This document shows, one piece after another, positions 1 to 64,000 of a stretch of DNA of 64,000 nt. Source of the DNA: Bacteroidales bacterium (lineage in GTDB: Bacteria > Bacteroidota > Bacteroidia > Bacteroidales > F082); contig JANJXG010000010.1 of the NCBI GenBank assembly GCA_024709145.1, positions 62,001-126,000 of the forward strand, in the 5' to 3' direction. Each line of letters starts with the position of its first letter. Position 1 is the first letter of the stretch. The notes beneath the pieces were generated by a model. It was given only the letters and a program-made list of their open reading frames with translations. It was not told the DNA's origin and made no database searches. The translations under genes were made by a program, and so were the position numbers.

Positions 1-963
1 GAAATGCAACCGGAAGAAACGGTTGTTTGCAATACCAACAGAATTTTAAGCAACGCTTCTCATTATGCTTACCTGAAAATTTCGGAAGGCTGTGATAGAA
101 GCTGCTCTTTTTGCGCTATTCCTTTGATTCGCGGAGGACATGTTTCCAGAAGTATTGACAGTTTGGTCGAAGAGGCTCGGATGCTGGCTCAAATGGGCGT
201 GAAAGAGCTTGTTTTGATTGCTCAGGAATTGACTTATTATGGTCTTGATATCTATAAGAAAAGATCAATCAGCGAATTAATTCAAAGACTTTCGGACGTT
301 GAGGGTATCGAATGGATCCGTTTACAATACGCTTATCCGCATGGTTTTCCGGAAAGCCTCATGGATGCCATTGCCGGCAACCCAAAAATATGTAAGTACA
401 TCGATTTGCCTCTTCAGCATATCAACAGCAGAATTCTTCGTTCCATGAACAGACAGGTCGACCGTGATCAAACAAGCAAACTTGTTGCTGATTTAAGGAA
501 CAAAATCCCCGGCCTTGCTTTCCGTACTACCTTCATTGTCGGCTATCCGGGTGAGACTGAGGAAGAATTTGAAGAACTTGTTGAGTTTGTCAAAGAAACG
601 CGCTTTGACCGCATGGGTGTATTTAGCTATAGTGAGGAAGAAGGCACTGCAGCCTTCTCTCTGGAAGACACAGTTCCTCAAGAGGTAAAACAAGCCCGCC
701 TCGAAAGATTAATGGAAATTCAGCAGAATATCTCTTTGGAAATCAACGTTGCCCGTATTGGAACAACAGAGAAAGTTTTGATTGACAAGCTGGAAGGTGA
801 TTTTTATGTTGGTCGAACCCAGTTTGATTCGCCGGAAGTTGATAACGAGGTGCTGATAGCAGCAGACGAACCACTTCAGATAGGACAGTTTTACCAGGTT
901 AAAATCATCGATGCGGATCATTTTGATTTGTACGGCAGGATTAATGAGAATCATCCAATTTGA
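1..963 (+). CDS. rimO: Ribosomal protein S12 methylthiotransferase RimO (3' part)
   Basis: This is a radical-SAM enzyme that adds a methylthio group to a conserved aspartate of ribosomal protein S12. The frame is open to the left edge, so the N-terminal MTTase domain with its own [4Fe-4S] cysteines lies outside the window. Visible near residue 30 is the radical-SAM triad CxxxCxxC (CDRSCSFC). The rest of the radical-SAM barrel follows, with a GYPGETEEEF stretch, and then a C-terminal TRAM domain of about 65 residues. The sequence fits RimO better than MiaB because of the CSFCAIP context and the TRAM ending. A good hairpin terminator follows at 1048-1082. Confidence 0.93.
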   Translation, partial: EMQPEETVVCNTNRILSNASHYAYLKISEGCDRSCSFCAIPLIRGGHVSRSIDSLVEEARMLAQMGVKELVLIAQELTYYGLDIYKKRSISELIQRLSDVEGIEWIRLQYAYPHGFPESLMDAIAGNPKICKYIDLPLQHINSRILRSMNRQVDRDQTSKLVADLRNKIPGLAFRTTFIVGYPGETEEEFEELVEFVKETRFDRMGVFSYSEEEGTAAFSLEDTVPQEVKQARLERLMEIQQNISLEINVARIGTTEKVLIDKLEGDFYVGRTQFDSPEVDNEVLIAADEPLQIGQFYQVKIIDADHFDLYGRINENHPI

Positions 964-1047
964 GGTTTTTTGGTACGATAGTTGTAACCAATTTGATGTT
1001 TAACATGAGAAAATAAACGTTTTCTATTTGAACGGATTTTGGTTAGT

Positions 1048-1082
1048 AAAAAAAGGCTTTCAATTCTGAAGGCCTTTTTTTT
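1048..1082 (+). terminator. Intrinsic terminator after rimO
   Basis: A hairpin with arms of about 14 bases, AAAAAAAGGCTTTC and GAAGGCCTTTTTTT, has one G-T pair and a six-base loop, and ends in a T run. It lies 85 bases after the rimO stop and before the next promoter. The A/T flanks are symmetrical, but no gene approaches from the right. Confidence 0.85.
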
Positions 1083-1104
1083 GTTTAGGCAGACGATTTC
1101 TGCT

Positions 1105-1134
1105 TTTGAAAGTTGGATGGGTTTGTTAACTTTG
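1105..1134 (+). promoter_or_regulatory. Bacteroidota-type promoter for the MORN-repeat gene
   Basis: TTTG at 1105-1108 is followed after 18 bases by TAACTTTG at 1127-1134, which matches the phylum's -33/-7 consensus (TTTG, TAnnTTTG). It places transcription start near 1141, about 35 bases before the chosen ATG. Confidence 0.7.
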
Positions 1135-1174
1135 TGAAAAATTATTCCTATTATTCAAGCATAAGATATTGAAT

Positions 1175-1921
1175 ATGAAATTATTAAGAATTTTGATTAC
1201 GGTAACCATCTTGTTATCAATGCAACTCACGGCTCAGGTAAGGTTTCAAACAGATGTTAGCAATTTGTCTGATGGGGTGCATGAGTTAACTGTCAGCGGT
1301 GTTAAATGCAAAGGGATGGTCAGTAAAGGAAAACAGACAGGGGTCTGGACAGCAGTTTTCGAAAACGGGCAACTACACATTCTGCAATATTTTAACCAGG
1401 GAATGCTTGATGGTTTGTACGTCGAGATTGAAAAGAATGGATTTATTGCCGTTCAGGCTGAAATGATGCAGGATAAATTGAACGGGCGGTACCTTAAATT
1501 TCGCACAGGAGGCAAAATTACTTTGGAAGAAAATTACAAAGATGGTCTTCTTCATGGTTCAAGGAAGGTGTATTATGATCGGGGTAAGATACAGGAGGAT
1601 GCAATGTTTGCTTCAGGCGTTAAGAATGGACCAAGTTATTGGTTTGATGAAGAAGGCAACCGCTTGGCAACCTATCACTATAAAGAGGGACTTTTCGACG
1701 GTGAGCAATTTACCTATTACCCCGGGGGCGGCCTAAAGTCTGAATTGCATTATGTTGCCAATAAAAAAGAGGGAAAGTTTCAGGATTATTTCGACAACGG
1801 CAAGCCCAGAACAATTGGAAATTATAAGGCTGACCTCAAAGATGGCGTGTGGCAGGAATTGGATCAGGAAGGAAAGTTATTGAAGCAAACCCATTTCAAA
1901 ATGGGAGTAGAGATTCATTAA
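1175..1921 (+). CDS. Exported MORN-repeat (YwqK-like) protein
   Basis: The protein has 248 residues. I chose the ATG at 1175 over a TTG two codons earlier because it gives a clean signal peptide (MKLLRILITVTILL, cleaved after LTAQ). The mature part is about eight repeats of 20-24 residues of the MORN_2 type, with recurring G-x-Y/W-x-x-Y/F, 'DG' and 'NG' turns (for example KDGLLHGSRKVYY and KEGLFDGEQFTYY). Such repeats form an extended beta-sheet. Members of this group are often annotated as 'toxin-antitoxin YwqK family antitoxin', but no toxin gene is next to it and I infer no such role. Its function is unknown; it is probably periplasmic or surface located. Confidence 0.8.
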   Translation: MKLLRILITVTILLSMQLTAQVRFQTDVSNLSDGVHELTVSGVKCKGMVSKGKQTGVWTAVFENGQLHILQYFNQGMLDGLYVEIEKNGFIAVQAEMMQDKLNGRYLKFRTGGKITLEENYKDGLLHGSRKVYYDRGKIQEDAMFASGVKNGPSYWFDEEGNRLATYHYKEGLFDGEQFTYYPGGGLKSELHYVANKKEGKFQDYFDNGKPRTIGNYKADLKDGVWQELDQEGKLLKQTHFKMGVEIH

Positions 1922-1945
1922 TTAACCATAATACTGTGATTTTAA

Positions 1946-2422
1946 GTGAAGATAACAAATCCATATGCATTACTGCAACAGCATTTCTGCTTCGGTTGTT
2001 CTGCCAAAAATCCTATTGGCCTGCAACTTAACTTCAATTTGGAAGGCGACAAGGTAGTAAGTTATTGGACGCCTGATGAACGTTATCAGGGCTTTCACGG
2101 GGTGCTTCACGGAGGTATTCAGGCAACATTGCTCGATGAAGTTGCCGGTTGGGTCGTTCAGGTTATTTGTCGGACCTCCGGTGTTACCAGTGAAATGAAG
2201 GTACAATACCACAAGCCGGTGCATACCCATGAAAAAAACTTGCGGATAGAAGCAGAAATCATTGGCTACCGCAACCGCTTGGTTGATATTGAAGCCAGGC
2301 TGTTCAACGAATCCGGCAATCTTTGCAGTATGGCAGTGGTGACCTATTACCTTTTCAGTGAGGAAGTTGCGAAAGAGAAGTTTCATTATCCGGGGGCTGA
2401 CTCTTTTGGGTTGGATCAGTAA
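1946..2422 (+). CDS. PaaI-family hotdog-fold thioesterase
   Basis: This is a 158-residue single hotdog domain, probably hydrolysing an acyl-CoA. The region HGVLHGGIQATLLDEVAGW holds the family's conserved HGG...D/E active-site helix, followed by the beta strands of the fold. An N-terminal FCFGCSAKNPIGLQL stretch, with two cysteines, is typical of the PaaI/YbgC-like subgroup. The start is a GTG; an in-frame TAA lies directly upstream at 1943, so no earlier start exists. It begins 24 bases after the MORN-repeat gene, so co-transcription is likely. The substrate cannot be read from the sequence. Confidence 0.85.
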   Translation: MKITNPYALLQQHFCFGCSAKNPIGLQLNFNLEGDKVVSYWTPDERYQGFHGVLHGGIQATLLDEVAGWVVQVICRTSGVTSEMKVQYHKPVHTHEKNLRIEAEIIGYRNRLVDIEARLFNESGNLCSMAVVTYYLFSEEVAKEKFHYPGADSFGLDQ

Positions 2423-2520
2423 GATGCTGGCGTATAAACCGTCAATATGACCCCATAGCCGATTTTCTCGATTTATTTCTTTTTAACTATTTAGAATCAT
2501 TCTTGTTAAAAAAGATTGAC

Positions 2521-2528
2521 TAACTTTG
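2521..2528 (+). promoter_or_regulatory. -7 promoter element for pruA
   Basis: TAACTTTG matches TAnnTTTG and lies 49 bases before the pruA ATG. A TTG at 2503-2505 is 15 bases upstream, which is shorter than the usual 18-21 base spacing, so the -33 assignment is weak. Confidence 0.5.
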
Positions 2529-2576
2529 CCTTTCTTTCTTGATTTTATAAACCTCTTCAAATCAAATATTTACGTT

Positions 2577-4208
2577 ATGTATAGTGGCTTTTACGAAATA
2601 CCAAAACCCTGGAATGAACCAGTCAAAAGCTATGCTCCCGGATCTCCGGAGAAAGCCGAAATCAAAGCGATGCTGAAAGAACTACGCAGCAAGGAGATTG
2701 AAATCCCAATGGTAATAGGGGGGAAGCGCATCAAAACAGAAGATAAGATTCGCATTCATCCACCACACGACATCAAGCATACATTGGGATATTTTTATCA
2801 GGGGGGTGCCGAGCATATTACAATGGCCATCAACGAAGCTTTGGCTGTGAGGCACAAATGGCAGGCCTTGGAATGGCAGGATCGTGCCGCTATATTCCTT
2901 AAAGCAGCCGATCTGGTTTCTGGGCCTTACCGGGCAAAAATCAATGCTGCAACCATGCTCGGCCAATCCAAAACCGTACATCAGGCCGAAATAGATGCTG
3001 CATGTGAGTTTGCAGATTTCTTGCGTTACAATGTTTATTTCATGTCACAGATTTACAAAGAGCAGCCAATTTCTGATCATGGTGTTTGGAACAGGATGGA
3101 ATACAGACCTCTGGAAGGTTTTATCTATGCTTTGACGCCATTTAATTTTACTGCAATTGCAGCAAATTTGCCATCTGCCCCGGCTCTAATGGGAAACGTG
3201 GTGGTTTGGAAAGCTTCGAATGCCCAAATTTATTCGGCCAAAGTGATCATGGATATTTTTGAAGAGGCTGGCTTACCTGACGGTGTTATTAACCTGGTTT
3301 TTGTTCCCGGACCTATAGCAGGTAAAATCATGGCGCAACATCCCGATTTTGTTGGTGTACATTATACCGGTTCTACAGCAGTTTTTACAAAAATATGGAA
3401 GGCAATCGGCGATAATCTCAGCATTCACAATACCTATCCAAAAATTGTCGGTGAAACCGGTGGAAAAGATTTTGTGGTGGTTCACCATTCGGCTGATGCT
3501 AAAGCGGTGTCAACAGCCCTCGTCAGGGGGGCGTTTGAATATCAGGGTCAAAAATGTTCGGCTGCATCGCGTGCTTACATTCCCGATAATCTCTGGCCTG
3601 AAGTGAAAGCATTAATGATACGTGATTTACAAACGATCAAAGTTGGGCCGGTCGAGGATTTTACCAATTTTATGGGAGCCGTGATCGATGGCGCTTCCTT
3701 CGATAAACTGGCTTCCTTTATTGATGCTGCGAAAATTGACCCTTCTGTTGAGGTTGTTTTTGGTGGAGGGTATGACAAATCTGAGGGCTTTTTCATTCAA
3801 CCGACTGTTCTGCGTGCTGACGACCCTCATTATGTTACGATGTGTGAAGAATTATTTGGCCCTGTTCTTACAGTATATGTGTATCCTGCAGACCAATGGA
3901 CCGAAACACTTGAACTTGTTGATAAAACATCACCCTATGCATTAACAGGCGCTGTGTTCGCCCGCGACCGATTTGCCATTGAAGAAGCCAATGTGGCATT
4001 AACCAATGCAGCAGGAAATTATTACATCAACGATAAACCAACCGGTGCAGTGGTTGGACAACAACCTTTTGGTGGCGGCAGAGCAAGTGGAACAAATGAT
4101 AAATCAGGATCTTATCTTAACCTATTGCGTTGGGTTTCGCCACGAACAATCAAAGAAAATTTCAATCCGCCAACTGACTACCGCTATCCGTTTATGCAGG
4201 AATCTTAA
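2577..4208 (+). CDS. pruA: L-glutamate gamma-semialdehyde (delta-1-pyrroline-5-carboxylate) dehydrogenase
   Basis: This enzyme oxidises glutamate semialdehyde to glutamate with NAD+, the second step of proline degradation. The 543-residue length and the N-terminal YEIPKPWNEPVKSYAPGSPE are typical of the stand-alone P5C dehydrogenase group. The catalytic glutamate lies in VGETGGKDF (about residue 293) and the nucleophilic cysteine in GQKCSAASR (about residue 327). PFGGGRASGTND near the C-terminus is another family signature. An open frame runs back to a TTG at 2526, but that start sits in the -7 promoter element, so I use ATG 2577. No proline dehydrogenase gene is adjacent. Confidence 0.94.
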   Translation: MYSGFYEIPKPWNEPVKSYAPGSPEKAEIKAMLKELRSKEIEIPMVIGGKRIKTEDKIRIHPPHDIKHTLGYFYQGGAEHITMAINEALAVRHKWQALEWQDRAAIFLKAADLVSGPYRAKINAATMLGQSKTVHQAEIDAACEFADFLRYNVYFMSQIYKEQPISDHGVWNRMEYRPLEGFIYALTPFNFTAIAANLPSAPALMGNVVVWKASNAQIYSAKVIMDIFEEAGLPDGVINLVFVPGPIAGKIMAQHPDFVGVHYTGSTAVFTKIWKAIGDNLSIHNTYPKIVGETGGKDFVVVHHSADAKAVSTALVRGAFEYQGQKCSAASRAYIPDNLWPEVKALMIRDLQTIKVGPVEDFTNFMGAVIDGASFDKLASFIDAAKIDPSVEVVFGGGYDKSEGFFIQPTVLRADDPHYVTMCEELFGPVLTVYVYPADQWTETLELVDKTSPYALTGAVFARDRFAIEEANVALTNAAGNYYINDKPTGAVVGQQPFGGGRASGTNDKSGSYLNLLRWVSPRTIKENFNPPTDYRYPFMQES

Positions 4209-4216
4209 CAGACAGA

Positions 4217-4444
4217 TTAACGCTTAGAGTACTCCTGCCCAAGGATTTTACGTTTTGACTGTTTCAAAACGAAATTTTTCGGCAGGGGTTCTTTTTTTTG
4301 TTTGGTAACATCGTGAGCCGAAATACTTTCAACGGATCTGTGACTGTTGAGTGTTTTTTTTCGGGCTGTGCATGAAGTAAGCGTTAGCAGCAGGATAACT
4401 AAACAGAAGATGCTAAAAGGGATATGGGAAAATTTAAAATTCAT
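4217..4444 (-). CDS. Small predicted lipoprotein
   Basis: This short gene encodes 75 residues. Its ATG overlaps the last codons and stop of the upstream alpha/beta hydrolase (stop at 4434-4436), suggesting translational coupling. It has a short hydrophobic signal (IFCLVILLLTLTSC) ending in a lipobox with Cys25. The rest is a basic, low-complexity tail rich in K, S and Q. It ends nine bases from the convergent pruA stop. I do not recognise the family. The frame continues further upstream inside the hydrolase gene, but that part is out of frame with a real protein and was discarded. Confidence 0.6.
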   Translation of the reverse strand: MNFKFSHIPFSIFCLVILLLTLTSCTARKKTLNSHRSVESISAHDVTKQKKEPLPKNFVLKQSKRKILGQEYSKR

Positions 4445-5432
4445 CATGGCCTGAATGTTTTTCCGGTTGATTCTCAGATTGTATGCGTTGAACCCAACGA
4501 AGCAGTATTGTGAATGTTTTTTCAACAACTTCGGGAGAAGATAAAAACAAATCGTGAACCGCATTTGGGATAACAACAGTTTGTTTTGCAGGTGAAAAAA
4601 TGTGTTGTTGATATTTTTCAATATGTTTGACATTGACAACAGCATCAGCTTGCATAAATTTTGCATTCCAGAAAAAACCGGCATAACTTTTTTCGGGATA
4701 GGCAACTAATACAGGCATTTGGAGGTATAGGCCGGCCCGGAGTGCTTGTTGTGCCTTGTATATAGCTCTGACCCATCCTGCGTTAACAAGGTCAGCAACG
4801 TGCGGTTTCCATTGAAGATTGTATTGCCAGCGCCCATAAAAATTGCGATGGAGGCTGGGACCATAGAATTTTGAAAAACCACCTGGGACCAGTAGGTTTG
4901 GTTTGTGTTTTCCCAGGCTGGCAACAAGCGGTATCAACAATTTCCTGGTCAGAATGTCTTTGTTTTGTTCAAGAAACGGGCTGTTTAAAAAGAGCCCGGA
5001 GATAGGTTTGTCTTTTTGGTATTTTGCTGTAAACAAAGCTGTTATAAGTCCTCCCATCGAATGGCCGGATAGAATGATTTTGCCATCATGAAGCTCCCCG
5101 ATAATGTTAAGGGCAGCCGTGATATCATCATAATATTCCTGAATATTCCGGAGATTGTTCATTTTGTGGTGCGGACGTATTGATCTGCCTGATTTACGAA
5201 GGTCAAGTGCGTAGAGGTCGATCTGGTTTTCAAAACAAAGTTTGGCCAGGTGATCGTGAAAAAAGTAATCATTAAAACCATGAACGTGGAGCATCACATC
5301 CTTTGGCCTGTTTTCAGCTGTCTTTCTAATGAGGGTACAAACCACAGATCCCTCAAAATCATCGGGTTGATGAATCGTTAGCTTCTCAAACCCGTCCAGC
5401 TCAGAATCTTTTTCGAAAGGAAAGTGCTTCAT
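4434..5432 (-). CDS. Alpha/beta hydrolase (monoacylglycerol lipase / serine aminopeptidase S33-like)
   Basis: This 332-residue soluble hydrolase shows the fold's nucleophile elbow GHSMGG with Ser125. An oxyanion-hole region HVHGFNDYFFHDH lies near residue 50, and a late NAVHDLF stretch probably supplies the catalytic histidine. The order matches the Hydrolase_4 group, which includes monoglyceride lipases and lysophospholipases. The substrate is unknown. There is no signal peptide, so it is probably cytoplasmic. It follows dgt by 60 bases on the same strand and overlaps the small lipoprotein gene after it, so the four genes tsaD-dgt-hydrolase-lipoprotein are likely one unit. Confidence 0.85.
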   Translation of the reverse strand: MKHFPFEKDSELDGFEKLTIHQPDDFEGSVVCTLIRKTAENRPKDVMLHVHGFNDYFFHDHLAKLCFENQIDLYALDLRKSGRSIRPHHKMNNLRNIQEYYDDITAALNIIGELHDGKIILSGHSMGGLITALFTAKYQKDKPISGLFLNSPFLEQNKDILTRKLLIPLVASLGKHKPNLLVPGGFSKFYGPSLHRNFYGRWQYNLQWKPHVADLVNAGWVRAIYKAQQALRAGLYLQMPVLVAYPEKSYAGFFWNAKFMQADAVVNVKHIEKYQQHIFSPAKQTVVIPNAVHDLFLSSPEVVEKTFTILLRWVQRIQSENQPEKHSGHDEF

Positions 5433-5492
5433 TGAATTCGTTTCTGTTGCAATGGTACGATTTTGTTTTTAAGTGGTGAAATTCAGCCTGAT

Positions 5493-6812
5493 TTAGTTGA
5501 TTCCCCTCAGGTCTTTGTATAATTTCATGGCGTATAAATCTGTCATACCTGAAACAAAATCCACCACCGATTGAAGCCTGCTGTACAGTTTACCATCTGA
5601 TGGTTTGAATTGTTCAGGTAGAAGAGAGAGTAGCTTACTGTTGTAGCTTTTGTGTGGATGCAAGGTAGCTTCAGTAAATTCGTCCATCAATGCACCCAAA
5701 ACATTGAAGCCGGTGAGTTCGATTTTTACCACGCTCGGATGCTGATAGATCTTTTCTACACTGAGTCTTCGACATCTGTCGAGCGCCTCCTGGTAATGAC
5801 CACCCAATTCCTTAACGAGTGATGAGCCAAAACTGCCTTGCATAATTTGGTCATAATGACTGACAAAAACCTGACTTGCTTCGTGAATTAATAACCCGAT
5901 GGTGGTGGCTCTGAGAAAAGCGATGCGCTCATTGGTATCCGTTACCTCCTGATAAACTTTTTCTTTATAACTAAGTGCTTCAGCATGAATAGTTTCGTTA
6001 AAGAATGCGAGCATCAGCTCTTCAGTTTCAACAGTACTCAGAATTCCAAGTTTGTGGGCATCTTCAATATCCATAATCAGATAACTGATGTCGTCGGCTG
6101 CTTCAACAAGGTAAACAAGCGGGTGACGTGCATACACGTGGTTTTGAATATCTATACAAGGTATGCCGCAGGAAGCTGCAATTTCGGCGAATGTGTTGAT
6201 TTCAGAATTGAAAAATCCATATTTCTTTTTACCCTTTTCTTCAGGGAATGAGGGGTAGGGATATTTTACCAGCGAGGCAAGGGTGGCGTAGGTAAGTGCA
6301 AAACCACCTTTTCGTCTTCCATGAAACTGATGAGTGAGAATTCGGAAAGCATTGGCGTTGCCTTCAAATGAAACAAGATCGGACCAATTACTTTCTTCCA
6401 GGTGATGCTTCAGATTGGATCCGTTCCCTTCGCGAAAATAATTACTGATCGCCTGTTCACCTGAATGTCCGAAAGGTGGATTGCCAAGGTCGTGAGCCAG
6501 GCAGGCTGCAGCAACGATCGATCCCAGTTCAGCCATTGAGTCAGTTATCTCAATTTTTTGAAGTTTCCTGAGTTTTCCTGTAACGGTATTGGCTAGTGAT
6601 CGTCCGACACTCGCTACCTCAAGGCTGTGCGTCAATCTGTTGTGAACGAAAATACTGCCTGGCAGCGGAAAAACCTGGGTTTTGTTTTGAAGTCGCCGAA
6701 ACGGACTTGAGAAAACAATTCTGTCGTAATCACGCTGAAACTGACTGCGGATATCTTCTGGTCGGGTGGTTGAGGTGTAGCGTTTTGCAGATAGTAATTG
6801 ATCCCAGTTCAT
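5493..6812 (-). CDS. dgt: Deoxyguanosinetriphosphate triphosphohydrolase (dGTPase) family protein
   Basis: This HD-domain enzyme of 439 residues hydrolyses dGTP or related dNTPs to the nucleoside and tripolyphosphate. The N-terminal FSSPFRRLQNKTQVFPL and HNRLTHSLEVASVGRSLA stretches are characteristic of the family. The metal ligands include His62 and the HD pair at residues 107-108 (AHDLGNPPFGHSGE). Bacterial members often need allosteric dNTP activation; that cannot be judged here. It starts ten bases after the tsaD stop, so the two genes are co-transcribed. Confidence 0.93.
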   Translation of the reverse strand: MNWDQLLSAKRYTSTTRPEDIRSQFQRDYDRIVFSSPFRRLQNKTQVFPLPGSIFVHNRLTHSLEVASVGRSLANTVTGKLRKLQKIEITDSMAELGSIVAAACLAHDLGNPPFGHSGEQAISNYFREGNGSNLKHHLEESNWSDLVSFEGNANAFRILTHQFHGRRKGGFALTYATLASLVKYPYPSFPEEKGKKKYGFFNSEINTFAEIAASCGIPCIDIQNHVYARHPLVYLVEAADDISYLIMDIEDAHKLGILSTVETEELMLAFFNETIHAEALSYKEKVYQEVTDTNERIAFLRATTIGLLIHEASQVFVSHYDQIMQGSFGSSLVKELGGHYQEALDRCRRLSVEKIYQHPSVVKIELTGFNVLGALMDEFTEATLHPHKSYNSKLLSLLPEQFKPSDGKLYSRLQSVVDFVSGMTDLYAMKLYKDLRGIN

Positions 6813-6822
6813 CGGAAGTTTT

Positions 6823-7848
6823 TTAACTGTTTCGTGATGATTGTCTTGTATACGGTTTAAGTTGCTGATCGGCCATTTCGTTCCGGAGGTATTTGAAATA
6901 TCCAGTAATGGCGATCATCGCGGCGTTGTCGGTACTGAAACCCGGTTTAGGTATAAAAATCTCCCATTGATATTTTTGAGCTGCCTCTGCCATAGCTTTG
7001 CGCAGCCCGCTGTTGGCTGAAACCCCGCCGGCAATCGCGATTTGTCTGATGCCGGTTTGTAAACTCGCCATGATGAGCTTTTTCATCAGGATGCTGACAA
7101 TTGTTTGCTGAATGGAGGCGCACAGGTCTGCTTTGTTTCGCTCAATAAAATCGGTATCGGTTTTCAATTGATCGCGGATGAAATAGAGAATGCTTGTTTT
7201 TAATCCGCTGAAACTATAATTCAAATCAGGGATTTTGGGTTCGGCGAAATGAAATCTATCTGCCTGACCCCCTGCCGCAAATTTGTCGATTAATGGACCA
7301 CCAGGATAAGGTAAACCCATGATCTTGGCTGCTTTATCAAAGGCTTCGCCGGCAGCATCATCAATAGTATGGCCGATGATTTCCATCTGAAAATAATCAT
7401 CAACACGCACGATCTGTGTGTGCCCGCCGGAAACGGTCAGACACAGAAATGGGAAAGCAGGTACAGGCTGATGTTCGGCTGTTGTGATGAAGTGAGCCAG
7501 AATATGTGCTTCCATATGATCCACTTCAACCAGTTGAAGGCCGGCAGCCAATGCAAAAGCTTTGGCAAATGAGCTTCCAACTAGCAGCGATCCCAAAAGA
7601 CCGGGTCCGCGGGTAAATGCAATAATATGAAGATCTTTTTTACTTATATTTGCCTCTTGCAAGGCTGTTTCAACAACAGGAATGATGTTTTGCTGATGAG
7701 CCCGTGATGCCAGCTCTGGAACCACACCACCATATTTCTCGTGAACCTCCTGATTGGCAATTACATTGGACAAAACCTCAGTGTTTCTGAGCACCGCAGC
7801 AGAAGTATCATCACAGGAAGATTCGATGCCTAAAATATAAATATTCAT
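6823..7848 (-). CDS. tsaD: tRNA N6-adenosine threonylcarbamoyltransferase TsaD
   Basis: TsaD transfers threonylcarbamoyl to A37 of ANN-decoding tRNAs, acting with TsaB and TsaE. The 341-residue length is normal. The start MNIYILGIESSCDDTSAAV is canonical. Metal ligands appear as HMEAH (His111, His115), and the ASKHA nucleotide-binding motifs are intact (SGGHTQIV, and GGVSANSGLR near the C-terminus). It is the first gene of a leftward operon and is divergent from tamB, with about 50 bases between the coding regions. Confidence 0.97.
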   Translation of the reverse strand: MNIYILGIESSCDDTSAAVLRNTEVLSNVIANQEVHEKYGGVVPELASRAHQQNIIPVVETALQEANISKKDLHIIAFTRGPGLLGSLLVGSSFAKAFALAAGLQLVEVDHMEAHILAHFITTAEHQPVPAFPFLCLTVSGGHTQIVRVDDYFQMEIIGHTIDDAAGEAFDKAAKIMGLPYPGGPLIDKFAAGGQADRFHFAEPKIPDLNYSFSGLKTSILYFIRDQLKTDTDFIERNKADLCASIQQTIVSILMKKLIMASLQTGIRQIAIAGGVSANSGLRKAMAEAAQKYQWEIFIPKPGFSTDNAAMIAITGYFKYLRNEMADQQLKPYTRQSSRNS

Positions 7849-7899
7849 TCTTTGTAAAACTGCAAAATTATCAAAAAAAGGCTTAGAGATATCATTGTC

Positions 7900-10800
7900 T
7901 TGCTCTTGTTCGCAGTGCTTTCGATTCCTGTGAACTTGTTTGTGATTTTGCGGTCACCACATGTCCAAACTTTTGCGGCTCGTTATACTGCTGCATGGTT
8001 TTCCGAAAAACTTCAAACGGATGTCACGATTGGTTCATTTTTTCTGGGGATTGACATGTCGTTACGAATTAATGATTTACACATTAAAGACAAACAAAAC
8101 AATACGCTGTTAAGCGCTGGTGAGCTCAGGGTTTCGGTTTATCCGCTTGGAATCGATAAGGCATTAGACCTTGGAAAGGTGCAACTGAGCGATTTTGATG
8201 TTAATCTGATTCAATATTCAGGAGACAGCTCGTTGAATTATCAGTTTATCGCAGATTTTTTTGCAGGAGAAAGGACAAGCGATTCTACAGTAGCCAAACT
8301 TTACCCTGTGACAGTGCAGAACCTCTTGCTTGACAATGGAAAGTTTGTTTATCAAATTGAGGAAAGCACGAGCGACAGTATTGTCGGAATGGATTATAAT
8401 AATATAGTAATCAATGACATAATGCTCGATGCCCGCGATTTGTTATTGTTGGGCGATTCGGTAAATGCTTCCATAAGAGCATTAAAAGCCAGAGAAAAAA
8501 GTGGTCTTGAACTTCGAAATCTAAAAGCTGATCTCAAGTTGGGAGCTCATGGCCTACAGGCTGGAGACTTTAAATTAGTCACTGAAAAGTCGGCAGTTCA
8601 CATGGATCTTGATTTACGTTATTCCGGCTACGGTGATTTCATTGATTTTATCGACAGTGTACAAATTCAGGCAGCTGTTCAGCCTTCGACTTTAGAATTA
8701 TCAGAAATCGGTGCTTTTGCTGCGATTATGTATGAGATGCCCGATGTCGTAAGTTTTGCCGGCAATGTGGAAGGTACAGTTGCTGATTTTGAGGCAAATG
8801 AAATGAGTTTCAGCTTTGGGGAGTCTACTTCTTTTCTTGGTGACATTTCTTTGAAAGGTCTGCCCGATTTTTTTACTTCAGATATTGAGCTAAATGTTCA
8901 TCGTTTTGAAACCAATATAGCTGATATTGAGAGCTTTGCTATACCCATTGAAGGTAGATACCTTCAGTTGCCTTCAGTTTTTAATACGCTCGGCCAAATA
9001 CGAGTCGAAGGTAGGTTTGAAGGTAAGTACGAAGATTTTAAAAGCAATGCGTTTGTTCAAACCGAGATCGGAAAGTTAAAAGCAGATCTTATTTACAGGC
9101 TAAATCCACGCACAGGAATTCCACATTATTCGGCAACGGTAGTTACAACCAATCTTGACCTCGGCATACTGTTGGATCAGAACGCTTTGCTTGGCAAGCT
9201 CAATCTTGATGCCCGACTTCGCGGAAGTGGATTAACGGCTCAGACAGCTGATGCCCGTCTTGTTTCAAATGTTCGGAGCATTGGCCTGCAAAACAATGTT
9301 TTTGAAAACATTGAAATCACGGCCGAAATCGCTGACAGTTTTGCGGAGCTTGGTTTTTCGGTTCTGGAACCAGAGATAGGATTGGAATTTTTGGCTACGG
9401 TTGATTTGAAGCAAGAGCAGCCATTCTTTGACATCGACGCATTGCTACACAATTCCGATTTGCATAGCCTAAATTTTGTTGAAGGTGACAGTGTCAGTCA
9501 ACTGGCAACAAATCTACATGCAAAGTTTTCGGGTCTGAATCCTGATACTTTCTCGGGTGAGATTAGCCTCAGTGATCTTGATTATAAAACAAGTTCAGGC
9601 GAGATAAAAGTCAAGTCGGTGAAATTGAATGTTATGGATGATGCCTACCTTGGGAGGAAACTTTTAGTAGCTTCCGATTTTTTTGATTTCGAAATGGGAG
9701 GCATTTTTCAATTAAGCACCCTTGTTCCATCATTTAAGTCGTATTTGAACCACTATATGGCTTTTAAGGTGCTTGAAAAACCAATTGAAACCCCAGAAAG
9801 TATAGAACAGGATTTTTATTTCAACCTCAAATTTAAAAATCTCAATCCTGTGTTGGCTTTCCTGTTTCCAACGATGACAATGGCCAATCAAACAAGTCTT
9901 TCAGGCGTCTTTACCCAGCGAAACCATACGCTCAATACCACTTTTCGCAGTGAGTGGATCAGATTGGGCGAGATTCTATTCGAAGCACCCTATCTGCTGA
10001 TCCAAAGTGATGAGCGGGATGCCAGACTGGATTTCGAAATGAAAGACTTAATTTTGAAAAAGGCCTCATCGGAAGATGCCATTGACTTTGGGATGCAGAG
10101 CCCCAAACTCAGTTTAAATGCCGCCTCCGACAGTTTAAATTTTAAGTTGAGTTGGGATAATCAGCGTGAAAAAATGCTTAACCGAGGACTTGTTAATGGC
10201 TTGTATTTCCTTGATCAGAAAAAAGATGGAAATTTGTCATTGGCTTTCAACGAGGTGATCGTGAATGACTCGGTCTTAAAACTCAGTCCTGGTAATCTGA
10301 TTCAGTTCAGGGAGGATGTGACACGGATTGAAAAATTCAACCTGCAATTGGGTAAAAGTCAACTTGGCCTTCAGGGTAGCATACCCCTAAGGGAGGAAGA
10401 CTCACTCATTGTCAGCTTTAATGAATGGAATATCTCTGCTTTTGATGTTTTGACCGGTACCGCAGGATTTGACCTGGACGGGGTCATTAATGGTGACCTT
10501 GTTTTGTCAAACATCGTTAATAATCCCTACTTTTCATCCAATTTGCACATCAATGGTCTTGGATTGAATAATGAACGAATCGGCGAAGCAAGGCTCCTGA
10601 GCAATTGGAGCAATCTCGATAAGTCGATTTATGCCAATGTTCAGATCATTAATACAGGAAACAGGAGTAACAGCCGTGTTTTAAACCTTCGGGGATTTTA
10701 TTACCCGACACGTGAAAAAGACAATCTTTCGATCGATTTAACTTTGGAGAATTTCAGACTGAAGTTTCTGAATCAGTTTTTTCAGGGAATTATTAGTCAG

Positions 10801-12330
10801 CTTGAGGGCATTGCATCCGGTGAGTTTACAATCAGGGGTGACATTAATAAACCTGTTATTAAAGGAAGTCTGGAACTACTCAGAACTGCCTTTTTGATTG
10901 ACTATCTTAACGTGAAATATTCGCTGCAGCACAAGATCGATGTTAAACCCGGGTTGATACCGATCGAGAATCTGATAATGTTTGATTCAGCAGGGAATCA
11001 GGCAACAGTCAATGGGAAGATCACCAACAATTATTTAACTGACTGGGCTTTTGATTTGAAAATCAAGCCTTCCACATTGCTTGCGCTTAATACAGGTCCG
11101 AAACAAAATGAGCTTTTTTATGGTTCTGCGGTTGCAACGGGCGATGTGTTGATAAAGGGTCCGCTCGAAAACATTGAGATGGGTATAACCGCGCTCACCA
11201 ACAAAGGAACGGCGATTGTGATTCCACTTAATACAGCCGGCTCGGTAGGATCGAGCGACTTTATTCGTTTCGTGAACACAGCCAGGTATGATGCATCCGA
11301 TTCGATGACTTATATCACCAAACCCATCGTTGGAAGCGGAACAGGATTCAATATTAACCTGAATGCAGAGATAACACCGGACGCATCAGTTAAAATTTTC
11401 CTTCCTTATGATATGGGAACACTGGAAGCAACCGGCAGCGGTAACCTCGCCCTGGGCGTCAACAATTCCGGTGCCTTTACTCTGAATGGGGATTATTTTG
11501 TAAGAGATGGTTTGTTTACTTTCACATTCGAAAATTTACTTAAAAAGCGCTTTAGTCTGATGGAAGGTGGACGGATTACCTGGACTGGCGATCCTTATGA
11601 AGCCGATCTTGATGTGAAAGGTGTCTACAGGGTCAAAGCATCTCTTGCAGGCCTTGGAATCGACACCACATCCAGTCTGAGAAACAGAATCAATGTGGAT
11701 TGCATCATTCATCTTACCAATGGCTTATTTAATCCTGACATTGGTTTCAGTTTTGCACTACCCGGTGCTGATGCCGATATTGAACAGAAAGTATTCAGCG
11801 TGATTGACACCACCAACGATGCTGCCATGACTCAGCAAATGGTCTCATTACTCGTACTGGGTAGCTTTGCTTCAACAAATCTGGGGAATTCTTCCCTGAC
11901 AAATTCAACTTTTGAAATGATATCCGGACAACTGAGCGGATTGCTTTCGCAGATTAGCAAAGACTTCGATATTGGACTCAACTACCGTCCCGGTGACGCT
12001 CTTACCAATGAAGAACTTGAGGTTGCTTTGTCAACTCAGCTTTTTAATGACAGAGTCTCGATTGAAGGTAACTTTGGTGTTTCCAACAATAAAAATGTAA
12101 GTCAAAGTGCCAGCAATATCGTAGGTGATGTGGATGTGAGTGTTAAACTTAATGCCGACGGAAGTTTCAGACTCAGGGCTTTCAATCATTCAAACCACAG
12201 TTCCTGGTTGAGTTATGGGGTATTTGATAATTATTCGCCTTACACCCAGGGAATAGGGATCTCTTACCGGCAAGAATTTGACGCTTTTAATGAGATTTTC
12301 AGAAAGAAAAAGACCAAAATTAAAAAGTAG
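7900..12330 (+). CDS. tamB: TamB-like translocation and assembly module protein (DUF490)
   Basis: This is a very large protein (about 1476 residues). TamB forms a long hydrophobic groove across the periplasm and helps outer-membrane assembly or lipid transport with a BamA-family partner. One N-terminal membrane anchor is followed by over 1000 residues of repetitive beta-strand, AsmA/DUF490-like sequence. The C-terminal TamB domain includes YDASDSMTYITKPIVGSG and GRITWTGDPYEADLDVKGVY. The start is uncertain. TTG 7900 is the first standard start codon in frame, but codons back to 7858 encode a basic stretch (KIIKKRLRD) expected before the anchor, and an in-frame stop lies at 7855. The true start may be a rarer ATT or ATC at 7867 or 7870. 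Confidence 0.9.
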   Translation: MLLFAVLSIPVNLFVILRSPHVQTFAARYTAAWFSEKLQTDVTIGSFFLGIDMSLRINDLHIKDKQNNTLLSAGELRVSVYPLGIDKALDLGKVQLSDFDVNLIQYSGDSSLNYQFIADFFAGERTSDSTVAKLYPVTVQNLLLDNGKFVYQIEESTSDSIVGMDYNNIVINDIMLDARDLLLLGDSVNASIRALKAREKSGLELRNLKADLKLGAHGLQAGDFKLVTEKSAVHMDLDLRYSGYGDFIDFIDSVQIQAAVQPSTLELSEIGAFAAIMYEMPDVVSFAGNVEGTVADFEANEMSFSFGESTSFLGDISLKGLPDFFTSDIELNVHRFETNIADIESFAIPIEGRYLQLPSVFNTLGQIRVEGRFEGKYEDFKSNAFVQTEIGKLKADLIYRLNPRTGIPHYSATVVTTNLDLGILLDQNALLGKLNLDARLRGSGLTAQTADARLVSNVRSIGLQNNVFENIEITAEIADSFAELGFSVLEPEIGLEFLATVDLKQEQPFFDIDALLHNSDLHSLNFVEGDSVSQLATNLHAKFSGLNPDTFSGEISLSDLDYKTSSGEIKVKSVKLNVMDDAYLGRKLLVASDFFDFEMGGIFQLSTLVPSFKSYLNHYMAFKVLEKPIETPESIEQDFYFNLKFKNLNPVLAFLFPTMTMANQTSLSGVFTQRNHTLNTTFRSEWIRLGEILFEAPYLLIQSDERDARLDFEMKDLILKKASSEDAIDFGMQSPKLSLNAASDSLNFKLSWDNQREKMLNRGLVNGLYFLDQKKDGNLSLAFNEVIVNDSVLKLSPGNLIQFREDVTRIEKFNLQLGKSQLGLQGSIPLREEDSLIVSFNEWNISAFDVLTGTAGFDLDGVINGDLVLSNIVNNPYFSSNLHINGLGLNNERIGEARLLSNWSNLDKSIYANVQIINTGNRSNSRVLNLRGFYYPTREKDNLSIDLTLENFRLKFLNQFFQGIISQLEGIASGEFTIRGDINKPVIKGSLELLRTAFLIDYLNVKYSLQHKIDVKPGLIPIENLIMFDSAGNQATVNGKITNNYLTDWAFDLKIKPSTLLALNTGPKQNELFYGSAVATGDVLIKGPLENIEMGITALTNKGTAIVIPLNTAGSVGSSDFIRFVNTARYDASDSMTYITKPIVGSGTGFNINLNAEITPDASVKIFLPYDMGTLEATGSGNLALGVNNSGAFTLNGDYFVRDGLFTFTFENLLKKRFSLMEGGRITWTGDPYEADLDVKGVYRVKASLAGLGIDTTSSLRNRINVDCIIHLTNGLFNPDIGFSFALPGADADIEQKVFSVIDTTNDAAMTQQMVSLLVLGSFASTNLGNSSLTNSTFEMISGQLSGLLSQISKDFDIGLNYRPGDALTNEELEVALSTQLFNDRVSIEGNFGVSNNKNVSQSASNIVGDVDVSVKLNADGSFRLRAFNHSNHSSWLSYGVFDNYSPYTQGIGISYRQEFDAFNEIFRKKKTKIKK

Positions 12331-12331
12331 G

Positions 12332-13402
12332 ATGAAAACAACCTTTTCCCTGTTTTTGGCAATGCTATGTAGTTTGCCGCTTACTATTCAATCACAAATC
12401 GTCATAGAAACCAACGATATGCCCTTTGCTGGTGACACGATTCGTACCAGCTTTGCATTCGATGTCGAAGCTTATGATATGAATCTGACTGGTGAAGGAT
12501 ATACCTGGGATTTTACAGCTTTACAGCCTGTTAATCAACGGCTTGATACATTTAGAAATGTTATAGAGACACCAGCCTATTTTTGGCCGAGTTTTCTTGT
12601 GAGCGCCAATGTGGCCCTTAGGCTGGGATCAGGAGAACTCCTGCCGGGACTTGTTTTAGATGATGCGTATCAGTTTTTCCACCGATCTTCAACTGCCTAT
12701 AAAGATTTTGGCTATGGTTTAGTTCTCTCAGGAATCCCATTGCCACTGAAGTTTTCAACACCGGATGTATTGTACAACTTCCCACTTCAATACGAGAATA
12801 ATTATGCGTCGGATGCCAGCCTTGAATTCACGCTTCCGGGTTTAGGTTATCTGTCGATCGAGAGAAACCGAACAACCACTGCAGATGGTTGGGGAACATT
12901 GTTGACACCTTTTGGAGCTTTTGAGACCCTAAGGCTTAAATCTGTCGTCTATGAGCGAGATAGCTTATTCGCAGATACAGCTTCACAGGGAATCTTAGTT
13001 GAACGAAACTATATCGAGTATAAGTGGTTGGCAAAAAATTATTCCGCACCCATATTGCAATGCACAGACGACCAATTACTTGGAAGAACAATCGTGTATC
13101 TTGACTCAATTCGCGATTTGTCAGTCAAGGTAACTGAAAAAAAGGAGTTATCACTTTCTCTTTTTCCTAACCCGGTTACCGACAGGCTGACTGTAAACCT
13201 TCCATTTGGAGCGCAAGGACCAACCCACTTGAAAGTACTGGATTTATTTGGCCGTGAAGTTGAATCGCTTAATGATGTCATTAAGAACGAAGCAGGCAGT
13301 CTGATTTTCGAAACTAGTCATTTCAAAAATGGGGTCTATACATTGATTGTAGTGCAACAAGGACGGACTCTCGCCAAAAGTTTTGTTGTTTTTCATCCAT
13401 GA
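12332..13402 (+). CDS. T9SS-sorted secreted protein, function unknown
   Basis: The 356-residue protein starts at ATG 12332, one base after the tamB stop. This start gives a signal peptide (MKTTFSLFLAMLCSLPLTIQS) that the longer open frame would bury. The central 250 residues are beta-rich with no motif I recognise. The last 80 residues are a type A T9SS sorting domain, with SLFPNPVTDRLTV, then LDLFGREV and FKNGVYTLIVV ending in a basic strand. The protein should cross the outer membrane through the type IX system and be surface anchored or released. Its stop overlaps the start of the next gene (ATGA), so three genes are translationally linked. Confidence 0.85.
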   Translation: MKTTFSLFLAMLCSLPLTIQSQIVIETNDMPFAGDTIRTSFAFDVEAYDMNLTGEGYTWDFTALQPVNQRLDTFRNVIETPAYFWPSFLVSANVALRLGSGELLPGLVLDDAYQFFHRSSTAYKDFGYGLVLSGIPLPLKFSTPDVLYNFPLQYENNYASDASLEFTLPGLGYLSIERNRTTTADGWGTLLTPFGAFETLRLKSVVYERDSLFADTASQGILVERNYIEYKWLAKNYSAPILQCTDDQLLGRTIVYLDSIRDLSVKVTEKKELSLSLFPNPVTDRLTVNLPFGAQGPTHLKVLDLFGREVESLNDVIKNEAGSLIFETSHFKNGVYTLIVVQQGRTLAKSFVVFHP

Positions 13403-16400
13403 GTCTCAAGGTTTACAAATCATCCGCCGGATCGGGAAAGACTTTTACACTGGTGTTGGAGTATCTGGTCCTTGTGTTGAAATACCCACTTTATTACAGG
13501 CAAATTCTCGCTGTAACCTTCACCAACAAGGCAGCTAATGAAATGAAGACAAGGGTGATAGAAGCCCTATGGTTGATTTCTGACCCGAATAATAACCGAT
13601 ATCCAAAATACAACTTACTCGTCAACCTCTTGGCAAAGAATGATTTTGGAAGTGAAGAATTGGTTAATCAAAGGGCTTCAAAGGTTTTTAATGCCATTCT
13701 TCACCGTTACAGCGATTTTCACATTGGCACCATCGATGCTTTCATTCATAGGCTTGTGCGTACTTTTGCCCATGACCTGAATCTGCCGGCAACTTTTGAA
13801 ACCATTCTCGAAAGCGATGATTTGGCAAAGGATATGAGCAATGAACTCATCCAGTTTATTGGTCATGACGATTATGTTACTGCATTGATCACTGAGTTTT
13901 TAATTGAAAATATTGGTGAAGAAAATGATTGGCGGATTGATAAGATGCTCCGCGATTACATCAGGGAATTGCTGAATGAAGAGGCTTTTTTTCAGGCTGA
14001 TGAGACTGGTTTGCCAGGTGAGGACGAACTGAGTCAGGTTAAAAGCTGGATCAGCAGCAGAATCCACACTTTTGAAAGAACCATGCAAAGTGAGGCAGAT
14101 AAAATTCTAACACTGCTCTCCGGCGCTGGCATCACAGCAGAAGATATGCCGGGTAAGTCACGGGGTATTGGTTCAGTGCTTCAGAAATTGTCGTCGGGCC
14201 GATTTGAGGATGGGTTAACCGGTGTTGCTTTTACAAAAGCTCTGGAAAGCGATCAACCTTTTATGGCCCCAAAAGCTTCCCAAAATCTTCGGCTTGCTTT
14301 CGCCACTGTAGAAGAAAACGTTATGCCGAGATGGGAGCGTATCAGGGAATTGATGTTGACAGAATACGATAGGTACATCATATTGAAGTTGCTAAAACGA
14401 AATATATATGGCTTTGCCCTCCAAAACAAGCTGAAACAAATTTCCCTTCAGATCATTCATGACCGGCAAGAGGTCCATATTTCGGAGTTTAATAAGCGCA
14501 TTGCCGCGTTGCTTCAGTCAAGTCCGGTTCCTTTTATTTACGAACGTCTGGGCGAAAGGTATAAGAGTTTTTTACTCGACGAATTTCAGGACACATCGAT
14601 TCTACAATGGCACAATATGCTGCCGCTTCTCGAAAATTCACTGGCCACCGGCAACGACAACCTGATTGTGGGCGATGGAAAGCAATCGATTTACCGGTTT
14701 CGTAGCGGGGAGTTTCAGCAGTTTCTGAAGTTGCCTGAAATCTATCAGGCCGGGATAAATGACCACCTGCTCAGGGTTCAGGATCTTTTAAAACGGAATT
14801 ATCTGGAATATAACCTCGACACCAATTATCGGTCGGAAAAGGTGGTTGTGGAGTTTAACAATAATTTTTTTGGGTTCGTAAGCAAGCATTATATCGGCGA
14901 ATCCTATCGGGTCGTGTATCAAAATCAGGCTCAAAAGGTTCACCAACCATCAAATGAGAATGGACTGGTTCAGATCGAGTTTTTGGAGCCAACAGAAGAA
15001 ATGCAGGCCAGGCGAATCAGAATGATTGAGCGTACTTATGATCTTGTAATTGAACAAACAAACGCTGGTTTTTCATTGCGTGATATTGCCATTCTCGTTT
15101 CATACAAAGAAGATGGCAATGAAATTGCACGTTTTTTAGCTTCCAGGGGTATTCAGGTTGTTTCTTCTGATTCATTGCTTCTCAATTCATCCTCTTCGGT
15201 TCGGCTTGTTTTGTCTTTGATGAGGTTTCAGCAATATCCTTCTGATCAGATCAACCGGCTGGAAGCGCTTTTCCATTTGCAGGACTTAAGGCCGGAAGTG
15301 TTAACAGCCACTGCGGGGCACAACTGGTTTGAATCATATAACTTGTTGAACCAGAAGGAGCAACAAGATTTCGTTAACAAATTCCTTCCTTCTTGGAACT
15401 CAAACTTTTCACTGTATGATTTAGCTGAATTTATCATCCGTTCGCTCCAGCTGGATAAAAGCCCGGATGCATACCTTCAGTTTTTACTCGACGAGATCTA
15501 TCGGTTTGTGGTTCAGGATCAAAAATCGCTGGAAGAATTTCTTAGTTATTGGGATGAGAATGGCGATAATAAATCAGTTGTTGTTCCGGAGCAGACCGAG
15601 GCAGTGAGGGTGATGACAGTGCACAAAGCCAAGGGACTTGAATTTCCTGTGGTGATTCTTCCTTTTGCAACCCGTTCATTTTCAACGCTAACAAGAAAGA
15701 ATTTATGGCTCGACCTTAAGCAATTAGAGATTCCAGGAATTAAGTCAGGCTTTATCAAAGCCAGTAAAAGTCTTGAACAAACACGCTACGGATTCCAATA
15801 CAGCGATGAAAAAGAAAAATCAAAACTTGATAAATTAAATGTTCTTTATGTTGCCTTAACCCGTGCTATCGGGAAACTGTATGTTCTTACAAGTCTGCCG
15901 ACACGAAATGTACCGGGTTATGCAGCACTTTTTAAGGATTTCCTCCTCGATATTGGACTTTGGGAAGATTCTAAAACAATCTACACTTTTGGAAATGAGT
16001 TTAATGGTAAAAAGACTGAAGCAGAATATCAAAAAAATGAGGAAACTGCAACTGTTGAATTTATCTCAACCAATTGGTCTGAAAAAATAAGTATAGCTGC
16101 TGAGTCAATGCCGGGATCGGTCATGCTGTTCAATCATGCAGCATTGGATGCCGGAAATTTCATTCATGCTTTGCTTGCGCGAATTATTCATGTCGCTGAT
16201 GCCGCTCCTGTGCTTCAGAATGCTTTTCTTTCAGGTTTTCTTGATAAGACTCAGCAGGAGAAAATGGGTAGGTTGATTGATTCCTTTGCGCACCATGAAT
16301 TACTTTCAAACGCCTTTGATCCAAGGTGGAAAATTAAGACAGAAGCCGGAATCCTTACGAAGACTTCAGAGATTTTTCGGGTTGACAGATATGTTGAAAT

Positions 16401-16572
16401 GACGGATCAGGTATTTATTATCGATTACAAAACCGGACGTGAGGATGGCTCACATCATCAGCAGGTGAGGCGTTATGTGAAAGAAATCGAAGACCTTCAG
16501 ACCAAATCTGTAAAGGGTTATCTGCTTTACCTTTTTGATTATGAAAAATGGGAATTAATTGAGGTAAAATAA
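13399..16572 (+). CDS. UvrD/RecB-type helicase-nuclease (AddA-like)
   Basis: This is a 1057-residue superfamily 1 helicase fused to a RecB-type nuclease, expected to process double-strand ends for recombination. Walker A is SSAGSGKT at residues 8-15. Walker B is DEFQDT near residue 394, followed by GDGKQSIYRFRSG. Motif V is TVHKAKGLEFPVV and motif VI is LYVALTRA near residue 815. The C-terminal PD-(D/E)xK nuclease region shows DRYVE and then IDYKTG near residue 1008. It resembles AddA of the AddAB complex. An AddB-like partner is not adjacent: the gene ends at a terminator and the next gene is convergent. It overlaps the T9SS gene by four bases. Confidence 0.9.
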   Translation: MSLKVYKSSAGSGKTFTLVLEYLVLVLKYPLYYRQILAVTFTNKAANEMKTRVIEALWLISDPNNNRYPKYNLLVNLLAKNDFGSEELVNQRASKVFNAILHRYSDFHIGTIDAFIHRLVRTFAHDLNLPATFETILESDDLAKDMSNELIQFIGHDDYVTALITEFLIENIGEENDWRIDKMLRDYIRELLNEEAFFQADETGLPGEDELSQVKSWISSRIHTFERTMQSEADKILTLLSGAGITAEDMPGKSRGIGSVLQKLSSGRFEDGLTGVAFTKALESDQPFMAPKASQNLRLAFATVEENVMPRWERIRELMLTEYDRYIILKLLKRNIYGFALQNKLKQISLQIIHDRQEVHISEFNKRIAALLQSSPVPFIYERLGERYKSFLLDEFQDTSILQWHNMLPLLENSLATGNDNLIVGDGKQSIYRFRSGEFQQFLKLPEIYQAGINDHLLRVQDLLKRNYLEYNLDTNYRSEKVVVEFNNNFFGFVSKHYIGESYRVVYQNQAQKVHQPSNENGLVQIEFLEPTEEMQARRIRMIERTYDLVIEQTNAGFSLRDIAILVSYKEDGNEIARFLASRGIQVVSSDSLLLNSSSSVRLVLSLMRFQQYPSDQINRLEALFHLQDLRPEVLTATAGHNWFESYNLLNQKEQQDFVNKFLPSWNSNFSLYDLAEFIIRSLQLDKSPDAYLQFLLDEIYRFVVQDQKSLEEFLSYWDENGDNKSVVVPEQTEAVRVMTVHKAKGLEFPVVILPFATRSFSTLTRKNLWLDLKQLEIPGIKSGFIKASKSLEQTRYGFQYSDEKEKSKLDKLNVLYVALTRAIGKLYVLTSLPTRNVPGYAALFKDFLLDIGLWEDSKTIYTFGNEFNGKKTEAEYQKNEETATVEFISTNWSEKISIAAESMPGSVMLFNHAALDAGNFIHALLARIIHVADAAPVLQNAFLSGFLDKTQQEKMGRLIDSFAHHELLSNAFDPRWKIKTEAGILTKTSEIFRVDRYVEMTDQVFIIDYKTGREDGSHHQQVRRYVKEIEDLQTKSVKGYLLYLFDYEKWELIEVK

Positions 16573-16603
16573 AAAAGGCTGTTCAAAACGAACAGCCTTT
16601 TTT
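16571..16603. terminator. Bidirectional terminator between the AddA-like gene and the rpoC operon
   Basis: A perfect 14-base stem, AAAAAAGGCTGTTC and GAACAGCCTTTTTT, with a five-base loop has A/T flanks on both sides. It overlaps the stop codon of the rightward gene and lies two bases from the stop codon of the leftward DUF3467 gene, so it can terminate both. Confidence 0.9.
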
Positions 16604-16605
16604 AA

Positions 16606-16914
16606 TCATGCCTGAGCCGTTGGCCCTCCCAGAGTAAACGGAGGCATTCCTTCGCCACTGCCTTCTTTGATGGGGCCGTGAACCGATTCGTACTTCTTGA
16701 TGTTGTCGAGTAAGGCTTTGTAAAGACGCTTGGCGTGTTCTGGTGTAAGGATAATTCTTGATTTCACTTTAGCCTTTTGCACACCGGGCATCAGTTTTAC
16801 GAAGTCAACAACGAACTCCGAATGTGAATGGGTAATAATGGCAAGGTTGGAATAGGTACCTTCAGCCACCTCTTCACTCAATTCGATATTGATTTGATTT
16901 TTATTGTCAGTCAT
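16606..16914 (-). CDS. DUF3467 domain protein
   Basis: This small acidic protein of 102 residues contains the DUF3467 core: NLAIITHSHSEFVVDFVKLMPG, then KSRIILTPEHAKRLYKAL. The family is widespread in Bacteroidota and often sits directly after rpoC, as here (60 bases after the rpoC stop). Its biochemical role is not known to me; the position suggests expression together with RNA polymerase. The C-terminal 20 residues are G/P-rich and probably disordered. The start ATG is clear and a bidirectional terminator follows the gene. A perfect hairpin separates it from rpoC. Confidence 0.85.
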   Translation of the reverse strand: MTDNKNQINIELSEEVAEGTYSNLAIITHSHSEFVVDFVKLMPGVQKAKVKSRIILTPEHAKRLYKALLDNIKKYESVHGPIKEGSGEGMPPFTLGGPTAQA

Positions 16915-16932
16915 AGGAACAATTTTTTTAGT

Positions 16933-16967
16933 GATTCACCTTTCAACATGTGATTGAAAGGTGAATC
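16933..16967 (-). promoter_or_regulatory. Perfect hairpin in the rpoC-DUF3467 spacer
   Basis: GATTCACCTTTCAA at 16933-16946 pairs perfectly with 16954-16967 across a seven-base loop. No T run follows in the leftward direction, so it does not look like an ordinary terminator. An RNA-processing, stabilising or attenuating element is possible. Confidence 0.55.
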
Positions 16968-16973
16968 GAATGA

Positions 16974-19900
16974 TTATCTGTTTTTTTCAGGTCCAACTTT
17001 AAGCTTCAGGGAAGTAGCTTCCATTACAGCCTCATATTCAGCTCTTGAGCCAACAATCAGATCGTCATATTCCGGAAGTCCGGTTCCAGCAGGTATTTTG
17101 TGACCCACAATAACATTCTCCTTCAAGCCTTTGAGATCATCCGACTTGGCGTTGATGGAAGCCTGTGTAAGCACTTTGGTTGTTTCCTGGAAGGAAGCAG
17201 CCGAAATGAAACTATTCGTCTGGAGTGAGGCACGCGTAATCCCTTGTAAAACCTGGAAGGCTGTTGCCGGTTTGGCATCACGGGCTTCAACAAGTTTTTT
17301 GTCCTTTCGTTTAAGCAGGGAATTTTCGTCACGCATTTTTCTGGCAGTGATGATTTGCCCCTGGTGAAGCACTTCGGAGTCACCCGGATCAATCACAACC
17401 TTTTTACCGAAGATTTCGTCGTTTTCTTCCTGGAAATCAGTTTTATTAACCAGCTCACCTTCAAGGAAACGGGTATCTCCCGGATCTTCAACTTCCACCT
17501 TGCGCATCATCTGTCTGACGATAACTTCAAAGTGCTTGTCGTTAATTTTAACACCCTGTAAGCGGTAAACTTCCTGTACCTCGTTCACAATGTACTCCTG
17601 AACTTTCATCGGCCCTTTGATGGCAAGGATGTCAGCCGGAGTCATGGCACCTTCCGAAAGAGGTGTGCCTGCTTTGACAAAGTCATTTTCCTGAGCCAGA
17701 ATCTGTTTTGATGTTGGGATCAGATAGCTTTTTTCTTCGCCGGTTTTGGAAGTTACAATCACTTCACGGTTACCTCTTTTCAGTTTTTTACCAAATGAAA
17801 CGACCCCGTCAATTTCAGAAACAACAGCAGGCTCAGAAGGATTACGTGCTTCGAAAAGCTCGGTAACACGTGGTAAACCACCAGTGATGTCACCTGATTT
17901 TCCAATCGCACGAGGGATTTTAACAAGCATACCACCTGCGTGGATGTAATCGCCTTCTTCCACAACGATATGTGATCCAACAGGAATATCGTAGGTTTTG
18001 ACCAAAACATTGTCCTTGTCGAGAATTTTGATGACAGGGTTCTTCGTTTTCAACCTGCTTTCAATGATCACTTTTTCGTTGTAACCTGTTTGCTCGTCTG
18101 ATTCGATTCTGAAGGTGACACCTTCAATGATATTTTCAAAGCTGATCTTGCCTTCAAATTCGGATAAAATCACAGCATTGTATGGATCCCAATCACTGAT
18201 TGGATCGCCTTTTTTTACCTCGGCGCCATTTTTTACATAGAGATTGGCACCATAAGGGATGTTACTGGACGTTAATACGATACCTGTTTTTTTATCAACG
18301 ATTTTCATCTCTGCCGAACGACCGATGACGATATCCATTGTCTTTCCTTCACGTGTTGTTTCAACAGCACGGAGTTCTTCGAGTTCAATGATACCATCAA
18401 ATTTGGCTTCTACTTTCGACATGATGGCGATATTGGAAGCCGTACCTCCAACGTGGAATGTACGTAAAGTAAGCTGTGTTCCTGGCTCGCCAATTGATTG
18501 GGCAGCAATTACACCTACTGCTTCACCTTTTTGTACGAGCTTTCCCGATGCAAGGTTGCGTCCGTAACAGTTGGCACAGACACCCTGCTTGGATTCGCAG
18601 GTGAGTACCGACCTGATTTCAACATTCTCGATCGGTGAATTTTCAATGATTTCAGCAATATCTTCGGTGATTTCCTCACCGCCACTGATAATCAGCTCAC
18701 CGGTTTGAGGATGATAAATATCGTGCAACGCAACCCTTCCTAAGATACGGTCATACAAAGTTTCAACAACCTCTTCGCTCTTTTTCAAAGCCGAAATCGT
18801 GAGACCTCTCAGTGTTCCGCAATCTTTTTCAGTAATTACAACATCTTGTGAGACATCAACCACACGACGGGTAAGGTAACCGGCATCAGCCGTTTTAAGG
18901 GCGGTGTCGGCCAAACCTTTACGGGCACCGTGTGTTGAAATGAAGTACTCAAGAACTGATAGGCCCTCCTTGAAGTTGGACAAAATTGGGTTTTCAATGA
19001 TTTCACCTCCGGTAGCGCCTGATTTTTGCGGTTTCGCCATCAAACCCCTCATTCCTGAAAGCTGACGAATCTGTTCTTTGGAACCCCTCGCACCTGAATC
19101 CAGCATCATATAAACCGGGTTGAAACCCTGATCATCCTGAGAAAGTTGCTGCATTACGGTATTCGTAAGCCTTGAATTGGTGTGTGTCCAAATGTCAATG
19201 ATCTGATTATAACGCTCATTGTTGGTAATAAAACCCATATTGTAGTTGGACAGAACTTCTTCAACTTCCTCATTAGCCTGTCGGATAAGCTCTTCTTTTA
19301 CAACCGGAATTTTAACATTACCCAGGTTGAAGGATAAACCTCCTTTGTAGGCCATCCGGAAACCAAGATTTTTTATGTCGTCAAGGAATTTGGCAGCGGC
19401 TGCAGTTCCTTGCTTTTTAACCATAGCACCAATGATATCGCGGAGCGATTTCTTGGTAAGTAACTGATTTACGTATCCATATCCATGTGGTACCACTTCG
19501 TTCAGAAGTACCCTTCCCACTGTGGTTTCAATCAATTTGTTTAAAAGGTTTTTACCTTCTTTAACATTGACTTTCAAATGTATAATGGCATGGAGATCAA
19601 CCTTTTTCTCATTATAGGCAATGATAACCTCTTCTGGAGAATAGAAACGTTTTCCTTCACCTTTGACGGGATGTTCAGGAGTACTTTTACGGGCTTTGGT
19701 GATGTAGTAAAGACCAAGTACCATGTCCTGTGAAGGAACGGTGATTGGAGCTCCATTGGCAGGGTTAAGGATATTATGAGATGCCAGCATCAGAATCTGA
19801 GCTTCGAGAATGGCAGCATTTCCAAGGGGTACATGTACAGCCATTTGGTCACCGTCGAAGTCAGCGTTGAAAGCTGTACAAACGAGTGGGTGAAGTTGAA

Positions 19901-21281
19901 TGGCTTTACCCTCAACCAATTTCGGCTGAAATGCCTGGATACCTAACCTGTGTAGGGTAGGAGCGCGATTGAGCAAAACGGGGTGGCCTTTCAGAATGTT
20001 TTCGAGAATATCCCATACGATGGGATCTTTGCGATCTACAATCTTCTTGGCTGATTTCACTGTTTTAACGATACCTCTTTCAAGCATTTTGCGGATGATG
20101 AAAGGTTTAAACAATTCCGACGCCATATCCTTTGGAATACCGCATTCGTTGAGGTTGAGCTCTGGGCCTACCACGATAACCGAACGACCCGAATAGTCGA
20201 CACGTTTACCGAGCAGGTTTTGACGGAAACGACCTTGTTTTCCTTTCAAACTGTCGCTCAATGACTTGAGTGGCCTGTTTGATTCAGTTTTTACGGCACT
20301 TGCCTTTCTTGAGTTGTCAAACAAGGAATCAACTGCCTCCTGAAGCATACGCTTTTCGTTGCGCATGATTACATCAGGTGCTTTAATCTCGATCAAACGT
20401 TTCAAACGATTATTACGGATAATGACCCTACGATAAAGGTCATTAAGGTCTGAAGTAGCAAAACGTCCGCCATCAAGTGGAACGAGCGGGCGAAGTTCTG
20501 GTGGAATAACCGGAACTACTTTTGTAATCATCCACTCGGGTCTGTTTTCTATTCTGGAGCGGGCATCTCGGAAGGCTTCAAAAACCTGGAGGCGTTTCAA
20601 TGCTTCAGCCTTACGCTGTTGCGATGTTTCTGTTCCTGCTTTATGACGTAAATCAAATGAAATCTGGTCAAGATCGAGGCGGGCCAACAGGTCGTGAATA
20701 GCCTCGGCTCCCATTTTTGCGATAAACTTATTGGGATCTGAGTCTGGCAAATGCTGGTTGTCGGCAGGTAATGCCTCCATAATGTCGATATACTCCTCTT
20801 CGGTTAGAAAATCCATGACCTGCATGCCGGTTTCTGCTTTTATACCTGGCTGGATCACAACATACCTTTCGTAATAAATGATCATATCCAGTTTCTTGGT
20901 TTGCAAACCGAGAAGGGCTCCGATTTTGTTGGGAAGAGAGCGGAAGTACCAGATGTGTGCAACCGGAACCACCAGCTGAATGTGGCCCATTCTTTCGCGC
21001 CTGACTTTCTTTTCTGTTACCTCAACACCGCAGCGGTCGCAAATAATGCCTTTATATCTGATCCTTTTGTATTTACCACAATGACATTCCCAGTCTTTTA
21101 CAGGACCGAAAATGCGCTCACAGAACAAACCGTCTCGCTCGGGCTTGTAGGTTCTGTAATTGATTGTTTCAGGTTTGAGAACCTCGCCGCTCGATCGTTC
21201 CAGAATGGATTCCGGCGATGCAAGGCTGATGGTGATTTTTGAAAAGTTACTGCTGATAGTACTGTCTTTCCTGAAAGCCAT
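16974..21281 (-). CDS. rpoC: DNA-directed RNA polymerase subunit beta'
   Basis: This is the full-length beta' subunit (1435 residues), which carries the catalytic centre. The N-terminal zinc site is visible as [20 protein letters not shown]. The Mg-binding loop is [12 protein letters not shown]. The second zinc site is [15 protein letters not shown] in the C-terminal half. A lid/rudder region ([20 protein letters not shown]) is also clear. The gene follows rpoB after 69 bases that hold a perfect hairpin, and is followed by DUF3467. Nothing is missing from the catalytic core. Confidence 0.98.
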
Positions 21282-21312
21282 ATAGTTGTGATATGTTTGT
21301 TAAAAGATTGTG

Positions 21313-21342
21313 TTGCCATCCTGCTTTAACACAGGATGGCAA
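21313..21342 (-). promoter_or_regulatory. Perfect hairpin in the rpoB-rpoC spacer
   Basis: TTGCCATCCTG at 21313-21323 pairs perfectly with CAGGATGGCAA at 21332-21342 around an eight-base loop. There is no T run in the leftward sense, so full termination between rpoB and rpoC is unlikely. It is one of three such stems in this operon. Confidence 0.55.
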
Positions 21343-21350
21343 TGTGAATT

Positions 21351-24300
21351 TTAGTCAAAAGAAACTTCAAGGCCTAAACCACGAAGTTCATGGATAAGTA
21401 CGTTGAAGGATTCTGGGATTCCCGGAACCGGCATATTGTCGCCTTTAACAATGGCTTCATAAGCCTTCGCTCTTCCAACAACATCGTCTGACTTAACAGT
21501 GAGTATTTCCTGTAGGATGTTGCTCGCGCCAAAGGCTTCAAGTGCCCAAACTTCCATTTCACCGAAACGCTGTCCCCCGAATTGTGCTTTACCACCAAGA
21601 GGTTGTTGGGTAATCAGTGAGTATGGTCCGATCGAGCGGGCGTGCATTTTGTCATCAACCATATGATGTAGTTTCAGCATATAGATGTAGCCAACTGTTG
21701 CCGGCTGGTCGAATCGCTCGCCTGTACCACCATCGTAAAGATAAACACTGCCGTTTTCGGGTAGACCGGCTTTTTTCAGGTAATCATTGATTTCATCAAT
21801 ATGGGCACCGTCGAAAATTGGTGTGGCAAATTTAACACCTAATTTTGCACCGGCCCAGCCAAGCACTGTTTCATAAATCTGACCAAGGTTCATACGACTT
21901 GGTACACCGAGGGGATTCAAAACAATGTCAACTGGTGTGCCATCTTCAAGGAAAGGCATGTCTTCTTCCCGCACGATGCGAGCAACAATACCTTTGTTTC
22001 CGTGGCGACCAGCCATTTTGTCTCCAATATTCAGCTTGCGCTTTTTGGCAACATACACTTTGGCCATCTGAACAATTCCATTGGGAAGCTCATCACCTAC
22101 AGTAGCAACAAACTTCTTTCGGTTATACACACCGTAAAACTCCTTATACTTGATATTGAAGTTGTGAATCAGTGTCTTAATCCTGTCATTGTCATCTTTG
22201 TCGGTTGTCCATTTATTTGGATTGACTGTAGCAAAGTCAATTGCAAGCAATGATTTTTGAGTGAATTTGGCCTTTTTGGGTATAATGGTCTCTTTGTAAT
22301 TGTTCATTACTCCTTGCGAAGTTCGGCCATTGAGCAGGATGAGCAATTTGTCCACAAGCTTGTTCTTAAGGTCGGCAACCTGTCTGTTGAACTGTTCGTC
22401 CAATTCCTGAACAACATCCTTATCTTTGGCTTTCGACTTGCGATCTTTAATGACCCGGCTAAATAGTTTTTTGTCGATAACAACACCTTTCATTGACGGT
22501 GGTGCCTTCAGTGAGGCATTCTTCACGTCACCTGCTTTATCACCAAAGATTGCTCTGAGTAATTTTTCTTCAGGTGTTGGGTCACTTTCACCTTTGGGAG
22601 TTATTTTTCCAATCAGGATATCACCTTCAGATACTTCTGCGCCAATACGAATCAATCCATTTTCGTCCAAATCTTTGGTAGCTTCTGCACTAACGTTGGG
22701 GATATCATTCGTTAACTCTTCAATACCACGTTTGGTATCACGTACCTCGAGTGAGAACTCCTCGATGTGAACGGAAGTGAAGATATCCTCCTTGACAATC
22801 TTTTCGGAAATTACAATAGCATCCTCAAAGTTGTAACCTTTCCAAGGCATGAAGGCAACCATCAGGTTTCGTCCGATGGCAAGCTCGCCATTTTGGGTGG
22901 CATAACCTTCGCACAATACTTGTCCCTTCTGCACCTTATCACCACGGTGAACAATGGGTTTGAGGTTAATGCTGGTGTTTTGATTGGTGCGGATATATTT
23001 TGTCAGGTGATAAGTCTTGACATCTTCGTCGAAACTAAGGATTTTCTCGTCCTCACTTCGGTCATAGCGAATGGTTATCTTTGTGGCATCCACAAAAATA
23101 ACTTCACCTGTACCTTCTGCGTTAATCAATACGCGTGAGTCTTCGGCAACAGATCGCTCAATACCAGTACCAACAATAGGAGTTTCAGGCTGAAGCAATG
23201 GCACTGCCTGACGCATCATGTTTGATCCCATCAGAGCACGGTTGGCATCATCATGTTCGAGAAATGGAATCAAAGAGGCAGCAATTGAAGCAATCTGATT
23301 GGGTGCAACGTCAATTAAATCCACCTTCTCCCTGTCAATAATTGGGTAATCGGCCAGATACCTTACTTTTACCCTGTCTTCAGCAAATAAGCCATCCTTT
23401 TGCATAGGAGTTGTTGCCTGAGCAATGATCTTGTCTTCTTCTTCTTCAGCACTCAAATAAACCGGTGAATCAGCGAGATCTACAACACCTTCTTTTACAA
23501 GTCGGTAGGGGGTCTCAATAAAGCCAAGCTTATTGATTTTTGCATAAACACATAGTGAAGAAATCAAACCGATATTAGGGCCTTCTGGTGTTTCTATCGT
23601 ACAAAGCCGACCGTAATGGGTATAGTGAACGTCACGAACTTCAAAACCGGCTCTCTCACGCGATAAGCCTCCCGGACCGAGTGCAGAAATCCTACGTTTG
23701 TGTGTCACTTCCGACAGCGGATTGGTTTGATCCATAAACTGCGAAAGCTGATTTGTTCCGAAGAAAGAATTGATAACTGACGAAAGCGTTTTTGCGTTAA
23801 TCAAATCGGTAGGTGTAAACACTTCGTTGTCACGCACATTCATTCTTTCACGAATTGTACGGGCCATACGTGCCAAACCAACACCAAATTGTGCATATAG
23901 CTGTTCGCCAACTGTTCTTACACGTCGGTTACTTAAGTGGTCGATGTCATCAACTTCTGTCTTGGCGTTAGCAAGCTCAACAAGGTAGCGGATAATCGAA
24001 ATAATGTCTTCTTTGGTGAGAACTTTGGTCTCATCAGAGATATGAAGATTCAGTTTTCGATTAATCCTGTAGCGCCCAACTTCGCCAAGGTCATATCGTT
24101 TATCTGAGAAAAAGAGTTTGTCGATGATGCCTCGGGCGGTTTCCTCATCCGGGGGTTCGGCATTTCTTAACTGTCTGTAAATAAATTCAACAGCCTCTTT
24201 TTCTGAGTTGGCTGTATCTTTCTGCAGCGTATTGAAAATAATCGCGTATTCTGAGGTGTTAAAATCTTCACGATGCAACAGAATCGCTTTCACTCCTGAA

Positions 24301-25157
24301 TCAACGATGAGGTCGATGTGATCGTTTTCGAGTATGGTTTCACGCTCAATAATCACTTCATTTCGTTCAATGGAAACAACCTCACCGGTGTCTTCATCCA
24401 CAAAATCCTCAATCCAGGAACGTACAACCCTGGCAGCCAGTTTTCGGCCAAGAACACGTTTAAGACCTGCCTTGCTTACTTTTACTTCTTCAGCAAGGTT
24501 GAAAATCTCCAAAATATCCTTGTCTGTTTCATAGCCGATGGCACGAAGCAGGGTGGTAACAGGTAATTTTTTCTTTCTGTCAATGTAGGCATACATGACA
24601 TTGTTGATATCGGTCGAGAACTCCATCCACGAACCTTTGAACGGGATGATTCTGGCCGAATAAAGCTGTGTGCCGTTGGCATGTTTGTGCTGTCCAAAGA
24701 AAACACCTGGTGAACGATGCAGCTGAGAAACCACCACACGTTCAGCACCATTAATTACAAAAGTGCCTTTGGGAGTCATATATGGGATCATACCCAGATA
24801 GACATCCTGAACGATGGTTTCAAAGTCTTCATGTTCAGGATCAGTACAATACAGCTTAAGCTTTGCTTTAAGGGGTACGCTGTAAGTTAAGCCGCGCTCG
24901 ATACATTCTTCGATGGTGTAGCGTGGCGGGTCAACAAAATAGTCAAGAAATTCTAATACAAAGTTGTTTCTTGCATCCGTGATCGGGAAATTTTCAGCGA
25001 AAACCTTGTAAAGTCCTTCTTCCTTGCGGTTTTCGGTATTGGTATCGAGTTGAAAAAAATCCTGAAACGACTGTAGCTGGATATCTAGGAAATCCGGATA
25101 GTCAATCGTACTCTTAGTGGATGCGAAACTGATTCTTTGGGATGATTTTACTGCCAA
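21351..25157 (-). CDS. rpoB: DNA-directed RNA polymerase subunit beta
   Basis: This is the full-length beta subunit (1268 residues). The rifampicin-pocket region is recognisable ([20 protein letters not shown], then [13 protein letters not shown]). The C-terminal [24 protein letters not shown] is also typical. The expected N-terminus ([19 protein letters not shown]) is reached from a TTG at 25155-25157. I find no ATG or GTG in frame upstream before the spacer, so rpoB appears to use TTG. It lies 153 bases after rplL, with a strong hairpin in between. Confidence 0.97.
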
Positions 25158-25241
25158 GGTCTTTAAGTTTTGGAAGCCTGTTGAGGCAGGCGGATTAAAA
25201 ATAAAAAAGAAACAATATCACAAAATGCAAAATAGGCGCAA

Positions 25242-25275
25242 AACCTCTATCTCAAAATGTATTGAGATAGAGGTT
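25242..25275 (-). promoter_or_regulatory. Perfect hairpin in the rplL-rpoB spacer
   Basis: AACCTCTATCTCAA at 25242-25255 pairs perfectly with 25262-25275 across a six-base loop. The sequence after it, read leftward, is TTTTGCGCC, only a weak T tract. In Escherichia coli this spacer holds an attenuator and an RNase III site (established knowledge). A similar role here is an inference. Confidence 0.6.
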
Positions 25276-25310
25276 GTTTTGCCTCAAATTTTGCAGAAAT
25301 CCGATCCTTC

Positions 25311-25691
25311 TTATTTAACTTCAACCTCTGCACCAGCTTCTTCCAACTGAGATTTTAATGCATTGGCTTCGTCTTTGCTAACACCTTCTTTGATTGGTTT
25401 TGGAGCTGCATCAACCAGTTCTTTGGCTTCTTTCAAACCAAGGCTGGTGAGTTCTTTTACCAATTTAACAACTGCGAGTTTAGAGGCACCAGCTGATTTC
25501 AGGATGACATCAAAAGAAGTCTTTTCTTCAACAACAGGAGCATCAGCGCCACCTGCAGGTGCAGCGGCTACTGCAACAGCTGCTGCTGCGGGTTCAATAC
25601 CATATTCTTCTTTCAAAATGGTAGCTAATTCGTTGACCTCTTTAACTGTGAGGTTTACTAATTGCTCTGCGAAAGCTTTCAAATCTGCCAT
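25311..25691 (-). CDS. rplL: 50S ribosomal protein L7/L12
   Basis: This is the stalk protein that recruits GTPase factors, 126 residues long. The N-terminal dimerisation domain is followed by an alanine-rich hinge ([16 protein letters not shown]). The C-terminal domain has the canonical [29 protein letters not shown]-type helices. It follows rplJ on the same strand after 71 bases. Confidence 0.98.
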
Positions 25692-25762
25692 TTTATTAAC
25701 GTTTTAATAGTTATTTTAATAATAATCTTCTCTTTTTTTCTTTGAATTCTAATAATTCACTG

Positions 25763-26284
25763 TTATCCTTCCCGCTCGGAGAGGGTTTTCACGATGCCAC
25801 TGAGCTTATGGCCGCCTGATTGAAGCGCGCCAATAACATTTTTGGCAGGTGATTGCAGCAACCCGATAAGTTCACCAATAAGATCGTTTTTGGATTTGAC
25901 ATTGATGAGGAACTCGAGCTGATTGTCGCCAATATAAGCTGCTTCTTCGATGAATGCTGCCTTGAGTACAGGACGATCTGATGTTTTGCGAAACTCTTTA
26001 ATGAGTTTTGCCGGAGCATTGCCTGCTTCTGCAAACATCACGGAGGTTGCACCTTTTAGCACGCTGTGCAACTCACTCATATCAACACCGGTGCGCTCCA
26101 TTGCCTTACGCAACAAAGCATTCTTGACAACCAGTAGTTCGATCTCGCGAGTGAAACACAAACGACGCAACTTGGCGGTGTTCTCAGCGTTCAGATTGGA
26201 AATATCGGTAAGGTAAAAATTGGGATTCGCTTTAAGCTTCTCGGCAATACCCTCGATAATCGTTAATTTTTCTTCTTTTCTCAT
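25763..26284 (-). CDS. rplJ: 50S ribosomal protein L10
   Basis: L10 anchors L7/L12 dimers to the large subunit. The 173-residue length is normal, and the N-terminal RRLCFTREIELLVVKNALLRKAMERT-type core is typical. It starts 22 bases after rplA. In many bacteria L10 represses its own operon by binding the leader RNA. I see no clear L10-leader fold in the short spacer. Confidence 0.97.
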   Translation of the reverse strand: MRKEEKLTIIEGIAEKLKANPNFYLTDISNLNAENTAKLRRLCFTREIELLVVKNALLRKAMERTGVDMSELHSVLKGATSVMFAEAGNAPAKLIKEFRKTSDRPVLKAAFIEEAAYIGDNQLEFLINVKSKNDLIGELIGLLQSPAKNVIGALQSGGHKLSGIVKTLSEREG

Positions 26285-26306
26285 ATCAATAACTTCCTTT
26301 TTTCGT

Positions 26307-27002
26307 TTAGATTGTTACTGATTTAAGGTCGATTTGAACGCCTGGACTCATCGTACTCGAAATGAAAATACTTTTTACATATGTTCCTTTTGCAGCAGAT
26401 GGTTTGAGCTTGACGATTGTTTGAATCAGCTCGCGGGCGTTTTCAACAACTTTGTCCGGAGTGAAGCTGACTTTTGCAATACCGGCATGGACAATACCAT
26501 ACTTATCAACTTTGAAGTCGATTTTACCGGCTTTTACTTCCTGAACAGCTTTACCAATATCCATTGTAACAGTGCCAGTTTTTGGGTTTGGCATCAATCC
26601 ACGGGGTCCGAGGATTCGGCCTAAGGCTCCAACTTTTGGCATTACATTGGGTGTGGTAATAACTACGTCAATATCTGTCCAACCGTCTTTGATTTTCTGA
26701 ATGTATTCATCCAAACCGACGAAATCAGCACCTGCGTCTTTTGCTTCCTGTTCTTTATCGGGGGTACAAAGTACCAAAACCCGCATTACTTTACCCGAGC
26801 CGTGGGGCAATGTAACCGATCCGCGAACCATCTGATTGGCTTTACGGGGGTCAACGCCTAAACGGATATTCAGGTCAACAGAGGCATCAAACTTGGTGTA
26901 AGTGATTTTTTTGACGATATCAACTGCTTCAGTCAAGGAGTAGATCTTGCTTTTGTCGAACTTACCCAGAGCGTCTTTCTGTTTTCTGGTCAGTTTTGCC
27001 AT
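26307..27002 (-). CDS. rplA: 50S ribosomal protein L1
   Basis: This 231-residue protein of the L1 stalk binds 23S rRNA and controls E-site tRNA release. The signature [18 protein letters not shown] is present, and the N-terminal [21 protein letters not shown] is canonical. It lies 55 bases after rplK in the conserved K-A-J-L order. Confidence 0.98.
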
Positions 27003-27057
27003 TTAACTAAATGTGTTAAGGGTTCTACAAAATGCGTGTAAACCAAAGTGTCCTACT

Positions 27058-27504
27058 TTAGTTTAGTTCAAATGGGGCGTCGCCTGTCACTTTTACTCCC
27101 ATACTACGGGCAGTTCCGGCTACCATTTTCATGGCCGACTCCATGGTGAAAGCATTTAAATCTTTCATCTTGTTCTCAGCAATGGCGCGAACCTGATCCC
27201 ATGTGATCGATCCAACTTTTGCCCTGTTAGGTTCTGCTGAACCTTTTTTGATGGCTGCAAGTTCTCTGATCTGTATGGCAACCGGTGGAGCTTTTACAAC
27301 AAAGTCAAATGATTTATCCTTATACACGGTGATAATAACAGGGACAATTTTCCCTGCCATATCTTGTGTACGGGCATTAAACTGTTTGCAAAACTCCATG
27401 ATGTTGACACCTTTCGAACCCAATGCGGGTCCAACTGGTGGAGAAGGATTAGCGGCTCCTCCTTTGATTTGCAGTTTTACTAATGCGCTTACTTCTTTTG
27501 CCAT
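27058..27504 (-). CDS. rplK: 50S ribosomal protein L11
   Basis: L11 (148 residues) forms the GTPase-associated centre and is needed for RelA activation on stalled ribosomes. The proline-rich [18 protein letters not shown] and the C-terminal rRNA-binding region ([12 protein letters not shown]-like ending) are standard. It follows nusG by 50 bases. Confidence 0.98.
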
Positions 27505-27554
27505 TTTAATCCTTTATAAGATTGAATATGAAGGAAGTTTGTATTTCAATAAAA

Positions 27555-28100
27555 TTATTCCTTTTCAACCTGCATGAAACTCAACTCGAGCGGAGTCTTC
27601 CGGCCAAAAATCTTCACCATGACCTTCAGTTTCTTCTTCTCTTCGTTGATTTCTTCAATAACACCGCTGAAACTGTTAAATGGTCCGTCAGTAACAGTGA
27701 CTGTTTCGCCAATGATGAAGGGGATGTTAACCTCTTCTCCCATTTCAGAAAGCTCATCAACTTTACCGAGAATTCTCTTAACCTCCGCAGGGCGCAATGG
27801 GTCGGCTTCTCCTTTTGTACCAAGAAATCCCAATACATTTGGAATTGATTTGATAATATGAGGGATCTCTCCGGTTAACACTGCTTCAACCAAAACATAG
27901 CCGGGAAAATAGTTGCGTTCTTTGCTGACTTTTTTCCCTTTTCTGATTTGAAACACCTTCTCCGTAGGAATCAACACCTGTGAAATTGCTGATTGCAGAC
28001 CTAGCCTGGCAATTTCAGAGTCAAGGTATTCTTTTACCTTTTTCTCTTTACCGCTGATGGCACGGACTACATACCACTTTTTTTCAAAGGAATCACTCAT
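27555..28100 (-). CDS. nusG: Transcription termination/antitermination factor NusG
   Basis: The protein has 181 residues. The NGN domain opens with KKWYVVRAISGKEKKV and includes FPGYVLVEAV and IPNVLGFLG. A C-terminal KOW domain follows (GETVTVTDGPFNSFSGVIEEIN). NusG promotes processive transcription and couples RNA polymerase to ribosomes or Rho. It follows secE by 65 bases in the conserved order. Its size fits ordinary NusG rather than the specialised UpxY/RfaH-like paralogues found at polysaccharide loci. Confidence 0.97.
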   Translation of the reverse strand: MSDSFEKKWYVVRAISGKEKKVKEYLDSEIARLGLQSAISQVLIPTEKVFQIRKGKKVSKERNYFPGYVLVEAVLTGEIPHIIKSIPNVLGFLGTKGEADPLRPAEVKRILGKVDELSEMGEEVNIPFIIGETVTVTDGPFNSFSGVIEEINEEKKKLKVMVKIFGRKTPLELSFMQVEKE

Positions 28101-28165
28101 TGAGAAACAAGAACTAAATTAATTGAAATACAAAAAAATCGTTATCATACAACTCAAAACAGTTC

Positions 28166-28363
28166 CTAGAAAAGCTTGTAAAAGTTTTCAAGTAACGTTC
28201 TGAACGATATATCCATCAGGTAAACCACCGTAGCGATTAATAGGGAAGCAATGGATACAACCATAGCACTGCTTTGCAGCTCAGCCCAAGTGGGCCAGGA
28301 TACCTTTTGCATCAATTCGGTATAACTTTCCTTTGCGTAATTGACAATGCTGAATCTTGACAT
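28166..28363 (-). CDS. secE: Preprotein translocase subunit SecE
   Basis: This 65-residue single-span inner-membrane protein clamps SecY. The amphipathic segment ESYTELMQKVSWPTWAELQ precedes one transmembrane helix (VVSIASLLIATVVYLMDI). I chose the ATG at 28361-28363. A longer open frame runs back into the tRNA-Trp gene and is not credible. It lies 21 bases after the tRNA-Trp 3' end and is presumably released by tRNA processing. Confidence 0.95.
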   Translation of the reverse strand: MSRFSIVNYAKESYTELMQKVSWPTWAELQSSAMVVSIASLLIATVVYLMDISFRTLLENFYKLF

Positions 28364-28384
28364 CGATTTATTTCTTTTAAGTTG

Positions 28385-28457
28385 CACGGGTGGTAGGACT
28401 CGAACCCACAACCAATGGTTTTGGAGACCACTACTCTACCAATTGAGCTACACCCGT
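28385..28457 (-). tRNA. tRNA-Trp (CCA anticodon)
   Basis: The cloverleaf is complete. The acceptor ACGGGTG pairs with CACCCGT, the D arm reads TAGCTCAATTGGTAGAG, and the anticodon loop has CCA. The T arm is GTGGGTTCGAGTCCTAC and the discriminator is G. The 3' CCA is not encoded. It lies between tuf and secE, the usual place in this phylum. Confidence 0.96.
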
Positions 28458-28471
28458 ATTGAATGTGTAAT

Positions 28472-28500
28472 AAAAGGTGTTCCTTTTGGGAACACCTTTT
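28472..28500 (-). terminator. Hairpin between tuf and tRNA-Trp
   Basis: AAAAGGTGTTCC pairs perfectly with GGAACACCTTTT around a five-base loop, and reads leftward into TTTTATTA after the tuf stop. It could end part of the tuf transcripts and so lower expression of secE and downstream genes relative to tuf. It could also be an RNA-processing stem. Confidence 0.65.
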
Positions 28501-28519
28501 AGTTACGTTTTTTTATCTG

Positions 28520-29707
28520 TTAATCGAGAATTTCGGTAACCTGACCTGCACCTACTGTACGTCCACCCTCACGGATAGCGAAGCGCAAACCTTTGGTCAT
28601 GGCGATTTCCGCAATCAATTTAACTTCAATGGTAAGGTTGTCGCCTGGCATAACCATTTCAACACCTGCAGGAAGAACGATCTCGCCTGTTACGTCAGTA
28701 GTTCTGAAATAGAACTGTGGACGATATTTGTTGTGGAATGGAGTGTGACGGCCACCTTCTTCTTTTTTCAGGATATAAACCTCAGCTTTGAAATGTTTAT
28801 GAGGTTTTACTGAGCCTGGAGCAACAATAACCATACCCCTGCGGATTTCATCCTTGTCAATACCACGGAGCAACAAACCAGCGTTGTCACCAGCCTCACC
28901 ACGGTCAAGAATTTTGCGGAACATTTCAACTCCCGTAACAACTGATTTGAGTTTTTCAGCTCCCATACCGATAATTTCTACCGGATCACTGGTGTTGATA
29001 ACACCTGTTTCGATACGACCTGTTGCAACAGTACCACGACCTGTAATTGAGAATACGTCTTCAATTGGCATAAGGAATGGTTTATCCTGATCGCGTTCGG
29101 GAAGCGGAATCCAGGCATCGCAGGCATCCATCAGTTCATAGATTTTTTCTACCCACTTTGGTTCTTTATTCAAACCACCAAGCGCTGAACCCTGGATAAC
29201 CGGAGTATTATCACCATCAAATTTATAGAATGAGAGGAGGTCTCTAACTTCCATTTCAACAAGTTCCAACAACTCTTCATCGTCAACAAGGTCAACCTTG
29301 TTCATGAAAACAACCAATCTTGGAACACCAACCTGACGTGCAAGAAGGATGTGCTCGCGGGTTTGTGGCATAGGACCGTCGGTAGCAGCTACAACGATGA
29401 TGGCACCGTCCATCTGAGCAGCACCTGTAACCATGTTTTTAACATAGTCAGCGTGACCGGGGCAGTCAACGTGAGCGTAGTGACGAGCTACGGTTTCATA
29501 CTCAACGTGAGCTGTATTGATGGTGATACCCCTTTCCTTTTCTTCTGGAGCAGCATCAATAGAGTCAAATGATTTAAACTGAGCAAGACCCTTGTCAGCT
29601 AAACACAGTGTGATAGCAGCAGTGAGTGTAGTCTTACCGTGGTCAACGTGACCAATTGTTCCGATGTTAACGTGTGGCTTGGTCCTTGAAAATTTTTCTT
29701 TAGCCAT
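28520..29707 (-). CDS. tuf: Elongation factor Tu
   Basis: EF-Tu (395 residues) delivers aminoacyl-tRNA to the ribosome. GTPase motifs are intact: GHVDHGKT near residue 19, then [12 protein letters not shown], then NKVD. Domains 2 and 3 end in the normal [15 protein letters not shown]. The start is ATG 29707 ([16 protein letters not shown]). An open frame continuing to 29803 reads through tRNA-Thr and is an artefact. It sits between tRNA-Thr(GGT) and tRNA-Trp in one leftward transcript. Confidence 0.98.
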
Positions 29708-29745
29708 ATCTACTTTGTTTATTAAAGGTGTTAAAAGATTATTTG

Positions 29746-29817
29746 AGCCAATGACGAGGATTGAACTCGTGACCTCTTCCTTACCAAGGAAGCGCTCTAC
29801 CACTGAGCTACATCGGC
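29746..29817 (-). tRNA. tRNA-Thr (GGT anticodon)
   Basis: The acceptor is GCCGATG with CATTGGC and discriminator T. The anticodon stem is CTTCC/GGAAG with loop TTGGTAA. The T arm contains GAGTTCAATCCTC. No CCA is encoded. It is 38 bases upstream of the tuf start. Confidence 0.95.
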
Positions 29818-29822
29818 TTTTG

Positions 29823-29895
29823 AGCGGGAAACCGGGCTCGAACCGGCCACCTACAGCTTGGAAGGCTGTCGCTCTACCAAATGAGCTATTCCCGC
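29823..29895 (-). tRNA. tRNA-Gly (TCC anticodon)
   Basis: The acceptor is GCGGGAA with TTCCCGC and discriminator T. The anticodon loop CTTCCAA is closed by ACAGC/GCTGT. The T arm is GCCGGTTCGAGCCCGGT. No CCA is encoded. It lies five bases from tRNA-Thr(GGT). Confidence 0.95.
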
Positions 29896-29900
29896 ATTGG

Positions 29901-29982
29901 TGGGGGAGGAAGGATTCGAACCTCCGAAGGCTGCGCCAACAGATTTACAGTCTGCCCCATTTGACCGCTCTGGTACTCCCCC
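29901..29982 (-). tRNA. tRNA-Tyr (GTA anticodon)
   Basis: This is an 82-base class II tRNA with a long variable arm. The acceptor is GGGGGAG with CTCCCCC and discriminator A, and the anticodon is GTA in CTGTAAAT. The bases after the discriminator happen to read CCA (29898-29900). It lies five bases from tRNA-Gly. Confidence 0.95.
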
Positions 29983-30009
29983 AAAAAAAAATTCAAAATG
30001 TCTTACTTG

Positions 30010-30083
30010 AGCCGGTAGAGGGATTCGAACCCCCGACCAGCTGATTACAAATCAGCTGCTCTGGCCAACTGAGCTACACCGGC
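30010..30083 (-). tRNA. tRNA-Thr (TGT anticodon)
   Basis: The acceptor is GCCGGTG with TACCGGC (one G-T pair) and discriminator T. The anticodon stem GCTGA/TCAGC closes the loop TTTGTAA. It is the first gene of the tRNA-tuf transcript, about 50 bases after the predicted transcription start. Confidence 0.95.
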
Positions 30084-30114
30084 TTTTGTTAAAGAACGTC
30101 GGTCTCATAAAAAA

Positions 30115-30140
30115 TGCAGACCCCTTTAAAAAGGTCTGCA
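30115..30140 (-). promoter_or_regulatory. Hairpin at the 5' end of the tRNA-tuf transcript (or terminator of hpf)
   Basis: TGCAGACC at 30115-30122 pairs with GGTCTGCA at 30133-30140, and in the leftward sense is followed by six T residues. It looks like an intrinsic terminator for the hpf/xer unit. However, it lies right after the -7 element of a strong promoter, so the tRNA-tuf transcript would itself begin within or next to it. Confidence 0.55.
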
Positions 30141-30169
30141 AAAATAGATAGTTTAATTTAATTGGCAAA
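30139..30169 (-). promoter_or_regulatory. Strong Bacteroidota promoter for the tRNA-tuf-sec-rpl-rpo block
   Basis: Read leftward, TTTG at 30166-30169 is followed after exactly 19 bases by TATTTTTG at 30139-30146, a full match to the consensus. It is the only full-consensus promoter I found upstream of the four tRNAs and tuf, and probably drives the whole block at least as far as tuf. Confidence 0.8.
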
Positions 30170-30235
30170 GATTTTTACTAAAAAAAAATGTAAAAACTTC
30201 CAAAACTTGTTCAACTAATTGAAATAGAATATTTT

Positions 30236-30532
30236 CTATTTGTTATGCTTGGCTTTATGCTTCTCAATTTGCTTCTTTAAAGCATCAATTACTTCGTCAG
30301 TAGCTTCCTCGAAGGTCTTACTTTGCTTGGATGCAAACAGGTCATTGCCCTTTATCAATAGCTTTATCTCGGTGATTTTATTCTCCGGATTCTCCGTGTT
30401 TTCCAACTTGAGCACAACTTCTGCTCCAATTATTTCACTGAAAAGCTTGCCAAGTTTCTCAATCTTGTTCGTGATAAAGGCTTCCAATTTTTGATCGGCT
30501 TTGAAGTGTACCGATGTGATGTTAACTGTCAT
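30236..30532 (-). CDS. hpf: Ribosome hibernation-promoting factor (short form)
   Basis: The 98-residue protein has the S30AE/RaiA fold pattern: MTVNITSVHFKADQKLEAFI, then KIEKLGKLFSEIIGAEVVL and the late FEEATDEVIDALKKQIEKHK. It binds the decoding centre of idle ribosomes. There is no C-terminal dimerisation extension, so it is the short type. It follows the Xer recombinase by 30 bases, as is common in this phylum. Confidence 0.93.
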   Translation of the reverse strand: MTVNITSVHFKADQKLEAFITNKIEKLGKLFSEIIGAEVVLKLENTENPENKITEIKLLIKGNDLFASKQSKTFEEATDEVIDALKKQIEKHKAKHNK

Positions 30533-30562
30533 AATTACCTCCTTTTAGTTATTGATTGTTAT

Positions 30563-31438
30563 TTAGCCCTTTGGATGGGCTTGTTGATGAATCTTTTTGA
30601 GTTCTTCTATCGTGCCATGTGTGTAAACTTGTGTTGCTGCCAGACTGGAATGTCCTAATAACTCCTTAACTGCCAGTAGGCTGGCTCCATTGTTGAGTAA
30701 ATGGGTTGCAAATGTGTGTCTCAATACATGCGGACTGGTTTTTGTCAAAGTTGTACCTTCTTTTAATGTTTCTGAAACGAGATTGTATAAATAACTCTCA
30801 CTGGCTTTTTTTCCTAACCTGTTAACAATAAGCCAATCACCTTTTGGTTGAATTTCCATCCGTTCATGCAGGTATTGTCTGATCAGTTTGCCAAGTGATT
30901 GATCAAACGGAATCAGGCGTTGTTTGTTTCTTTTTCCTTGCACTTTTATTTGATTTTGCGCAAAATCAATGTCCTGGATGCTCAATCCAAGAAGCTCTGA
31001 ACGACGCAACCCGCATTGATAGAGCAATTCGATGGCTATTTTTTTTACCTGACTGTTGAAATCGTTTATCAGTGGTTCGGCAACCATGTTGTACATATCC
31101 GATTGAGGCACAAATACAGCGATTCTTTTTTTTGTTTTCAGAGCTTTCTGCAGCGAAACGGGGTGTTTTTCAATTACACCGTTTCTCAGCAGGAAGTTGT
31201 AAAACCCCTTCAGGGTTGAAATTTTGCGGTTAATGCTGCTGTTGTCGAGGTGATTTTGTTTGAGGCCGGCTATCCATTGCCGAATCATTTTTTCATCAAC
31301 CAAGGCCAGGTTGATTTGATTATAATACTGCTCCAAAAAGGATTGAAATTGCATCAGATCAGTTTGATATGCTCTGAGAGTATGTTGTGAGTACCTTTTT
31401 TCGGAACGGATATATATGATGAAATCCTCAATCGTCAT
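30563..31438 (-). CDS. xerC: XerC/XerD-type tyrosine recombinase
   Basis: This is a 291-residue tyrosine recombinase with a SAM-like N-terminal domain and a complete catalytic set. Arg is in CGLRRSELLG, HxxR is in SPHVLRHTFATHLL, a second His is in LGHSSLAATQ, and the nucleophile Tyr is in VYTHGT. Its size and its place in the rpsU-xer-hpf order point to the housekeeping chromosome-dimer resolvase rather than a mobile integrase. I cannot tell XerC from XerD. ATG 31438 is chosen over a TTG three codons earlier. The upstream rpsU terminator ends only a few bases before this start. Confidence 0.9.
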   Translation of the reverse strand: MTIEDFIIYIRSEKRYSQHTLRAYQTDLMQFQSFLEQYYNQINLALVDEKMIRQWIAGLKQNHLDNSSINRKISTLKGFYNFLLRNGVIEKHPVSLQKALKTKKRIAVFVPQSDMYNMVAEPLINDFNSQVKKIAIELLYQCGLRRSELLGLSIQDIDFAQNQIKVQGKRNKQRLIPFDQSLGKLIRQYLHERMEIQPKGDWLIVNRLGKKASESYLYNLVSETLKEGTTLTKTSPHVLRHTFATHLLNNGASLLAVKELLGHSSLAATQVYTHGTIEELKKIHQQAHPKG

Positions 31439-31442
31439 GACA

Positions 31443-31497
31443 AACAAAAAAAACTTTGATGTAAATTTACGATAAAATCGGCCTACATCAAAGTTTT
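31443..31497 (-). terminator. Long-loop terminator after rpsU, directly before xer
   Basis: The 14-base arms AAAACTTTGATGTA (31450-31463) and TACATCAAAGTTTT (31484-31497) pair perfectly around a 20-base loop that itself holds CGAT/ATCG. Leftward, the stem runs into a T-rich stretch. It ends five bases before the recombinase ATG, so xer and hpf must rely on read-through or on a promoter inside this element. Confidence 0.7.
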
Positions 31498-31527
31498 AAT
31501 GAAAAAGATTCTTGCAAAACGGAGGCT

Positions 31528-31722
31528 TTAGTTTTCGGCCTCCTGGCGTAGCTGTTGAACGTAAATAGCCTTCAGTCTTTGCTCTCTGTTGATCACAGAT
31601 GGCTTGGTGAATTTTTGACGGTTACGGAGTTCTTTAATAACACCGGTTTTCTCAAATTTTCTTTTGTACTTTTTTAAGGCACGGTCGATGCTCTCGCCTT
31701 CTTTTACAGGAATAATGATCAT
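31528..31722 (-). CDS. rpsU: 30S ribosomal protein S21
   Basis: The protein has 64 residues and is very basic, with the canonical IIIPVKEGESIDRALKKYKRK opening. S21 assists initiation on the small subunit. In Bacteroidota the 16S anti-Shine-Dalgarno is partly hidden by a pocket that includes bS21 (established for the phylum), which fits the absence of clear ribosome-binding sites throughout this window. It is followed by a terminator. Confidence 0.97.
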   Translation of the reverse strand: MIIIPVKEGESIDRALKKYKRKFEKTGVIKELRNRQKFTKPSVINREQRLKAIYVQQLRQEAEN

Positions 31723-31781
31723 GTTAAATACACTCTCTTTCTTTAAGTGATGAATAATGAAGTTAATTAACTTTTGGCCGG

Positions 31782-31789
31782 CAAAAATA
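31782..31789 (-). promoter_or_regulatory. -7 element for rpsU
   Basis: Read leftward, TATTTTTG matches TAnnTTTG and lies about 60 bases before the rpsU start. I see no good -33 partner. Confidence 0.45.
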
Positions 31790-31854
31790 TAAAAAGTTTC
31801 GGAATGTTTTCATTCTGACCCGTTTATTTTTTTCAGGGTGTTAGAATAACTTTT

Positions 31855-34077
31855 TTACTGTAGTTGATTTTGCCGGAGAAGATGTTCAAACAGGAAATTG
31901 TCCATTTTTTCATATAAGTGTAGCCTGGTGTTACCGCCATAAATACCATGATTTCTGTTGGGATAAATCATCAGGTCGAACTGTTTATTGGCTTTAACCA
32001 GTGCGTTGATCATTTCCATCGTATTTTGGTAATGAACGTTGTCATCTCCGCTGCCATGAACAAGCAGGAAATTTCCTTTCAGTTTGTCAACATGGTTGAT
32101 GGGAGAGTTTAAATCATATCCATCAGTGTTTTCCGAAGGGAGTTGCATATAGCGCTCGGTATAGATGTTGTCATAATAACGCCAATTGGTTACCGGAGCT
32201 ACTGCAATGGCAGTACTGATGTATTCAGCACCCTTGGTGATGCCAAGGCTTGCCATATAGCCTCCGTAGCTCCAGCCAAAAACGCCTATTTTTGCCGGGT
32301 CAACATAGGCTTGTTGCGAAAGATAGCGTGCCGTCGCAATTAAATCTTCGGTTTCGTATTTTCCCAATTCTTTGTATGTCATTTTCTTAAAGAGAGATCC
32401 TCTTGCTCCTGTTCCCCTGTTGTCAACCGACACAACGATAATCCCTTTTTGAGCAAGGTGCTGAAACCATAAACCATTGGCTCCTCCCCATGAATTGTTT
32501 ACAGTTTGTGCTCCCGGACCACCATATATATATAGGAGTACCGGATATTTTTTCTTCGGATCGAAATCAGGAGGCAGGAGTTTCCATGCATTTAAGTCAA
32601 CAACTTTGCCGTCAGGTAGTTTGAAGCTGGAATCGCTTATTTCGAAAAACTCAAACGCTGGTAGTTTATATTCTATCAGGCGGGCTTTCAGGCTGGCATT
32701 GTCCTTAAGGGTTCTGATCAGTCTACCGTTTCCCTCATGCACTGTGATCAAAGCGGGGCTGTTGATGGTTGTGTTTGTATTGAGAAAGTAGGAGAAATCG
32801 CTGCTAAACATGGCCGAGTTGTGCCCGGGAGCATCGCTAACTACCTGAATTTTGCCTTTAAGATCTACTTTGTAGATTCCTCTGTCTAGAGGACTGTTCA
32901 TGGCACTTTGAAAAAACAACTGCTTACTGTCAGGGTCATAACCATAAATCTTAGTGACATCCCACTCGCCTGCAGTTAATTGCTTAACAAGTTTTCCAGT
33001 CAGATCATATTGATAGATGTGATTGTATCCATCAAGCTCACTTGTTAGTATAAAACTTTTGCCATCAGGAAGGAAATACAAATCATCTGTAATATCGACG
33101 TAATATGGACTTTTTTCTTCATAAACAAGGGTAGTCTTCGCGTTGCGGGTGTCAGCAAAAAACAGTTCAAAGTGGTTTTGATGGCGATTCAAACGTTGAA
33201 TGGAAAGCATGTCGGGGTTTCTTGTCCATTTAATTCTTGGAATATAAATATCAGAATTTTCACCCAGGTCGATTTCAGAGGTAAGACCGGTTTCGAGGTT
33301 AAAGACTTTAACTTGAACAATCGAGTTGCGCTCCCCGGCTTTCGGATATTTGTATTTATATTGTTCGGGATACAGATTGCCGTAATATGTCATTTGAAAC
33401 TCTTTCACCTGTGATTCATCAAAGCGGATGAAGGCAATTTTTTTACTGTCGGGCGACCAGAAAAATGCCTGGGTAAAACTGAATTCTTCTTCATAAACCC
33501 AGTCAGTGGTTCCGTTAATAATTTCGTTCCAAAGTCCGTCAGTGGTAATTGCTTTTTCCTCTCCTGAAAGTAAATCTTTTAAAAAAAGATTATTATCTCT
33601 AGCGAAAGCAATCTTTTGGCCATCAGGCGAAAAGGTGGCAAGTTGTTGTTTGCCGCCTTCTGAAAGTGCATTGAGTTTTTTTGTTGTCAGGTCAAAAATG
33701 TAAAAAGCTGATTTCACTGAATGACGATAAATCATTTCTGCTTCTGTAGGGATCAGCATTTTCGTTTCATCAGGGCTGAATGTGTAATCAGAGAGCGCAA
33801 CCGGCTTATCACTACTTTGCAGTGTGAGATCCGTGGCTTTGACAAGGGTATAGAGAAGTTTTCCGGATTCGTAGGTGTAAACATTGAGATCGCCATTTTC
33901 GATGGTTGAAAAATTATTGCCGTCCTTCATCGGGTTGATACCATAAACATTTTCGGAGGCGAATGTCCTGCTTGCCCAGATGTCTTTGAGCGTCAGAGCC
34001 TTTTCTTGGGCAAATGTTTCAAACGAGCCTACAGCAATGAGGCAGATTATGTAGATCAGCAGTGATAATTTTCTCAT
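31855..34077 (-). CDS. S9B dipeptidyl peptidase IV-type serine protease
   Basis: This is an exported 740-residue prolyl peptidase. The signal peptide is MRKLSLLIYIICLIAVGSFETFAQ. An eight-bladed propeller domain carries YEEEFSFTQAF, the double-Glu motif that binds the substrate N-terminus in DPP-IV enzymes. The C-terminal alpha/beta hydrolase domain has the nucleophile in GWSYGG (about residue 600), followed by HGSGDDNVHY (Asp) and NRNHGIYGG (His). It removes X-Pro dipeptides from peptides in the periplasm or at the surface. It is probably a single-gene unit. Confidence 0.94.
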   Translation of the reverse strand: MRKLSLLIYIICLIAVGSFETFAQEKALTLKDIWASRTFASENVYGINPMKDGNNFSTIENGDLNVYTYESGKLLYTLVKATDLTLQSSDKPVALSDYTFSPDETKMLIPTEAEMIYRHSVKSAFYIFDLTTKKLNALSEGGKQQLATFSPDGQKIAFARDNNLFLKDLLSGEEKAITTDGLWNEIINGTTDWVYEEEFSFTQAFFWSPDSKKIAFIRFDESQVKEFQMTYYGNLYPEQYKYKYPKAGERNSIVQVKVFNLETGLTSEIDLGENSDIYIPRIKWTRNPDMLSIQRLNRHQNHFELFFADTRNAKTTLVYEEKSPYYVDITDDLYFLPDGKSFILTSELDGYNHIYQYDLTGKLVKQLTAGEWDVTKIYGYDPDSKQLFFQSAMNSPLDRGIYKVDLKGKIQVVSDAPGHNSAMFSSDFSYFLNTNTTINSPALITVHEGNGRLIRTLKDNASLKARLIEYKLPAFEFFEISDSSFKLPDGKVVDLNAWKLLPPDFDPKKKYPVLLYIYGGPGAQTVNNSWGGANGLWFQHLAQKGIIVVSVDNRGTGARGSLFKKMTYKELGKYETEDLIATARYLSQQAYVDPAKIGVFGWSYGGYMASLGITKGAEYISTAIAVAPVTNWRYYDNIYTERYMQLPSENTDGYDLNSPINHVDKLKGNFLLVHGSGDDNVHYQNTMEMINALVKANKQFDLMIYPNRNHGIYGGNTRLHLYEKMDNFLFEHLLRQNQLQ

Positions 34078-34103
34078 AAGGATTAACTTTTAAAGAATTT
34101 GTT

Positions 34104-34111
34104 CAAAAATA
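34104..34111 (-). promoter_or_regulatory. -7 element for the DPP-IV gene
   Basis: Leftward TATTTTTG lies 27 bases before the ATG. It is back to back with the tRNA-Val promoter, so this short region serves both directions. Confidence 0.45.
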
Positions 34112-34132
34112 CACAAATTAATTCAGTCGGTG

Positions 34133-34164
34133 TTGCTGGGAATGGGAGGGTTTTATTATTTTTG
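34133..34164 (+). promoter_or_regulatory. Promoter for tRNA-Val
   Basis: TTG at 34133-34135 and TATTTTTG at 34157-34164 are 21 bases apart, in line with the phylum consensus. The tRNA begins 20 bases later. Confidence 0.6.
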
Positions 34165-34184
34165 CAATCCGATTTTTTTGAAGC

Positions 34185-34259
34185 GGGCGTTTAACTCAGT
34201 TGGTTTAGAGTGTCACCTTGACAGGGTGGAAGTCACTGGTTCGAGTCCAGTAACGCCCA
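34185..34259 (+). tRNA. tRNA-Val (GAC anticodon)
   Basis: The acceptor is GGGCGTT with AACGCCC and discriminator A. The anticodon loop TTGACAG is closed by TCACC/GGTGG with one G-T pair. The T arm is ACTGGTTCGAGTCCAGT. No CCA is encoded. It is a single-gene unit with its own promoter and terminator. Confidence 0.95.
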
Positions 34260-34260
34260 C

Positions 34261-34291
34261 AAAGCAGTCAGCAAAATATGACTGCTTTTTT
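34261..34291 (+). terminator. Terminator after tRNA-Val
   Basis: AAAGCAGTCA pairs perfectly with TGACTGCTTT around an eight-base loop and runs into a T tract. It begins two bases after the tRNA 3' end and overlaps the end of the convergent outer-membrane protein gene. Confidence 0.85.
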
Positions 34292-35018
34292 ATTTTCGGA
34301 CCATTGGATAAGTTCGTGGCTTGAAAATTTTATAGGATATACCCAGTGTCGTCAGGTTATAAAAGTCATAAGGTGATCTGTTTGCGCTCTCAAAAGAATC
34401 AAGGCGGTCCGTATCCATCCATCGGTTTGCAGATTCAAGTCTGATCGACCAGTTTTCATTTATTTTGTAGCTCACACCCACACCTCCAAGTGCAATTCCT
34501 TCAATAACAAGCCCCCATAAACCACTTCCAGAGCCGTAGCCTCTGGATGCAACTACTTCGCTATCTGATATTTGAATTAAATCACTGCTATAATAGCTTA
34601 AACCAACACCAAGAATGAAGTAAGGCGCCCATTTTTGATCAGACCGATACGGAATAAACAATAACATAGGATTCAGGTTAATGCTGAAATTACCTTCAAT
34701 GAGTTTGGCCTCAAAATAGAGGTTGGCATTTGGTTTGCAGCCCGCGATGGAAGCGTAGGCAAGCTGGCCACCAATCCTGAGAAATTGAAATACATCCCAG
34801 CTTAAGGTGCCCTGGAAGGATGAGCCCATTTCATTCACAGGTTTTCGGGTGGGAAAAACATTATTTTTTTTAATGTCGGTAAAAGAAGTTGTAGGCCCTG
34901 CGCTTGCGGTAATAATCAATCCGGGATTAAATAAGTACATTCTATGCACGATACTTTGTGCATTACCGGCTAAAGGCCATATCATGATAAAGACGATCAT
35001 GAAAATGAAACCCTTCAC
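34290..35018 (-). CDS. Predicted outer-membrane beta-barrel protein
   Basis: The 242-residue protein starts at a GTG and has a signal peptide (GFIFMIVFIMIWPLAGNAQ). Regularly spaced amphipathic strands alternate with turns and end in an aromatic strand (LTTLGISYKIF), a pattern expected of an 8-10 stranded barrel of the OmpA/PorT-like kind. YLFNPGLIITASAGPTTSF resembles the first strand of PorT/OMP_b-brl families. The specific function is unknown. The nearest upstream gene on its strand ends 95 bases away. Confidence 0.7.
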   Translation of the reverse strand: MKGFIFMIVFIMIWPLAGNAQSIVHRMYLFNPGLIITASAGPTTSFTDIKKNNVFPTRKPVNEMGSSFQGTLSWDVFQFLRIGGQLAYASIAGCKPNANLYFEAKLIEGNFSINLNPMLLFIPYRSDQKWAPYFILGVGLSYYSSDLIQISDSEVVASRGYGSGSGLWGLVIEGIALGGVGVSYKINENWSIRLESANRWMDTDRLDSFESANRSPYDFYNLTTLGISYKIFKPRTYPMVRK

Positions 35019-35112
35019 AGAGGTTTTTCCTGACAGTCTTTTCCCAGATATTTTTGCCTTATGTAATTGAACCCGTGAGATTATTTTATTTTTTTAATAA
35101 GTTAAAGAAATA

Positions 35113-36516
35113 CTATTTATTTTCAGTTTTTAAGTAGTTATCCATCAGAGAAGAAAGTTGTTCTGCACTGATTCTTTTGCCGATGATATTTTTCTTTTTA
35201 TCAAGCAGGTAGATCACCGGAACGCTGTAAATGTCATATAAATTATGAAAATCTTCTGTCATGCTTTTCATCCCGTTGACATGAAGCCATGGATATTTTT
35301 TTTCATTCAAATAGCGCTTCCATCCTTCAAAATCATTGGTCGAATTAACGGCATAAACCCCCAAATCGTATGTATTGGTTTGATAGAGTTTTGACAATGT
35401 TTCCATCTCCTTTTTACAATGTCCGCAGGTTTGATCCCAAAAAATGATCACAGTGAATTGATTGCTGATTTCGTTGAAAGATCTGAAATTACCAGTGGTA
35501 TCAACTAACCACATATCTGGTGCCTTGAGTCCCAAAAGGTTTCTCCGCATCTTACCGGCTCTTTCAAGTAACTGTTTTTCAATGGATGGTGTAAGATTGC
35601 CAAGCTTGCCTTTGGCAACGTATTGATCAACAATGTGCACGAAAACCTTATCTAATCCCATGATTTTTGGAGTTTGATACTCTGCAATAAAATGCCAGAT
35701 CAGGTAGTCGAGCATGATTTCGTTTCCATTTGTTAAACCTAATAATGCATCAACTTCTTTGATTACCGAATCTGCATCAGGGAGAACCAGCTGCTCGAAA
35801 TAGGTTTTTAGCTTCATAGGAAGCAGTGGAGTCAGAATGAGTCGTTCATCGCTTATATCCACATTTGCCCAAAAATTTGACTTATAATATTTGTAGGCCA
35901 AATCCTGTTCATTTTTTATTTCTTCAGGAATCAATGGATCCTCCATTGCTTTCAGGATTTTCGTAAAAAGCAATGTGGGATAGGTCGAAATTATTTCCAT
36001 CCGAAAATCAGATATTGACTGATTGATCGAATCAAGTTGATTAAGGTAGTGATTCTTTTCAGTTTCAGAGAGGGATGATTTATCAAGTAATAATTTGATA
36101 TCCTCTATTTTGCGATGAGAATCATTTACGAGTGCAATGTGTTCAAAAAATAGTTGGCTGTCTATACTACCTTCCACAACCACTGCAGGCCTGGAATCAT
36201 CTTTACCGGCAGTGATGGAAAAAAACTGTTCGTTACCGACTAAAAACTCGATCAGTTTCTCCTTTTTTGCGTTTGCCAGCAGATAGATTCCTTGTTTTAA
36301 AGGTTTTAGACCAATAAATTGCGCCTTACCCGGTTGACCATGACTCGTATCAGCAATAAAAAACTTATCACCGTAATAATTGGCGAGGTAGAATGTTGTA
36401 TCGGTAGCCGATTCAAGATTGATATTGATCGTATAACCTTGTTGGGCTTGTGCACAATTGCAGGCAATCATTGCGCAAAGCAGGCTTAAAACAGAGGCTA
36501 ATTTTCTTGCACACAT
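35113..36516 (-). CDS. Thioredoxin-domain protein with N-terminal DUF4369/DUF5106-like region
   Basis: This is an exported 467-residue protein. After the signal peptide (SVLSLLCAMIACNCAQAQ) comes a beta-sandwich of the DUF4369 type. A helical DUF5106-like middle section follows, then a TlpA/thioredoxin-like C-terminal domain with active site CGHC (in FWDQTCGHCKKEMETL) and a cis-proline at VPVIYLLD. Such proteins are common in Bacteroidota and are thought to act in periplasmic thiol-disulfide exchange. The partner is unknown. It is divergent from the B12 riboswitch operon. Confidence 0.85.
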   Translation of the reverse strand: MCARKLASVLSLLCAMIACNCAQAQQGYTININLESATDTTFYLANYYGDKFFIADTSHGQPGKAQFIGLKPLKQGIYLLANAKKEKLIEFLVGNEQFFSITAGKDDSRPAVVVEGSIDSQLFFEHIALVNDSHRKIEDIKLLLDKSSLSETEKNHYLNQLDSINQSISDFRMEIISTYPTLLFTKILKAMEDPLIPEEIKNEQDLAYKYYKSNFWANVDISDERLILTPLLPMKLKTYFEQLVLPDADSVIKEVDALLGLTNGNEIMLDYLIWHFIAEYQTPKIMGLDKVFVHIVDQYVAKGKLGNLTPSIEKQLLERAGKMRRNLLGLKAPDMWLVDTTGNFRSFNEISNQFTVIIFWDQTCGHCKKEMETLSKLYQTNTYDLGVYAVNSTNDFEGWKRYLNEKKYPWLHVNGMKSMTEDFHNLYDIYSVPVIYLLDKKKNIIGKRISAEQLSSLMDNYLKTENK

Positions 36517-36541
36517 AAAATTCTTCGTTTATATCAGGGCA

Positions 36542-36549
36542 CAAAATTA
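36542..36549 (-). promoter_or_regulatory. -7 element for the thioredoxin-domain gene
   Basis: Leftward TAATTTTG matches TAnnTTTG and lies 26 bases before the ATG. A -33 element is not obvious. Confidence 0.4.
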
Positions 36550-36616
36550 ACAATAGATCAGCAACGCTGTTGTGTGAATCATCAACAATCGGATGTTGAT
36601 AAATCGGGTGTTTTGA

Positions 36617-36647
36617 TTGTGAACGGTGAGCTAATGTATTATCTTTG
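36617..36647 (+). promoter_or_regulatory. Promoter of the riboswitch-controlled B12 operon
   Basis: TTG at 36617-36619 and TATCTTTG at 36640-36647 are 20 bases apart. Transcription would start near 36654, just where the riboswitch aptamer begins. Confidence 0.65.
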
Positions 36648-36650
36648 CCA

Positions 36651-36830
36651 CGATTTTGGTGTCCAGCCGCTTTTGCGATGGACTTAAAAGGGAACCAGGT
36701 GAAAATCCCGGACAGTACCCGCTGCTGTAAGCTCCTTGAAAAACCACCGGAAACCATTGCCACTGTATCACTTGTATGATATGGGAAGGCCTCCGGAGGG
36801 TGAGTAAGTCAGAAGACCTGCCAAGTCAGT
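36651..36830 (+). ncRNA. Cobalamin riboswitch (adenosylcobalamin family)
   Basis: The conserved core is read in order: AAAAGGGAACCAGGTGAAAA, then TCCCGGACAGTACCCGC, then TGCTGTAA (the B12-box region), GCCACTG, GGGAAGGC and finally GTCAGAAGACCTGCC. Spacing fits a full aptamer with P3-P6. Downstream, 36839-36859 and 36858-36885 can form two hairpins (AAGCTTT/AAAGCTT and TTGTCGA/TCGACAA) that share two bases, so they compete slightly; they may belong to the expression platform. Neither has a T run, so control may act on translation rather than on termination. The first gene starts 105 bases after the aptamer. Confidence 0.93.
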
Positions 36831-36934
36831 TTAGAACAAAGCTTTCGGGATAAAAGCTTGTCGAACTGTCAAAAGATCTCGACAAATTTCCTGGAGTTTT
36901 GAGGTAAAATGTTTTTAACCTTAAAACCGTTTTT

Positions 36935-38224
36935 ATGTCAATTTTTTCAGCCAGAGTTCTCTGTTTTTTAGTCATGATTTCCCTGTTTGCTCCGAAGCTC
37001 CTGGGGCAACAGAACGTAAGCCAACTGATTGTTGCTTCAGGAGGTGCGTTCTCGAATCCAAACGATTTTGTGAGTATAAGTGTCTATCATCCCCAAAATC
37101 AATCTACTGAGGTATTTGGTGAAATACGCACCCAAGCCGTACAGGATGTTATTGTTTACAATGACAAAATATATGTAACCGCCACTGATTCAATTGTCGT
37201 GTTCGACGCACTTAATCATCAACGATTGAATGGCATTGCAATGTCTGGGGTCAGGTATTTACTGGCTGTTGATGAATTGCTGTTTGTCAGTATACAGTAT
37301 CCTCAAACAAGTGATTTTGTTAAAGTTCTTAATATTAACACATTAGAAGTCGTTAAAACAATTTCCCAGATCTCAGGAGAATCTGCCGGTATGTTGCAGT
37401 TCGGAAATAAGGTTTTTGTAGCTGTGCCAGGGGATTGGACTAGCACGGTGGGGAAAGTGGCAGTGTTGGATTCTTTTTCAGGTGAGTTTATCGAAGAAGT
37501 AGATTTTGGCACTTCGGGAAGTGGTATTCATGATTTATTTGCTTTCAACGGCAACATTCTGTCAGTAAACCGATCCGCCTGGGGAGTTAATGAAGGGATA
37601 ATTTCTATGTTTAATCCCTTGACGCGAAGTGTAAGTCATCATCTTTTTCCGTATTCTATTGGTAAAGGAATCGCAGTATCCGAGGAGAAACTTTTTCTGT
37701 TATTGAACAACGGTATCGGCGAAATTAACCTTCAGGATTGGTCTGTTTCCAACGCAGCCGTGGTTCCTGATCCTGGAAGTGCTTCCTTCACTTATTTTGC
37801 TGACATTGTATTTGACCCTTTTGATCAGCGATTTTATGCTACAATCACTGATTATTTTTCAATGGGAGAGGGTAAGATTTTTGATGTCAATGGATTGCAA
37901 ACCGGAAGTTTTTATGCAGGCATATCAGCCGAAGCACTTGCGTTGGATTTTGATTTGACAAGTTCGAACAATGAAAACGAAATTTCTTTGGCTTCAGTTT
38001 GGCCCAATCCGGCTCCAACCCATGTAAGTGTTGAAGTTGAAAATGCCTTTAAACCCGAATCATGGACAGTTTATGCTTTAAACGGCGCCAAAGTACCTGT
38101 TAATCCAATTCAGGCCGGTAATGGCTGGCAGATTGATGTCACTCATTTGAAAGCAGGAATCTATCAGCTTCTTTTACAGAATTCAAATGGTGATCAAATC
38201 CGTTCTACTTTCATAAAAATGTAG
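36935..38224 (+). CDS. T9SS-sorted YncE-like beta-propeller, B12 operon
   Basis: The 429-residue protein has a signal peptide (MSIFSARVLCFLVMISLFA, cleaved near LLGQ). It then has about 300 residues of repeated four-strand blades typical of YncE/quinoprotein-like propellers (for example VVFDALNHQRLNG and VLNINTLEVVKTI). The last 75 residues are a type A T9SS sorting domain (SVWPNPAPTHVSVE, then LKAGIYQLLL). BtuG, the high-affinity surface B12 binder of Bacteroides, is also a beta-propeller, so a role in B12 capture is a reasonable inference. Here the anchor would be T9SS-dependent rather than lipid. It is the first gene of the riboswitch operon. Confidence 0.85.
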   Translation: MSIFSARVLCFLVMISLFAPKLLGQQNVSQLIVASGGAFSNPNDFVSISVYHPQNQSTEVFGEIRTQAVQDVIVYNDKIYVTATDSIVVFDALNHQRLNGIAMSGVRYLLAVDELLFVSIQYPQTSDFVKVLNINTLEVVKTISQISGESAGMLQFGNKVFVAVPGDWTSTVGKVAVLDSFSGEFIEEVDFGTSGSGIHDLFAFNGNILSVNRSAWGVNEGIISMFNPLTRSVSHHLFPYSIGKGIAVSEEKLFLLLNNGIGEINLQDWSVSNAAVVPDPGSASFTYFADIVFDPFDQRFYATITDYFSMGEGKIFDVNGLQTGSFYAGISAEALALDFDLTSSNNENEISLASVWPNPAPTHVSVEVENAFKPESWTVYALNGAKVPVNPIQAGNGWQIDVTHLKAGIYQLLLQNSNGDQIRSTFIKM

Positions 38225-38228
38225 TTAA

Positions 38229-39221
38229 ATGCAGTTATTCAAGCCATTGATTTGGGTTTTATTTCCATGTTTTCTGCTGAGTTGGAGCTTTACTTCAGCT
38301 CAGTTTCCTCCTTCTGCCGGCCAACAGGGAAGTACTGCATTGCATGCCGACAGCAGTATTTTTGTTGCCTGGTCGACCAATGCAGTCATAAGTCGTGGGC
38401 CACAACAAATTGATATGCCAGCACTTGGCGATGCAAGTTATGGCACAACTGCTGCGGCCATTGGCAAAGCTGACATCAATGTGATTAGCCTAGGTGACGG
38501 AGGTACAATAAGTTGTTATTTTGATAAATATTTAATCAACGGTCCCGGTCCTGATTTTGCTGTTTTTGAAAATGGTTTCTCAGAGCAATTTCTTGAACTT
38601 GGTTTTGTTGAAGTTAGCAGTGATGGAATTCAATTCGCGCGTTTTCCTTCAGTTTCGCTTACTACTGAAGCTGTGCAGGTGGGTGGATTTGGAATTCTTG
38701 AGGCTACGCTCATTCATAATCTGGCAGGAAAATACCATGCTTTTTACGGAACTCCTTTTGATTTGAGTGAGATTCAAAGTGAAATTGTAAATGTGGATAG
38801 CATCACGGTTGTCAGGGTGGTAGATGTTGTTGGAAGTCTTCAGGCTGGCTTATGCAGCTTTGATGCTGAAGGCAGAATTATCAACGATCCGTGGCCGACG
38901 CCATTTCCATCTTCGGGCTTTGATTTTGATGCCATTGGCGTGATTCATAATGCTGATTTTTTAGATGTTTCAAAGCAACTCATCAACTCATTTCAACTTT
39001 ATCCAAACCCCTGCAAAGGACTGCTATACATAGTAGTTTCTGCTAACTTTCAGAAATCTAATCAACTTTTGGTGAGCGACTTATCAGGAAAAGTAATTCT
39101 TAAGACAAGTTTAACATCAACAAATGAAGCAATCGATGTTTCACATTTGAATGCAGGAACCTATGTAGTAAGTTTAAACAATGGCAATCAGACTTGGTTC
39201 CAAAAATTAATGCTCCGATGA
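38229..39221 (+). CDS. T9SS-sorted protein of unknown role, B12 operon
   Basis: This protein of 330 residues begins four bases after the previous stop. The signal peptide is MQLFKPLIWVLFPCFLLSWSF, cleaved after SAQ. A domain of about 220 residues carries ISLGDGGTISCYFD, GPGPDFAVFENGF, VEVSSDGIQF and DFDAIGVIHN, the layout of a compact, perhaps metal-binding, jelly-roll fold that I cannot name. The C-terminus is a T9SS sorting domain (LYPNPCKGLLYI, then LNAGTYVVSL). Its place inside the riboswitch operon suggests a role in B12 binding, release from carriers or receptor assembly. The stop overlaps the receptor start (ATGA). Confidence 0.8.
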   Translation: MQLFKPLIWVLFPCFLLSWSFTSAQFPPSAGQQGSTALHADSSIFVAWSTNAVISRGPQQIDMPALGDASYGTTAAAIGKADINVISLGDGGTISCYFDKYLINGPGPDFAVFENGFSEQFLELGFVEVSSDGIQFARFPSVSLTTEAVQVGGFGILEATLIHNLAGKYHAFYGTPFDLSEIQSEIVNVDSITVVRVVDVVGSLQAGLCSFDAEGRIINDPWPTPFPSSGFDFDAIGVIHNADFLDVSKQLINSFQLYPNPCKGLLYIVVSANFQKSNQLLVSDLSGKVILKTSLTSTNEAIDVSHLNAGTYVVSLNNGNQTWFQKLMLR

Positions 39222-41173
39222 AAAATAAGCTCGCAGGTTTTTGGTTTGTTTTAGTGCTGGTGCTCATGAATCACCCTCTGCTTGCAATTATTCCGGATAC
39301 TGTTGATCTTAAGCAGGTTGAGGTGAAGTCCGGTTTGACTCACTTGAAAAGTCCCGGCCGACACTACAAGCTTGATAGTATGACGATGAAGGGATGGCAT
39401 GCCGGCAGTCTATCTGATATACTTCGTTTTAACAGTCCCGTTTATTTGAAATCAGGTGGCCCTGGACTGGTATCAACGGCTTCATTCAGAGGTACAACGG
39501 CGAATCATACATTGGTTTTATGGAACGGGTTTCCGATCAACGGCCCTCAGCTGGGACAGGTTGATTTTGCAACCATACCAGTCTTTTTTATCGACCGTAT
39601 TCAGCTTTCAACAGGAAATGCAGGTTTGGAAAGATCCTCAGGAATCGGCGGTGTTGTTGCCATTGAGAATACACCTGATTTTAATCAAAGCTTTGCAGTG
39701 CAGGCGATGCAATCATTCGGAAGTTTTGGAAGCTTTGGGTCATATGCAGCCTTTACGTTCGGAAAAGGCAGACTAATGCTCAGAAGCAGATTTTTTAAGA
39801 AATCGAGTGAAAACGACTTTAGCTTTATCAATACAGCCGCCCTGCCATCTCGTCGTATGAAACAAGAAAATGCTTCATACATCGATCAGGGTTTTCAACA
39901 GGAATTCCACTACCGATTTAACAGAATGATGCTAAGCATGGTAAGTTGGAATCAGTGGAACAAACACAACCTGCCTCCTATTATGACGAATCTGGAAAGA
40001 GGTGGCAATCCGAAAGAATACCAACACGATTGGTTTAGTCGGAATATAATAAGGCTTAACATTCCCTGGCAAACAGGCAAAGCGGAGTTTAGGTCATCGT
40101 TTTTTACCGAAAAGCAACATTATTACCTGCAAACAACTGCGGCTTTTCCTCCATTTGAGCCTGTTAGCCAGATTGATTCACGCAATGATGTTGAGTCATG
40201 GTTGAGTCAATTGACTGTGCAGCAACAGATTAAAAAGACCAGCTTGTTCTTCAGCATGCATTATGACAGGGAAAAGGCCATTTCGGGTAGTTACCGGGAA
40301 ATTGTCAAAAGAGAGAAGTTTGGAATGAGTGCAGGATTTCAACGGACTATCAATGAGTTTGTTGAGCTAAATTTTCAAGCCAGATTTGATCGATACAACA
40401 AATCACATGCTGGTGTAAATCCATTTATGGAGTTTGTATATCGGTCTAAATCGCTTTCGGGATTGGCAATTAGTTTTTCAGGTGGCAGTATCTCACGTTA
40501 TCCTACACTGAACGATCTTTATTGGTTTCCGGGAGGGAATCCTGAACTTATTCCCGAGCGTGCCATCACTGGAAATGTCAGCCTGAACCATGAAGTTGTT
40601 CTTCGTAATGTAAAGATAGAAAACAAGGTTTCGGTTTATGCTTCCGACATTCACGACTGGATTCAATGGAGGCCAACTTCCTACAGGTATTGGGTTCCTG
40701 AAAACATTGCCCGTGTTTTCGCACGGGGATTGGAGATGCAGAACAAATCAATGATCAAAATCAATCAGGTTGAGGTCCAATTTCGCGGGCAATATGCTTA
40801 TACCCGCACAACAGATGAAAGTCCTGTGGCAAAAATCGATCACTATTCAGGAAAACAGTTGATTTATATTCCGCGCCATCATGGAAACATTTTCATTAAC
40901 CTTGGAAATGGACAATGGTTTGCCGGAACTGGCCTTGAAATAGTGGGCGAACGGAAAACAAGTTTCAGTGATGGGCAGGAATTCTATGATTTTTTACCGC
41001 GCTATCACCTGCTTCATGCCAATGCCGGCATCAGACTTCTTGATTTCCAGTTTGAAATCAAAATTCACAATCTGCTCGACGAGAGTTATCAGGCTGTTAT
41101 GTGGCGTCCAATGCCCGGACGAAGCTTTGAATTTATCGTCAGTTATCATTTCAAAAACGCTAAAGAGAAATAA
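39218..41173 (+). CDS. btuB: BtuB-like TonB-dependent receptor, vitamin B12
   Basis: This is a 651-residue outer-membrane receptor. ATG 39218 overlaps the preceding stop and is followed by a signal peptide ending near LLAII. The TonB-box/plug region is present: KQVEVKSG, then LSDILRFNSPVYLKSGGPG, TASFRGTTANHTLVLWNG and a GGVVAIEN segment. A 22-strand barrel follows with a typical C-terminal aromatic strand (FEFIVSYHF). Substrate assignment to cobalamin comes from the riboswitch and the neighbouring BtuG-like gene, not from the receptor sequence alone. It lacks the N-terminal carboxypeptidase-like extension of SusC-type receptors, which agrees with a BtuB type. Confidence 0.88.
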   Translation: MKNKLAGFWFVLVLVLMNHPLLAIIPDTVDLKQVEVKSGLTHLKSPGRHYKLDSMTMKGWHAGSLSDILRFNSPVYLKSGGPGLVSTASFRGTTANHTLVLWNGFPINGPQLGQVDFATIPVFFIDRIQLSTGNAGLERSSGIGGVVAIENTPDFNQSFAVQAMQSFGSFGSFGSYAAFTFGKGRLMLRSRFFKKSSENDFSFINTAALPSRRMKQENASYIDQGFQQEFHYRFNRMMLSMVSWNQWNKHNLPPIMTNLERGGNPKEYQHDWFSRNIIRLNIPWQTGKAEFRSSFFTEKQHYYLQTTAAFPPFEPVSQIDSRNDVESWLSQLTVQQQIKKTSLFFSMHYDREKAISGSYREIVKREKFGMSAGFQRTINEFVELNFQARFDRYNKSHAGVNPFMEFVYRSKSLSGLAISFSGGSISRYPTLNDLYWFPGGNPELIPERAITGNVSLNHEVVLRNVKIENKVSVYASDIHDWIQWRPTSYRYWVPENIARVFARGLEMQNKSMIKINQVEVQFRGQYAYTRTTDESPVAKIDHYSGKQLIYIPRHHGNIFINLGNGQWFAGTGLEIVGERKTSFSDGQEFYDFLPRYHLLHANAGIRLLDFQFEIKIHNLLDESYQAVMWRPMPGRSFEFIVSYHFKNAKEK

Positions 41174-41182
41174 TTTTTACAC

Positions 41183-42259
41183 ATGAAAAAAGTCAACCTT
41201 CTCAAACATCTTTTCATTCAGTCGGTTTTTTTTCTGCTGCTCATTGCCTCAGCTTGCACAAAAGGTAAAGAGCCCGATTACCCGCTTCCTGAAAACTTAA
41301 ACCTTGGGAAAGGGTTTTATGTGTTGAATCAGGGTAACTTTACCTCCGGAAATGCCTCTATGTCATTTTACAGGAAGGATTCCGCTAAAATGATCAACCA
41401 GATTTTCTACCAAAGAAATGGTGTGCCATTGGGAGATGTGGCCCAAAGCATGACTTTTTGGAAGAATTATGCTTTTGTAGTCGTTAACAATAGTGGCGTT
41501 GTTTGGGCTATTAATTCCTCGACAGCAAAAGTTGTTGGAAAATTAAGTGGGTTACATTCACCACGTTATGTATGTGTTGTAGACGCAGAAAAATCTTATG
41601 TGAGTGATTTCCAGATTCCCGGGATTACTGTTTTTCAAACTTCAACAATGTTGCCACTCGGAACAATTCAAACCGGCAAAACAACCGAGCAATTGTTGCT
41701 GGTTGGTGACAAGGTTTTTGCAGCCAACTGGTCATCGTACCAGCAATCCCGGCCAAACAATACCATACAGGTAATAGATGTGTCACTCGACCAGCTGACC
41801 GACAGCATCGTCGTTGCAAAAGAGCCTAACAGCATGGTGGTTGATAAAAACGGAAAATTGTGGGTTTTATGCAGTGGAGGTTATCTGAACGAAGAAATAC
41901 CTGCCTTATTCCGGATAAATACTCAAACTTTTGATATTGAAAAGCGGTTTGACTTTCCGGATATTAACACCTCACCTTCACAACTGACCATTAATGCAGG
42001 AGGTGACACACTTTACTACCTGAACCAATCGATTTATAGCTTGCCCATTGAGGCAGATGAACTTGCTGAAGCTGCTTTTGCCCTGGCAGGAAACAGAAAT
42101 TTTTATTCACTAGCCGTCGATCCGCAGGATAATGCAGTTTTTGCAACTGATGCCGGTAATTACCTTCAGAAAGGCTATGTATACCGATATAAACCCAATG
42201 GCACAATAATTGATTCGCTCGCAGCAGGGATCATTCCCGGTTTTATTGGATTTAACTGA
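41183..42259 (+). CDS. BtuG-like beta-propeller lipoprotein
   Basis: The 358-residue protein has a lipoprotein signal (FFLLLIASAC, lipobox cysteine at residue 26) followed by a seven-blade YncE/DUF5074-type propeller (GKGFYVLNQGNFTSGNAS, VYRYKPNGTIIDSL). In Bacteroides such lipoproteins (BtuG) bind cobalamin very tightly and cap BtuB (established knowledge). The order receptor then propeller, nine bases apart, fits that complex. It is the last clear member of the riboswitch operon, although the OsmC gene follows only 19 bases later. Confidence 0.85.
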   Translation: MKKVNLLKHLFIQSVFFLLLIASACTKGKEPDYPLPENLNLGKGFYVLNQGNFTSGNASMSFYRKDSAKMINQIFYQRNGVPLGDVAQSMTFWKNYAFVVVNNSGVVWAINSSTAKVVGKLSGLHSPRYVCVVDAEKSYVSDFQIPGITVFQTSTMLPLGTIQTGKTTEQLLLVGDKVFAANWSSYQQSRPNNTIQVIDVSLDQLTDSIVVAKEPNSMVVDKNGKLWVLCSGGYLNEEIPALFRINTQTFDIEKRFDFPDINTSPSQLTINAGGDTLYYLNQSIYSLPIEADELAEAAFALAGNRNFYSLAVDPQDNAVFATDAGNYLQKGYVYRYKPNGTIIDSLAAGIIPGFIGFN

Positions 42260-42278
42260 AAGATTAAAACATTTGAAC

Positions 42279-42692
42279 ATGAACAACAAAGTTGAAGTAA
42301 CCTGGACAGGTGATATGTCATTTGAAGCTGATGTGAATGGCTTCAAGTTAGCTATTGATGCAGACGAATCAGTGGGTGGCCAAAATCGCGGGCCACGCCC
42401 GAAACCATTGACCTTAGCCTCACTTGGGGGTTGCACGGGAATGGACGTCATTTCTATTCTCAGAAAAATGCGGGTTGAACCAAGCTGGTTTAATGTAGAA
42501 GTAGATGGTGAGTTGACTGAAGAACATCCTAAATACTACCACAAAATTCATGTCAGGTATTTTTTTAAGGGAGAAAATCTGGACAGGGAGAAATTGGAAA
42601 AAGCTGTCAGTTTGTCACAGGAAAGGTATTGCGGTGTGAATGAATTACTTCGCAAAGGGGCTGAAATAACCAGTGAAGTTGTTATCCTCTGA
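42279..42692 (+). CDS. OsmC/Ohr-family protein
   Basis: This 137-residue protein of the OsmC fold usually acts as a thiol-dependent peroxidase. The two expected cysteines are present, in SLGGCTGMDV and ERYCGVNELL. I take the ATG at 42279; a longer open frame overlaps the end of the BtuG-like gene. It belongs to the YhfA-like subgroup by length and by GGQNRGPRPKPLTLASLGGC-type wording. Close spacing suggests co-transcription with the B12 genes, but a functional link is not evident. Confidence 0.87.
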   Translation: MNNKVEVTWTGDMSFEADVNGFKLAIDADESVGGQNRGPRPKPLTLASLGGCTGMDVISILRKMRVEPSWFNVEVDGELTEEHPKYYHKIHVRYFFKGENLDREKLEKAVSLSQERYCGVNELLRKGAEITSEVVIL

Positions 42693-42697
42693 ATAAA

Positions 42698-43369
42698 TTA
42701 ATCAAGGGAACGAAATACCTCCAGGAATTCATTCAAAATCATTGAAGTGGCACCCCAGATGGTGTAGTTGTCAATGACATAACATGGAACCGAAAGTTCA
42801 GAACCATCGCCGAGTGTGATGGTTTTTTGTTGAATAATTTCAGGATTCATGAGATCACGAACAGGCACAGAAAAAACCGCTGAAACCTCAGTCGGGTCAG
42901 GGTAAAATGTTGGCTCAGAGTTTAAAAACCCGACAAATGGATGAACGTTGAAATTGCTTGGCGGAATGTAAAGACTTGTTAATTTACCAACAATATGTAT
43001 GTCAGTGCTTTTCAAGCCAATTTCTTCCTGGGTTTCGCGCAATGCCGTTTGTTCAAAGCTGGCATCCTCAGGCTCATGCCTTCCTCCGGGGAAAGCAATT
43101 TGTCCGCTGTGGACGCCTTCATATTCCGACCTTTTGATAAAAACGAGGTGGACATCAGTTGAATTATTGAAAAGAAGCAGCATTACAGCGCTTTCACGGG
43201 CATGCTGTAGATTAACAGAAGCCTGAAGCCTTATTCTCTTTCTAACCTCCGGCTCCAACCTCGATTGGGCATCCCATCCCGGCAGGGGTTCCAGCATTCT
43301 TTGAGTGAGTTGTGGAATAATCTTTTTCAAAGATTTCGATTTTCTGCAAAAATAGACAGAATTGAGCAT
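42698..43369 (-). CDS. CoA-type Nudix pyrophosphatase
   Basis: The 223-residue protein has a Nudix box with the CoA-pyrophosphatase variant: FIKRSEYEGVHSGQIAFPGG precedes the box and TALRETQEEIGL ends it. The family hydrolyses CoA or related nucleotides to 4'-phosphopantetheine and 3',5'-ADP. It converges with the OsmC gene, leaving only five bases between the stops, and is divergent from clpS. Confidence 0.9.
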   Translation of the reverse strand: MLNSVYFCRKSKSLKKIIPQLTQRMLEPLPGWDAQSRLEPEVRKRIRLQASVNLQHARESAVMLLLFNNSTDVHLVFIKRSEYEGVHSGQIAFPGGRHEPEDASFEQTALRETQEEIGLKSTDIHIVGKLTSLYIPPSNFNVHPFVGFLNSEPTFYPDPTEVSAVFSVPVRDLMNPEIIQQKTITLGDGSELSVPCYVIDNYTIWGATSMILNEFLEVFRSLD

Positions 43370-43479
43370 AGAAGAAACATATTCGACATTGGGGTTTAAT
43401 GGACTGATTGATTTATGATTAGCAAAATAAACTTATATTTTTTTAACGCATTTCGATTTTTTGGATTGAAAACTACCAT

Positions 43480-43487
43480 TACTTTTG
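43480..43487 (+). promoter_or_regulatory. -7 element for the clpS-nfeD-floA unit
   Basis: TACTTTTG matches TAnnTTTG, 28 bases before the clpS ATG. TTTG at 43460-43463 lies 16 bases upstream, slightly close for the -33 element. Confidence 0.5.
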
Positions 43488-43515
43488 TACTTTTAACCCA
43501 TAAACAGGGAAGACA

Positions 43516-43788
43516 ATGGCCAGTGTCAAAGAAAATCTTTTGGAGGAAACAGATGTTTTAAGCGACAGGCAAAAGAACCTGGTTCTTTTCAATGATGACT
43601 TTAATACATTTGATTTTGTGATTGATACATTGATTGAGGTTTGCGGTCACAGCATTGAACAAGCCGAAACCTGCACATGGATCGTACATTATAAAGGTAA
43701 ATGTGCCGTGAAATCGGGGTCAGCATATGAGCTAAAACCCGTTTATCAGGAATTTGTGAACCGAAATTTAACAGCAAGCATCGAATAA
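43516..43788 (+). CDS. clpS: ATP-dependent Clp protease adaptor ClpS
   Basis: ClpS (90 residues) delivers N-degron substrates to ClpA-type unfoldases. The hallmark LVLFNDDFNTFDFVIDTLIEV and the later QAETCTWIVHYKGKCAVKSG match the adaptor core, including the substrate-pocket Asn-Asp-Asp. No clpA gene is adjacent. It is the first gene of a unit with nfeD and floA (five bases apart). Confidence 0.93.
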   Translation: MASVKENLLEETDVLSDRQKNLVLFNDDFNTFDFVIDTLIEVCGHSIEQAETCTWIVHYKGKCAVKSGSAYELKPVYQEFVNRNLTASIE

Positions 43789-43792
43789 AACT

Positions 43793-44266
43793 ATGTGGAC
43801 AGTCATTTTGACCCTTATCGGGGTAGGTTTGTTGATCGTTTTGCTTGAAATACTTGTCATTCCAGGTGGTGGTGTTGCAGGAGTAATTGGTTTTGGTTTG
43901 ATGGTAACAGGGGTCTATCTGGCTTTTGAACGAATGGGCACCACTCAAGGTTTGTTTGTACTTAGCGGCACAGTGGTACTCAATATTGCGGCACTTGTGC
44001 TTGCGTTAAGAAGCAAGACCTGGGACAGGGCAATGCTGAAAACGAATATCGATGGCAGGGTAAATACCATTGAAGATGGAGCTGTGAAGGTTGGTGATGT
44101 TGGAAAAACAGTTTCACGCTGCGCACCTTCAGGCAAAGCCCTTATAAACCATATGCATTACGAAGTGCATGCAGGTACTGAGTTTATCAATGAGAACGAA
44201 GAAATTATTGTTGTAAGATTGGAAGGAAATAAAATAATTATCAAACAAAAAAGTCTTTTACCATGA
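43793..44266 (+). CDS. NfeD-family membrane protein
   Basis: The 157-residue protein has two or three N-terminal transmembrane helices ([20 protein letters not shown], then [16 protein letters not shown], then [19 protein letters not shown]). The C-terminal OB-fold domain is typical of NfeD ([19 protein letters not shown]). NfeD proteins pair with flotillins or stomatins, and the stop overlaps the floA start. There is no N-terminal ClpP-like protease domain, so this is the short form. Confidence 0.9.
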
Positions 44267-45270
44267 ACGAAATGTATGTATTTATTGCCATTGGGCTGGG
44301 TTCTATTTTCCTGATTTGGTTCCTTTTTTACTTTATCCCTGTGGGTTTGTGGTTTACTGCACTCGTTTCAGGTGTAAGAATTTCACTTCTACAGTTGATT
44401 CTGATGAGATGGCGCAAGGTGCCACCATCGGTAATTGTCAACAGCATGATTGCTGCAACCAAAGCGGGTTTGGTTTTGGAACGCGATGACCTGGAGGCTC
44501 ATTTTTTGGCTGGCGGAAAAGTGCAGCAGGTAGTCAATGCCCTGATTTCGGCTGATAAAGCCAATATTGAACTAAACTTTAAAACCGCAACTGCAATCGA
44601 TCTTGCAGGGAGGGATGTTTTTCAGGCTGTGCAAATGTCGGTTAATCCGAAAGTAATCGATACCAAGAAAGTAGCAGCTGTTGCCAAAGATGGTATTCAG
44701 CTTATTGCCATTGCACGTGTTACCGTCAGAGCGAATATCAAACAACTGGTCGGCGGTGCTGGCGAGGAAACTGTTTTAGCCCGTGTTGGAGAAGGGATCG
44801 TTTCAAGCATTGGTTCTGCTGATTCACACAAATCAGTTCTCGAAAACCCTGACTCTATTTCAAAAGTCGTGTTAAGGAAAGGCCTCGATTCTGGAACTGC
44901 TTTCGAGATCCTATCTATCGACATTGCCGACATTGATATTGGGAAAAATATCGGAGCTGTATTGCAAATGGATCAGGCTCAGGCAGATAAGAATATTGCT
45001 CAAGCTAAGGCTGAAGAGCGCAGAGCAATGGCCGTTGCCCTTGAACAGGAAATGAAAGCCAAGGCTCAGGAAGCACGTGCCAATGTGATTCAGGCCGAAG
45101 CACTCATCCCTCAGTCAATTGCCGAAGCTTTTAAGGCAGGTAATCTGGGAATCATGGATTATTATAAATTCCAGAATATTCAGGCTGACACCAGGATGCG
45201 CGACAGTATTTCCGATCCTGCTCATGGCAGCAGCCAGTCAACAAAGGACTTGAGCTCGGGTAAGAAATAA
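44263..45270 (+). CDS. floA: Flotillin-like protein FloA
   Basis: This 335-residue membrane scaffold protein has an N-terminal hydrophobic hairpin ([21 protein letters not shown]) followed by the SPFH/flotillin-like domain (for example [27 protein letters not shown]). An Ala/Glu/Gln-rich coiled coil ([20 protein letters not shown]) follows, then a short variable tail. FloA assembles membrane microdomains. The four-base overlap with nfeD and the terminator that follows make clpS-nfeD-floA one operon. Confidence 0.94.
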
Positions 45271-45288
45271 ATTAGCTCCCTGATCGAC

Positions 45289-45328
45289 AAAAACGTTTGT
45301 ATCAGGTAAGATGCAAACGTTTTTTTTT
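45289..45328 (+). terminator. Strong terminator after floA
   Basis: AAAAACGTTTG pairs with CAAACGTTTTT, extended by TATC/GATG (one G-T pair) around the loop AGGTAA, and is followed by eight or more T residues. It excludes the upstream TTG at 45297 as a realistic start for the next gene. Confidence 0.9.
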
Positions 45329-45350
45329 AAACCACTTAATAAGTTTTGAC

Positions 45351-47528
45351 TTGAATGCATTGATCGAACAACAATACAACGAACTGATCCAAAGTCTTGA
45401 TCATTATGTCAATGCCGGGGAAAAGTTGTTGATTCAAAAAGCTTTCGAACAGGCTTTGCAATCTTATGAGCACAAAACCCTTCCCAATGGCGACCCGGCT
45501 ATTATGCATTACCTTGGAGTGGCTCAGATAGCTGTGCAGGAAATTGGTTTGCGGGCTTCAACTTTTATCGCCTCTCTGCTGCATGGGTTAAGCAGCGAGG
45601 GCGAAGATGATTTACAATGGGTCAGGCAGGTATATGGAAATGATGTTTGGGTGATATTAGGTGGGTTTAAAAAAATTTCGGAAATACCCACAACACGATT
45701 GTCATATCAGTCGGATCAATTCAGGAAATTGTTTTTAAGTCTCGTTGAAGATATCCGGGTTGTTCTTTTAAAAATTGCACACAGGCTTTATGATATCAGA
45801 TATCCTGAACATATTGAAAAAGAAAACCTTAGCCGGTTTATACAGGAAGTAAAGTACCTGTATATTCCTATTACACACCGCTTGGGTCTATACAAAATAA
45901 AAGCGGAATTTGAGGAGAAGGTCATGCGGTTTGAACATCAGGATGTGTTTGACAGCATCCGGTCGAAAATAGCGGCCAGCGCAGCAAGTCAGGAGGTATT
46001 CATGAAATCGTTCATTGCACCCATTGAGCGCGAATTGAAAAATCATGGACTGGAATCTGCCATCAAATGGCGAACTAAATCAGTTCCCAGCATTTGGGCG
46101 AAAATGAAAGATCAGAATGTCGAATTTGAACAAGTATATGATCTTTTTGCTATCCGCATCATTACCAAAAGCCAGCCTAAAAAAGAGAAAGAAGACTGTT
46201 GGCGTGTATATTCCATTGTATCAGATATTTATCCGCCCAATCCCAAAAGATTGCGAGACTGGATAACAAGCCCCAAAGCCTCCGGCTACGAATCGCTTCA
46301 CACCACGGTCAAGGCGATGGACGATAAATGGGTTGAAGTGCAAATCCGTTCCGAACGAATGGATCAGGTGGCTGAAAAGGGGCAAGCAGCTCATTGGCTC
46401 TACAAAGATAAACCTGAGAAAAAAGATGCCGAAGAATGGTTGAATCAGGTGAGGGACGTACTGGAAAATCCGGGACAGATTCATTTCGACGCTTATAAGA
46501 AGACCGGTAAACCTACAGGTGATAAAATTTTTATTTTCACCCCAAATGGTGATCTTAAGCAACTCCCGGTTGGATCAACAGTACTTGATTTTGCCTATGA
46601 GGTTCACACACAGGTAGGATCGAACTGTAGTGGTGCCCGTGTAAACAATCGAATTGTTCCAATCAGGCATGTTTTACTTAATGGCGACAAGGTTGAAATT
46701 ATTACCAATAAAAAGCAGCTTCCAAAACATGACTGGTTAGGATTTGTTGTGACTGACAGGGCAAAAAGTAAAATAAAAAGGTATTTGAAGGAGGAAGAGC
46801 TGAAGGAAGCTGAGCTGGGTAAGGGTATTTTGCTTCGAAAATTGAAGAACTGGAAGATCAACTACAGTGAAGACATCATTAACCATCTCGTAAAATATTA
46901 TAAGACAAACACATCCATACAGCTCTATCATGATATTTCGACTGAAAAAATCGATTTGGTTGAATTAAAAAAGCATCTCGTTTCACTTACAACAGAAGAA
47001 AAGCCTGGTTCAAAAGCTGTTGAGGCGGATGAATTGACGGCGGAAACACGTCAGAATCAGCGCCATGAAAGTAAAGACGATTTTTTACTGATTGACGACA
47101 GCATCAGCAATGTTAATTACAAATTGGCGCGTTGCTGTAATCCGATACCGGGCGACGATGTCTTTGGTTTTGTGACGATTACTTCAGGAATAACCGTTCA
47201 CAGGGTTTCATGTCCGAACGCTTCACGACTTCGTGAACGTTATGGCTATCGGTTTTTAAAAGTAAAATGGAAAGATTCAAAGGACAACCCAAATTTTCAG
47301 GCGGCAATCAGGGTTACCGGGGTGGATACATTAGGACTGGTTGGTGAAATTACAAAGCTTATTTCCAATGACTTGAAAGTTAATATGCGGAGCATTGCCT
47401 TTGATACAAGAGACGGAAGGTTTTTAGGTAAGATCGTTTTGCAAATCAAAGATACTGATCATCTCGAACAACTCATTCACAGAATGGGGAAGGTTCAGGG
47501 AGTTGAAAAAGTATCGCGATTAGACTGA
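45351..47528 (+). CDS. RelA/SpoT-type (p)ppGpp synthetase with degenerate hydrolase domain
   Basis: This is a long RSH protein of about 725 residues. The domain order is HD-like, synthetase, TGS (KIFIFTPNGDLKQLPVGST), helical, zinc-finger/CC (ARCCNPIPGDD) and ACT. In the HD domain the first histidine is kept (HYLGVAQI), but the HD pair reads HG (LLHGLSSEG) and the later catalytic aspartate is His (KIAHRLYDIR), so hydrolysis is probably lost. The synthetase core is intact (GYESLHTTV, EVQIRSERMDQVAEKGQAAHW). The RLRD near residue 301 resembles the RxKD of bifunctional enzymes rather than the ExDD of RelA. A TTG at 45351 is the best start because a terminator occupies the sequence upstream. Confidence 0.9.
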   Translation: MNALIEQQYNELIQSLDHYVNAGEKLLIQKAFEQALQSYEHKTLPNGDPAIMHYLGVAQIAVQEIGLRASTFIASLLHGLSSEGEDDLQWVRQVYGNDVWVILGGFKKISEIPTTRLSYQSDQFRKLFLSLVEDIRVVLLKIAHRLYDIRYPEHIEKENLSRFIQEVKYLYIPITHRLGLYKIKAEFEEKVMRFEHQDVFDSIRSKIAASAASQEVFMKSFIAPIERELKNHGLESAIKWRTKSVPSIWAKMKDQNVEFEQVYDLFAIRIITKSQPKKEKEDCWRVYSIVSDIYPPNPKRLRDWITSPKASGYESLHTTVKAMDDKWVEVQIRSERMDQVAEKGQAAHWLYKDKPEKKDAEEWLNQVRDVLENPGQIHFDAYKKTGKPTGDKIFIFTPNGDLKQLPVGSTVLDFAYEVHTQVGSNCSGARVNNRIVPIRHVLLNGDKVEIITNKKQLPKHDWLGFVVTDRAKSKIKRYLKEEELKEAELGKGILLRKLKNWKINYSEDIINHLVKYYKTNTSIQLYHDISTEKIDLVELKKHLVSLTTEEKPGSKAVEADELTAETRQNQRHESKDDFLLIDDSISNVNYKLARCCNPIPGDDVFGFVTITSGITVHRVSCPNASRLRERYGYRFLKVKWKDSKDNPNFQAAIRVTGVDTLGLVGEITKLISNDLKVNMRSIAFDTRDGRFLGKIVLQIKDTDHLEQLIHRMGKVQGVEKVSRLD

Positions 47529-47584
47529 CAGCAGTTGATTATGAAACAAATTAAGCGAAAACTTGTTTAAGCGAAAACATCGTT

Positions 47585-47752
47585 ATGGTAATCCAGTTGT
47601 TGATATTATCAGTCTTCTTTTCCGGTTTGTCTGGGTGGTTTTTTTATCGCAGAAAAAAAGTCCTGGGATTTACATTTGCCCTTATTGCTGCAGCAGCTTT
47701 GGCATTGTTTTTCATTGTCAGGGCCTTATACCCACATCGTGTGCCATTTTAA
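47585..47752 (+). CDS. Small two-helix membrane protein
   Basis: This 55-residue frame starts with ATG 57 bases after the RSH gene. It reads MVIQLLILSVFFSGLSGWFF, then a basic turn YRRKK, then a second hydrophobic helix (VLGFTFALIAAAALALFFIV) and a short polar tail. The hydrophobic-basic-hydrophobic pattern over the whole frame argues for a real protein. A 72-residue frame overlapping it in another phase has a poorer composition. The family is unknown. It ends three bases before the convergent aminotransferase stop. Confidence 0.55.
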   Translation: MVIQLLILSVFFSGLSGWFFYRRKKVLGFTFALIAAAALALFFIVRALYPHRVPF

Positions 47753-47755
47753 CCC

Positions 47756-49231
47756 TCAGGAAAACTCAAACCAGGGTTTAATTCTGATTGTTTTATCCTC
47801 TGGTTCATTCACATGCCTGAATTCGTTGGTGTATTTGTTGTACACATAATCTGCTGACCATTTTTGATGGTTTCGTTGGATTTGGTCAACCGCATAAATG
47901 AGCAGGTCTAATTCTGCGTCTGTCATTGTGGGATGAAGAGATGCTCTGATCCAGCCTGGTTTTTGAGACAGGTCTCCATGATTGATCAATTCGGTTATTT
48001 TTCTTGATTTGTCATGACTTACATCCAATAAAAAATGACCGTAGGTACCGGCACAGGCACAGCCGCCCCTTACCTGAATACCAAAACGATCGTTGAGAAG
48101 TTTTACCACAAGGTTGAAGTGAATGTTTTCGAGATAAAAGGACAATGCACCCAATCGTTGTTGCACATTGTCGGCCAGAATGTGCAGCCCATCTATCTGT
48201 TTCAGTCCATCGAAAGCTTTGGTAATTAATTGGTGCTCGCGTTGTCGCATCAAACTGGTTTGCATCTGATTCTTCAACTCAATTGCCAGTGCTGTTCTGA
48301 TTGCCTGTAAAAAACCAGGTGTTCCGCCATCTTCGCGAATTTCAATGTCATCGATGTATTTGTATTCGCCCCATGGATTTGTCCAGTCAACAGTGCCACC
48401 TCCGGGGTTGTCGGGGGTTGGGTTATTGTAAAGCGACTTGTCGAAAATCATAACACCAGAGCTGCCGGGGCCACCAAGAAACTTGTGTGGGCTAAAAAAA
48501 ATAGCATCAAGTTTTTTCATTTCGTCATCGGACGGATGCATATCAATATCAACATAAGGAGCAGAGGCTGCGAAATCAACGAAAATAATACCTCCAAATT
48601 CATGCATGATTTTGGCCATCTCATGGTAGGGCGTTTCGATGCCTGTAACGTTGGAACATGCGGTGAATGAGCCAATTTTAAAAGCCCTGTCTTTGTGTTT
48701 TTCCAGCTGAAAACGAAGTTCATCCAAATCAATCAGTAAGTCTTTATCGGGTTGTAAAACAACTACATCAACATTGGTTTCAAACCAGTTGGTCTGATTG
48801 GAATGGTGTTCCATATGACTAAGAAATACCACCGGACGCTCGTGTTTTTGCAGACAATCCTGGTTTTTAATCATGCGACATGACTTGAATCCCATGATCC
48901 GTTGCATCTTGTTGATGACGGTTGTCATGCCCGAACCTGCGGTGATAATAACATCTTCAGGTCCGGCATTCACATGTTTTTTTATCAGCTTGTGGGCATA
49001 ATGGTAAGCTTTTGTCATCATTGTGCCTGTTTCACTGGTTTCGGTGTGGGTATTGCCAACAAAAGGACCAATCTTTTGAATGATTTGATCTTCAATTGGT
49101 TTGTACAGCCTGCCACTGGCTATCCAATCGGCGTAAACGAGTTTTTGGGGGCCATAAGGACTATTGAAAACAAGGTCATGGCCAATCGTATTATTGCGAA
49201 AATAGTCAAAGTGCTGCTCCAGTGATGACAT
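47756..49231 (-). CDS. Class V aminotransferase-fold PLP enzyme (cysteine desulfurase-like)
   Basis: The 491-residue protein has the PLP lysine in SPHKFLGGPGSSG and an earlier VDFAASAPYVDIDM that fits the cofactor Asp region. HMEHHSNQTNW resembles the HHAN substrate motif of SufS/CsdA. A cysteine-rich RGGCACAGTYGHFLL stands where desulfurases carry their catalytic loop. I think it acts on cysteine or a related thiol amino acid, but no suf or isc genes are adjacent, so the role is open. ATG 49231 is chosen over a TTG seven codons upstream. Confidence 0.85.
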   Translation of the reverse strand: MSSLEQHFDYFRNNTIGHDLVFNSPYGPQKLVYADWIASGRLYKPIEDQIIQKIGPFVGNTHTETSETGTMMTKAYHYAHKLIKKHVNAGPEDVIITAGSGMTTVINKMQRIMGFKSCRMIKNQDCLQKHERPVVFLSHMEHHSNQTNWFETNVDVVVLQPDKDLLIDLDELRFQLEKHKDRAFKIGSFTACSNVTGIETPYHEMAKIMHEFGGIIFVDFAASAPYVDIDMHPSDDEMKKLDAIFFSPHKFLGGPGSSGVMIFDKSLYNNPTPDNPGGGTVDWTNPWGEYKYIDDIEIREDGGTPGFLQAIRTALAIELKNQMQTSLMRQREHQLITKAFDGLKQIDGLHILADNVQQRLGALSFYLENIHFNLVVKLLNDRFGIQVRGGCACAGTYGHFLLDVSHDKSRKITELINHGDLSQKPGWIRASLHPTMTDAELDLLIYAVDQIQRNHQKWSADYVYNKYTNEFRHVNEPEDKTIRIKPWFEFS

Positions 49232-49249
49232 AACTACAGGTTTAAAATA

Positions 49250-49257
49250 CAAATCTA
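49250..49257 (-). promoter_or_regulatory. -7 element for the class V aminotransferase gene
   Basis: Leftward TAGATTTG matches TAnnTTTG and ends 18 bases before the ATG, which would make a short leader. TTTTGG about 16 bases upstream is a possible -33. Confidence 0.4.
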
Positions 49258-49338
49258 TGACAATTTATAAAGCCAAAAGGTTGTCAATCCATTGCTGTTA
49301 TGGGGCAATGTGATAATAGCGCAGCAAGATTGGAATGT

Positions 49339-52300
49339 TTAATTGCTTTTCGAAATTTGAATCATGCCAATCTCAACATCGCCATTTTCCGGTAAAAATT
49401 CAATCCAGGTATTGTCTTCGCTAAACCATTTGTACTGTTGACCAATACGTACAATGAAATCGTTCAGGTCAGCATTTTCAGGGATTGGAAGTACAAACCC
49501 GCCATTACGACCCGACTTACTCCCAAAACTAACCAAAAGCGGAAAACTGCCTTCACCCATATTTCTGGCCTTGACAACGATATAATTACTCCTTCGTTCG
49601 GTGATATCAACAGGCTCAAAATCAAATCGTTTCTTGGTGTTGGATGGAACAACCACAAGGGTACTGTTCAGTTCCCTGATTTTATTCTCTTCCATCCTGG
49701 CAGCGATTTTTTTGATCATTTCTCTCGGATAAGTCTCATCGGGTTTGATGTTTTCAGCGGCAAGGTATTTTTCTATCGCCTGATCAAAACTTTGAGTATT
49801 GTAGAAGCGATCGGCTTCATTTACAAATTTGTTGTATTCCGATTTTAATGCCATCAATCTTTCTTCAAGGATGGTTTCAACCTGACTGATACGCTGACTG
49901 GCAGCTGGGTCGTTTGGTTTATAACCAAGAGCTTGTTTAAGTGAGGTTATTGCCAGCTTGTACTCTTTGGTAGTGATCAGTTGTTCTGCCTCCGCCATGG
50001 CAGCCTCATACCTGCTCTGTTGTTCTTTTGCTATTGTTTCCATTGCAAGCATTGCTTCTGCTTTCCCGGCTGAGGCAGCAAGGTGATTAGGGTCAAGTTC
50101 TAAAACCTGCTGAAAAATTTGAACTGCTTCTGGAAGATTTCCCTGTTTTGCCATTGCCTCACCTTCGTTCATCAAGTTGATGATTTGCAGTTCTTTTTGC
50201 TTGAAGGCTTCCAATTCAGCCAGCTTTTTTTCTGCTAACGTAATTTGCTCCTCTGACTTGCCCGAAGAAGGATTCAACTGCTGAGCTTCCTTGTAAATGC
50301 GGATGCTTTCAGAATATTTACCAGACTCAAACTGTTGATCGGCGAGTTGCATTAAATCATTGTATTTTTTCTCTATTTCGGCTTGAGCTTGTAAATCGGC
50401 TAAAATCTTGTTTATCTCAGCAATCCTTTCAGTAGCTAAGGGCTCGGCTGGCATCAGACTTGCTGCTTGTTTGAAGTTTGCAAGTGCTTCATTGTATGAC
50501 TGTTTACTAAAAGATTCTTCGCCTGAGGCAATAAGCTGCCTGTAAGTGGCTTCTGTTTTCTGAGCGGCTTCTGCTGCTGCGATAAGAAGGTTGAGTTGTT
50601 CAATCCGTTGTTTTGGGGTTATTTCATTTGGTTTCAGAAGACTGGCCTTTTGATACAAGGCAAGCGCTTCAGTGAGCTTTTTATTTGATTCGGCACTTTC
50701 TGCCTGTGTCATGAAATCATCAAAATCTTTATCAAGCTTTGCTAGTTCCTTGAGATTCTGAATGGCTTTTTCGGCAAGACTGATTTGATTAGCCGGATAT
50801 GTCTCAGTAGGTTTCAAATCAAGGGCTTGCCTATATTTCCCGATTGCTGACTGGTAATCATTTGTGTTAAAGAAGGCATCTGCTTCAGTTACCAAAGCCT
50901 CATAAGCATTGTTTTTTTCTTTTAAGATGATTGCTTCTGCGATGGATTTTTCTACCAAAAGCAATTGCTGGGTTGGATAAACCTGTGATGGGTCAAGTTT
51001 TGCGGCTGATTCGTAAGCTGTTTTGGCAGATTCATAGGCTCCCGTCTGATAAAACACATCTGCCTCGGCGACTGTTTTAAGGTATTGTTGCTGTTTTTCA
51101 AACTTGGCAAGATTATCTCGCTGAAGCTGTGTGGCTTTCGCGATGGCAGGTTGAAGGCTCGGATCATCCGGAAATAATTTCCCTGCATCCTGATAAACGG
51201 ATAATGCTTGATCGGGCTGATTTTGATCCATGAATTTCTCTGCTTTGAGAAGCAAATCATTGAAAGCTATTCTGGCATTTTCTTCTGCTTTCTTTTTGGC
51301 AATGAGACCAGTAAGCTCAACAACCCTGTCGGTAGCAAGCTTGTTTTCAGCATCAAGCCCTAACACCTGATTGTAGGTTGCCAAAGATGCTTCCCACTGT
51401 CCGCTCTCAAACAAAGTAGCGGCTTCGGTGAGTGATGTTTCAATTGCTTTTTGTCGGTTAAGTTCTTCGTTGTTAATTGTTTGGTTGATCCGTTGAACCA
51501 TGTCAGCAGCGTACGACTGATTAGGCCAGATTGCAAGCGCTTGTTCATATAACTCCCTTGCATTTTCAAGTTCTTTGTTTTCAAAGGCTTTGTCAGCTAT
51601 TTCAAGTTTGGCATCGTAAGCATTTTGTCTTTCTGACAGTGCTTTTACTTCGGAAAGTTTTGCAACAGCATTTTCCTGGCCTGGAAAAATTTGAATTGCC
51701 TGATTCAGCTTTTCGGTTGCAGCACCATAGTTTTTCCGTTTAACAAGCTCATCTGCTTCACTGATAAGGGTTTGGAAATTCAATTCATCAGCTTTACGCT
51801 TGGCAATAGCTGCTTCTGTAGTCTTGATTTTGCCCTTCACATTGGCATCGGCGGGTTCCAGTGCTGCTGCCAGGTTAAACTGGACAAGTGCTTCCTCAAA
51901 TTTCTGATTGTCATAAAGCTGATTACCCAGATTAATATTTTCCTGAAACTTGTTCTTTCGATCCGCTTCGTTTTTCAGTTTTGTACTGATCGTTGTAACC
52001 TGTGCATTCACATATTTATCCTGCGGAAAAATTTCAAGGGCTTTTCTATAGGATTGCAAGGCCTCTTCGAGTTTGTCTGCCTTCAAAAGCTGATCTCCCT
52101 GGTCGAGGCGACCATAAAAAACTTCCTGCAATTCATTTTGTTTCTGAATAAGTGAGATTGTTTCATTCAGTCGCTTTTGAGCAAAGACATCCTCCGGTTT
52201 TTGCCGGAGAGCCATTTCGTAATAAGTCTTGGCACTGATATAATCTTTTGAATCAAACTTTTCGTTGGCCGACTGTATGGTTGACTCATAACCGCCGGCT

Positions 52301-52380
52301 TGCTGACCAAAAGTTTTGCTGGCGGTGGATAGGCTGAGCGTAATCAACAGTGCACTAATGAGGTAATAGAATGGACGCAT
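49339..52380 (-). CDS. Exported protein with about fifteen tandem TPR-like units
   Basis: The 1013-residue protein has a signal peptide (YYLISALLITLSLSTASKTFG). From about residue 30 to 900 it consists of roughly fifteen units of 55-62 residues. Each holds a TPR motif (pattern A-x-x-x-[YF]-x-x-A-x-x-L-x-P, as in YESAKTAYESAAKLDP and YQSAIGKYRQALDLKP) plus a third, charged linker helix. The last 105 residues form a separate beta domain (NYIVVKARNMGEGSFPLLVSF, NTWIEFLPENGDVEIG). It is probably a long periplasmic or surface scaffold. It follows the LolD-like ATPase gene by 17 bases, so the two are co-transcribed. The function is unknown. Confidence 0.88.
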   Translation of the reverse strand: MRPFYYLISALLITLSLSTASKTFGQQAGGYESTIQSANEKFDSKDYISAKTYYEMALRQKPEDVFAQKRLNETISLIQKQNELQEVFYGRLDQGDQLLKADKLEEALQSYRKALEIFPQDKYVNAQVTTISTKLKNEADRKNKFQENINLGNQLYDNQKFEEALVQFNLAAALEPADANVKGKIKTTEAAIAKRKADELNFQTLISEADELVKRKNYGAATEKLNQAIQIFPGQENAVAKLSEVKALSERQNAYDAKLEIADKAFENKELENARELYEQALAIWPNQSYAADMVQRINQTINNEELNRQKAIETSLTEAATLFESGQWEASLATYNQVLGLDAENKLATDRVVELTGLIAKKKAEENARIAFNDLLLKAEKFMDQNQPDQALSVYQDAGKLFPDDPSLQPAIAKATQLQRDNLAKFEKQQQYLKTVAEADVFYQTGAYESAKTAYESAAKLDPSQVYPTQQLLLVEKSIAEAIILKEKNNAYEALVTEADAFFNTNDYQSAIGKYRQALDLKPTETYPANQISLAEKAIQNLKELAKLDKDFDDFMTQAESAESNKKLTEALALYQKASLLKPNEITPKQRIEQLNLLIAAAEAAQKTEATYRQLIASGEESFSKQSYNEALANFKQAASLMPAEPLATERIAEINKILADLQAQAEIEKKYNDLMQLADQQFESGKYSESIRIYKEAQQLNPSSGKSEEQITLAEKKLAELEAFKQKELQIINLMNEGEAMAKQGNLPEAVQIFQQVLELDPNHLAASAGKAEAMLAMETIAKEQQSRYEAAMAEAEQLITTKEYKLAITSLKQALGYKPNDPAASQRISQVETILEERLMALKSEYNKFVNEADRFYNTQSFDQAIEKYLAAENIKPDETYPREMIKKIAARMEENKIRELNSTLVVVPSNTKKRFDFEPVDITERRSNYIVVKARNMGEGSFPLLVSFGSKSGRNGGFVLPIPENADLNDFIVRIGQQYKWFSEDNTWIEFLPENGDVEIGMIQISKSN

Positions 52381-52397
52381 GTAATCTTTAATATCAG

Positions 52398-53081
52398 TTA
52401 TAACGCATTGATTGAATGTTTATTGCTGACTGAAGATATCCTTCCGTCAGTAATTTGGGTTTTTCTGTCAGCCATGTCAGCCAGCTCAGGATTGTGGGTG
52501 ACGATGACAAAAGTTTGATTGAAAGAATTGCGAAGATCAAAAAAAAGTTGATGCAATTCATTGGCAGAAACCGAATCAAGGTTACCCGAGGGTTCGTCCG
52601 CCAATATTACTGCAGGTTGGTTAATAAGGGCTCTTGCAACCGCAACCCGCTGCTGTTCACCGCCCGAGAGTGCGGATGGTTTGTGATCTGCTCTCGCTGT
52701 CAGTTTAAAAAAGTCGAGTAGATCCATCGCCTTTTTTTCAACCTTTTTTTTGTTTTGACCTGAAATATAGGCAGGAATGCAGATGTTCTCAAGGGCTGTG
52801 AATTCAGGTAACAAATGATGAAACTGGAAAACAAAACCAATCTCTTTGTTTCGGAAGGCTGAAAGAGCTTTGTCAGAAAGCGAATTAACAGAAGTATCTC
52901 CGATGACCAATTGTCCCTGATCAGGTTTCATCAACGTTCCAATGATCTGCAGTAAAGTAGATTTACCAGCTCCGGAAGCACCAACAACTGAAACAACTTC
53001 TCCTTTGTTAACCACAAAATCAATGTTGTTAAGAACCTGTAATTGACCAAAAGATTTATAAATACCAGATGCGTTGATCAT
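52398..53081 (-). CDS. lolD: LolD-type ABC transporter ATP-binding protein
   Basis: This 227-residue ATPase has Walker [10 protein letters not shown], the Q-loop in [12 protein letters not shown], signature [15 protein letters not shown] and Walker [12 protein letters not shown]. The wording of Q-loop and signature places it in the LolD/MacB/FtsE branch, which drives lipoprotein release or mechanotransmission. No permease gene (LolC/E) is adjacent; instead the TPR protein follows. The symbol is by resemblance. Confidence 0.88.
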
Positions 53082-53098
53082 ATTCCTGTTTTACATGG

Positions 53099-53106
53099 CA
53101 AAAGTA
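53099..53106 (-). promoter_or_regulatory. -7 element for the lolD-TPR unit
   Basis: Leftward TACTTTTG matches TAnnTTTG and lies 18 bases before the ATG. Confidence 0.45.
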
Positions 53107-53187
53107 CACAATTCGATGGAAATGCTGGCTTCATTTCCCTCAAAGGCCTATTGTGTTTTGAAAGCAAACGCCCGGTAACTATGATCA

Positions 53188-53205
53188 TATGCAATTTATT
53201 GCATA
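53188..53205. promoter_or_regulatory. Inverted repeat in the lolD-sucC divergent region
   Basis: TATGCAA and TTGCATA form a perfect palindrome with a four-base centre. A second palindrome, TATGATCATA, abuts it on the left and another TTGCAA follows on the right. It could be an operator for either direction. No regulator is assigned. Confidence 0.35.
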
Positions 53206-53284
53206 AGTTGCAATCTTCACCTCTGTTAAACTGGTTTTTTTCCATTCTCAATGTAAATATTTACCGATGTTAACCAAATTGTCC

Positions 53285-53292
53285 TAATTTTG
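53285..53292 (+). promoter_or_regulatory. -7 element for sucC
   Basis: TAATTTTG matches TAnnTTTG and lies 28 bases before the sucC ATG. No convincing -33 element is seen. Confidence 0.5.
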
Positions 53293-53320
53293 GACACCAT
53301 AAAATTACAGGACAAAAGAT

Positions 53321-54511
53321 ATGAATTTACACGAGTATCAGGGAAAACAAATTTTAAGCGGTTATGGTGTTTCAGTTCCGGTAGGAATTGTAGCTGAATC
53401 GCCTGCAAAAGCTGTTGAAGCAGCAAAGGAGATTCAAAAACAGACCGGATCAGATAAATGGGCAGTTAAAGCGCAAATACATGCAGGAGGCCGCGGGAAA
53501 GGTGGCGGAGTAAAAATAGCCAAGTCATTGGAGGATGTCGAACGTTTTGCCGATGAAATTATTGGCATGATGCTCGTTACGCCGCAGACTTCTGCTGAAG
53601 GTAAACTGGTACGCCGTGTGTTGATTGAGCAAAATATCTATTACCCGGGGCCAGCTTCAGTTTCGGAGATTTATATGAGTATTTTGCTTAACCGGGCAAA
53701 AGGTCGTAACATGATCATGTATTCGCCCCGAGGCGGTATGGATATCGAAAAAGTTGCAGAAGAAACACCTGATCAGATTTTTACCGAAGAAATAGATCCA
53801 AAAGTTGGTCTTCAGCCATTTCAGGCACGAAAGATTGCCTTCAACCTTGGTCTTTCAGGTGTGGCATTTAAGGAAATGGTAAAATTTGTTGCCGCATTGT
53901 ATAAGGCTTATGAGGGATCGGATGCCAGTTTGTTCGAAATCAATCCGGTGATCAAGGCTGCAGATGACAAAGTTTTTGCTGCAGATGCCAAAGTAACAAT
54001 AGATAACAATGCGATTTTCCGTCAGCTCGAGATTGCCGGCATGCGCGACCTTCACGAGGAAGATCCCATTGAAGTGGAAGCTAGCAGATTTGATTTGAAT
54101 TATGTAAAGCTTGATGGCAATGTTGGCTGCATGGTAAATGGTGCAGGGCTTGCCATGGCTACAATGGATATGATCAAAATGTCGGGCGGCGAACCTGCAA
54201 ATTTCCTGGATGTTGGCGGCACTGCCAATGCCAAACGCGTTGAAGAAGCATTCAGAATCATTCTTAAAGATCCGAATGTGAAAGCAATACTTGTAAACAT
54301 CTTTGGCGGAATCGTTCGTTGCGATCGCGTTGCGCAAGGAATTGTAGACGCTTATACCAACATTGGTGAAATCAATATTCCAATCATTGTTCGTCTTCAG
54401 GGAACCAATGCAGAAGAAGGAAAAGAACTAATCGATCGTTCTGGATTAAAAGTATACTCTGCCATCAGGCTTCAGGACGCTTCTGCCTTGGTGAATGAGG
54501 TTTTAAATTAG
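53321..54511 (+). CDS. sucC: Succinate-CoA ligase (ADP-forming) subunit beta
   Basis: This TCA-cycle enzyme subunit (396 residues) has an ATP-grasp domain opening with NLHEYQGKQILSGYG and a nucleotide/Mg site in VKAQIHAGGRGKGGG. The C-terminal CoA-ligase domain has GGTANAKRVEEAFRIIL and VNIFGGIVRCD. The alpha subunit gene (sucD) is not next to it; a strong terminator follows directly. Confidence 0.97.
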   Translation: MNLHEYQGKQILSGYGVSVPVGIVAESPAKAVEAAKEIQKQTGSDKWAVKAQIHAGGRGKGGGVKIAKSLEDVERFADEIIGMMLVTPQTSAEGKLVRRVLIEQNIYYPGPASVSEIYMSILLNRAKGRNMIMYSPRGGMDIEKVAEETPDQIFTEEIDPKVGLQPFQARKIAFNLGLSGVAFKEMVKFVAALYKAYEGSDASLFEINPVIKAADDKVFAADAKVTIDNNAIFRQLEIAGMRDLHEEDPIEVEASRFDLNYVKLDGNVGCMVNGAGLAMATMDMIKMSGGEPANFLDVGGTANAKRVEEAFRIILKDPNVKAILVNIFGGIVRCDRVAQGIVDAYTNIGEINIPIIVRLQGTNAEEGKELIDRSGLKVYSAIRLQDASALVNEVLN

Positions 54512-54515
54512 GCTT

Positions 54516-54555
54516 AAAAAAAAGAGACTGTTCAACCGAACAGCCTCTTTTTTTT
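54516..54555. terminator. Bidirectional terminator between sucC and groES
   Basis: The stem of AAGAG and CTGTTC segments pairs with GAACAG and CTCTT, with one A-C mismatch and a four-base loop. It is flanked by long A and T runs, so it can end both converging genes. Confidence 0.88.
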
Positions 54556-54843
54556 CTAAATCTCCTCCGTCTCAACAACTTTGGCCAATAGATCAGCATA
54601 GGGTATAACCAGCATTTTATTGCCTTCATACTCTACTTCGGTGCCGGAATATTTTTTAAACAAAACCAGATCACCCACTGATATGGCCACGTTTTCGATG
54701 TTTCCGATAGCCAGAACTTTTGCCATCTGTGGTTTTTCTTTGGCAGTGTCAGGAATAATAATGCCAGAGGCCGTTTTTTGCTCAGATTTGTCGCTGTTCA
54801 TGTCAAGAATGACATTTTCACTTAAAGGTTGTAACTCTTTCAT
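54556..54843 (-). CDS. groES: Co-chaperonin GroES
   Basis: The 95-residue Cpn10 has the standard LQPLSENVILD opening, SGIIIPDTAKEKP (mobile loop region) and LVLFKKYSGTEVEYEG. No groEL follows: the gene ends at a terminator facing sucC. It lies eleven bases after a thioredoxin-glutaredoxin fusion gene and is probably co-transcribed with it. It may be a second groES copy or the genome's only one separated from groEL. Confidence 0.92.
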   Translation of the reverse strand: MKELQPLSENVILDMNSDKSEQKTASGIIIPDTAKEKPQMAKVLAIGNIENVAISVGDLVLFKKYSGTEVEYEGNKMLVIPYADLLAKVVETEEI

Positions 54844-54854
54844 TTTAAATATAT

Positions 54855-55451
54855 TTAGTTATTAGAATTTTGAATGCCCAGTATCGAGTTAAGACGATTT
54901 TTATCAAAACCAACAATAATCTGTCCTTCAATTTCTGTTTGAGGGACTCCTTGCTGACCACTTTTTCTAACCATTTGTTCAGCAGCCTGCTGGTTTTTGG
55001 AAACGTCAATGTCAGTGTAGTGAATATGGTTTGATTTAAGGTAGTTTTTCAGTGTCGTACACCATGAGCACGAAGGCGTTGAGTAAACGGTGACCCTTTT
55101 TTGTTTGGGCAATTGGCCTGGCATAGCTGAATGAAAATAACTCTCTTCAAAAAGGGATACATAATGGGCGGGTTCGTTGCACCCCTTGACAACATTAATA
55201 AATTTCTCTCCTTCGAATACCAGCAACGATGGTGCAGTGTTGACCTGATAAGCAACGTGAATGTCTCTCACCTCGGTTACATCCACTGTCATTATATTGA
55301 TTGCTCGAATCTGTTCGATTGCGGTCTGTAGGTTATTTAAAGCACACTCGCTGGCTTCGCTGCCTGATTTATAAATCAAGAGGTAGTTCTTTGTGTCACT
55401 TTTCAGGGTTTGCTTCAATTCCTGAAGTGAATGAATCGTTTGTATAGCCAT
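54855..55451 (-). CDS. Thioredoxin-like / glutaredoxin fusion protein
   Basis: The 198-residue protein has two redox folds. The first 105 residues have a thioredoxin-like order (NYLLIYKSGSEASEC, VTEVRDIHVAYQVNTAPSLL with a cis-Pro) but no CxxC; a single Cys36 is left. The second half is a glutaredoxin/NrdH-like domain with CSWC at residues 128-131 and cis-Pro170 (GVPQTEI). It is cytoplasmic. The substrate is unknown. It forms a two-gene unit with groES. Confidence 0.85.
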   Translation of the reverse strand: MAIQTIHSLQELKQTLKSDTKNYLLIYKSGSEASECALNNLQTAIEQIRAINIMTVDVTEVRDIHVAYQVNTAPSLLVFEGEKFINVVKGCNEPAHYVSLFEESYFHSAMPGQLPKQKRVTVYSTPSCSWCTTLKNYLKSNHIHYTDIDVSKNQQAAEQMVRKSGQQGVPQTEIEGQIIVGFDKNRLNSILGIQNSNN

Positions 55452-55555
55452 TTTTGTTATAATTTGAAGCCTGTCAAATCAAAATGTATGCCAGCCAGCT
55501 TATTGATCAAATTTGACAATACTGAATGACAAAATTTCAGTTGGCTGATTCGTAG

Positions 55556-55996
55556 TTAGTAAACATATGGAATAAGCCGCCAACTTGATTGCATGTATTT
55601 ATGGTAGCCTATAAAATGCCTGATTAATAGTTTTTCCTCATAATGCAGTTTAAAAACTAGGTTGAACACCAAAATGATCCACACAGCTAGCCTTGGCATT
55701 GTGAAATCTTCAACAATTAACGGAAGAGTTGCAATGAGTTGCGCCAAATACATCGGGTGGCGTATATATTGGTAAACTCCATGTGTAACAAGCTGACCCT
55801 CAATCTTTGGTATTGGCGCGACATTAAAGTTACCGATTTTCATCTGGTAGATGGCAACAAGTGCCAGGAAAACTCCTGCTGATTCAAGCAAAATGCCCCA
55901 TTCTGTCGACGACAATAGTTTACCCGTAGCAGCAATCAGGATCAGGCAAGTAAATTGTACTGCAACGAAAAGATAAGCTAAACTCAGGTATTTCAT
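55556..55996 (-). CDS. Isoprenylcysteine carboxyl methyltransferase-like membrane protein
   Basis: The 146-residue protein has four or five transmembrane helices (YLSLAYLFVAVQFTCLILIA, GVFLALVAIYQM and others). The family signature VTHGVYQYIRHPMYLAQL and the late YEEKLL...GYHKYM bind S-adenosylmethionine in this group. Bacterial members methylate unknown lipids or proteins. I take ATG 55996; a frame open to 56044 adds an unlikely basic leader that overlaps a G/C-rich repeat. Confidence 0.82.
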   Translation of the reverse strand: MKYLSLAYLFVAVQFTCLILIAATGKLLSSTEWGILLESAGVFLALVAIYQMKIGNFNVAPIPKIEGQLVTHGVYQYIRHPMYLAQLIATLPLIVEDFTMPRLAVWIILVFNLVFKLHYEEKLLIRHFIGYHKYMQSSWRLIPYVY

Positions 55997-56012
55997 TTTG
56001 TGAAAATTAAAT

Positions 56013-56078
56013 AGACTTCCGACTTGCCGGTTCTTGCCGGCCATTTCTGCGCAAGTAGAGTTAATTCGCCGGAAGTCT
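56013..56078. repeat. Inverted repeat with nested CTTGCCGG repeats
   Basis: AGACTTCCG at 56013-56021 pairs with CGGAAGTCT at 56070-56078. Between them CTTGCCGG occurs twice, ten bases apart. It lies upstream of the methyltransferase gene in the leftward sense, so it may be leader RNA structure. Its significance is doubtful. Confidence 0.3.
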
Positions 56079-56246
56079 GTGGCAAAGATAGGCTTTCGGT
56101 TGTATCTACCTTATTCGATGTGTATTTTTTATCCTTCATGCGATTGAATACCCTGCTGAACACTTTTTCACAAACCTTGTTTACTGCACAATGACAGATA
56201 TTCTGTGAGCAGCATACACATTCTGATTCATGATTGCGTAAATTTG

Positions 56247-56254
56247 TACTTTTG
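56247..56254 (+). promoter_or_regulatory. -7 element for lpdA
   Basis: TACTTTTG matches TAnnTTTG and lies 32 bases before the lpdA ATG. A weak TCTG 21 bases upstream could be the -33. Confidence 0.5.
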
Positions 56255-56286
56255 CAATTCGTAACAATTCAAAATAATTACCGACT

Positions 56287-57678
56287 ATGAAATATGATAT
56301 CATTGTAATAGGCAGTGGACCAGGTGGCTATGTGGCTGCTATCCGTGCTTCCCAACTCGGAAAAAAAGTAGCTGTCGTCGAGAAAAGTGAAATTGGCGGC
56401 ATTTGTCTTAACTGGGGTTGTATCCCGACCAAGGCACTGCTCAAAAGTGCACAGGTATTCAACTATGCAAAACATGCCTCAGATTATGGCATTCAGATTG
56501 AAGGCGAACCAAAACCTGATTTAACAGCGATCGTTCAACGAAGCAGAGGAGTGGCAGATGGCATGTCGAAAGGAGTTCAATTTTTATTCAAAAAGAATAA
56601 AATAGAATTGATTCAGGGCTTTGGCAAACTAAAGGCAGGAAGGAAAGTTGAAGTTACCGATGCCAACGGAAAAACATTTATTGTTGAAGCCGATCATATT
56701 ATTCTTGCCACTGGGGCAAGAGCGCGTCAATTGCCCAACTTGCCAATCGATGGTCAAAAAATTATCAGTTACCGTGAAGCCATGGTCTTGCAAAAGATGC
56801 CTGATTCGATGGTCGTTGTTGGCTCTGGTGCAATAGGAAGTGAGTTTGCCTATTTCTACAATTCGATGGGCGTTGATGTGACGCTTGTTGAATTTATGCC
56901 AAATATTCTGCCTATTGAAGATGAAGAGGTTTCAAAACAACTTGAGCGGTCATTTAAAAAAGCGAAAATGAAAGTTATGACGAGTTCAAGTGTTGAATCG
57001 GTAGATACAACCGGAAACAAGTGCAAAGTTACAATCAAAACCAAAAAAGGCGAAGAAGTTATTCATGTTGATGTGGTTTTATCAGCTGTTGGTGTTGCAA
57101 CAAACCTTGAGGGACTTGGACTTGAAGAAGTTGGCGTAGCTACTGAGAAAGGAAAAGTATTGGTTGACGATTATTATAGAACCAATGTTGAGGGTGTTTA
57201 TGCAATCGGAGACATCGTTCACGGACCTGCTCTGGCGCATACAGCCTCTCATGAAGGAATTACCTGTGTTGAAGCAATTTGCGGCCTCAATCCTGAACCA
57301 GTCGACTATGGTAATATCCCTTCCTGCACTTATACCAATCCCGAAGTTGCATCGGTGGGCATGACTGAAAAGCAAGCCCGTGAAGCAGGTTATGAGGTTA
57401 AAGTCGGCAAGTTTCCATTTTCCGCTTCCGGTAAAGCAAGTGCTGCCGGTAACAAAGATGGCTTTGTAAAGGTTGTTTTTGATGCTAAATATGGCGAATG
57501 GCTTGGTTGTCATATGATTGGTGACAATGTCACTGAAATGATAGCAGAGGCTGTTGCTTCCCGAAAACTTGAGACTACCGGCCATGAGATTATTAAGACC
57601 GTTCATCCGCATCCTACAATGTCAGAAGCTATCATGGAGGCTACTGCTGATGCATACGGAGAAGTAATTCATTTATAA
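56287..57678 (+). CDS. lpdA: Dihydrolipoyl dehydrogenase
   Basis: This is the E3 component of 2-oxoacid dehydrogenase and glycine-cleavage complexes (463 residues). The FAD site is GSGPGGYVAAIRA, and the redox disulfide is Cys40-Cys45 in GGICLNWGCIPTK. The NAD site is VVGSGAIGSEFAYF. The C-terminal HPHPTMSEA holds the catalytic histidine. No E1 or E2 gene is adjacent, so it may serve several complexes. Confidence 0.97.
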   Translation: MKYDIIVIGSGPGGYVAAIRASQLGKKVAVVEKSEIGGICLNWGCIPTKALLKSAQVFNYAKHASDYGIQIEGEPKPDLTAIVQRSRGVADGMSKGVQFLFKKNKIELIQGFGKLKAGRKVEVTDANGKTFIVEADHIILATGARARQLPNLPIDGQKIISYREAMVLQKMPDSMVVVGSGAIGSEFAYFYNSMGVDVTLVEFMPNILPIEDEEVSKQLERSFKKAKMKVMTSSSVESVDTTGNKCKVTIKTKKGEEVIHVDVVLSAVGVATNLEGLGLEEVGVATEKGKVLVDDYYRTNVEGVYAIGDIVHGPALAHTASHEGITCVEAICGLNPEPVDYGNIPSCTYTNPEVASVGMTEKQAREAGYEVKVGKFPFSASGKASAAGNKDGFVKVVFDAKYGEWLGCHMIGDNVTEMIAEAVASRKLETTGHEIIKTVHPHPTMSEAIMEATADAYGEVIHL

Positions 57679-57775
57679 TCAATTACATAAAATTCGATTA
57701 GGCTATTAAACAGGATATCCGGATACGATAGCCAAAGCCACTGATCAGATTTTAAACCTTGTAATTCTTGTTGAT

Positions 57776-58318
57776 ATGGAAATTATTGAAACAAAAATCC
57801 CTGATTTGCTTATCGTTAAACCTGCTGTGTTTGAGGATAACAGAGGCTATTTTTTTGAATCCTACAACAAGGAAAAGTTTTTAGGAAAAGGGATAGACCA
57901 GAACTTTGTACAGGATAATGAGTCCAAGAGTATGAAGGGGGTGTTGCGCGGCCTGCATTTTCAGGCACCGCCTTTCGCACAAGGTAAACTTGTAAGGGTC
58001 ATGAAAGGTGCAGTACTCGATGTGGCCGTCGATATCCGAAAGAATTCCCCCACCTATGGTCAGTGGGCATCCATCGAACTCACGGAGTCGAATAAATGGA
58101 TGTATTGGGTTCCTCCCGGTTTTGCACATGGTTTTATAACACTCGAAGACAATACGGTGTTTTTCTATAAATGCACCAATGTCTACAACAAGGCATCCGA
58201 AGGCAGTATCCGGTGGAACGATCCGGACTTAAACATCACATGGGGGCATGCTACGCCTTTGCTCTCTGACAAAGATCAGCAAGCTCCTTTATTCCGCGAC
58301 TTTGTCAGCCCTTTCTAA
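57776..58318 (+). CDS. rfbC: dTDP-4-dehydrorhamnose 3,5-epimerase
   Basis: This 180-residue cupin epimerase makes dTDP-4-keto-L-rhamnose. DNRGYFFESYN, SMKGVLRGLHFQ (His61, the catalytic base) and WVPPGFAHGF are family hallmarks. It stands alone, without rfbA, rfbB or rfbD nearby. It is followed closely by the transglycosylase gene. Confidence 0.95.
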   Translation: MEIIETKIPDLLIVKPAVFEDNRGYFFESYNKEKFLGKGIDQNFVQDNESKSMKGVLRGLHFQAPPFAQGKLVRVMKGAVLDVAVDIRKNSPTYGQWASIELTESNKWMYWVPPGFAHGFITLEDNTVFFYKCTNVYNKASEGSIRWNDPDLNITWGHATPLLSDKDQQAPLFRDFVSPF

Positions 58319-58336
58319 ACTATTAACTGACTACTG

Positions 58337-59329
58337 ATGATTTTTTTCACCAAGACGTCTTTGCATGTATTATGCTGGGCATTCCTCGGTTTGTTAGGGC
58401 TCGCTCAGTTGAGTGCTTGCGGGCGGGCAACCGAAGTTAAAGCAATCAATGGATTTCAGATTGATCAACAAAATGATCCGCCTTCCAGCCGGCATAATTA
58501 CCGCATTTTTTCGCCTGAACTCCCATCAGAGCTTGATTTTGCCGGTGAAAACCTTCCTTTGCAGATGTTTTACGTTGTTGAAAGTCTTCAGCGTGAACTA
58601 CTTGTCAATGCTTATTGGCACAGTTCAACGCTAATGACCCTGCAGCGCACCGGTCGCTGGTTCCCGGTGATAGAACCCATTTTGAAAGAAAATGGGATTC
58701 CGGATGATTTCAAATACCTTTGCGCAATTGAAAGCAACCTCACCAATACCCGTTCGCCTGCCGGTGCTGCCGGATTCTGGCAATTTATGGAGGGAACCGC
58801 CAAAGAATACCAGCTGGAGGTTAATGCTGATGTTGATGAACGTTATCATCTGGAAAAATCGACCAAAGCTGCTTGTCAATATTTGAAGAAGGCTTTTGAA
58901 CGTTATCAATCCTGGGCCTTGGTTGCTGCTGCTTACAATGCCGGAACAAAGCGTATCGATGGGTTTTTATCAGAACAAAAGGCTGCTTCTTATTTTGATT
59001 TATTGATGGCTGAAGAAACCGAAAGGTATCTTTACCGAATCATGGCCATGAAAATAATCGCGCAAGACCCCGGCGCCTTTGGTTATGAGATCAGAGAGAA
59101 TGACTATTATCAGCCTCTTCAATTTGAAGAAGTTTCAGTTAATCAGCCTATCGACGACCTGGCTGCTTTTGCTGCTTCCAAAGGCTTCTCCTATAAGCTG
59201 TTGAAAATTTTCAATCCCTGGTTGCGGAGCAATAAGTTGCAAGCCGGTCTAGGAAAGACGTACATTCTCAAACTACCCCTGTCTCCTTATAATCTTACCC
59301 ATAAGTCATACGGTGAAAGAGCTCAATGA
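58337..59329 (+). CDS. Lytic transglycosylase lipoprotein (SLT domain)
   Basis: The 330-residue protein has a lipoprotein signal (LLGLAQLSAC, lipidated Cys28). The SLT domain shows the catalytic glutamate as Glu132 in CAIESNLTN, then SPAGAAGFWQFM and VAAAYNAGTKRI, the MltD-like pattern. It cleaves peptidoglycan glycan strands with formation of 1,6-anhydro ends. The last 70 residues may contain a divergent LysM-like fold but no clear repeat. It starts 18 bases after rfbC. Confidence 0.9.
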   Translation: MIFFTKTSLHVLCWAFLGLLGLAQLSACGRATEVKAINGFQIDQQNDPPSSRHNYRIFSPELPSELDFAGENLPLQMFYVVESLQRELLVNAYWHSSTLMTLQRTGRWFPVIEPILKENGIPDDFKYLCAIESNLTNTRSPAGAAGFWQFMEGTAKEYQLEVNADVDERYHLEKSTKAACQYLKKAFERYQSWALVAAAYNAGTKRIDGFLSEQKAASYFDLLMAEETERYLYRIMAMKIIAQDPGAFGYEIRENDYYQPLQFEEVSVNQPIDDLAAFAASKGFSYKLLKIFNPWLRSNKLQAGLGKTYILKLPLSPYNLTHKSYGERAQ

Positions 59330-59357
59330 TGGTGGAAATTAAAAGCGCAAAAACTGA

Positions 59358-62201
59358 ATGAGTAAAGAGCAATTCTCCGAAGATCAATTTCTTGAGGTTT
59401 ATGGCGCCCGGATGCATAACCTAAAAAACATCGATCTGAAAATCCCCCGAAACGAGCTGGTTGTTATCACCGGCCTCAGTGGGAGTGGTAAATCTTCCCT
59501 TGCTTTTGATACCATTTATGCCGAAGGACAGCGTCGTTACATGGAGTCGTTCTCAGCCTATGCCCGGCAGTTTATCGGTAATATGGAACGTCCTGATGTT
59601 GACAAAATCACTGGTTTAAGCCCTGTTATTTCGATTGAACAGAAATCAGTGAACCGAAATCCGAGATCAACCGTAGGAACAATCACCGAAATTTATGATT
59701 TCCTGCGGTTGCTTTATGCCAGGGCAGCCGATGCCTTTTCGTATGAAACCGGTGAGCTGATGGTTAAATATTCGGAAGACCAGATAGTTCAGTTGATACT
59801 TGAACAGTTCGCCGACCAAAGAATTATCCTTCTTGCACCGGTTGTCAGGGCAAGAAAAGGTCATTATCGTGAGCTCTTTGAACAGATTCGTCAAGCAGGT
59901 TTTGTTAAGGTAAGGGTAGACGGCGAAATCAAAGAGATTGTTTTCGGCATGCAGCTCGACAGGTACAAAACACATGATATTGAGATTGTGATTGATCGGT
60001 TGGATTTGAAGGACAAAGATTCAAAGCGGTTGAGCCAGTCAGTTCAAACAACAATGAAACATGGAAAGGGGCTTATGCAGCTGCTCGAAGTTGAATCACA
60101 GCAGCTGCGTTATTTCAGCAGGTTGCTGATGTGCCCGACAACAGGCATTTCCTATGATGAACCTGAGCCCAATACTTTTTCGTTCAATTCGCCCTATGGC
60201 GCCTGTCCGAAATGCAATGGCTTGGGAGAGATCACAGAAGTTGATATGATGAAAATCATTCCCAACCCATCACTCAACATTCGTAATGGTGGACTGGCTC
60301 CTTTAGGTGAATTCAAGAGCAACTGGATTTTTAATCAGATGGAGGCTATTGGCATTAAATTCGGATTTACACTGAATACACCAATCAATGAAATACCGGA
60401 GGAAGCAATCGATGTTTTGTTATATGGTTCCACACAATCATTTGAGGTAAAAAAGGAGTATCTTGGCGTTGTGACTTCATATACACTCAATTTTGAAGGA
60501 ATTATCAATTTTATCTCAGGTCAGAACAACGAGAATGCCTCACCAGCCATCAGAAGATGGGCTGCTGGTTTCATGAATCACATACCTTGTCCTGTATGTG
60601 AGGGAAGCAGGTTGAAAAAGGAAGCAAGGTACTTCAAAATTGACGGACTTAACATTGCTGAAGTAGCCACGATGGATGTGAAAAACTTGTCGCATTGGGT
60701 GAAACAGCTCGAAAACAAGTTGAGTGCAAAACAGTTTCAAATTGCCAGAGAGATTATCCGTGAGATTGAGAAAAGAATTGATTTTCTGCTTGAAGTTGGC
60801 ATCGATTACCTCAATCTTAACAGGCCTGCCAATACCTTAAGTGGTGGTGAATCACAACGAATCAGGTTGGCTACCCAAATTGGTTCGCAGTTAACCGGTG
60901 TGCTGTATATCCTTGATGAGCCCAGTATCGGTCTTCATCAGCGCGACAATCACAGGCTCATTGCATCGCTCAAGCAGTTGCGTGATATCGGAAATTCAGT
61001 GATTGTTGTTGAGCATGATAAAGATACAATCCTTGCAGCAGATTATGTGGTTGACATTGGTCCTGGAGCCGGTATTCATGGCGGATTGGTGGTGGCTCAG
61101 GGCAAACCTGGTCAGATGGTTGATTGCCAAAGTATTACTTGTGAATACCTTAGTGGAAAGAAGCAGATTGAAGTGCCTCAGGCACGCAGACAAGGACATG
61201 TGGGCAAAGCGATCGTGCTCATGGGTGCACGGGGAAATAACCTCCGAAATGTCCGGCTTACCTTGCCTTTGGGTAAAATGATTTGTGTTACCGGCGTCTC
61301 AGGTTCCGGGAAATCAAGCTTGATCAACGAAACATTATACCCAATCCTTAGCCGACACTTTTACCATGCACTCAAACAGCCTTTAGCATACGAAAGCATC
61401 ACCGGACTCGATTTGATTGACAAAGTGATTGAAATTGACCAGTCACCAATAGGCCGCACACCCCGCTCCAACCCTGCCACTTACACCAAGGTTTTTGATG
61501 ATATCCGGAAGTTGTTTGGCGAATTGCCAGAATCACGCATCAGGGGATACAAGCCTGGCAGGTTTTCTTTTAATGTGTCAGGCGGTCGGTGCGAAACCTG
61601 TAAAGGGGCAGGACTCAGGATTATTGAAATGAATTTCCTACCCGATGTAGCCGTAATGTGTGAAGATTGCGGTGGTAAACGATACAACCGTGAAACCTTA
61701 GAGGTACGTTATAAAGGCAAATCAATCAACGACATTTTAAATCTAACCATCGAACAGGCTTTTGATTTTTTTGATAATATACCCATGATTCAACATAAAA
61801 TGAAAACGATGCGTGATGTTGGGCTAGGTTATTTAAGTCTGGGACAAGCCTCTACCACCATTTCAGGGGGTGAAGCACAAAGGGTGAAGCTCGCTTCCGA
61901 ATTGTCAAAAAAGGATACCGGAAAAACACTTTATATACTCGATGAACCAACAACCGGTCTGCATTTTGAAGATGTGAAGGTGCTGATGGATGTTTTGAAT
62001 AAATTGGTTGATAAAGGAAACACAGTGCTTATCATCGAGCACAACCTGGAGGTTATCAAAGTGGCCGATCATGTGATCGATCTGGGTCCTGAAGGTGGGT
62101 CCAAAGGCGGAACAATTGTTTGTGAAGGAACTCCTGAAGAAGTTGCATTGGTGCGTGAAAGCCATACAGCGCAATATCTAAGAATGGAATTGGGCCTTTA
62201 A
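59358..62201 (+). CDS. uvrA: Excinuclease ABC subunit A
   Basis: This is the full 947-residue damage-recognition subunit of nucleotide excision repair. It has two ABC modules: Walker A GLSGSGKSSLAF and later GVSGSGKSSLI, and signatures LSGGESQRIRLA and ISGGEAQRVKLA. Zinc fingers CPKCNGLG, CPVCEGSRL and CETCKGAG...CEDCGG are intact. It starts 28 bases after the transglycosylase gene and is followed by a strong terminator. Confidence 0.98.
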   Translation: MSKEQFSEDQFLEVYGARMHNLKNIDLKIPRNELVVITGLSGSGKSSLAFDTIYAEGQRRYMESFSAYARQFIGNMERPDVDKITGLSPVISIEQKSVNRNPRSTVGTITEIYDFLRLLYARAADAFSYETGELMVKYSEDQIVQLILEQFADQRIILLAPVVRARKGHYRELFEQIRQAGFVKVRVDGEIKEIVFGMQLDRYKTHDIEIVIDRLDLKDKDSKRLSQSVQTTMKHGKGLMQLLEVESQQLRYFSRLLMCPTTGISYDEPEPNTFSFNSPYGACPKCNGLGEITEVDMMKIIPNPSLNIRNGGLAPLGEFKSNWIFNQMEAIGIKFGFTLNTPINEIPEEAIDVLLYGSTQSFEVKKEYLGVVTSYTLNFEGIINFISGQNNENASPAIRRWAAGFMNHIPCPVCEGSRLKKEARYFKIDGLNIAEVATMDVKNLSHWVKQLENKLSAKQFQIAREIIREIEKRIDFLLEVGIDYLNLNRPANTLSGGESQRIRLATQIGSQLTGVLYILDEPSIGLHQRDNHRLIASLKQLRDIGNSVIVVEHDKDTILAADYVVDIGPGAGIHGGLVVAQGKPGQMVDCQSITCEYLSGKKQIEVPQARRQGHVGKAIVLMGARGNNLRNVRLTLPLGKMICVTGVSGSGKSSLINETLYPILSRHFYHALKQPLAYESITGLDLIDKVIEIDQSPIGRTPRSNPATYTKVFDDIRKLFGELPESRIRGYKPGRFSFNVSGGRCETCKGAGLRIIEMNFLPDVAVMCEDCGGKRYNRETLEVRYKGKSINDILNLTIEQAFDFFDNIPMIQHKMKTMRDVGLGYLSLGQASTTISGGEAQRVKLASELSKKDTGKTLYILDEPTTGLHFEDVKVLMDVLNKLVDKGNTVLIIEHNLEVIKVADHVIDLGPEGGSKGGTIVCEGTPEEVALVRESHTAQYLRMELGL

Positions 62202-62241
62202 ATAGCATTCATTTATTGTTTTCTCAGAGTCAAAACCGACC

Positions 62242-62286
62242 AAAAGAAAAAACCCGGTCACATTAGTGAACCGGGCTTTTCTTTTT
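62242..62286 (+). terminator. Terminator after uvrA
   Basis: CCCGGT pairs with ACCGGG, with an inner CAC/GTG (one bulge) and an outer AAAAGAAAA/TTTTCTTTT pairing, and ends in T-rich sequence. Confidence 0.85.
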
Positions 62287-62589
62287 TAACCAACCAATAT
62301 TCTATAAAAAAACTACTTCGTATTATTAACTACAATAATCGTGCCAGAAGTATTTTGCGCAATCCCGGACAAATAATTGTTCACTATTTAATCATTTCTG
62401 GATGAATGTTTCCATTTTTCGGAAAAGCATAGATCGCAAACCACCTGATTTGAACGATCAGTTTTACTGTTTTTTTAAGTTTAATGACCTGAATCTGAAA
62501 ACTTTTCGAAAAAAGCTTGTTATAATTTAGAATTAGTCTAAATTAGCATAATCATTTTTTGCACAAACCAAATATTTAAATTACAGTAA
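62287..62589. other. Non-coding stretch before sco1
   Basis: About 300 A/T-rich bases without a credible gene on either strand. The only structure I see is the palindrome at 62524-62544. A CATTTTTTG at about 62553-62561 resembles a poor -7 element. Confidence 0.5.
62524..62544. promoter_or_regulatory. Candidate operator palindrome upstream of sco1-ctaD
   Basis: AATTTAGA and TCTAAATT form a perfect eight-base palindrome with a five-base centre (ATTAG). The form resembles the TTAGAATnATTCTAA boxes used by some Fur/PerR-family regulators (general knowledge). The assignment is inference. It ends 45 bases before the sco1 start. Confidence 0.45.
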
Positions 62590-63381
62590 ATGAATACGTT
62601 GTATAAAGCACGCTTAGTCAAAATTCTTGTTTTGACTGTGTTTATTTTAATGTTTTTCCCCCGTATACATGGTCAGGAGGAGCTTGGAGTATATGAAAAG
62701 CTTGATCAGTTTGTTGAGGATGGTATTGTTTTCACGGATGAGAATTTCAATCAGGTAGATATCAAAGATGCCGTAAAAATGCCGACCATCATTTCGATGG
62801 TTTACTATGAATGCCCCGGAATTTGCACCCCGCTCATGAATGGTCTTGTGGACGTAATGAATAAGTCGGACTTATTATTGAATAAAGATTATCAAGTGTT
62901 TACGATAAGTTTTTCACATCTGGAAAAAACTGTTCTGGCACAAAATAAGAAAAAGACCTATGCAAATCTGATCAAAAAAGGGGAGGTTAATCAGGGCTGG
63001 CGCTTCTTTACAGGTGATAGTCTGACGATCGATCGTTTCCTCGACAACATTGGTTACCAAATCAAGCAGGAGGGTGCAGAGTATATTCATCCCGCAACAA
63101 TTTTGGTGCTCAGCCCGGGTGGTAAAATTACCAGGTACCTGCATGGTACTTATTTTCTTCCTTTTGATTTCAAGATGGCAGTCGTAGAAGCTGGTATGGA
63201 AAAGTCTGGACCGACCATCAACAAAGTGCTCAATTTTTGTTTCAGTTATGACGCCGAAGGAAAAAAGTATGTTTTCAACGCCACCAAGGTTTCTGGAATT
63301 GTTATTTTATTGGCCGCCCTTGGCTTATTATCATTCCTGGTAGTAACAGGAAACCAAAGAAGAAAACCCAAATTATCATAA
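62590..63381 (+). CDS. SCO1/SenC-family copper chaperone
   Basis: The 263-residue membrane-anchored thioredoxin-fold protein delivers copper to the CuA site of cytochrome c oxidase. It has a signal or anchor at the N-terminus (ILVLTVFILMFFPRIHG), the copper motif CxxxC as CPGIC (Cys75, Cys79) and a distal histidine ligand His167 in YIHPATILVL. A C-terminal transmembrane helix (GIVILLAALGLLSFLVV) is present. The next gene is an oxidase subunit I, three bases on, which supports the function. Confidence 0.92.
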   Translation: MNTLYKARLVKILVLTVFILMFFPRIHGQEELGVYEKLDQFVEDGIVFTDENFNQVDIKDAVKMPTIISMVYYECPGICTPLMNGLVDVMNKSDLLLNKDYQVFTISFSHLEKTVLAQNKKKTYANLIKKGEVNQGWRFFTGDSLTIDRFLDNIGYQIKQEGAEYIHPATILVLSPGGKITRYLHGTYFLPFDFKMAVVEAGMEKSGPTINKVLNFCFSYDAEGKKYVFNATKVSGIVILLAALGLLSFLVVTGNQRRKPKLS

Positions 63382-63384
63382 TGT

Positions 63385-64000
63385 ATGACAGCTGTAAGTA
63401 CACAACTTAGTTTTTTCGACACGAGAAAAGGTCTTTTTTCGTGGATTTTCAGTGTCGATCACAAGCGCATTGCTTTGCTTTACCTCTATTCATTGATTAC
63501 TTTTTTTCTTGTAGGGGTAACACTTGGCCTGTTGATGCGATACGAATTGCTGAACCCTGGTAAAGACCTGGTTGAAGCAAAAACCTACAATCAAATTTTC
63601 ACACTGCATGGTGTAATCATGATTTTTTTGTTCATCATACCCAGTATCCCCGCAGTCTTTGGAAATTTCTTTTTGCCTATCATGCTGGGGACTGATGATG
63701 TTTCCTTCCCTAAACTTAACCTTTTATCCTGGTGGGTATACATCGTGGGTGCATTGATGGCACTCTCCACACTTGTTTTTGGAGATGGTCCGGCTGACAC
63801 CGGCTGGACTTTTTATGCTCCATACAGTGTTAAGACGGGTACGAATGTAACAATGTCGGTTTTAGCGGCTTTTGTCCTCGGTTTTTCTTCTATTTTAACC
63901 GGCTTAAACTTCATTGTCACCATTCACCGTCTGCGCACACCTGGTATGACTTTTCTTAAAATGCCCCTTTTTGCCTGGGCTTTGTATGCGACTTCATGGA
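63385..64000 (+). CDS. ctaD: Cytochrome c oxidase subunit I (5' part)
   Basis: The frame is open to the right edge; 205 residues are present. ATG 63385 begins a short cytoplasmic leader with FSVDHKRIALLYLYSL, then helix I. TLHGVIMIFLF carries the low-spin haem histidine, and PIMLGTDDVSFPKLN and WTFYAPYS are typical of A-type haem-copper oxidases. It is tightly linked to sco1. The CuB ligands lie beyond the window. Confidence 0.93.
   Translation, partial: MTAVSTQLSFFDTRKGLFSWIFSVDHKRIALLYLYSLITFFLVGVTLGLLMRYELLNPGKDLVEAKTYNQIFTLHGVIMIFLFIIPSIPAVFGNFFLPIMLGTDDVSFPKLNLLSWWVYIVGALMALSTLVFGDGPADTGWTFYAPYSVKTGTNVTMSVLAAFVLGFSSILTGLNFIVTIHRLRTPGMTFLKMPLFAWALYATSW

Follow-up and report, generated by a model that had tools for sequence, protein, structure and literature searches.

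The closest described counterpart of the locus analysed here is the B12 uptake system of Bacteroides thetaiotaomicron, BtuBG with BtuH, BtuJ and BtuK (PMC6143338, PMC8941943, PMC10404256, PMC12751083). In the available portions of these reports, the system resembles the present locus by its riboswitch and by the pairing of BtuB with a lipoprotein BtuG, and its loci of this type also encode extra B12 binders with a BtuG-type propeller and a BtuH domain. The accessory binders of B. thetaiotaomicron are described there as lipoproteins, whereas the two candidate binders found here are predicted cargo of the type IX secretion system (T9SS) and carry no lipobox. The vesicle-borne B12-binding lipoproteins of B. 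thetaiotaomicron, as presented in the available text (PMC12751083), constitute a published parallel. The DUF4465 (BtuJ) family comprises exported jelly-roll B12 binders often encoded beside TonB receptors and DUF5074 propellers (PMC13398666). B12 binding has been demonstrated for eight of its members; more than 70% are predicted lipoproteins, the remainder having periplasmic signals, and the term T9SS is absent from the text of that paper. DUF4465 is found adjoining or fused to relatives of the second gene product of our operon (ORF2), whereas ORF2 itself has no DUF4465 match. In F. psychrophilum, a flavobacterial cobalamin riboswitch likewise precedes a TonB receptor; T9SS cargo is not named in the available passage (PMC9723704), whereas two putative T9SS cargo genes are present here. 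In this study we describe an operon of a Bacteroidales bacterium, located in a window of 64,000 nucleotides (the whole stretch analysed), that is read from its sequence as a T9SS variant of the Bacteroides lipoprotein BtuBG/BtuH system.

Results

A cobalamin riboswitch precedes four linked genes

A full-length match to the cobalamin riboswitch covariance model (RF00174) was found on the + strand at 36640..36839, with a score of 104.4 bits (gathering score 31.5; E 4.5e-25), and it is the only cobalamin riboswitch in the genome. It is followed by four genes, all on the + strand: ORF1 (36935..38224), ORF2 (38229..39221), ORF3 (39218..41173) and ORF4 (41183..42259). The ATG at 39218 was taken as the start of ORF3, for which the open reading frame lister begins at a TTG at 39194. 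The riboswitch and the intergenic distances of 4, -4 and 9 bases are as reported in the first-pass annotation, and the proteins that it assigned to the operon were also recovered; it had overlooked that ORF1 itself contains a DUF5074/BtuG-type propeller, as well as an adjoining gene of the OsmC family (42279..42692, + strand; PF02566, E 1.2e-17). This gene begins 19 bases past ORF4 on the same strand and is possibly co-transcribed with the operon. An OsmC gene also lies close to the locus in 12 relatives, within a broader shared gene order. No BtuFCD genes were found among the genes examined adjoining the operon.

The leader between the aptamer and ORF1 is predicted to form hairpins (36858..36934, + strand; RNA fold, z -2.25). 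After the last stem (36896-36927) comes TTTTT, immediately 5' of the ORF1 ATG; the stem is a possible terminator or expression platform. This stem is absent from the list returned by a consensus terminator scan, which performed at chance level (5 found, 5.7 expected). A candidate promoter (TTG, 20 bases, TATCTTTG) matches at 36617..36647 on the + strand what we take to be the Bacteroidota promoter consensus; as the window holds four occurrences of the pattern on its + strand and one on its - strand, and shuffled sequences give 1.94 per strand, this match is weak taken alone. A scan for the B12-box motif was discarded because the pattern was too loose.

ORF3 and ORF4 resemble the BtuBG import complex

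ORF3 has a TonB plug domain (PF07715, E 5.8e-13). Against the TonB-B12 model TIGR01779 it reaches E 7e-26, yet its 90.9 bits are far under the cut-off of 599.7. Its best solved relatives are B12 transporters of Bacteroides (8p97, BtuB3, E 1.5e-64; 8bmx, E 1.2e-62), and the comparison with E. coli BtuB gave an E of about 5e-10. Because the TIGR01779 cut-off was missed, we call ORF3 a BtuB-type TonB-dependent receptor on the basis of its homology to the Bacteroides transporters. ORF4 matches DUF5074 (E 6e-22) and the BtuG structures (E about 1e-64 to 1e-68), retains four of the five pocket aromatics named for BtuG2 and has by eye a lipobox (...LLLIASAC, lipobox ASAC). ORF4 is thus, as predicted from its sequence, a BtuG surface lipoprotein: a DUF5074 propeller with a lipobox, close to solved BtuG. 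The receptor and propeller lipoprotein proposed at first pass are hence both borne out by homology to solved Bacteroides proteins.

ORF1 and ORF2 are predicted T9SS cargo

Both ORF1 and ORF2 begin with a signal peptide (by eye) and end with a T9SS type A sorting domain. These tails, already noticed in the first-pass annotation, score above the curated cut-offs of both PF18962 and TIGR04183 (E 5.3e-8 and 2.6e-7 for ORF1, 4.1e-14 and 5.9e-14 for ORF2). Presence of the T9SS in the host was judged from SprA (2564 bits), PorU (two proteins, 1326 and 1224 bits) and sorting tails, of which the genome has 119 matches at E 0.001. From the C-terminal type A sorting domains and the T9SS of the genome, ORF1 and ORF2 are assigned as T9SS cargo. 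The same genome encodes the B12 enzymes MetH, methylmalonyl-CoA mutase and IcmF; a search for CobS in it found none.

ORF2 is BtuH-like

In Pfam, ORF2 (BtuH-like domain at about residues 26-245, sorting domain at 257-328) has no domain other than the sorting tail, and when the single sequence was searched against Pfam, NCBIfam and PDB only the tail was informative, with no BtuH among the PDB matches. A family profile was needed to link ORF2 with BtuH: the profile of 35 ORF2-family domains, searched against the whole of the PDB with an E limit of 10, retrieved two chains only, 8blw (BtuG1, within its BtuH domain; E 9.6e-6) and 7biz (BtuH2; E 0.0074). The AF2 model of ORF2 (pLDDT 95) pointed to the same proteins. 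In a structural second look, these two chains occupied the top two ranks (Z 13.2 over 158 residues and Z 11.4 over 160), the next best being a CBM32 (Z 9.5). In plain Foldseek, 8blw ranked first (E 7.5e-4), the F5/8 domain 3nng second and 7biz third (E 1.9e-3), with low scores for the two BtuH chains (TM-score of about 0.5, rmsd over 10). The Asn and Phe of an ENxF motif align with Asn399 and Phe401 of BtuH2 (numbering derived from the profile alignment), both of which are B12 contacts (PMC8941943). These are the two contacts matched in the ORF2 alignment among the seven named in print, the others being Tyr510, Trp511, Trp577, His476 and Gln333. The Asn and Phe are invariant across the 35 domains that a protein search had recovered; the motif was counted in those 35 only. 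A count over all 113 relatives was dropped, since the 80 loci described below had been fished with a pattern containing ENxF.

No lipobox was seen by eye in ORF2, and although a loose lipobox pattern matched 7 of 114 ORF2 relatives, none of these was judged real by eye. An assignment of ORF2 to DUF4465 was rejected: PF14717 gave no match up to E 1, and the list of 5 families returned for the 35 domains does not contain DUF4465. By sequence profile and fold, ORF2 therefore appears BtuH-like; it is no BtuH lipoprotein, and may work like BtuH. Its previously unnamed protein family thereby gains a probable function, B12 binding.

ORF1 is BtuG-like

The propeller of ORF1 matches PF16819 (E 2.1e-8) and, in a profile-profile comparison (hhalign), the BtuG family (E 1.2e-15 over 323 columns). 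BtuG structures made up all 11 top entries of the fold second look (Z 29.4-31.9; next 28.5), in a ranking where propellers of any sort score high. Plain Foldseek placed designed and kelch propellers on top, and BtuK1 at ranks 8 and 10. The ORF1 sequence profile searched against PDB returned T9SS tails and one weak DUF3244 match, and no BtuG; the link between ORF1 and BtuG thus comes from the profile-profile and fold comparisons. ORF1 has no lipobox by eye and carries a T9SS tail in its place, for which reason it is named BtuG-like, not BtuG. Of the five aromatics named for the BtuG2 pocket, ORF1 is aromatic at about two positions (hand count on the profile alignment), which makes B12 binding by ORF1 less sure. 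Profile and predicted fold together identify ORF1 as a BtuG-like propeller.

Related loci in Bacteroidota

ORF2 matches were present at E 0.001 in 35 of 296 phylum genomes, the genome of the window included. As 288 of the 296 genomes have a cobalamin riboswitch anyway, its mere presence is uninformative and only its position counts; the observation that 34/34 ORF2 genomes have one was consequently dropped as evidence. Among 80 loci chosen by ORF2 sequence, 66 have a same-strand cobalamin riboswitch upstream, a proportion that rises to 50/54 where 4.5 kb or more of upstream sequence is available; 10 of the 14 loci in which none was found have less than 4.5 kb. Riboswitch matches failing a feature check were re-tested with Rfam solely for 20 loci otherwise without one. 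The first-pass annotation had named a predominance of homologues away from riboswitch loci as refuting its reading; the 80 closest loci speak against such a predominance, and the wider phylum sample does so weakly (19 of 34 loci with a riboswitch in position, 15 with none found). Together with the BtuH-like and BtuG-like identities, the 66 loci support the earlier proposal of a riboswitch-controlled B12 capture operon with T9SS proteins among its machinery. BtuB or a propeller adjoins ORF2 in 39/47 loci that have 4 kb of sequence to either side, and in 29/34 phylum loci, neither being found in the other 8 and 5, respectively. Units of similar predicted content hence occur in many related bacteria. 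Cultivated T9SS species that possess a homologous locus include Flavobacterium sp. 7A and Mariniflexile gromovii.

Sorting tails were found with Pfam in 90 of 113 ORF2-family members and were absent at E 0.001 in 23; two proteins cut by contig ends (L068 and L094) had been left out from 115. The T9 and lipo labels of the architecture table derive from a custom profile and a pattern, the tail profile having been trained on the ORF2 family, whereas the count of 90/113 is from Pfam. Three ORF2 relatives are fused to DUF4465; the structure alignment was made without them, and the structure prediction without rows L032-L065. In sister loci, the position of ORF1 is occupied by DUF4465 in 25 and by DUF4430 in 5 of the 36 genes scanned, and most of these proteins carry a T9SS tail. 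The 36 were chosen by eye among 43 unmatched genes lying immediately upstream of ORF2; in the case of L112, the gene one position further upstream was used. According to the available part of PMC4350170, DUF4430 is a C-terminal domain of transcobalamins.

Discussion

New here is the identity of the cargo proteins, which by profile and predicted fold are BtuH-like for ORF2 and BtuG-like for ORF1. The locus is probably a B12-repressed operon for cobamide capture and import at the outer membrane, a T9SS counterpart of the BtuG, BtuH and BtuJ lipoproteins of gut Bacteroides. When B12 is scarce, the riboswitch would permit transcription of the operon. The import complex would consist of BtuB (ORF3) with BtuG (ORF4) as its lipoprotein lid, and the BtuH-type ORF2 and the BtuG-type propeller ORF1, which would not be lipidated, would exit via the T9SS. 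In P. gingivalis, cargo is attached to the cell surface by PorU, as stated in the available part of PMC8545088; given the PorU-type sortases of the genome, surface display is our default guess, partial release being the other option. ORF1 and ORF2 would then bind cobamides tightly and hand them over to BtuBG. The riboswitch, the gene order, the T9SS tails and the homologies come from the sequence; the steps of regulation, import and display we infer.

Haemophores such as HasA and HmuY are extracellular proteins that capture a tetrapyrrole in short supply on behalf of a TonB receptor. ORF1 and ORF2 might be compared with them by analogy only, the folds and the ligand being different. In such a scheme, raised in the first-pass annotation, one or both proteins would be released as a cobalophore, take up B12 at a distance from the cell and pass it on to BtuBG, which we consider rather unlikely. 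The available portions of the literature indicate that T9SS cargo may go into the medium as well as be anchored (PMC10202324), that BtuH2 is nearly irreversible on B12 (koff about 8.6e-5 per second; PMC10404256) and that a siderophore-like role was proposed for BtuJ vesicles (PMC12751083). However, type A tails and PorU-type sortases fit surface anchoring, and, except at high cell density, a released carrier would presumably be of little benefit to a single cell. The term cobalophore was not found among the listed matches of a literature search on haemophores and cobalophores. We would put still less weight on the broader proposal of a modular cobalophore system common to T9SS-bearing Bacteroidota, in which riboswitch-controlled, T9SS-exported B12 binders drawn from four or more exchangeable families (BtuH-like, BtuG-like, DUF4465 and DUF4430) would be partly released in soluble form and return cobamides to BtuBG, possibly as a public good that is shared or stolen.

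Other roles can be considered for the individual cargo proteins. That ORF1 no longer binds B12 and serves as a structural partner, for example as an additional lid or as a platform on which ORF2 docks, is a serious though not the favoured possibility: most BtuG pocket aromatics are not retained in ORF1, and B. thetaiotaomicron BtuL, encoded in an operon of this type, showed no B12 binding according to the available text (PMC12751083). However, the DUF4465 and DUF4430 proteins found in its slot suggest exchangeable B12 binders, and BtuK1, a non-BtuG propeller matching ORF1 by fold (9s6c), binds B12 as described in the same text (PMC12751083). For ORF2, the jelly-roll might be an F5/8 or CBM32-like module that binds glycans or polymers and so tethers the B12 system, its likeness to BtuH reflecting a shared fold only. 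Besides the F5/8 domain at rank 2 in plain Foldseek, the second look from rank 3 down lists mainly CBM32, discoidin and similar domains (Z 7.5 to 9.5), and BtuH is modestly similar to an alginate lyase (PMC8941943). This role is nevertheless highly improbable, as the sequence profile finds BtuH chains only, BtuH chains head the second look, two ligand residues match, and the family occurs at riboswitch and BtuB loci and in fusions with DUF4465.

Taken together, the reading of the locus as a T9SS counterpart of the Bacteroides lipoprotein system, extended to its relatives, suggests that B12 binders are exported by two routes within one phylum, as lipoproteins and as T9SS cargo. It also suggests that some of the DUF4465 proteins described with periplasmic signals are T9SS surface proteins. 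Whether bacteria possess a secreted B12 carrier thereby becomes a question with named genes.

A cobalamin riboswitch precedes four linked genes, probably for B12 uptake

A full-length cobalamin riboswitch (36640-36839; 104.4 bits), the only one in the organism's own genome (3.8 Mb, 99% complete), is followed 3' by four genes on the same strand spaced by 4, -4 and 9 bases, as proposed in the first-pass annotation. In the leader, between aptamer and ATG, a hairpin trailed by TTTTT can be folded immediately 5' of the start codon; it was not picked by a consensus terminator scan and would suit transcription attenuation. Two T9SS-tailed proteins, a TonB receptor and a propeller lipoprotein had been claimed, and these assignments held. 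The type A sorting domains of ORF1 (36935-38224) and ORF2 (38229-39221) exceed the curated cut-offs. ORF3 (39218-41173) is a TonB receptor; among solved structures it comes closest to the B12 transporters of Bacteroides (8p97, E 1.5e-64; 8bmx, E 1.2e-62), and it falls short of the TonB-B12 model cut-off. ORF4 (41183-42259) is a BtuG lipoprotein.

An OsmC-family gene (42279-42692) lies 19 bases 3' of btuG. Twelve relatives also have an OsmC gene close to the locus; the genes that come after it in the window are shared by some of these, Nudix by 8 and ClpS and NfeD by 7. In several relatives' genomes, a gene with an SGGKDS-like motif, which we take to be of the ATP-pyrophosphatase type, lies within or adjoining the B12 locus (L112:9179-9898, L130:9199-9921, L073:1079-1771, and L137, downstream of btuG).

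The own genome encodes T9SS machinery and B12-dependent enzymes

The genome encodes SprA (2564 bits) and two PorU-type sortases in tandem (C91:8783-15551; 1326 and 1224 bits, both far above cut-off), and 119 sorting-tail matches were recovered at E 0.001, the majority above cut-off. It also encodes MetH, methylmalonyl-CoA mutase and IcmF, and CobS was not found in it; the organism therefore most likely needs external B12 or precursors, judging from its gene content. A B12-binding domain protein resembling the CarH repressor is encoded at C116:6804-7049 (L156), under that model's cut-off.

ORF2 is BtuH-like

Apart from its tail, ORF2 gave no Pfam match above cut-off. Relatives were found in 35 of the 296 phylum-sample genomes, the window's own included, and the 35 domains were aligned into a profile. 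Searched against the PDB with E up to 10, this profile retrieved only two sequences, both BtuH domains: that of B. theta BtuG1 (8blw, E 9.6e-6, chain residues 395-497) and BtuH2 (7biz, E 0.0074). Neither was retrieved by the single ORF2 sequence. An AlphaFold2 model built on 78 sequences (mean pLDDT 95) was compared with solved structures. In plain Foldseek the top hit was 8blw (E 7.5e-4), and 7biz came third behind an F5/8 domain, with scores that were all modest. When the candidates supplied by Foldseek were re-aligned by a structural aligner, 7biz (Z 13.2 over 158 residues) and 8blw (Z 11.4 over 160) came top, and CBM32 modules scored below them (Z 9.5 and lower).

Among the BtuH2 contacts to B12 named in PMC8941943, only Asn399 and Phe401 could be matched in the ORF2 alignment, where they align with the N and F of an ENxF motif, as counted along the profile alignment. 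Both residues are invariant across the 35 ORF2-type domains from the protein search; in the relatives' loci described below the motif is present by construction and cannot be counted, as the scan pattern itself included it.

ORF2 relatives often lie downstream of cobalamin riboswitches

The first-pass annotation would have been contradicted by homologues occurring mostly away from cobalamin riboswitches; for ORF2 the outcome favoured it, weakly so in the phylum sample. The sequence of ORF2 was used to pick 80 loci, the best 80 of 542 confirmed, a choice biased toward closer relatives. Of these, 66 have a same-strand riboswitch within 5 kb upstream, 60 in the first pass and 6 on re-test; among the 54 whose upstream stretch reaches 4.5 kb or more, the count is 50. 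In the phylum sample, 19 of 34 loci have a riboswitch in the fetched stretch, always upstream and on the same strand, and the remaining 15 have one elsewhere in the genome. A random gene would be placed in this way behind a riboswitch in well under 1% of genomes, an estimate that takes a 5 kb stretch on one strand of a genome of 3 to 4 Mb. The mere presence of a riboswitch is uninformative (288 of the 296 genomes have one).

Neighbours were labelled with profiles built for this analysis. In the 47 loci that extend 4 kb to either side of ORF2, BtuB lies next to it in 32, a propeller does so in 36, and at least one of the two in 39; one or the other lies next to it in 29 of 34 phylum-sample loci. 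The full order of the window (T9SS propeller, ORF2, BtuB, lipoprotein propeller) was found in 11 loci, the window included, and 7 more are compatible with it, one end being cut or unclear.

ORF1 resembles BtuG, and its slot is variable

ORF1 matches DUF5074, a domain found in the own genome only in ORF1 and ORF4. Compared profile to profile, 18 ORF1-type proteins and 22 BtuG proteins could be aligned across 323 columns (E 1.2e-15). Plain Foldseek ranked propellers other than BtuG first; on structural re-alignment the best 11 entries were all BtuG structures (Z 29.4 to 31.9, next propeller 28.5); the margin is a small one, and every propeller scores high. Judged from sequence and predicted fold, ORF1 is BtuG-like. 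PMC10404256 gives the BtuG2 pocket aromatics as Trp194, Tyr239, Trp272, Tyr316 and Tyr335. ORF4 retains four of these, the absent one, Trp272, being likewise absent in BtuG3 of 8p97; ORF1 is aromatic at about two of the five positions by hand count on the profile alignment, and its B12 binding may therefore differ from that of BtuG or be absent.

An ORF1-type propeller lies immediately upstream of ORF2 in 17 of the best 80 of 542 loci. Among 36 other upstream proteins, chosen by eye out of 43, DUF4465 was found in 25, DUF4430 in 5 and a T9SS tail in 33. B12 binding is reported for eight distantly related DUF4465 members in PMC13398666, and DUF4430 is described as a C-terminal domain of animal transcobalamins in PMC4350170. 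In three relatives (L095:421-2133, L106:4315-6096, L145:5946-7610), DUF4465 and an ORF2-type domain are fused, in either order, with a sorting tail, probably joining two B12-binding domains in one protein. In Bacteroidales, T9SS-tailed DUF4430 (transcobalamin-like) proteins are encoded directly 3' of cobalamin riboswitches (L067:8752-9936, L075:8319-9944), and similar-looking proteins originate in rumen or gut genomes.

T9SS tails were found in 90 of 113 full-length ORF2-family proteins (Pfam, E 0.001); of 114 relatives, 7 fitted a permissive lipobox pattern, and on inspection by eye none of these was convincing. A PEP-CTERM tail replaces the T9SS tail in one family protein, identified by its sequence as that of L124, whose genome is labelled Chthonomonas sp. 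UBA1950. At this locus (L124:9141-10735) a probable DUF4465 gene adjoins the ORF2-type gene, and one of the 36 upstream proteins, probably the product of this DUF4465 gene, also ends in PEP-CTERM. The pair would thereby have another route to the surface.

A possible route for B12 capture

A text search of PMC6143338, PMC8941943 and PMC12751083 returned no mention of T9SS or type IX. No T9SS-exported B12 binder appeared in titles or abstract openings among the matches listed from the T9SS and B12-uptake literature, a set with subscription papers and preprints outside its scope, so this does not prove novelty. Riboswitch biology suggests that low B12 would open expression of the operon. Given their tails and the machinery present, ORF1 and ORF2 would cross the outer membrane via the T9SS, to be either anchored or released. 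The BtuH-like domain of ORF2, by homology and its two kept contacts, would capture cobamide, which BtuG and BtuB, by close homology, would import; according to Abellon-Ruiz and colleagues (PMC10404256), BtuH-type proteins may load BtuBG.
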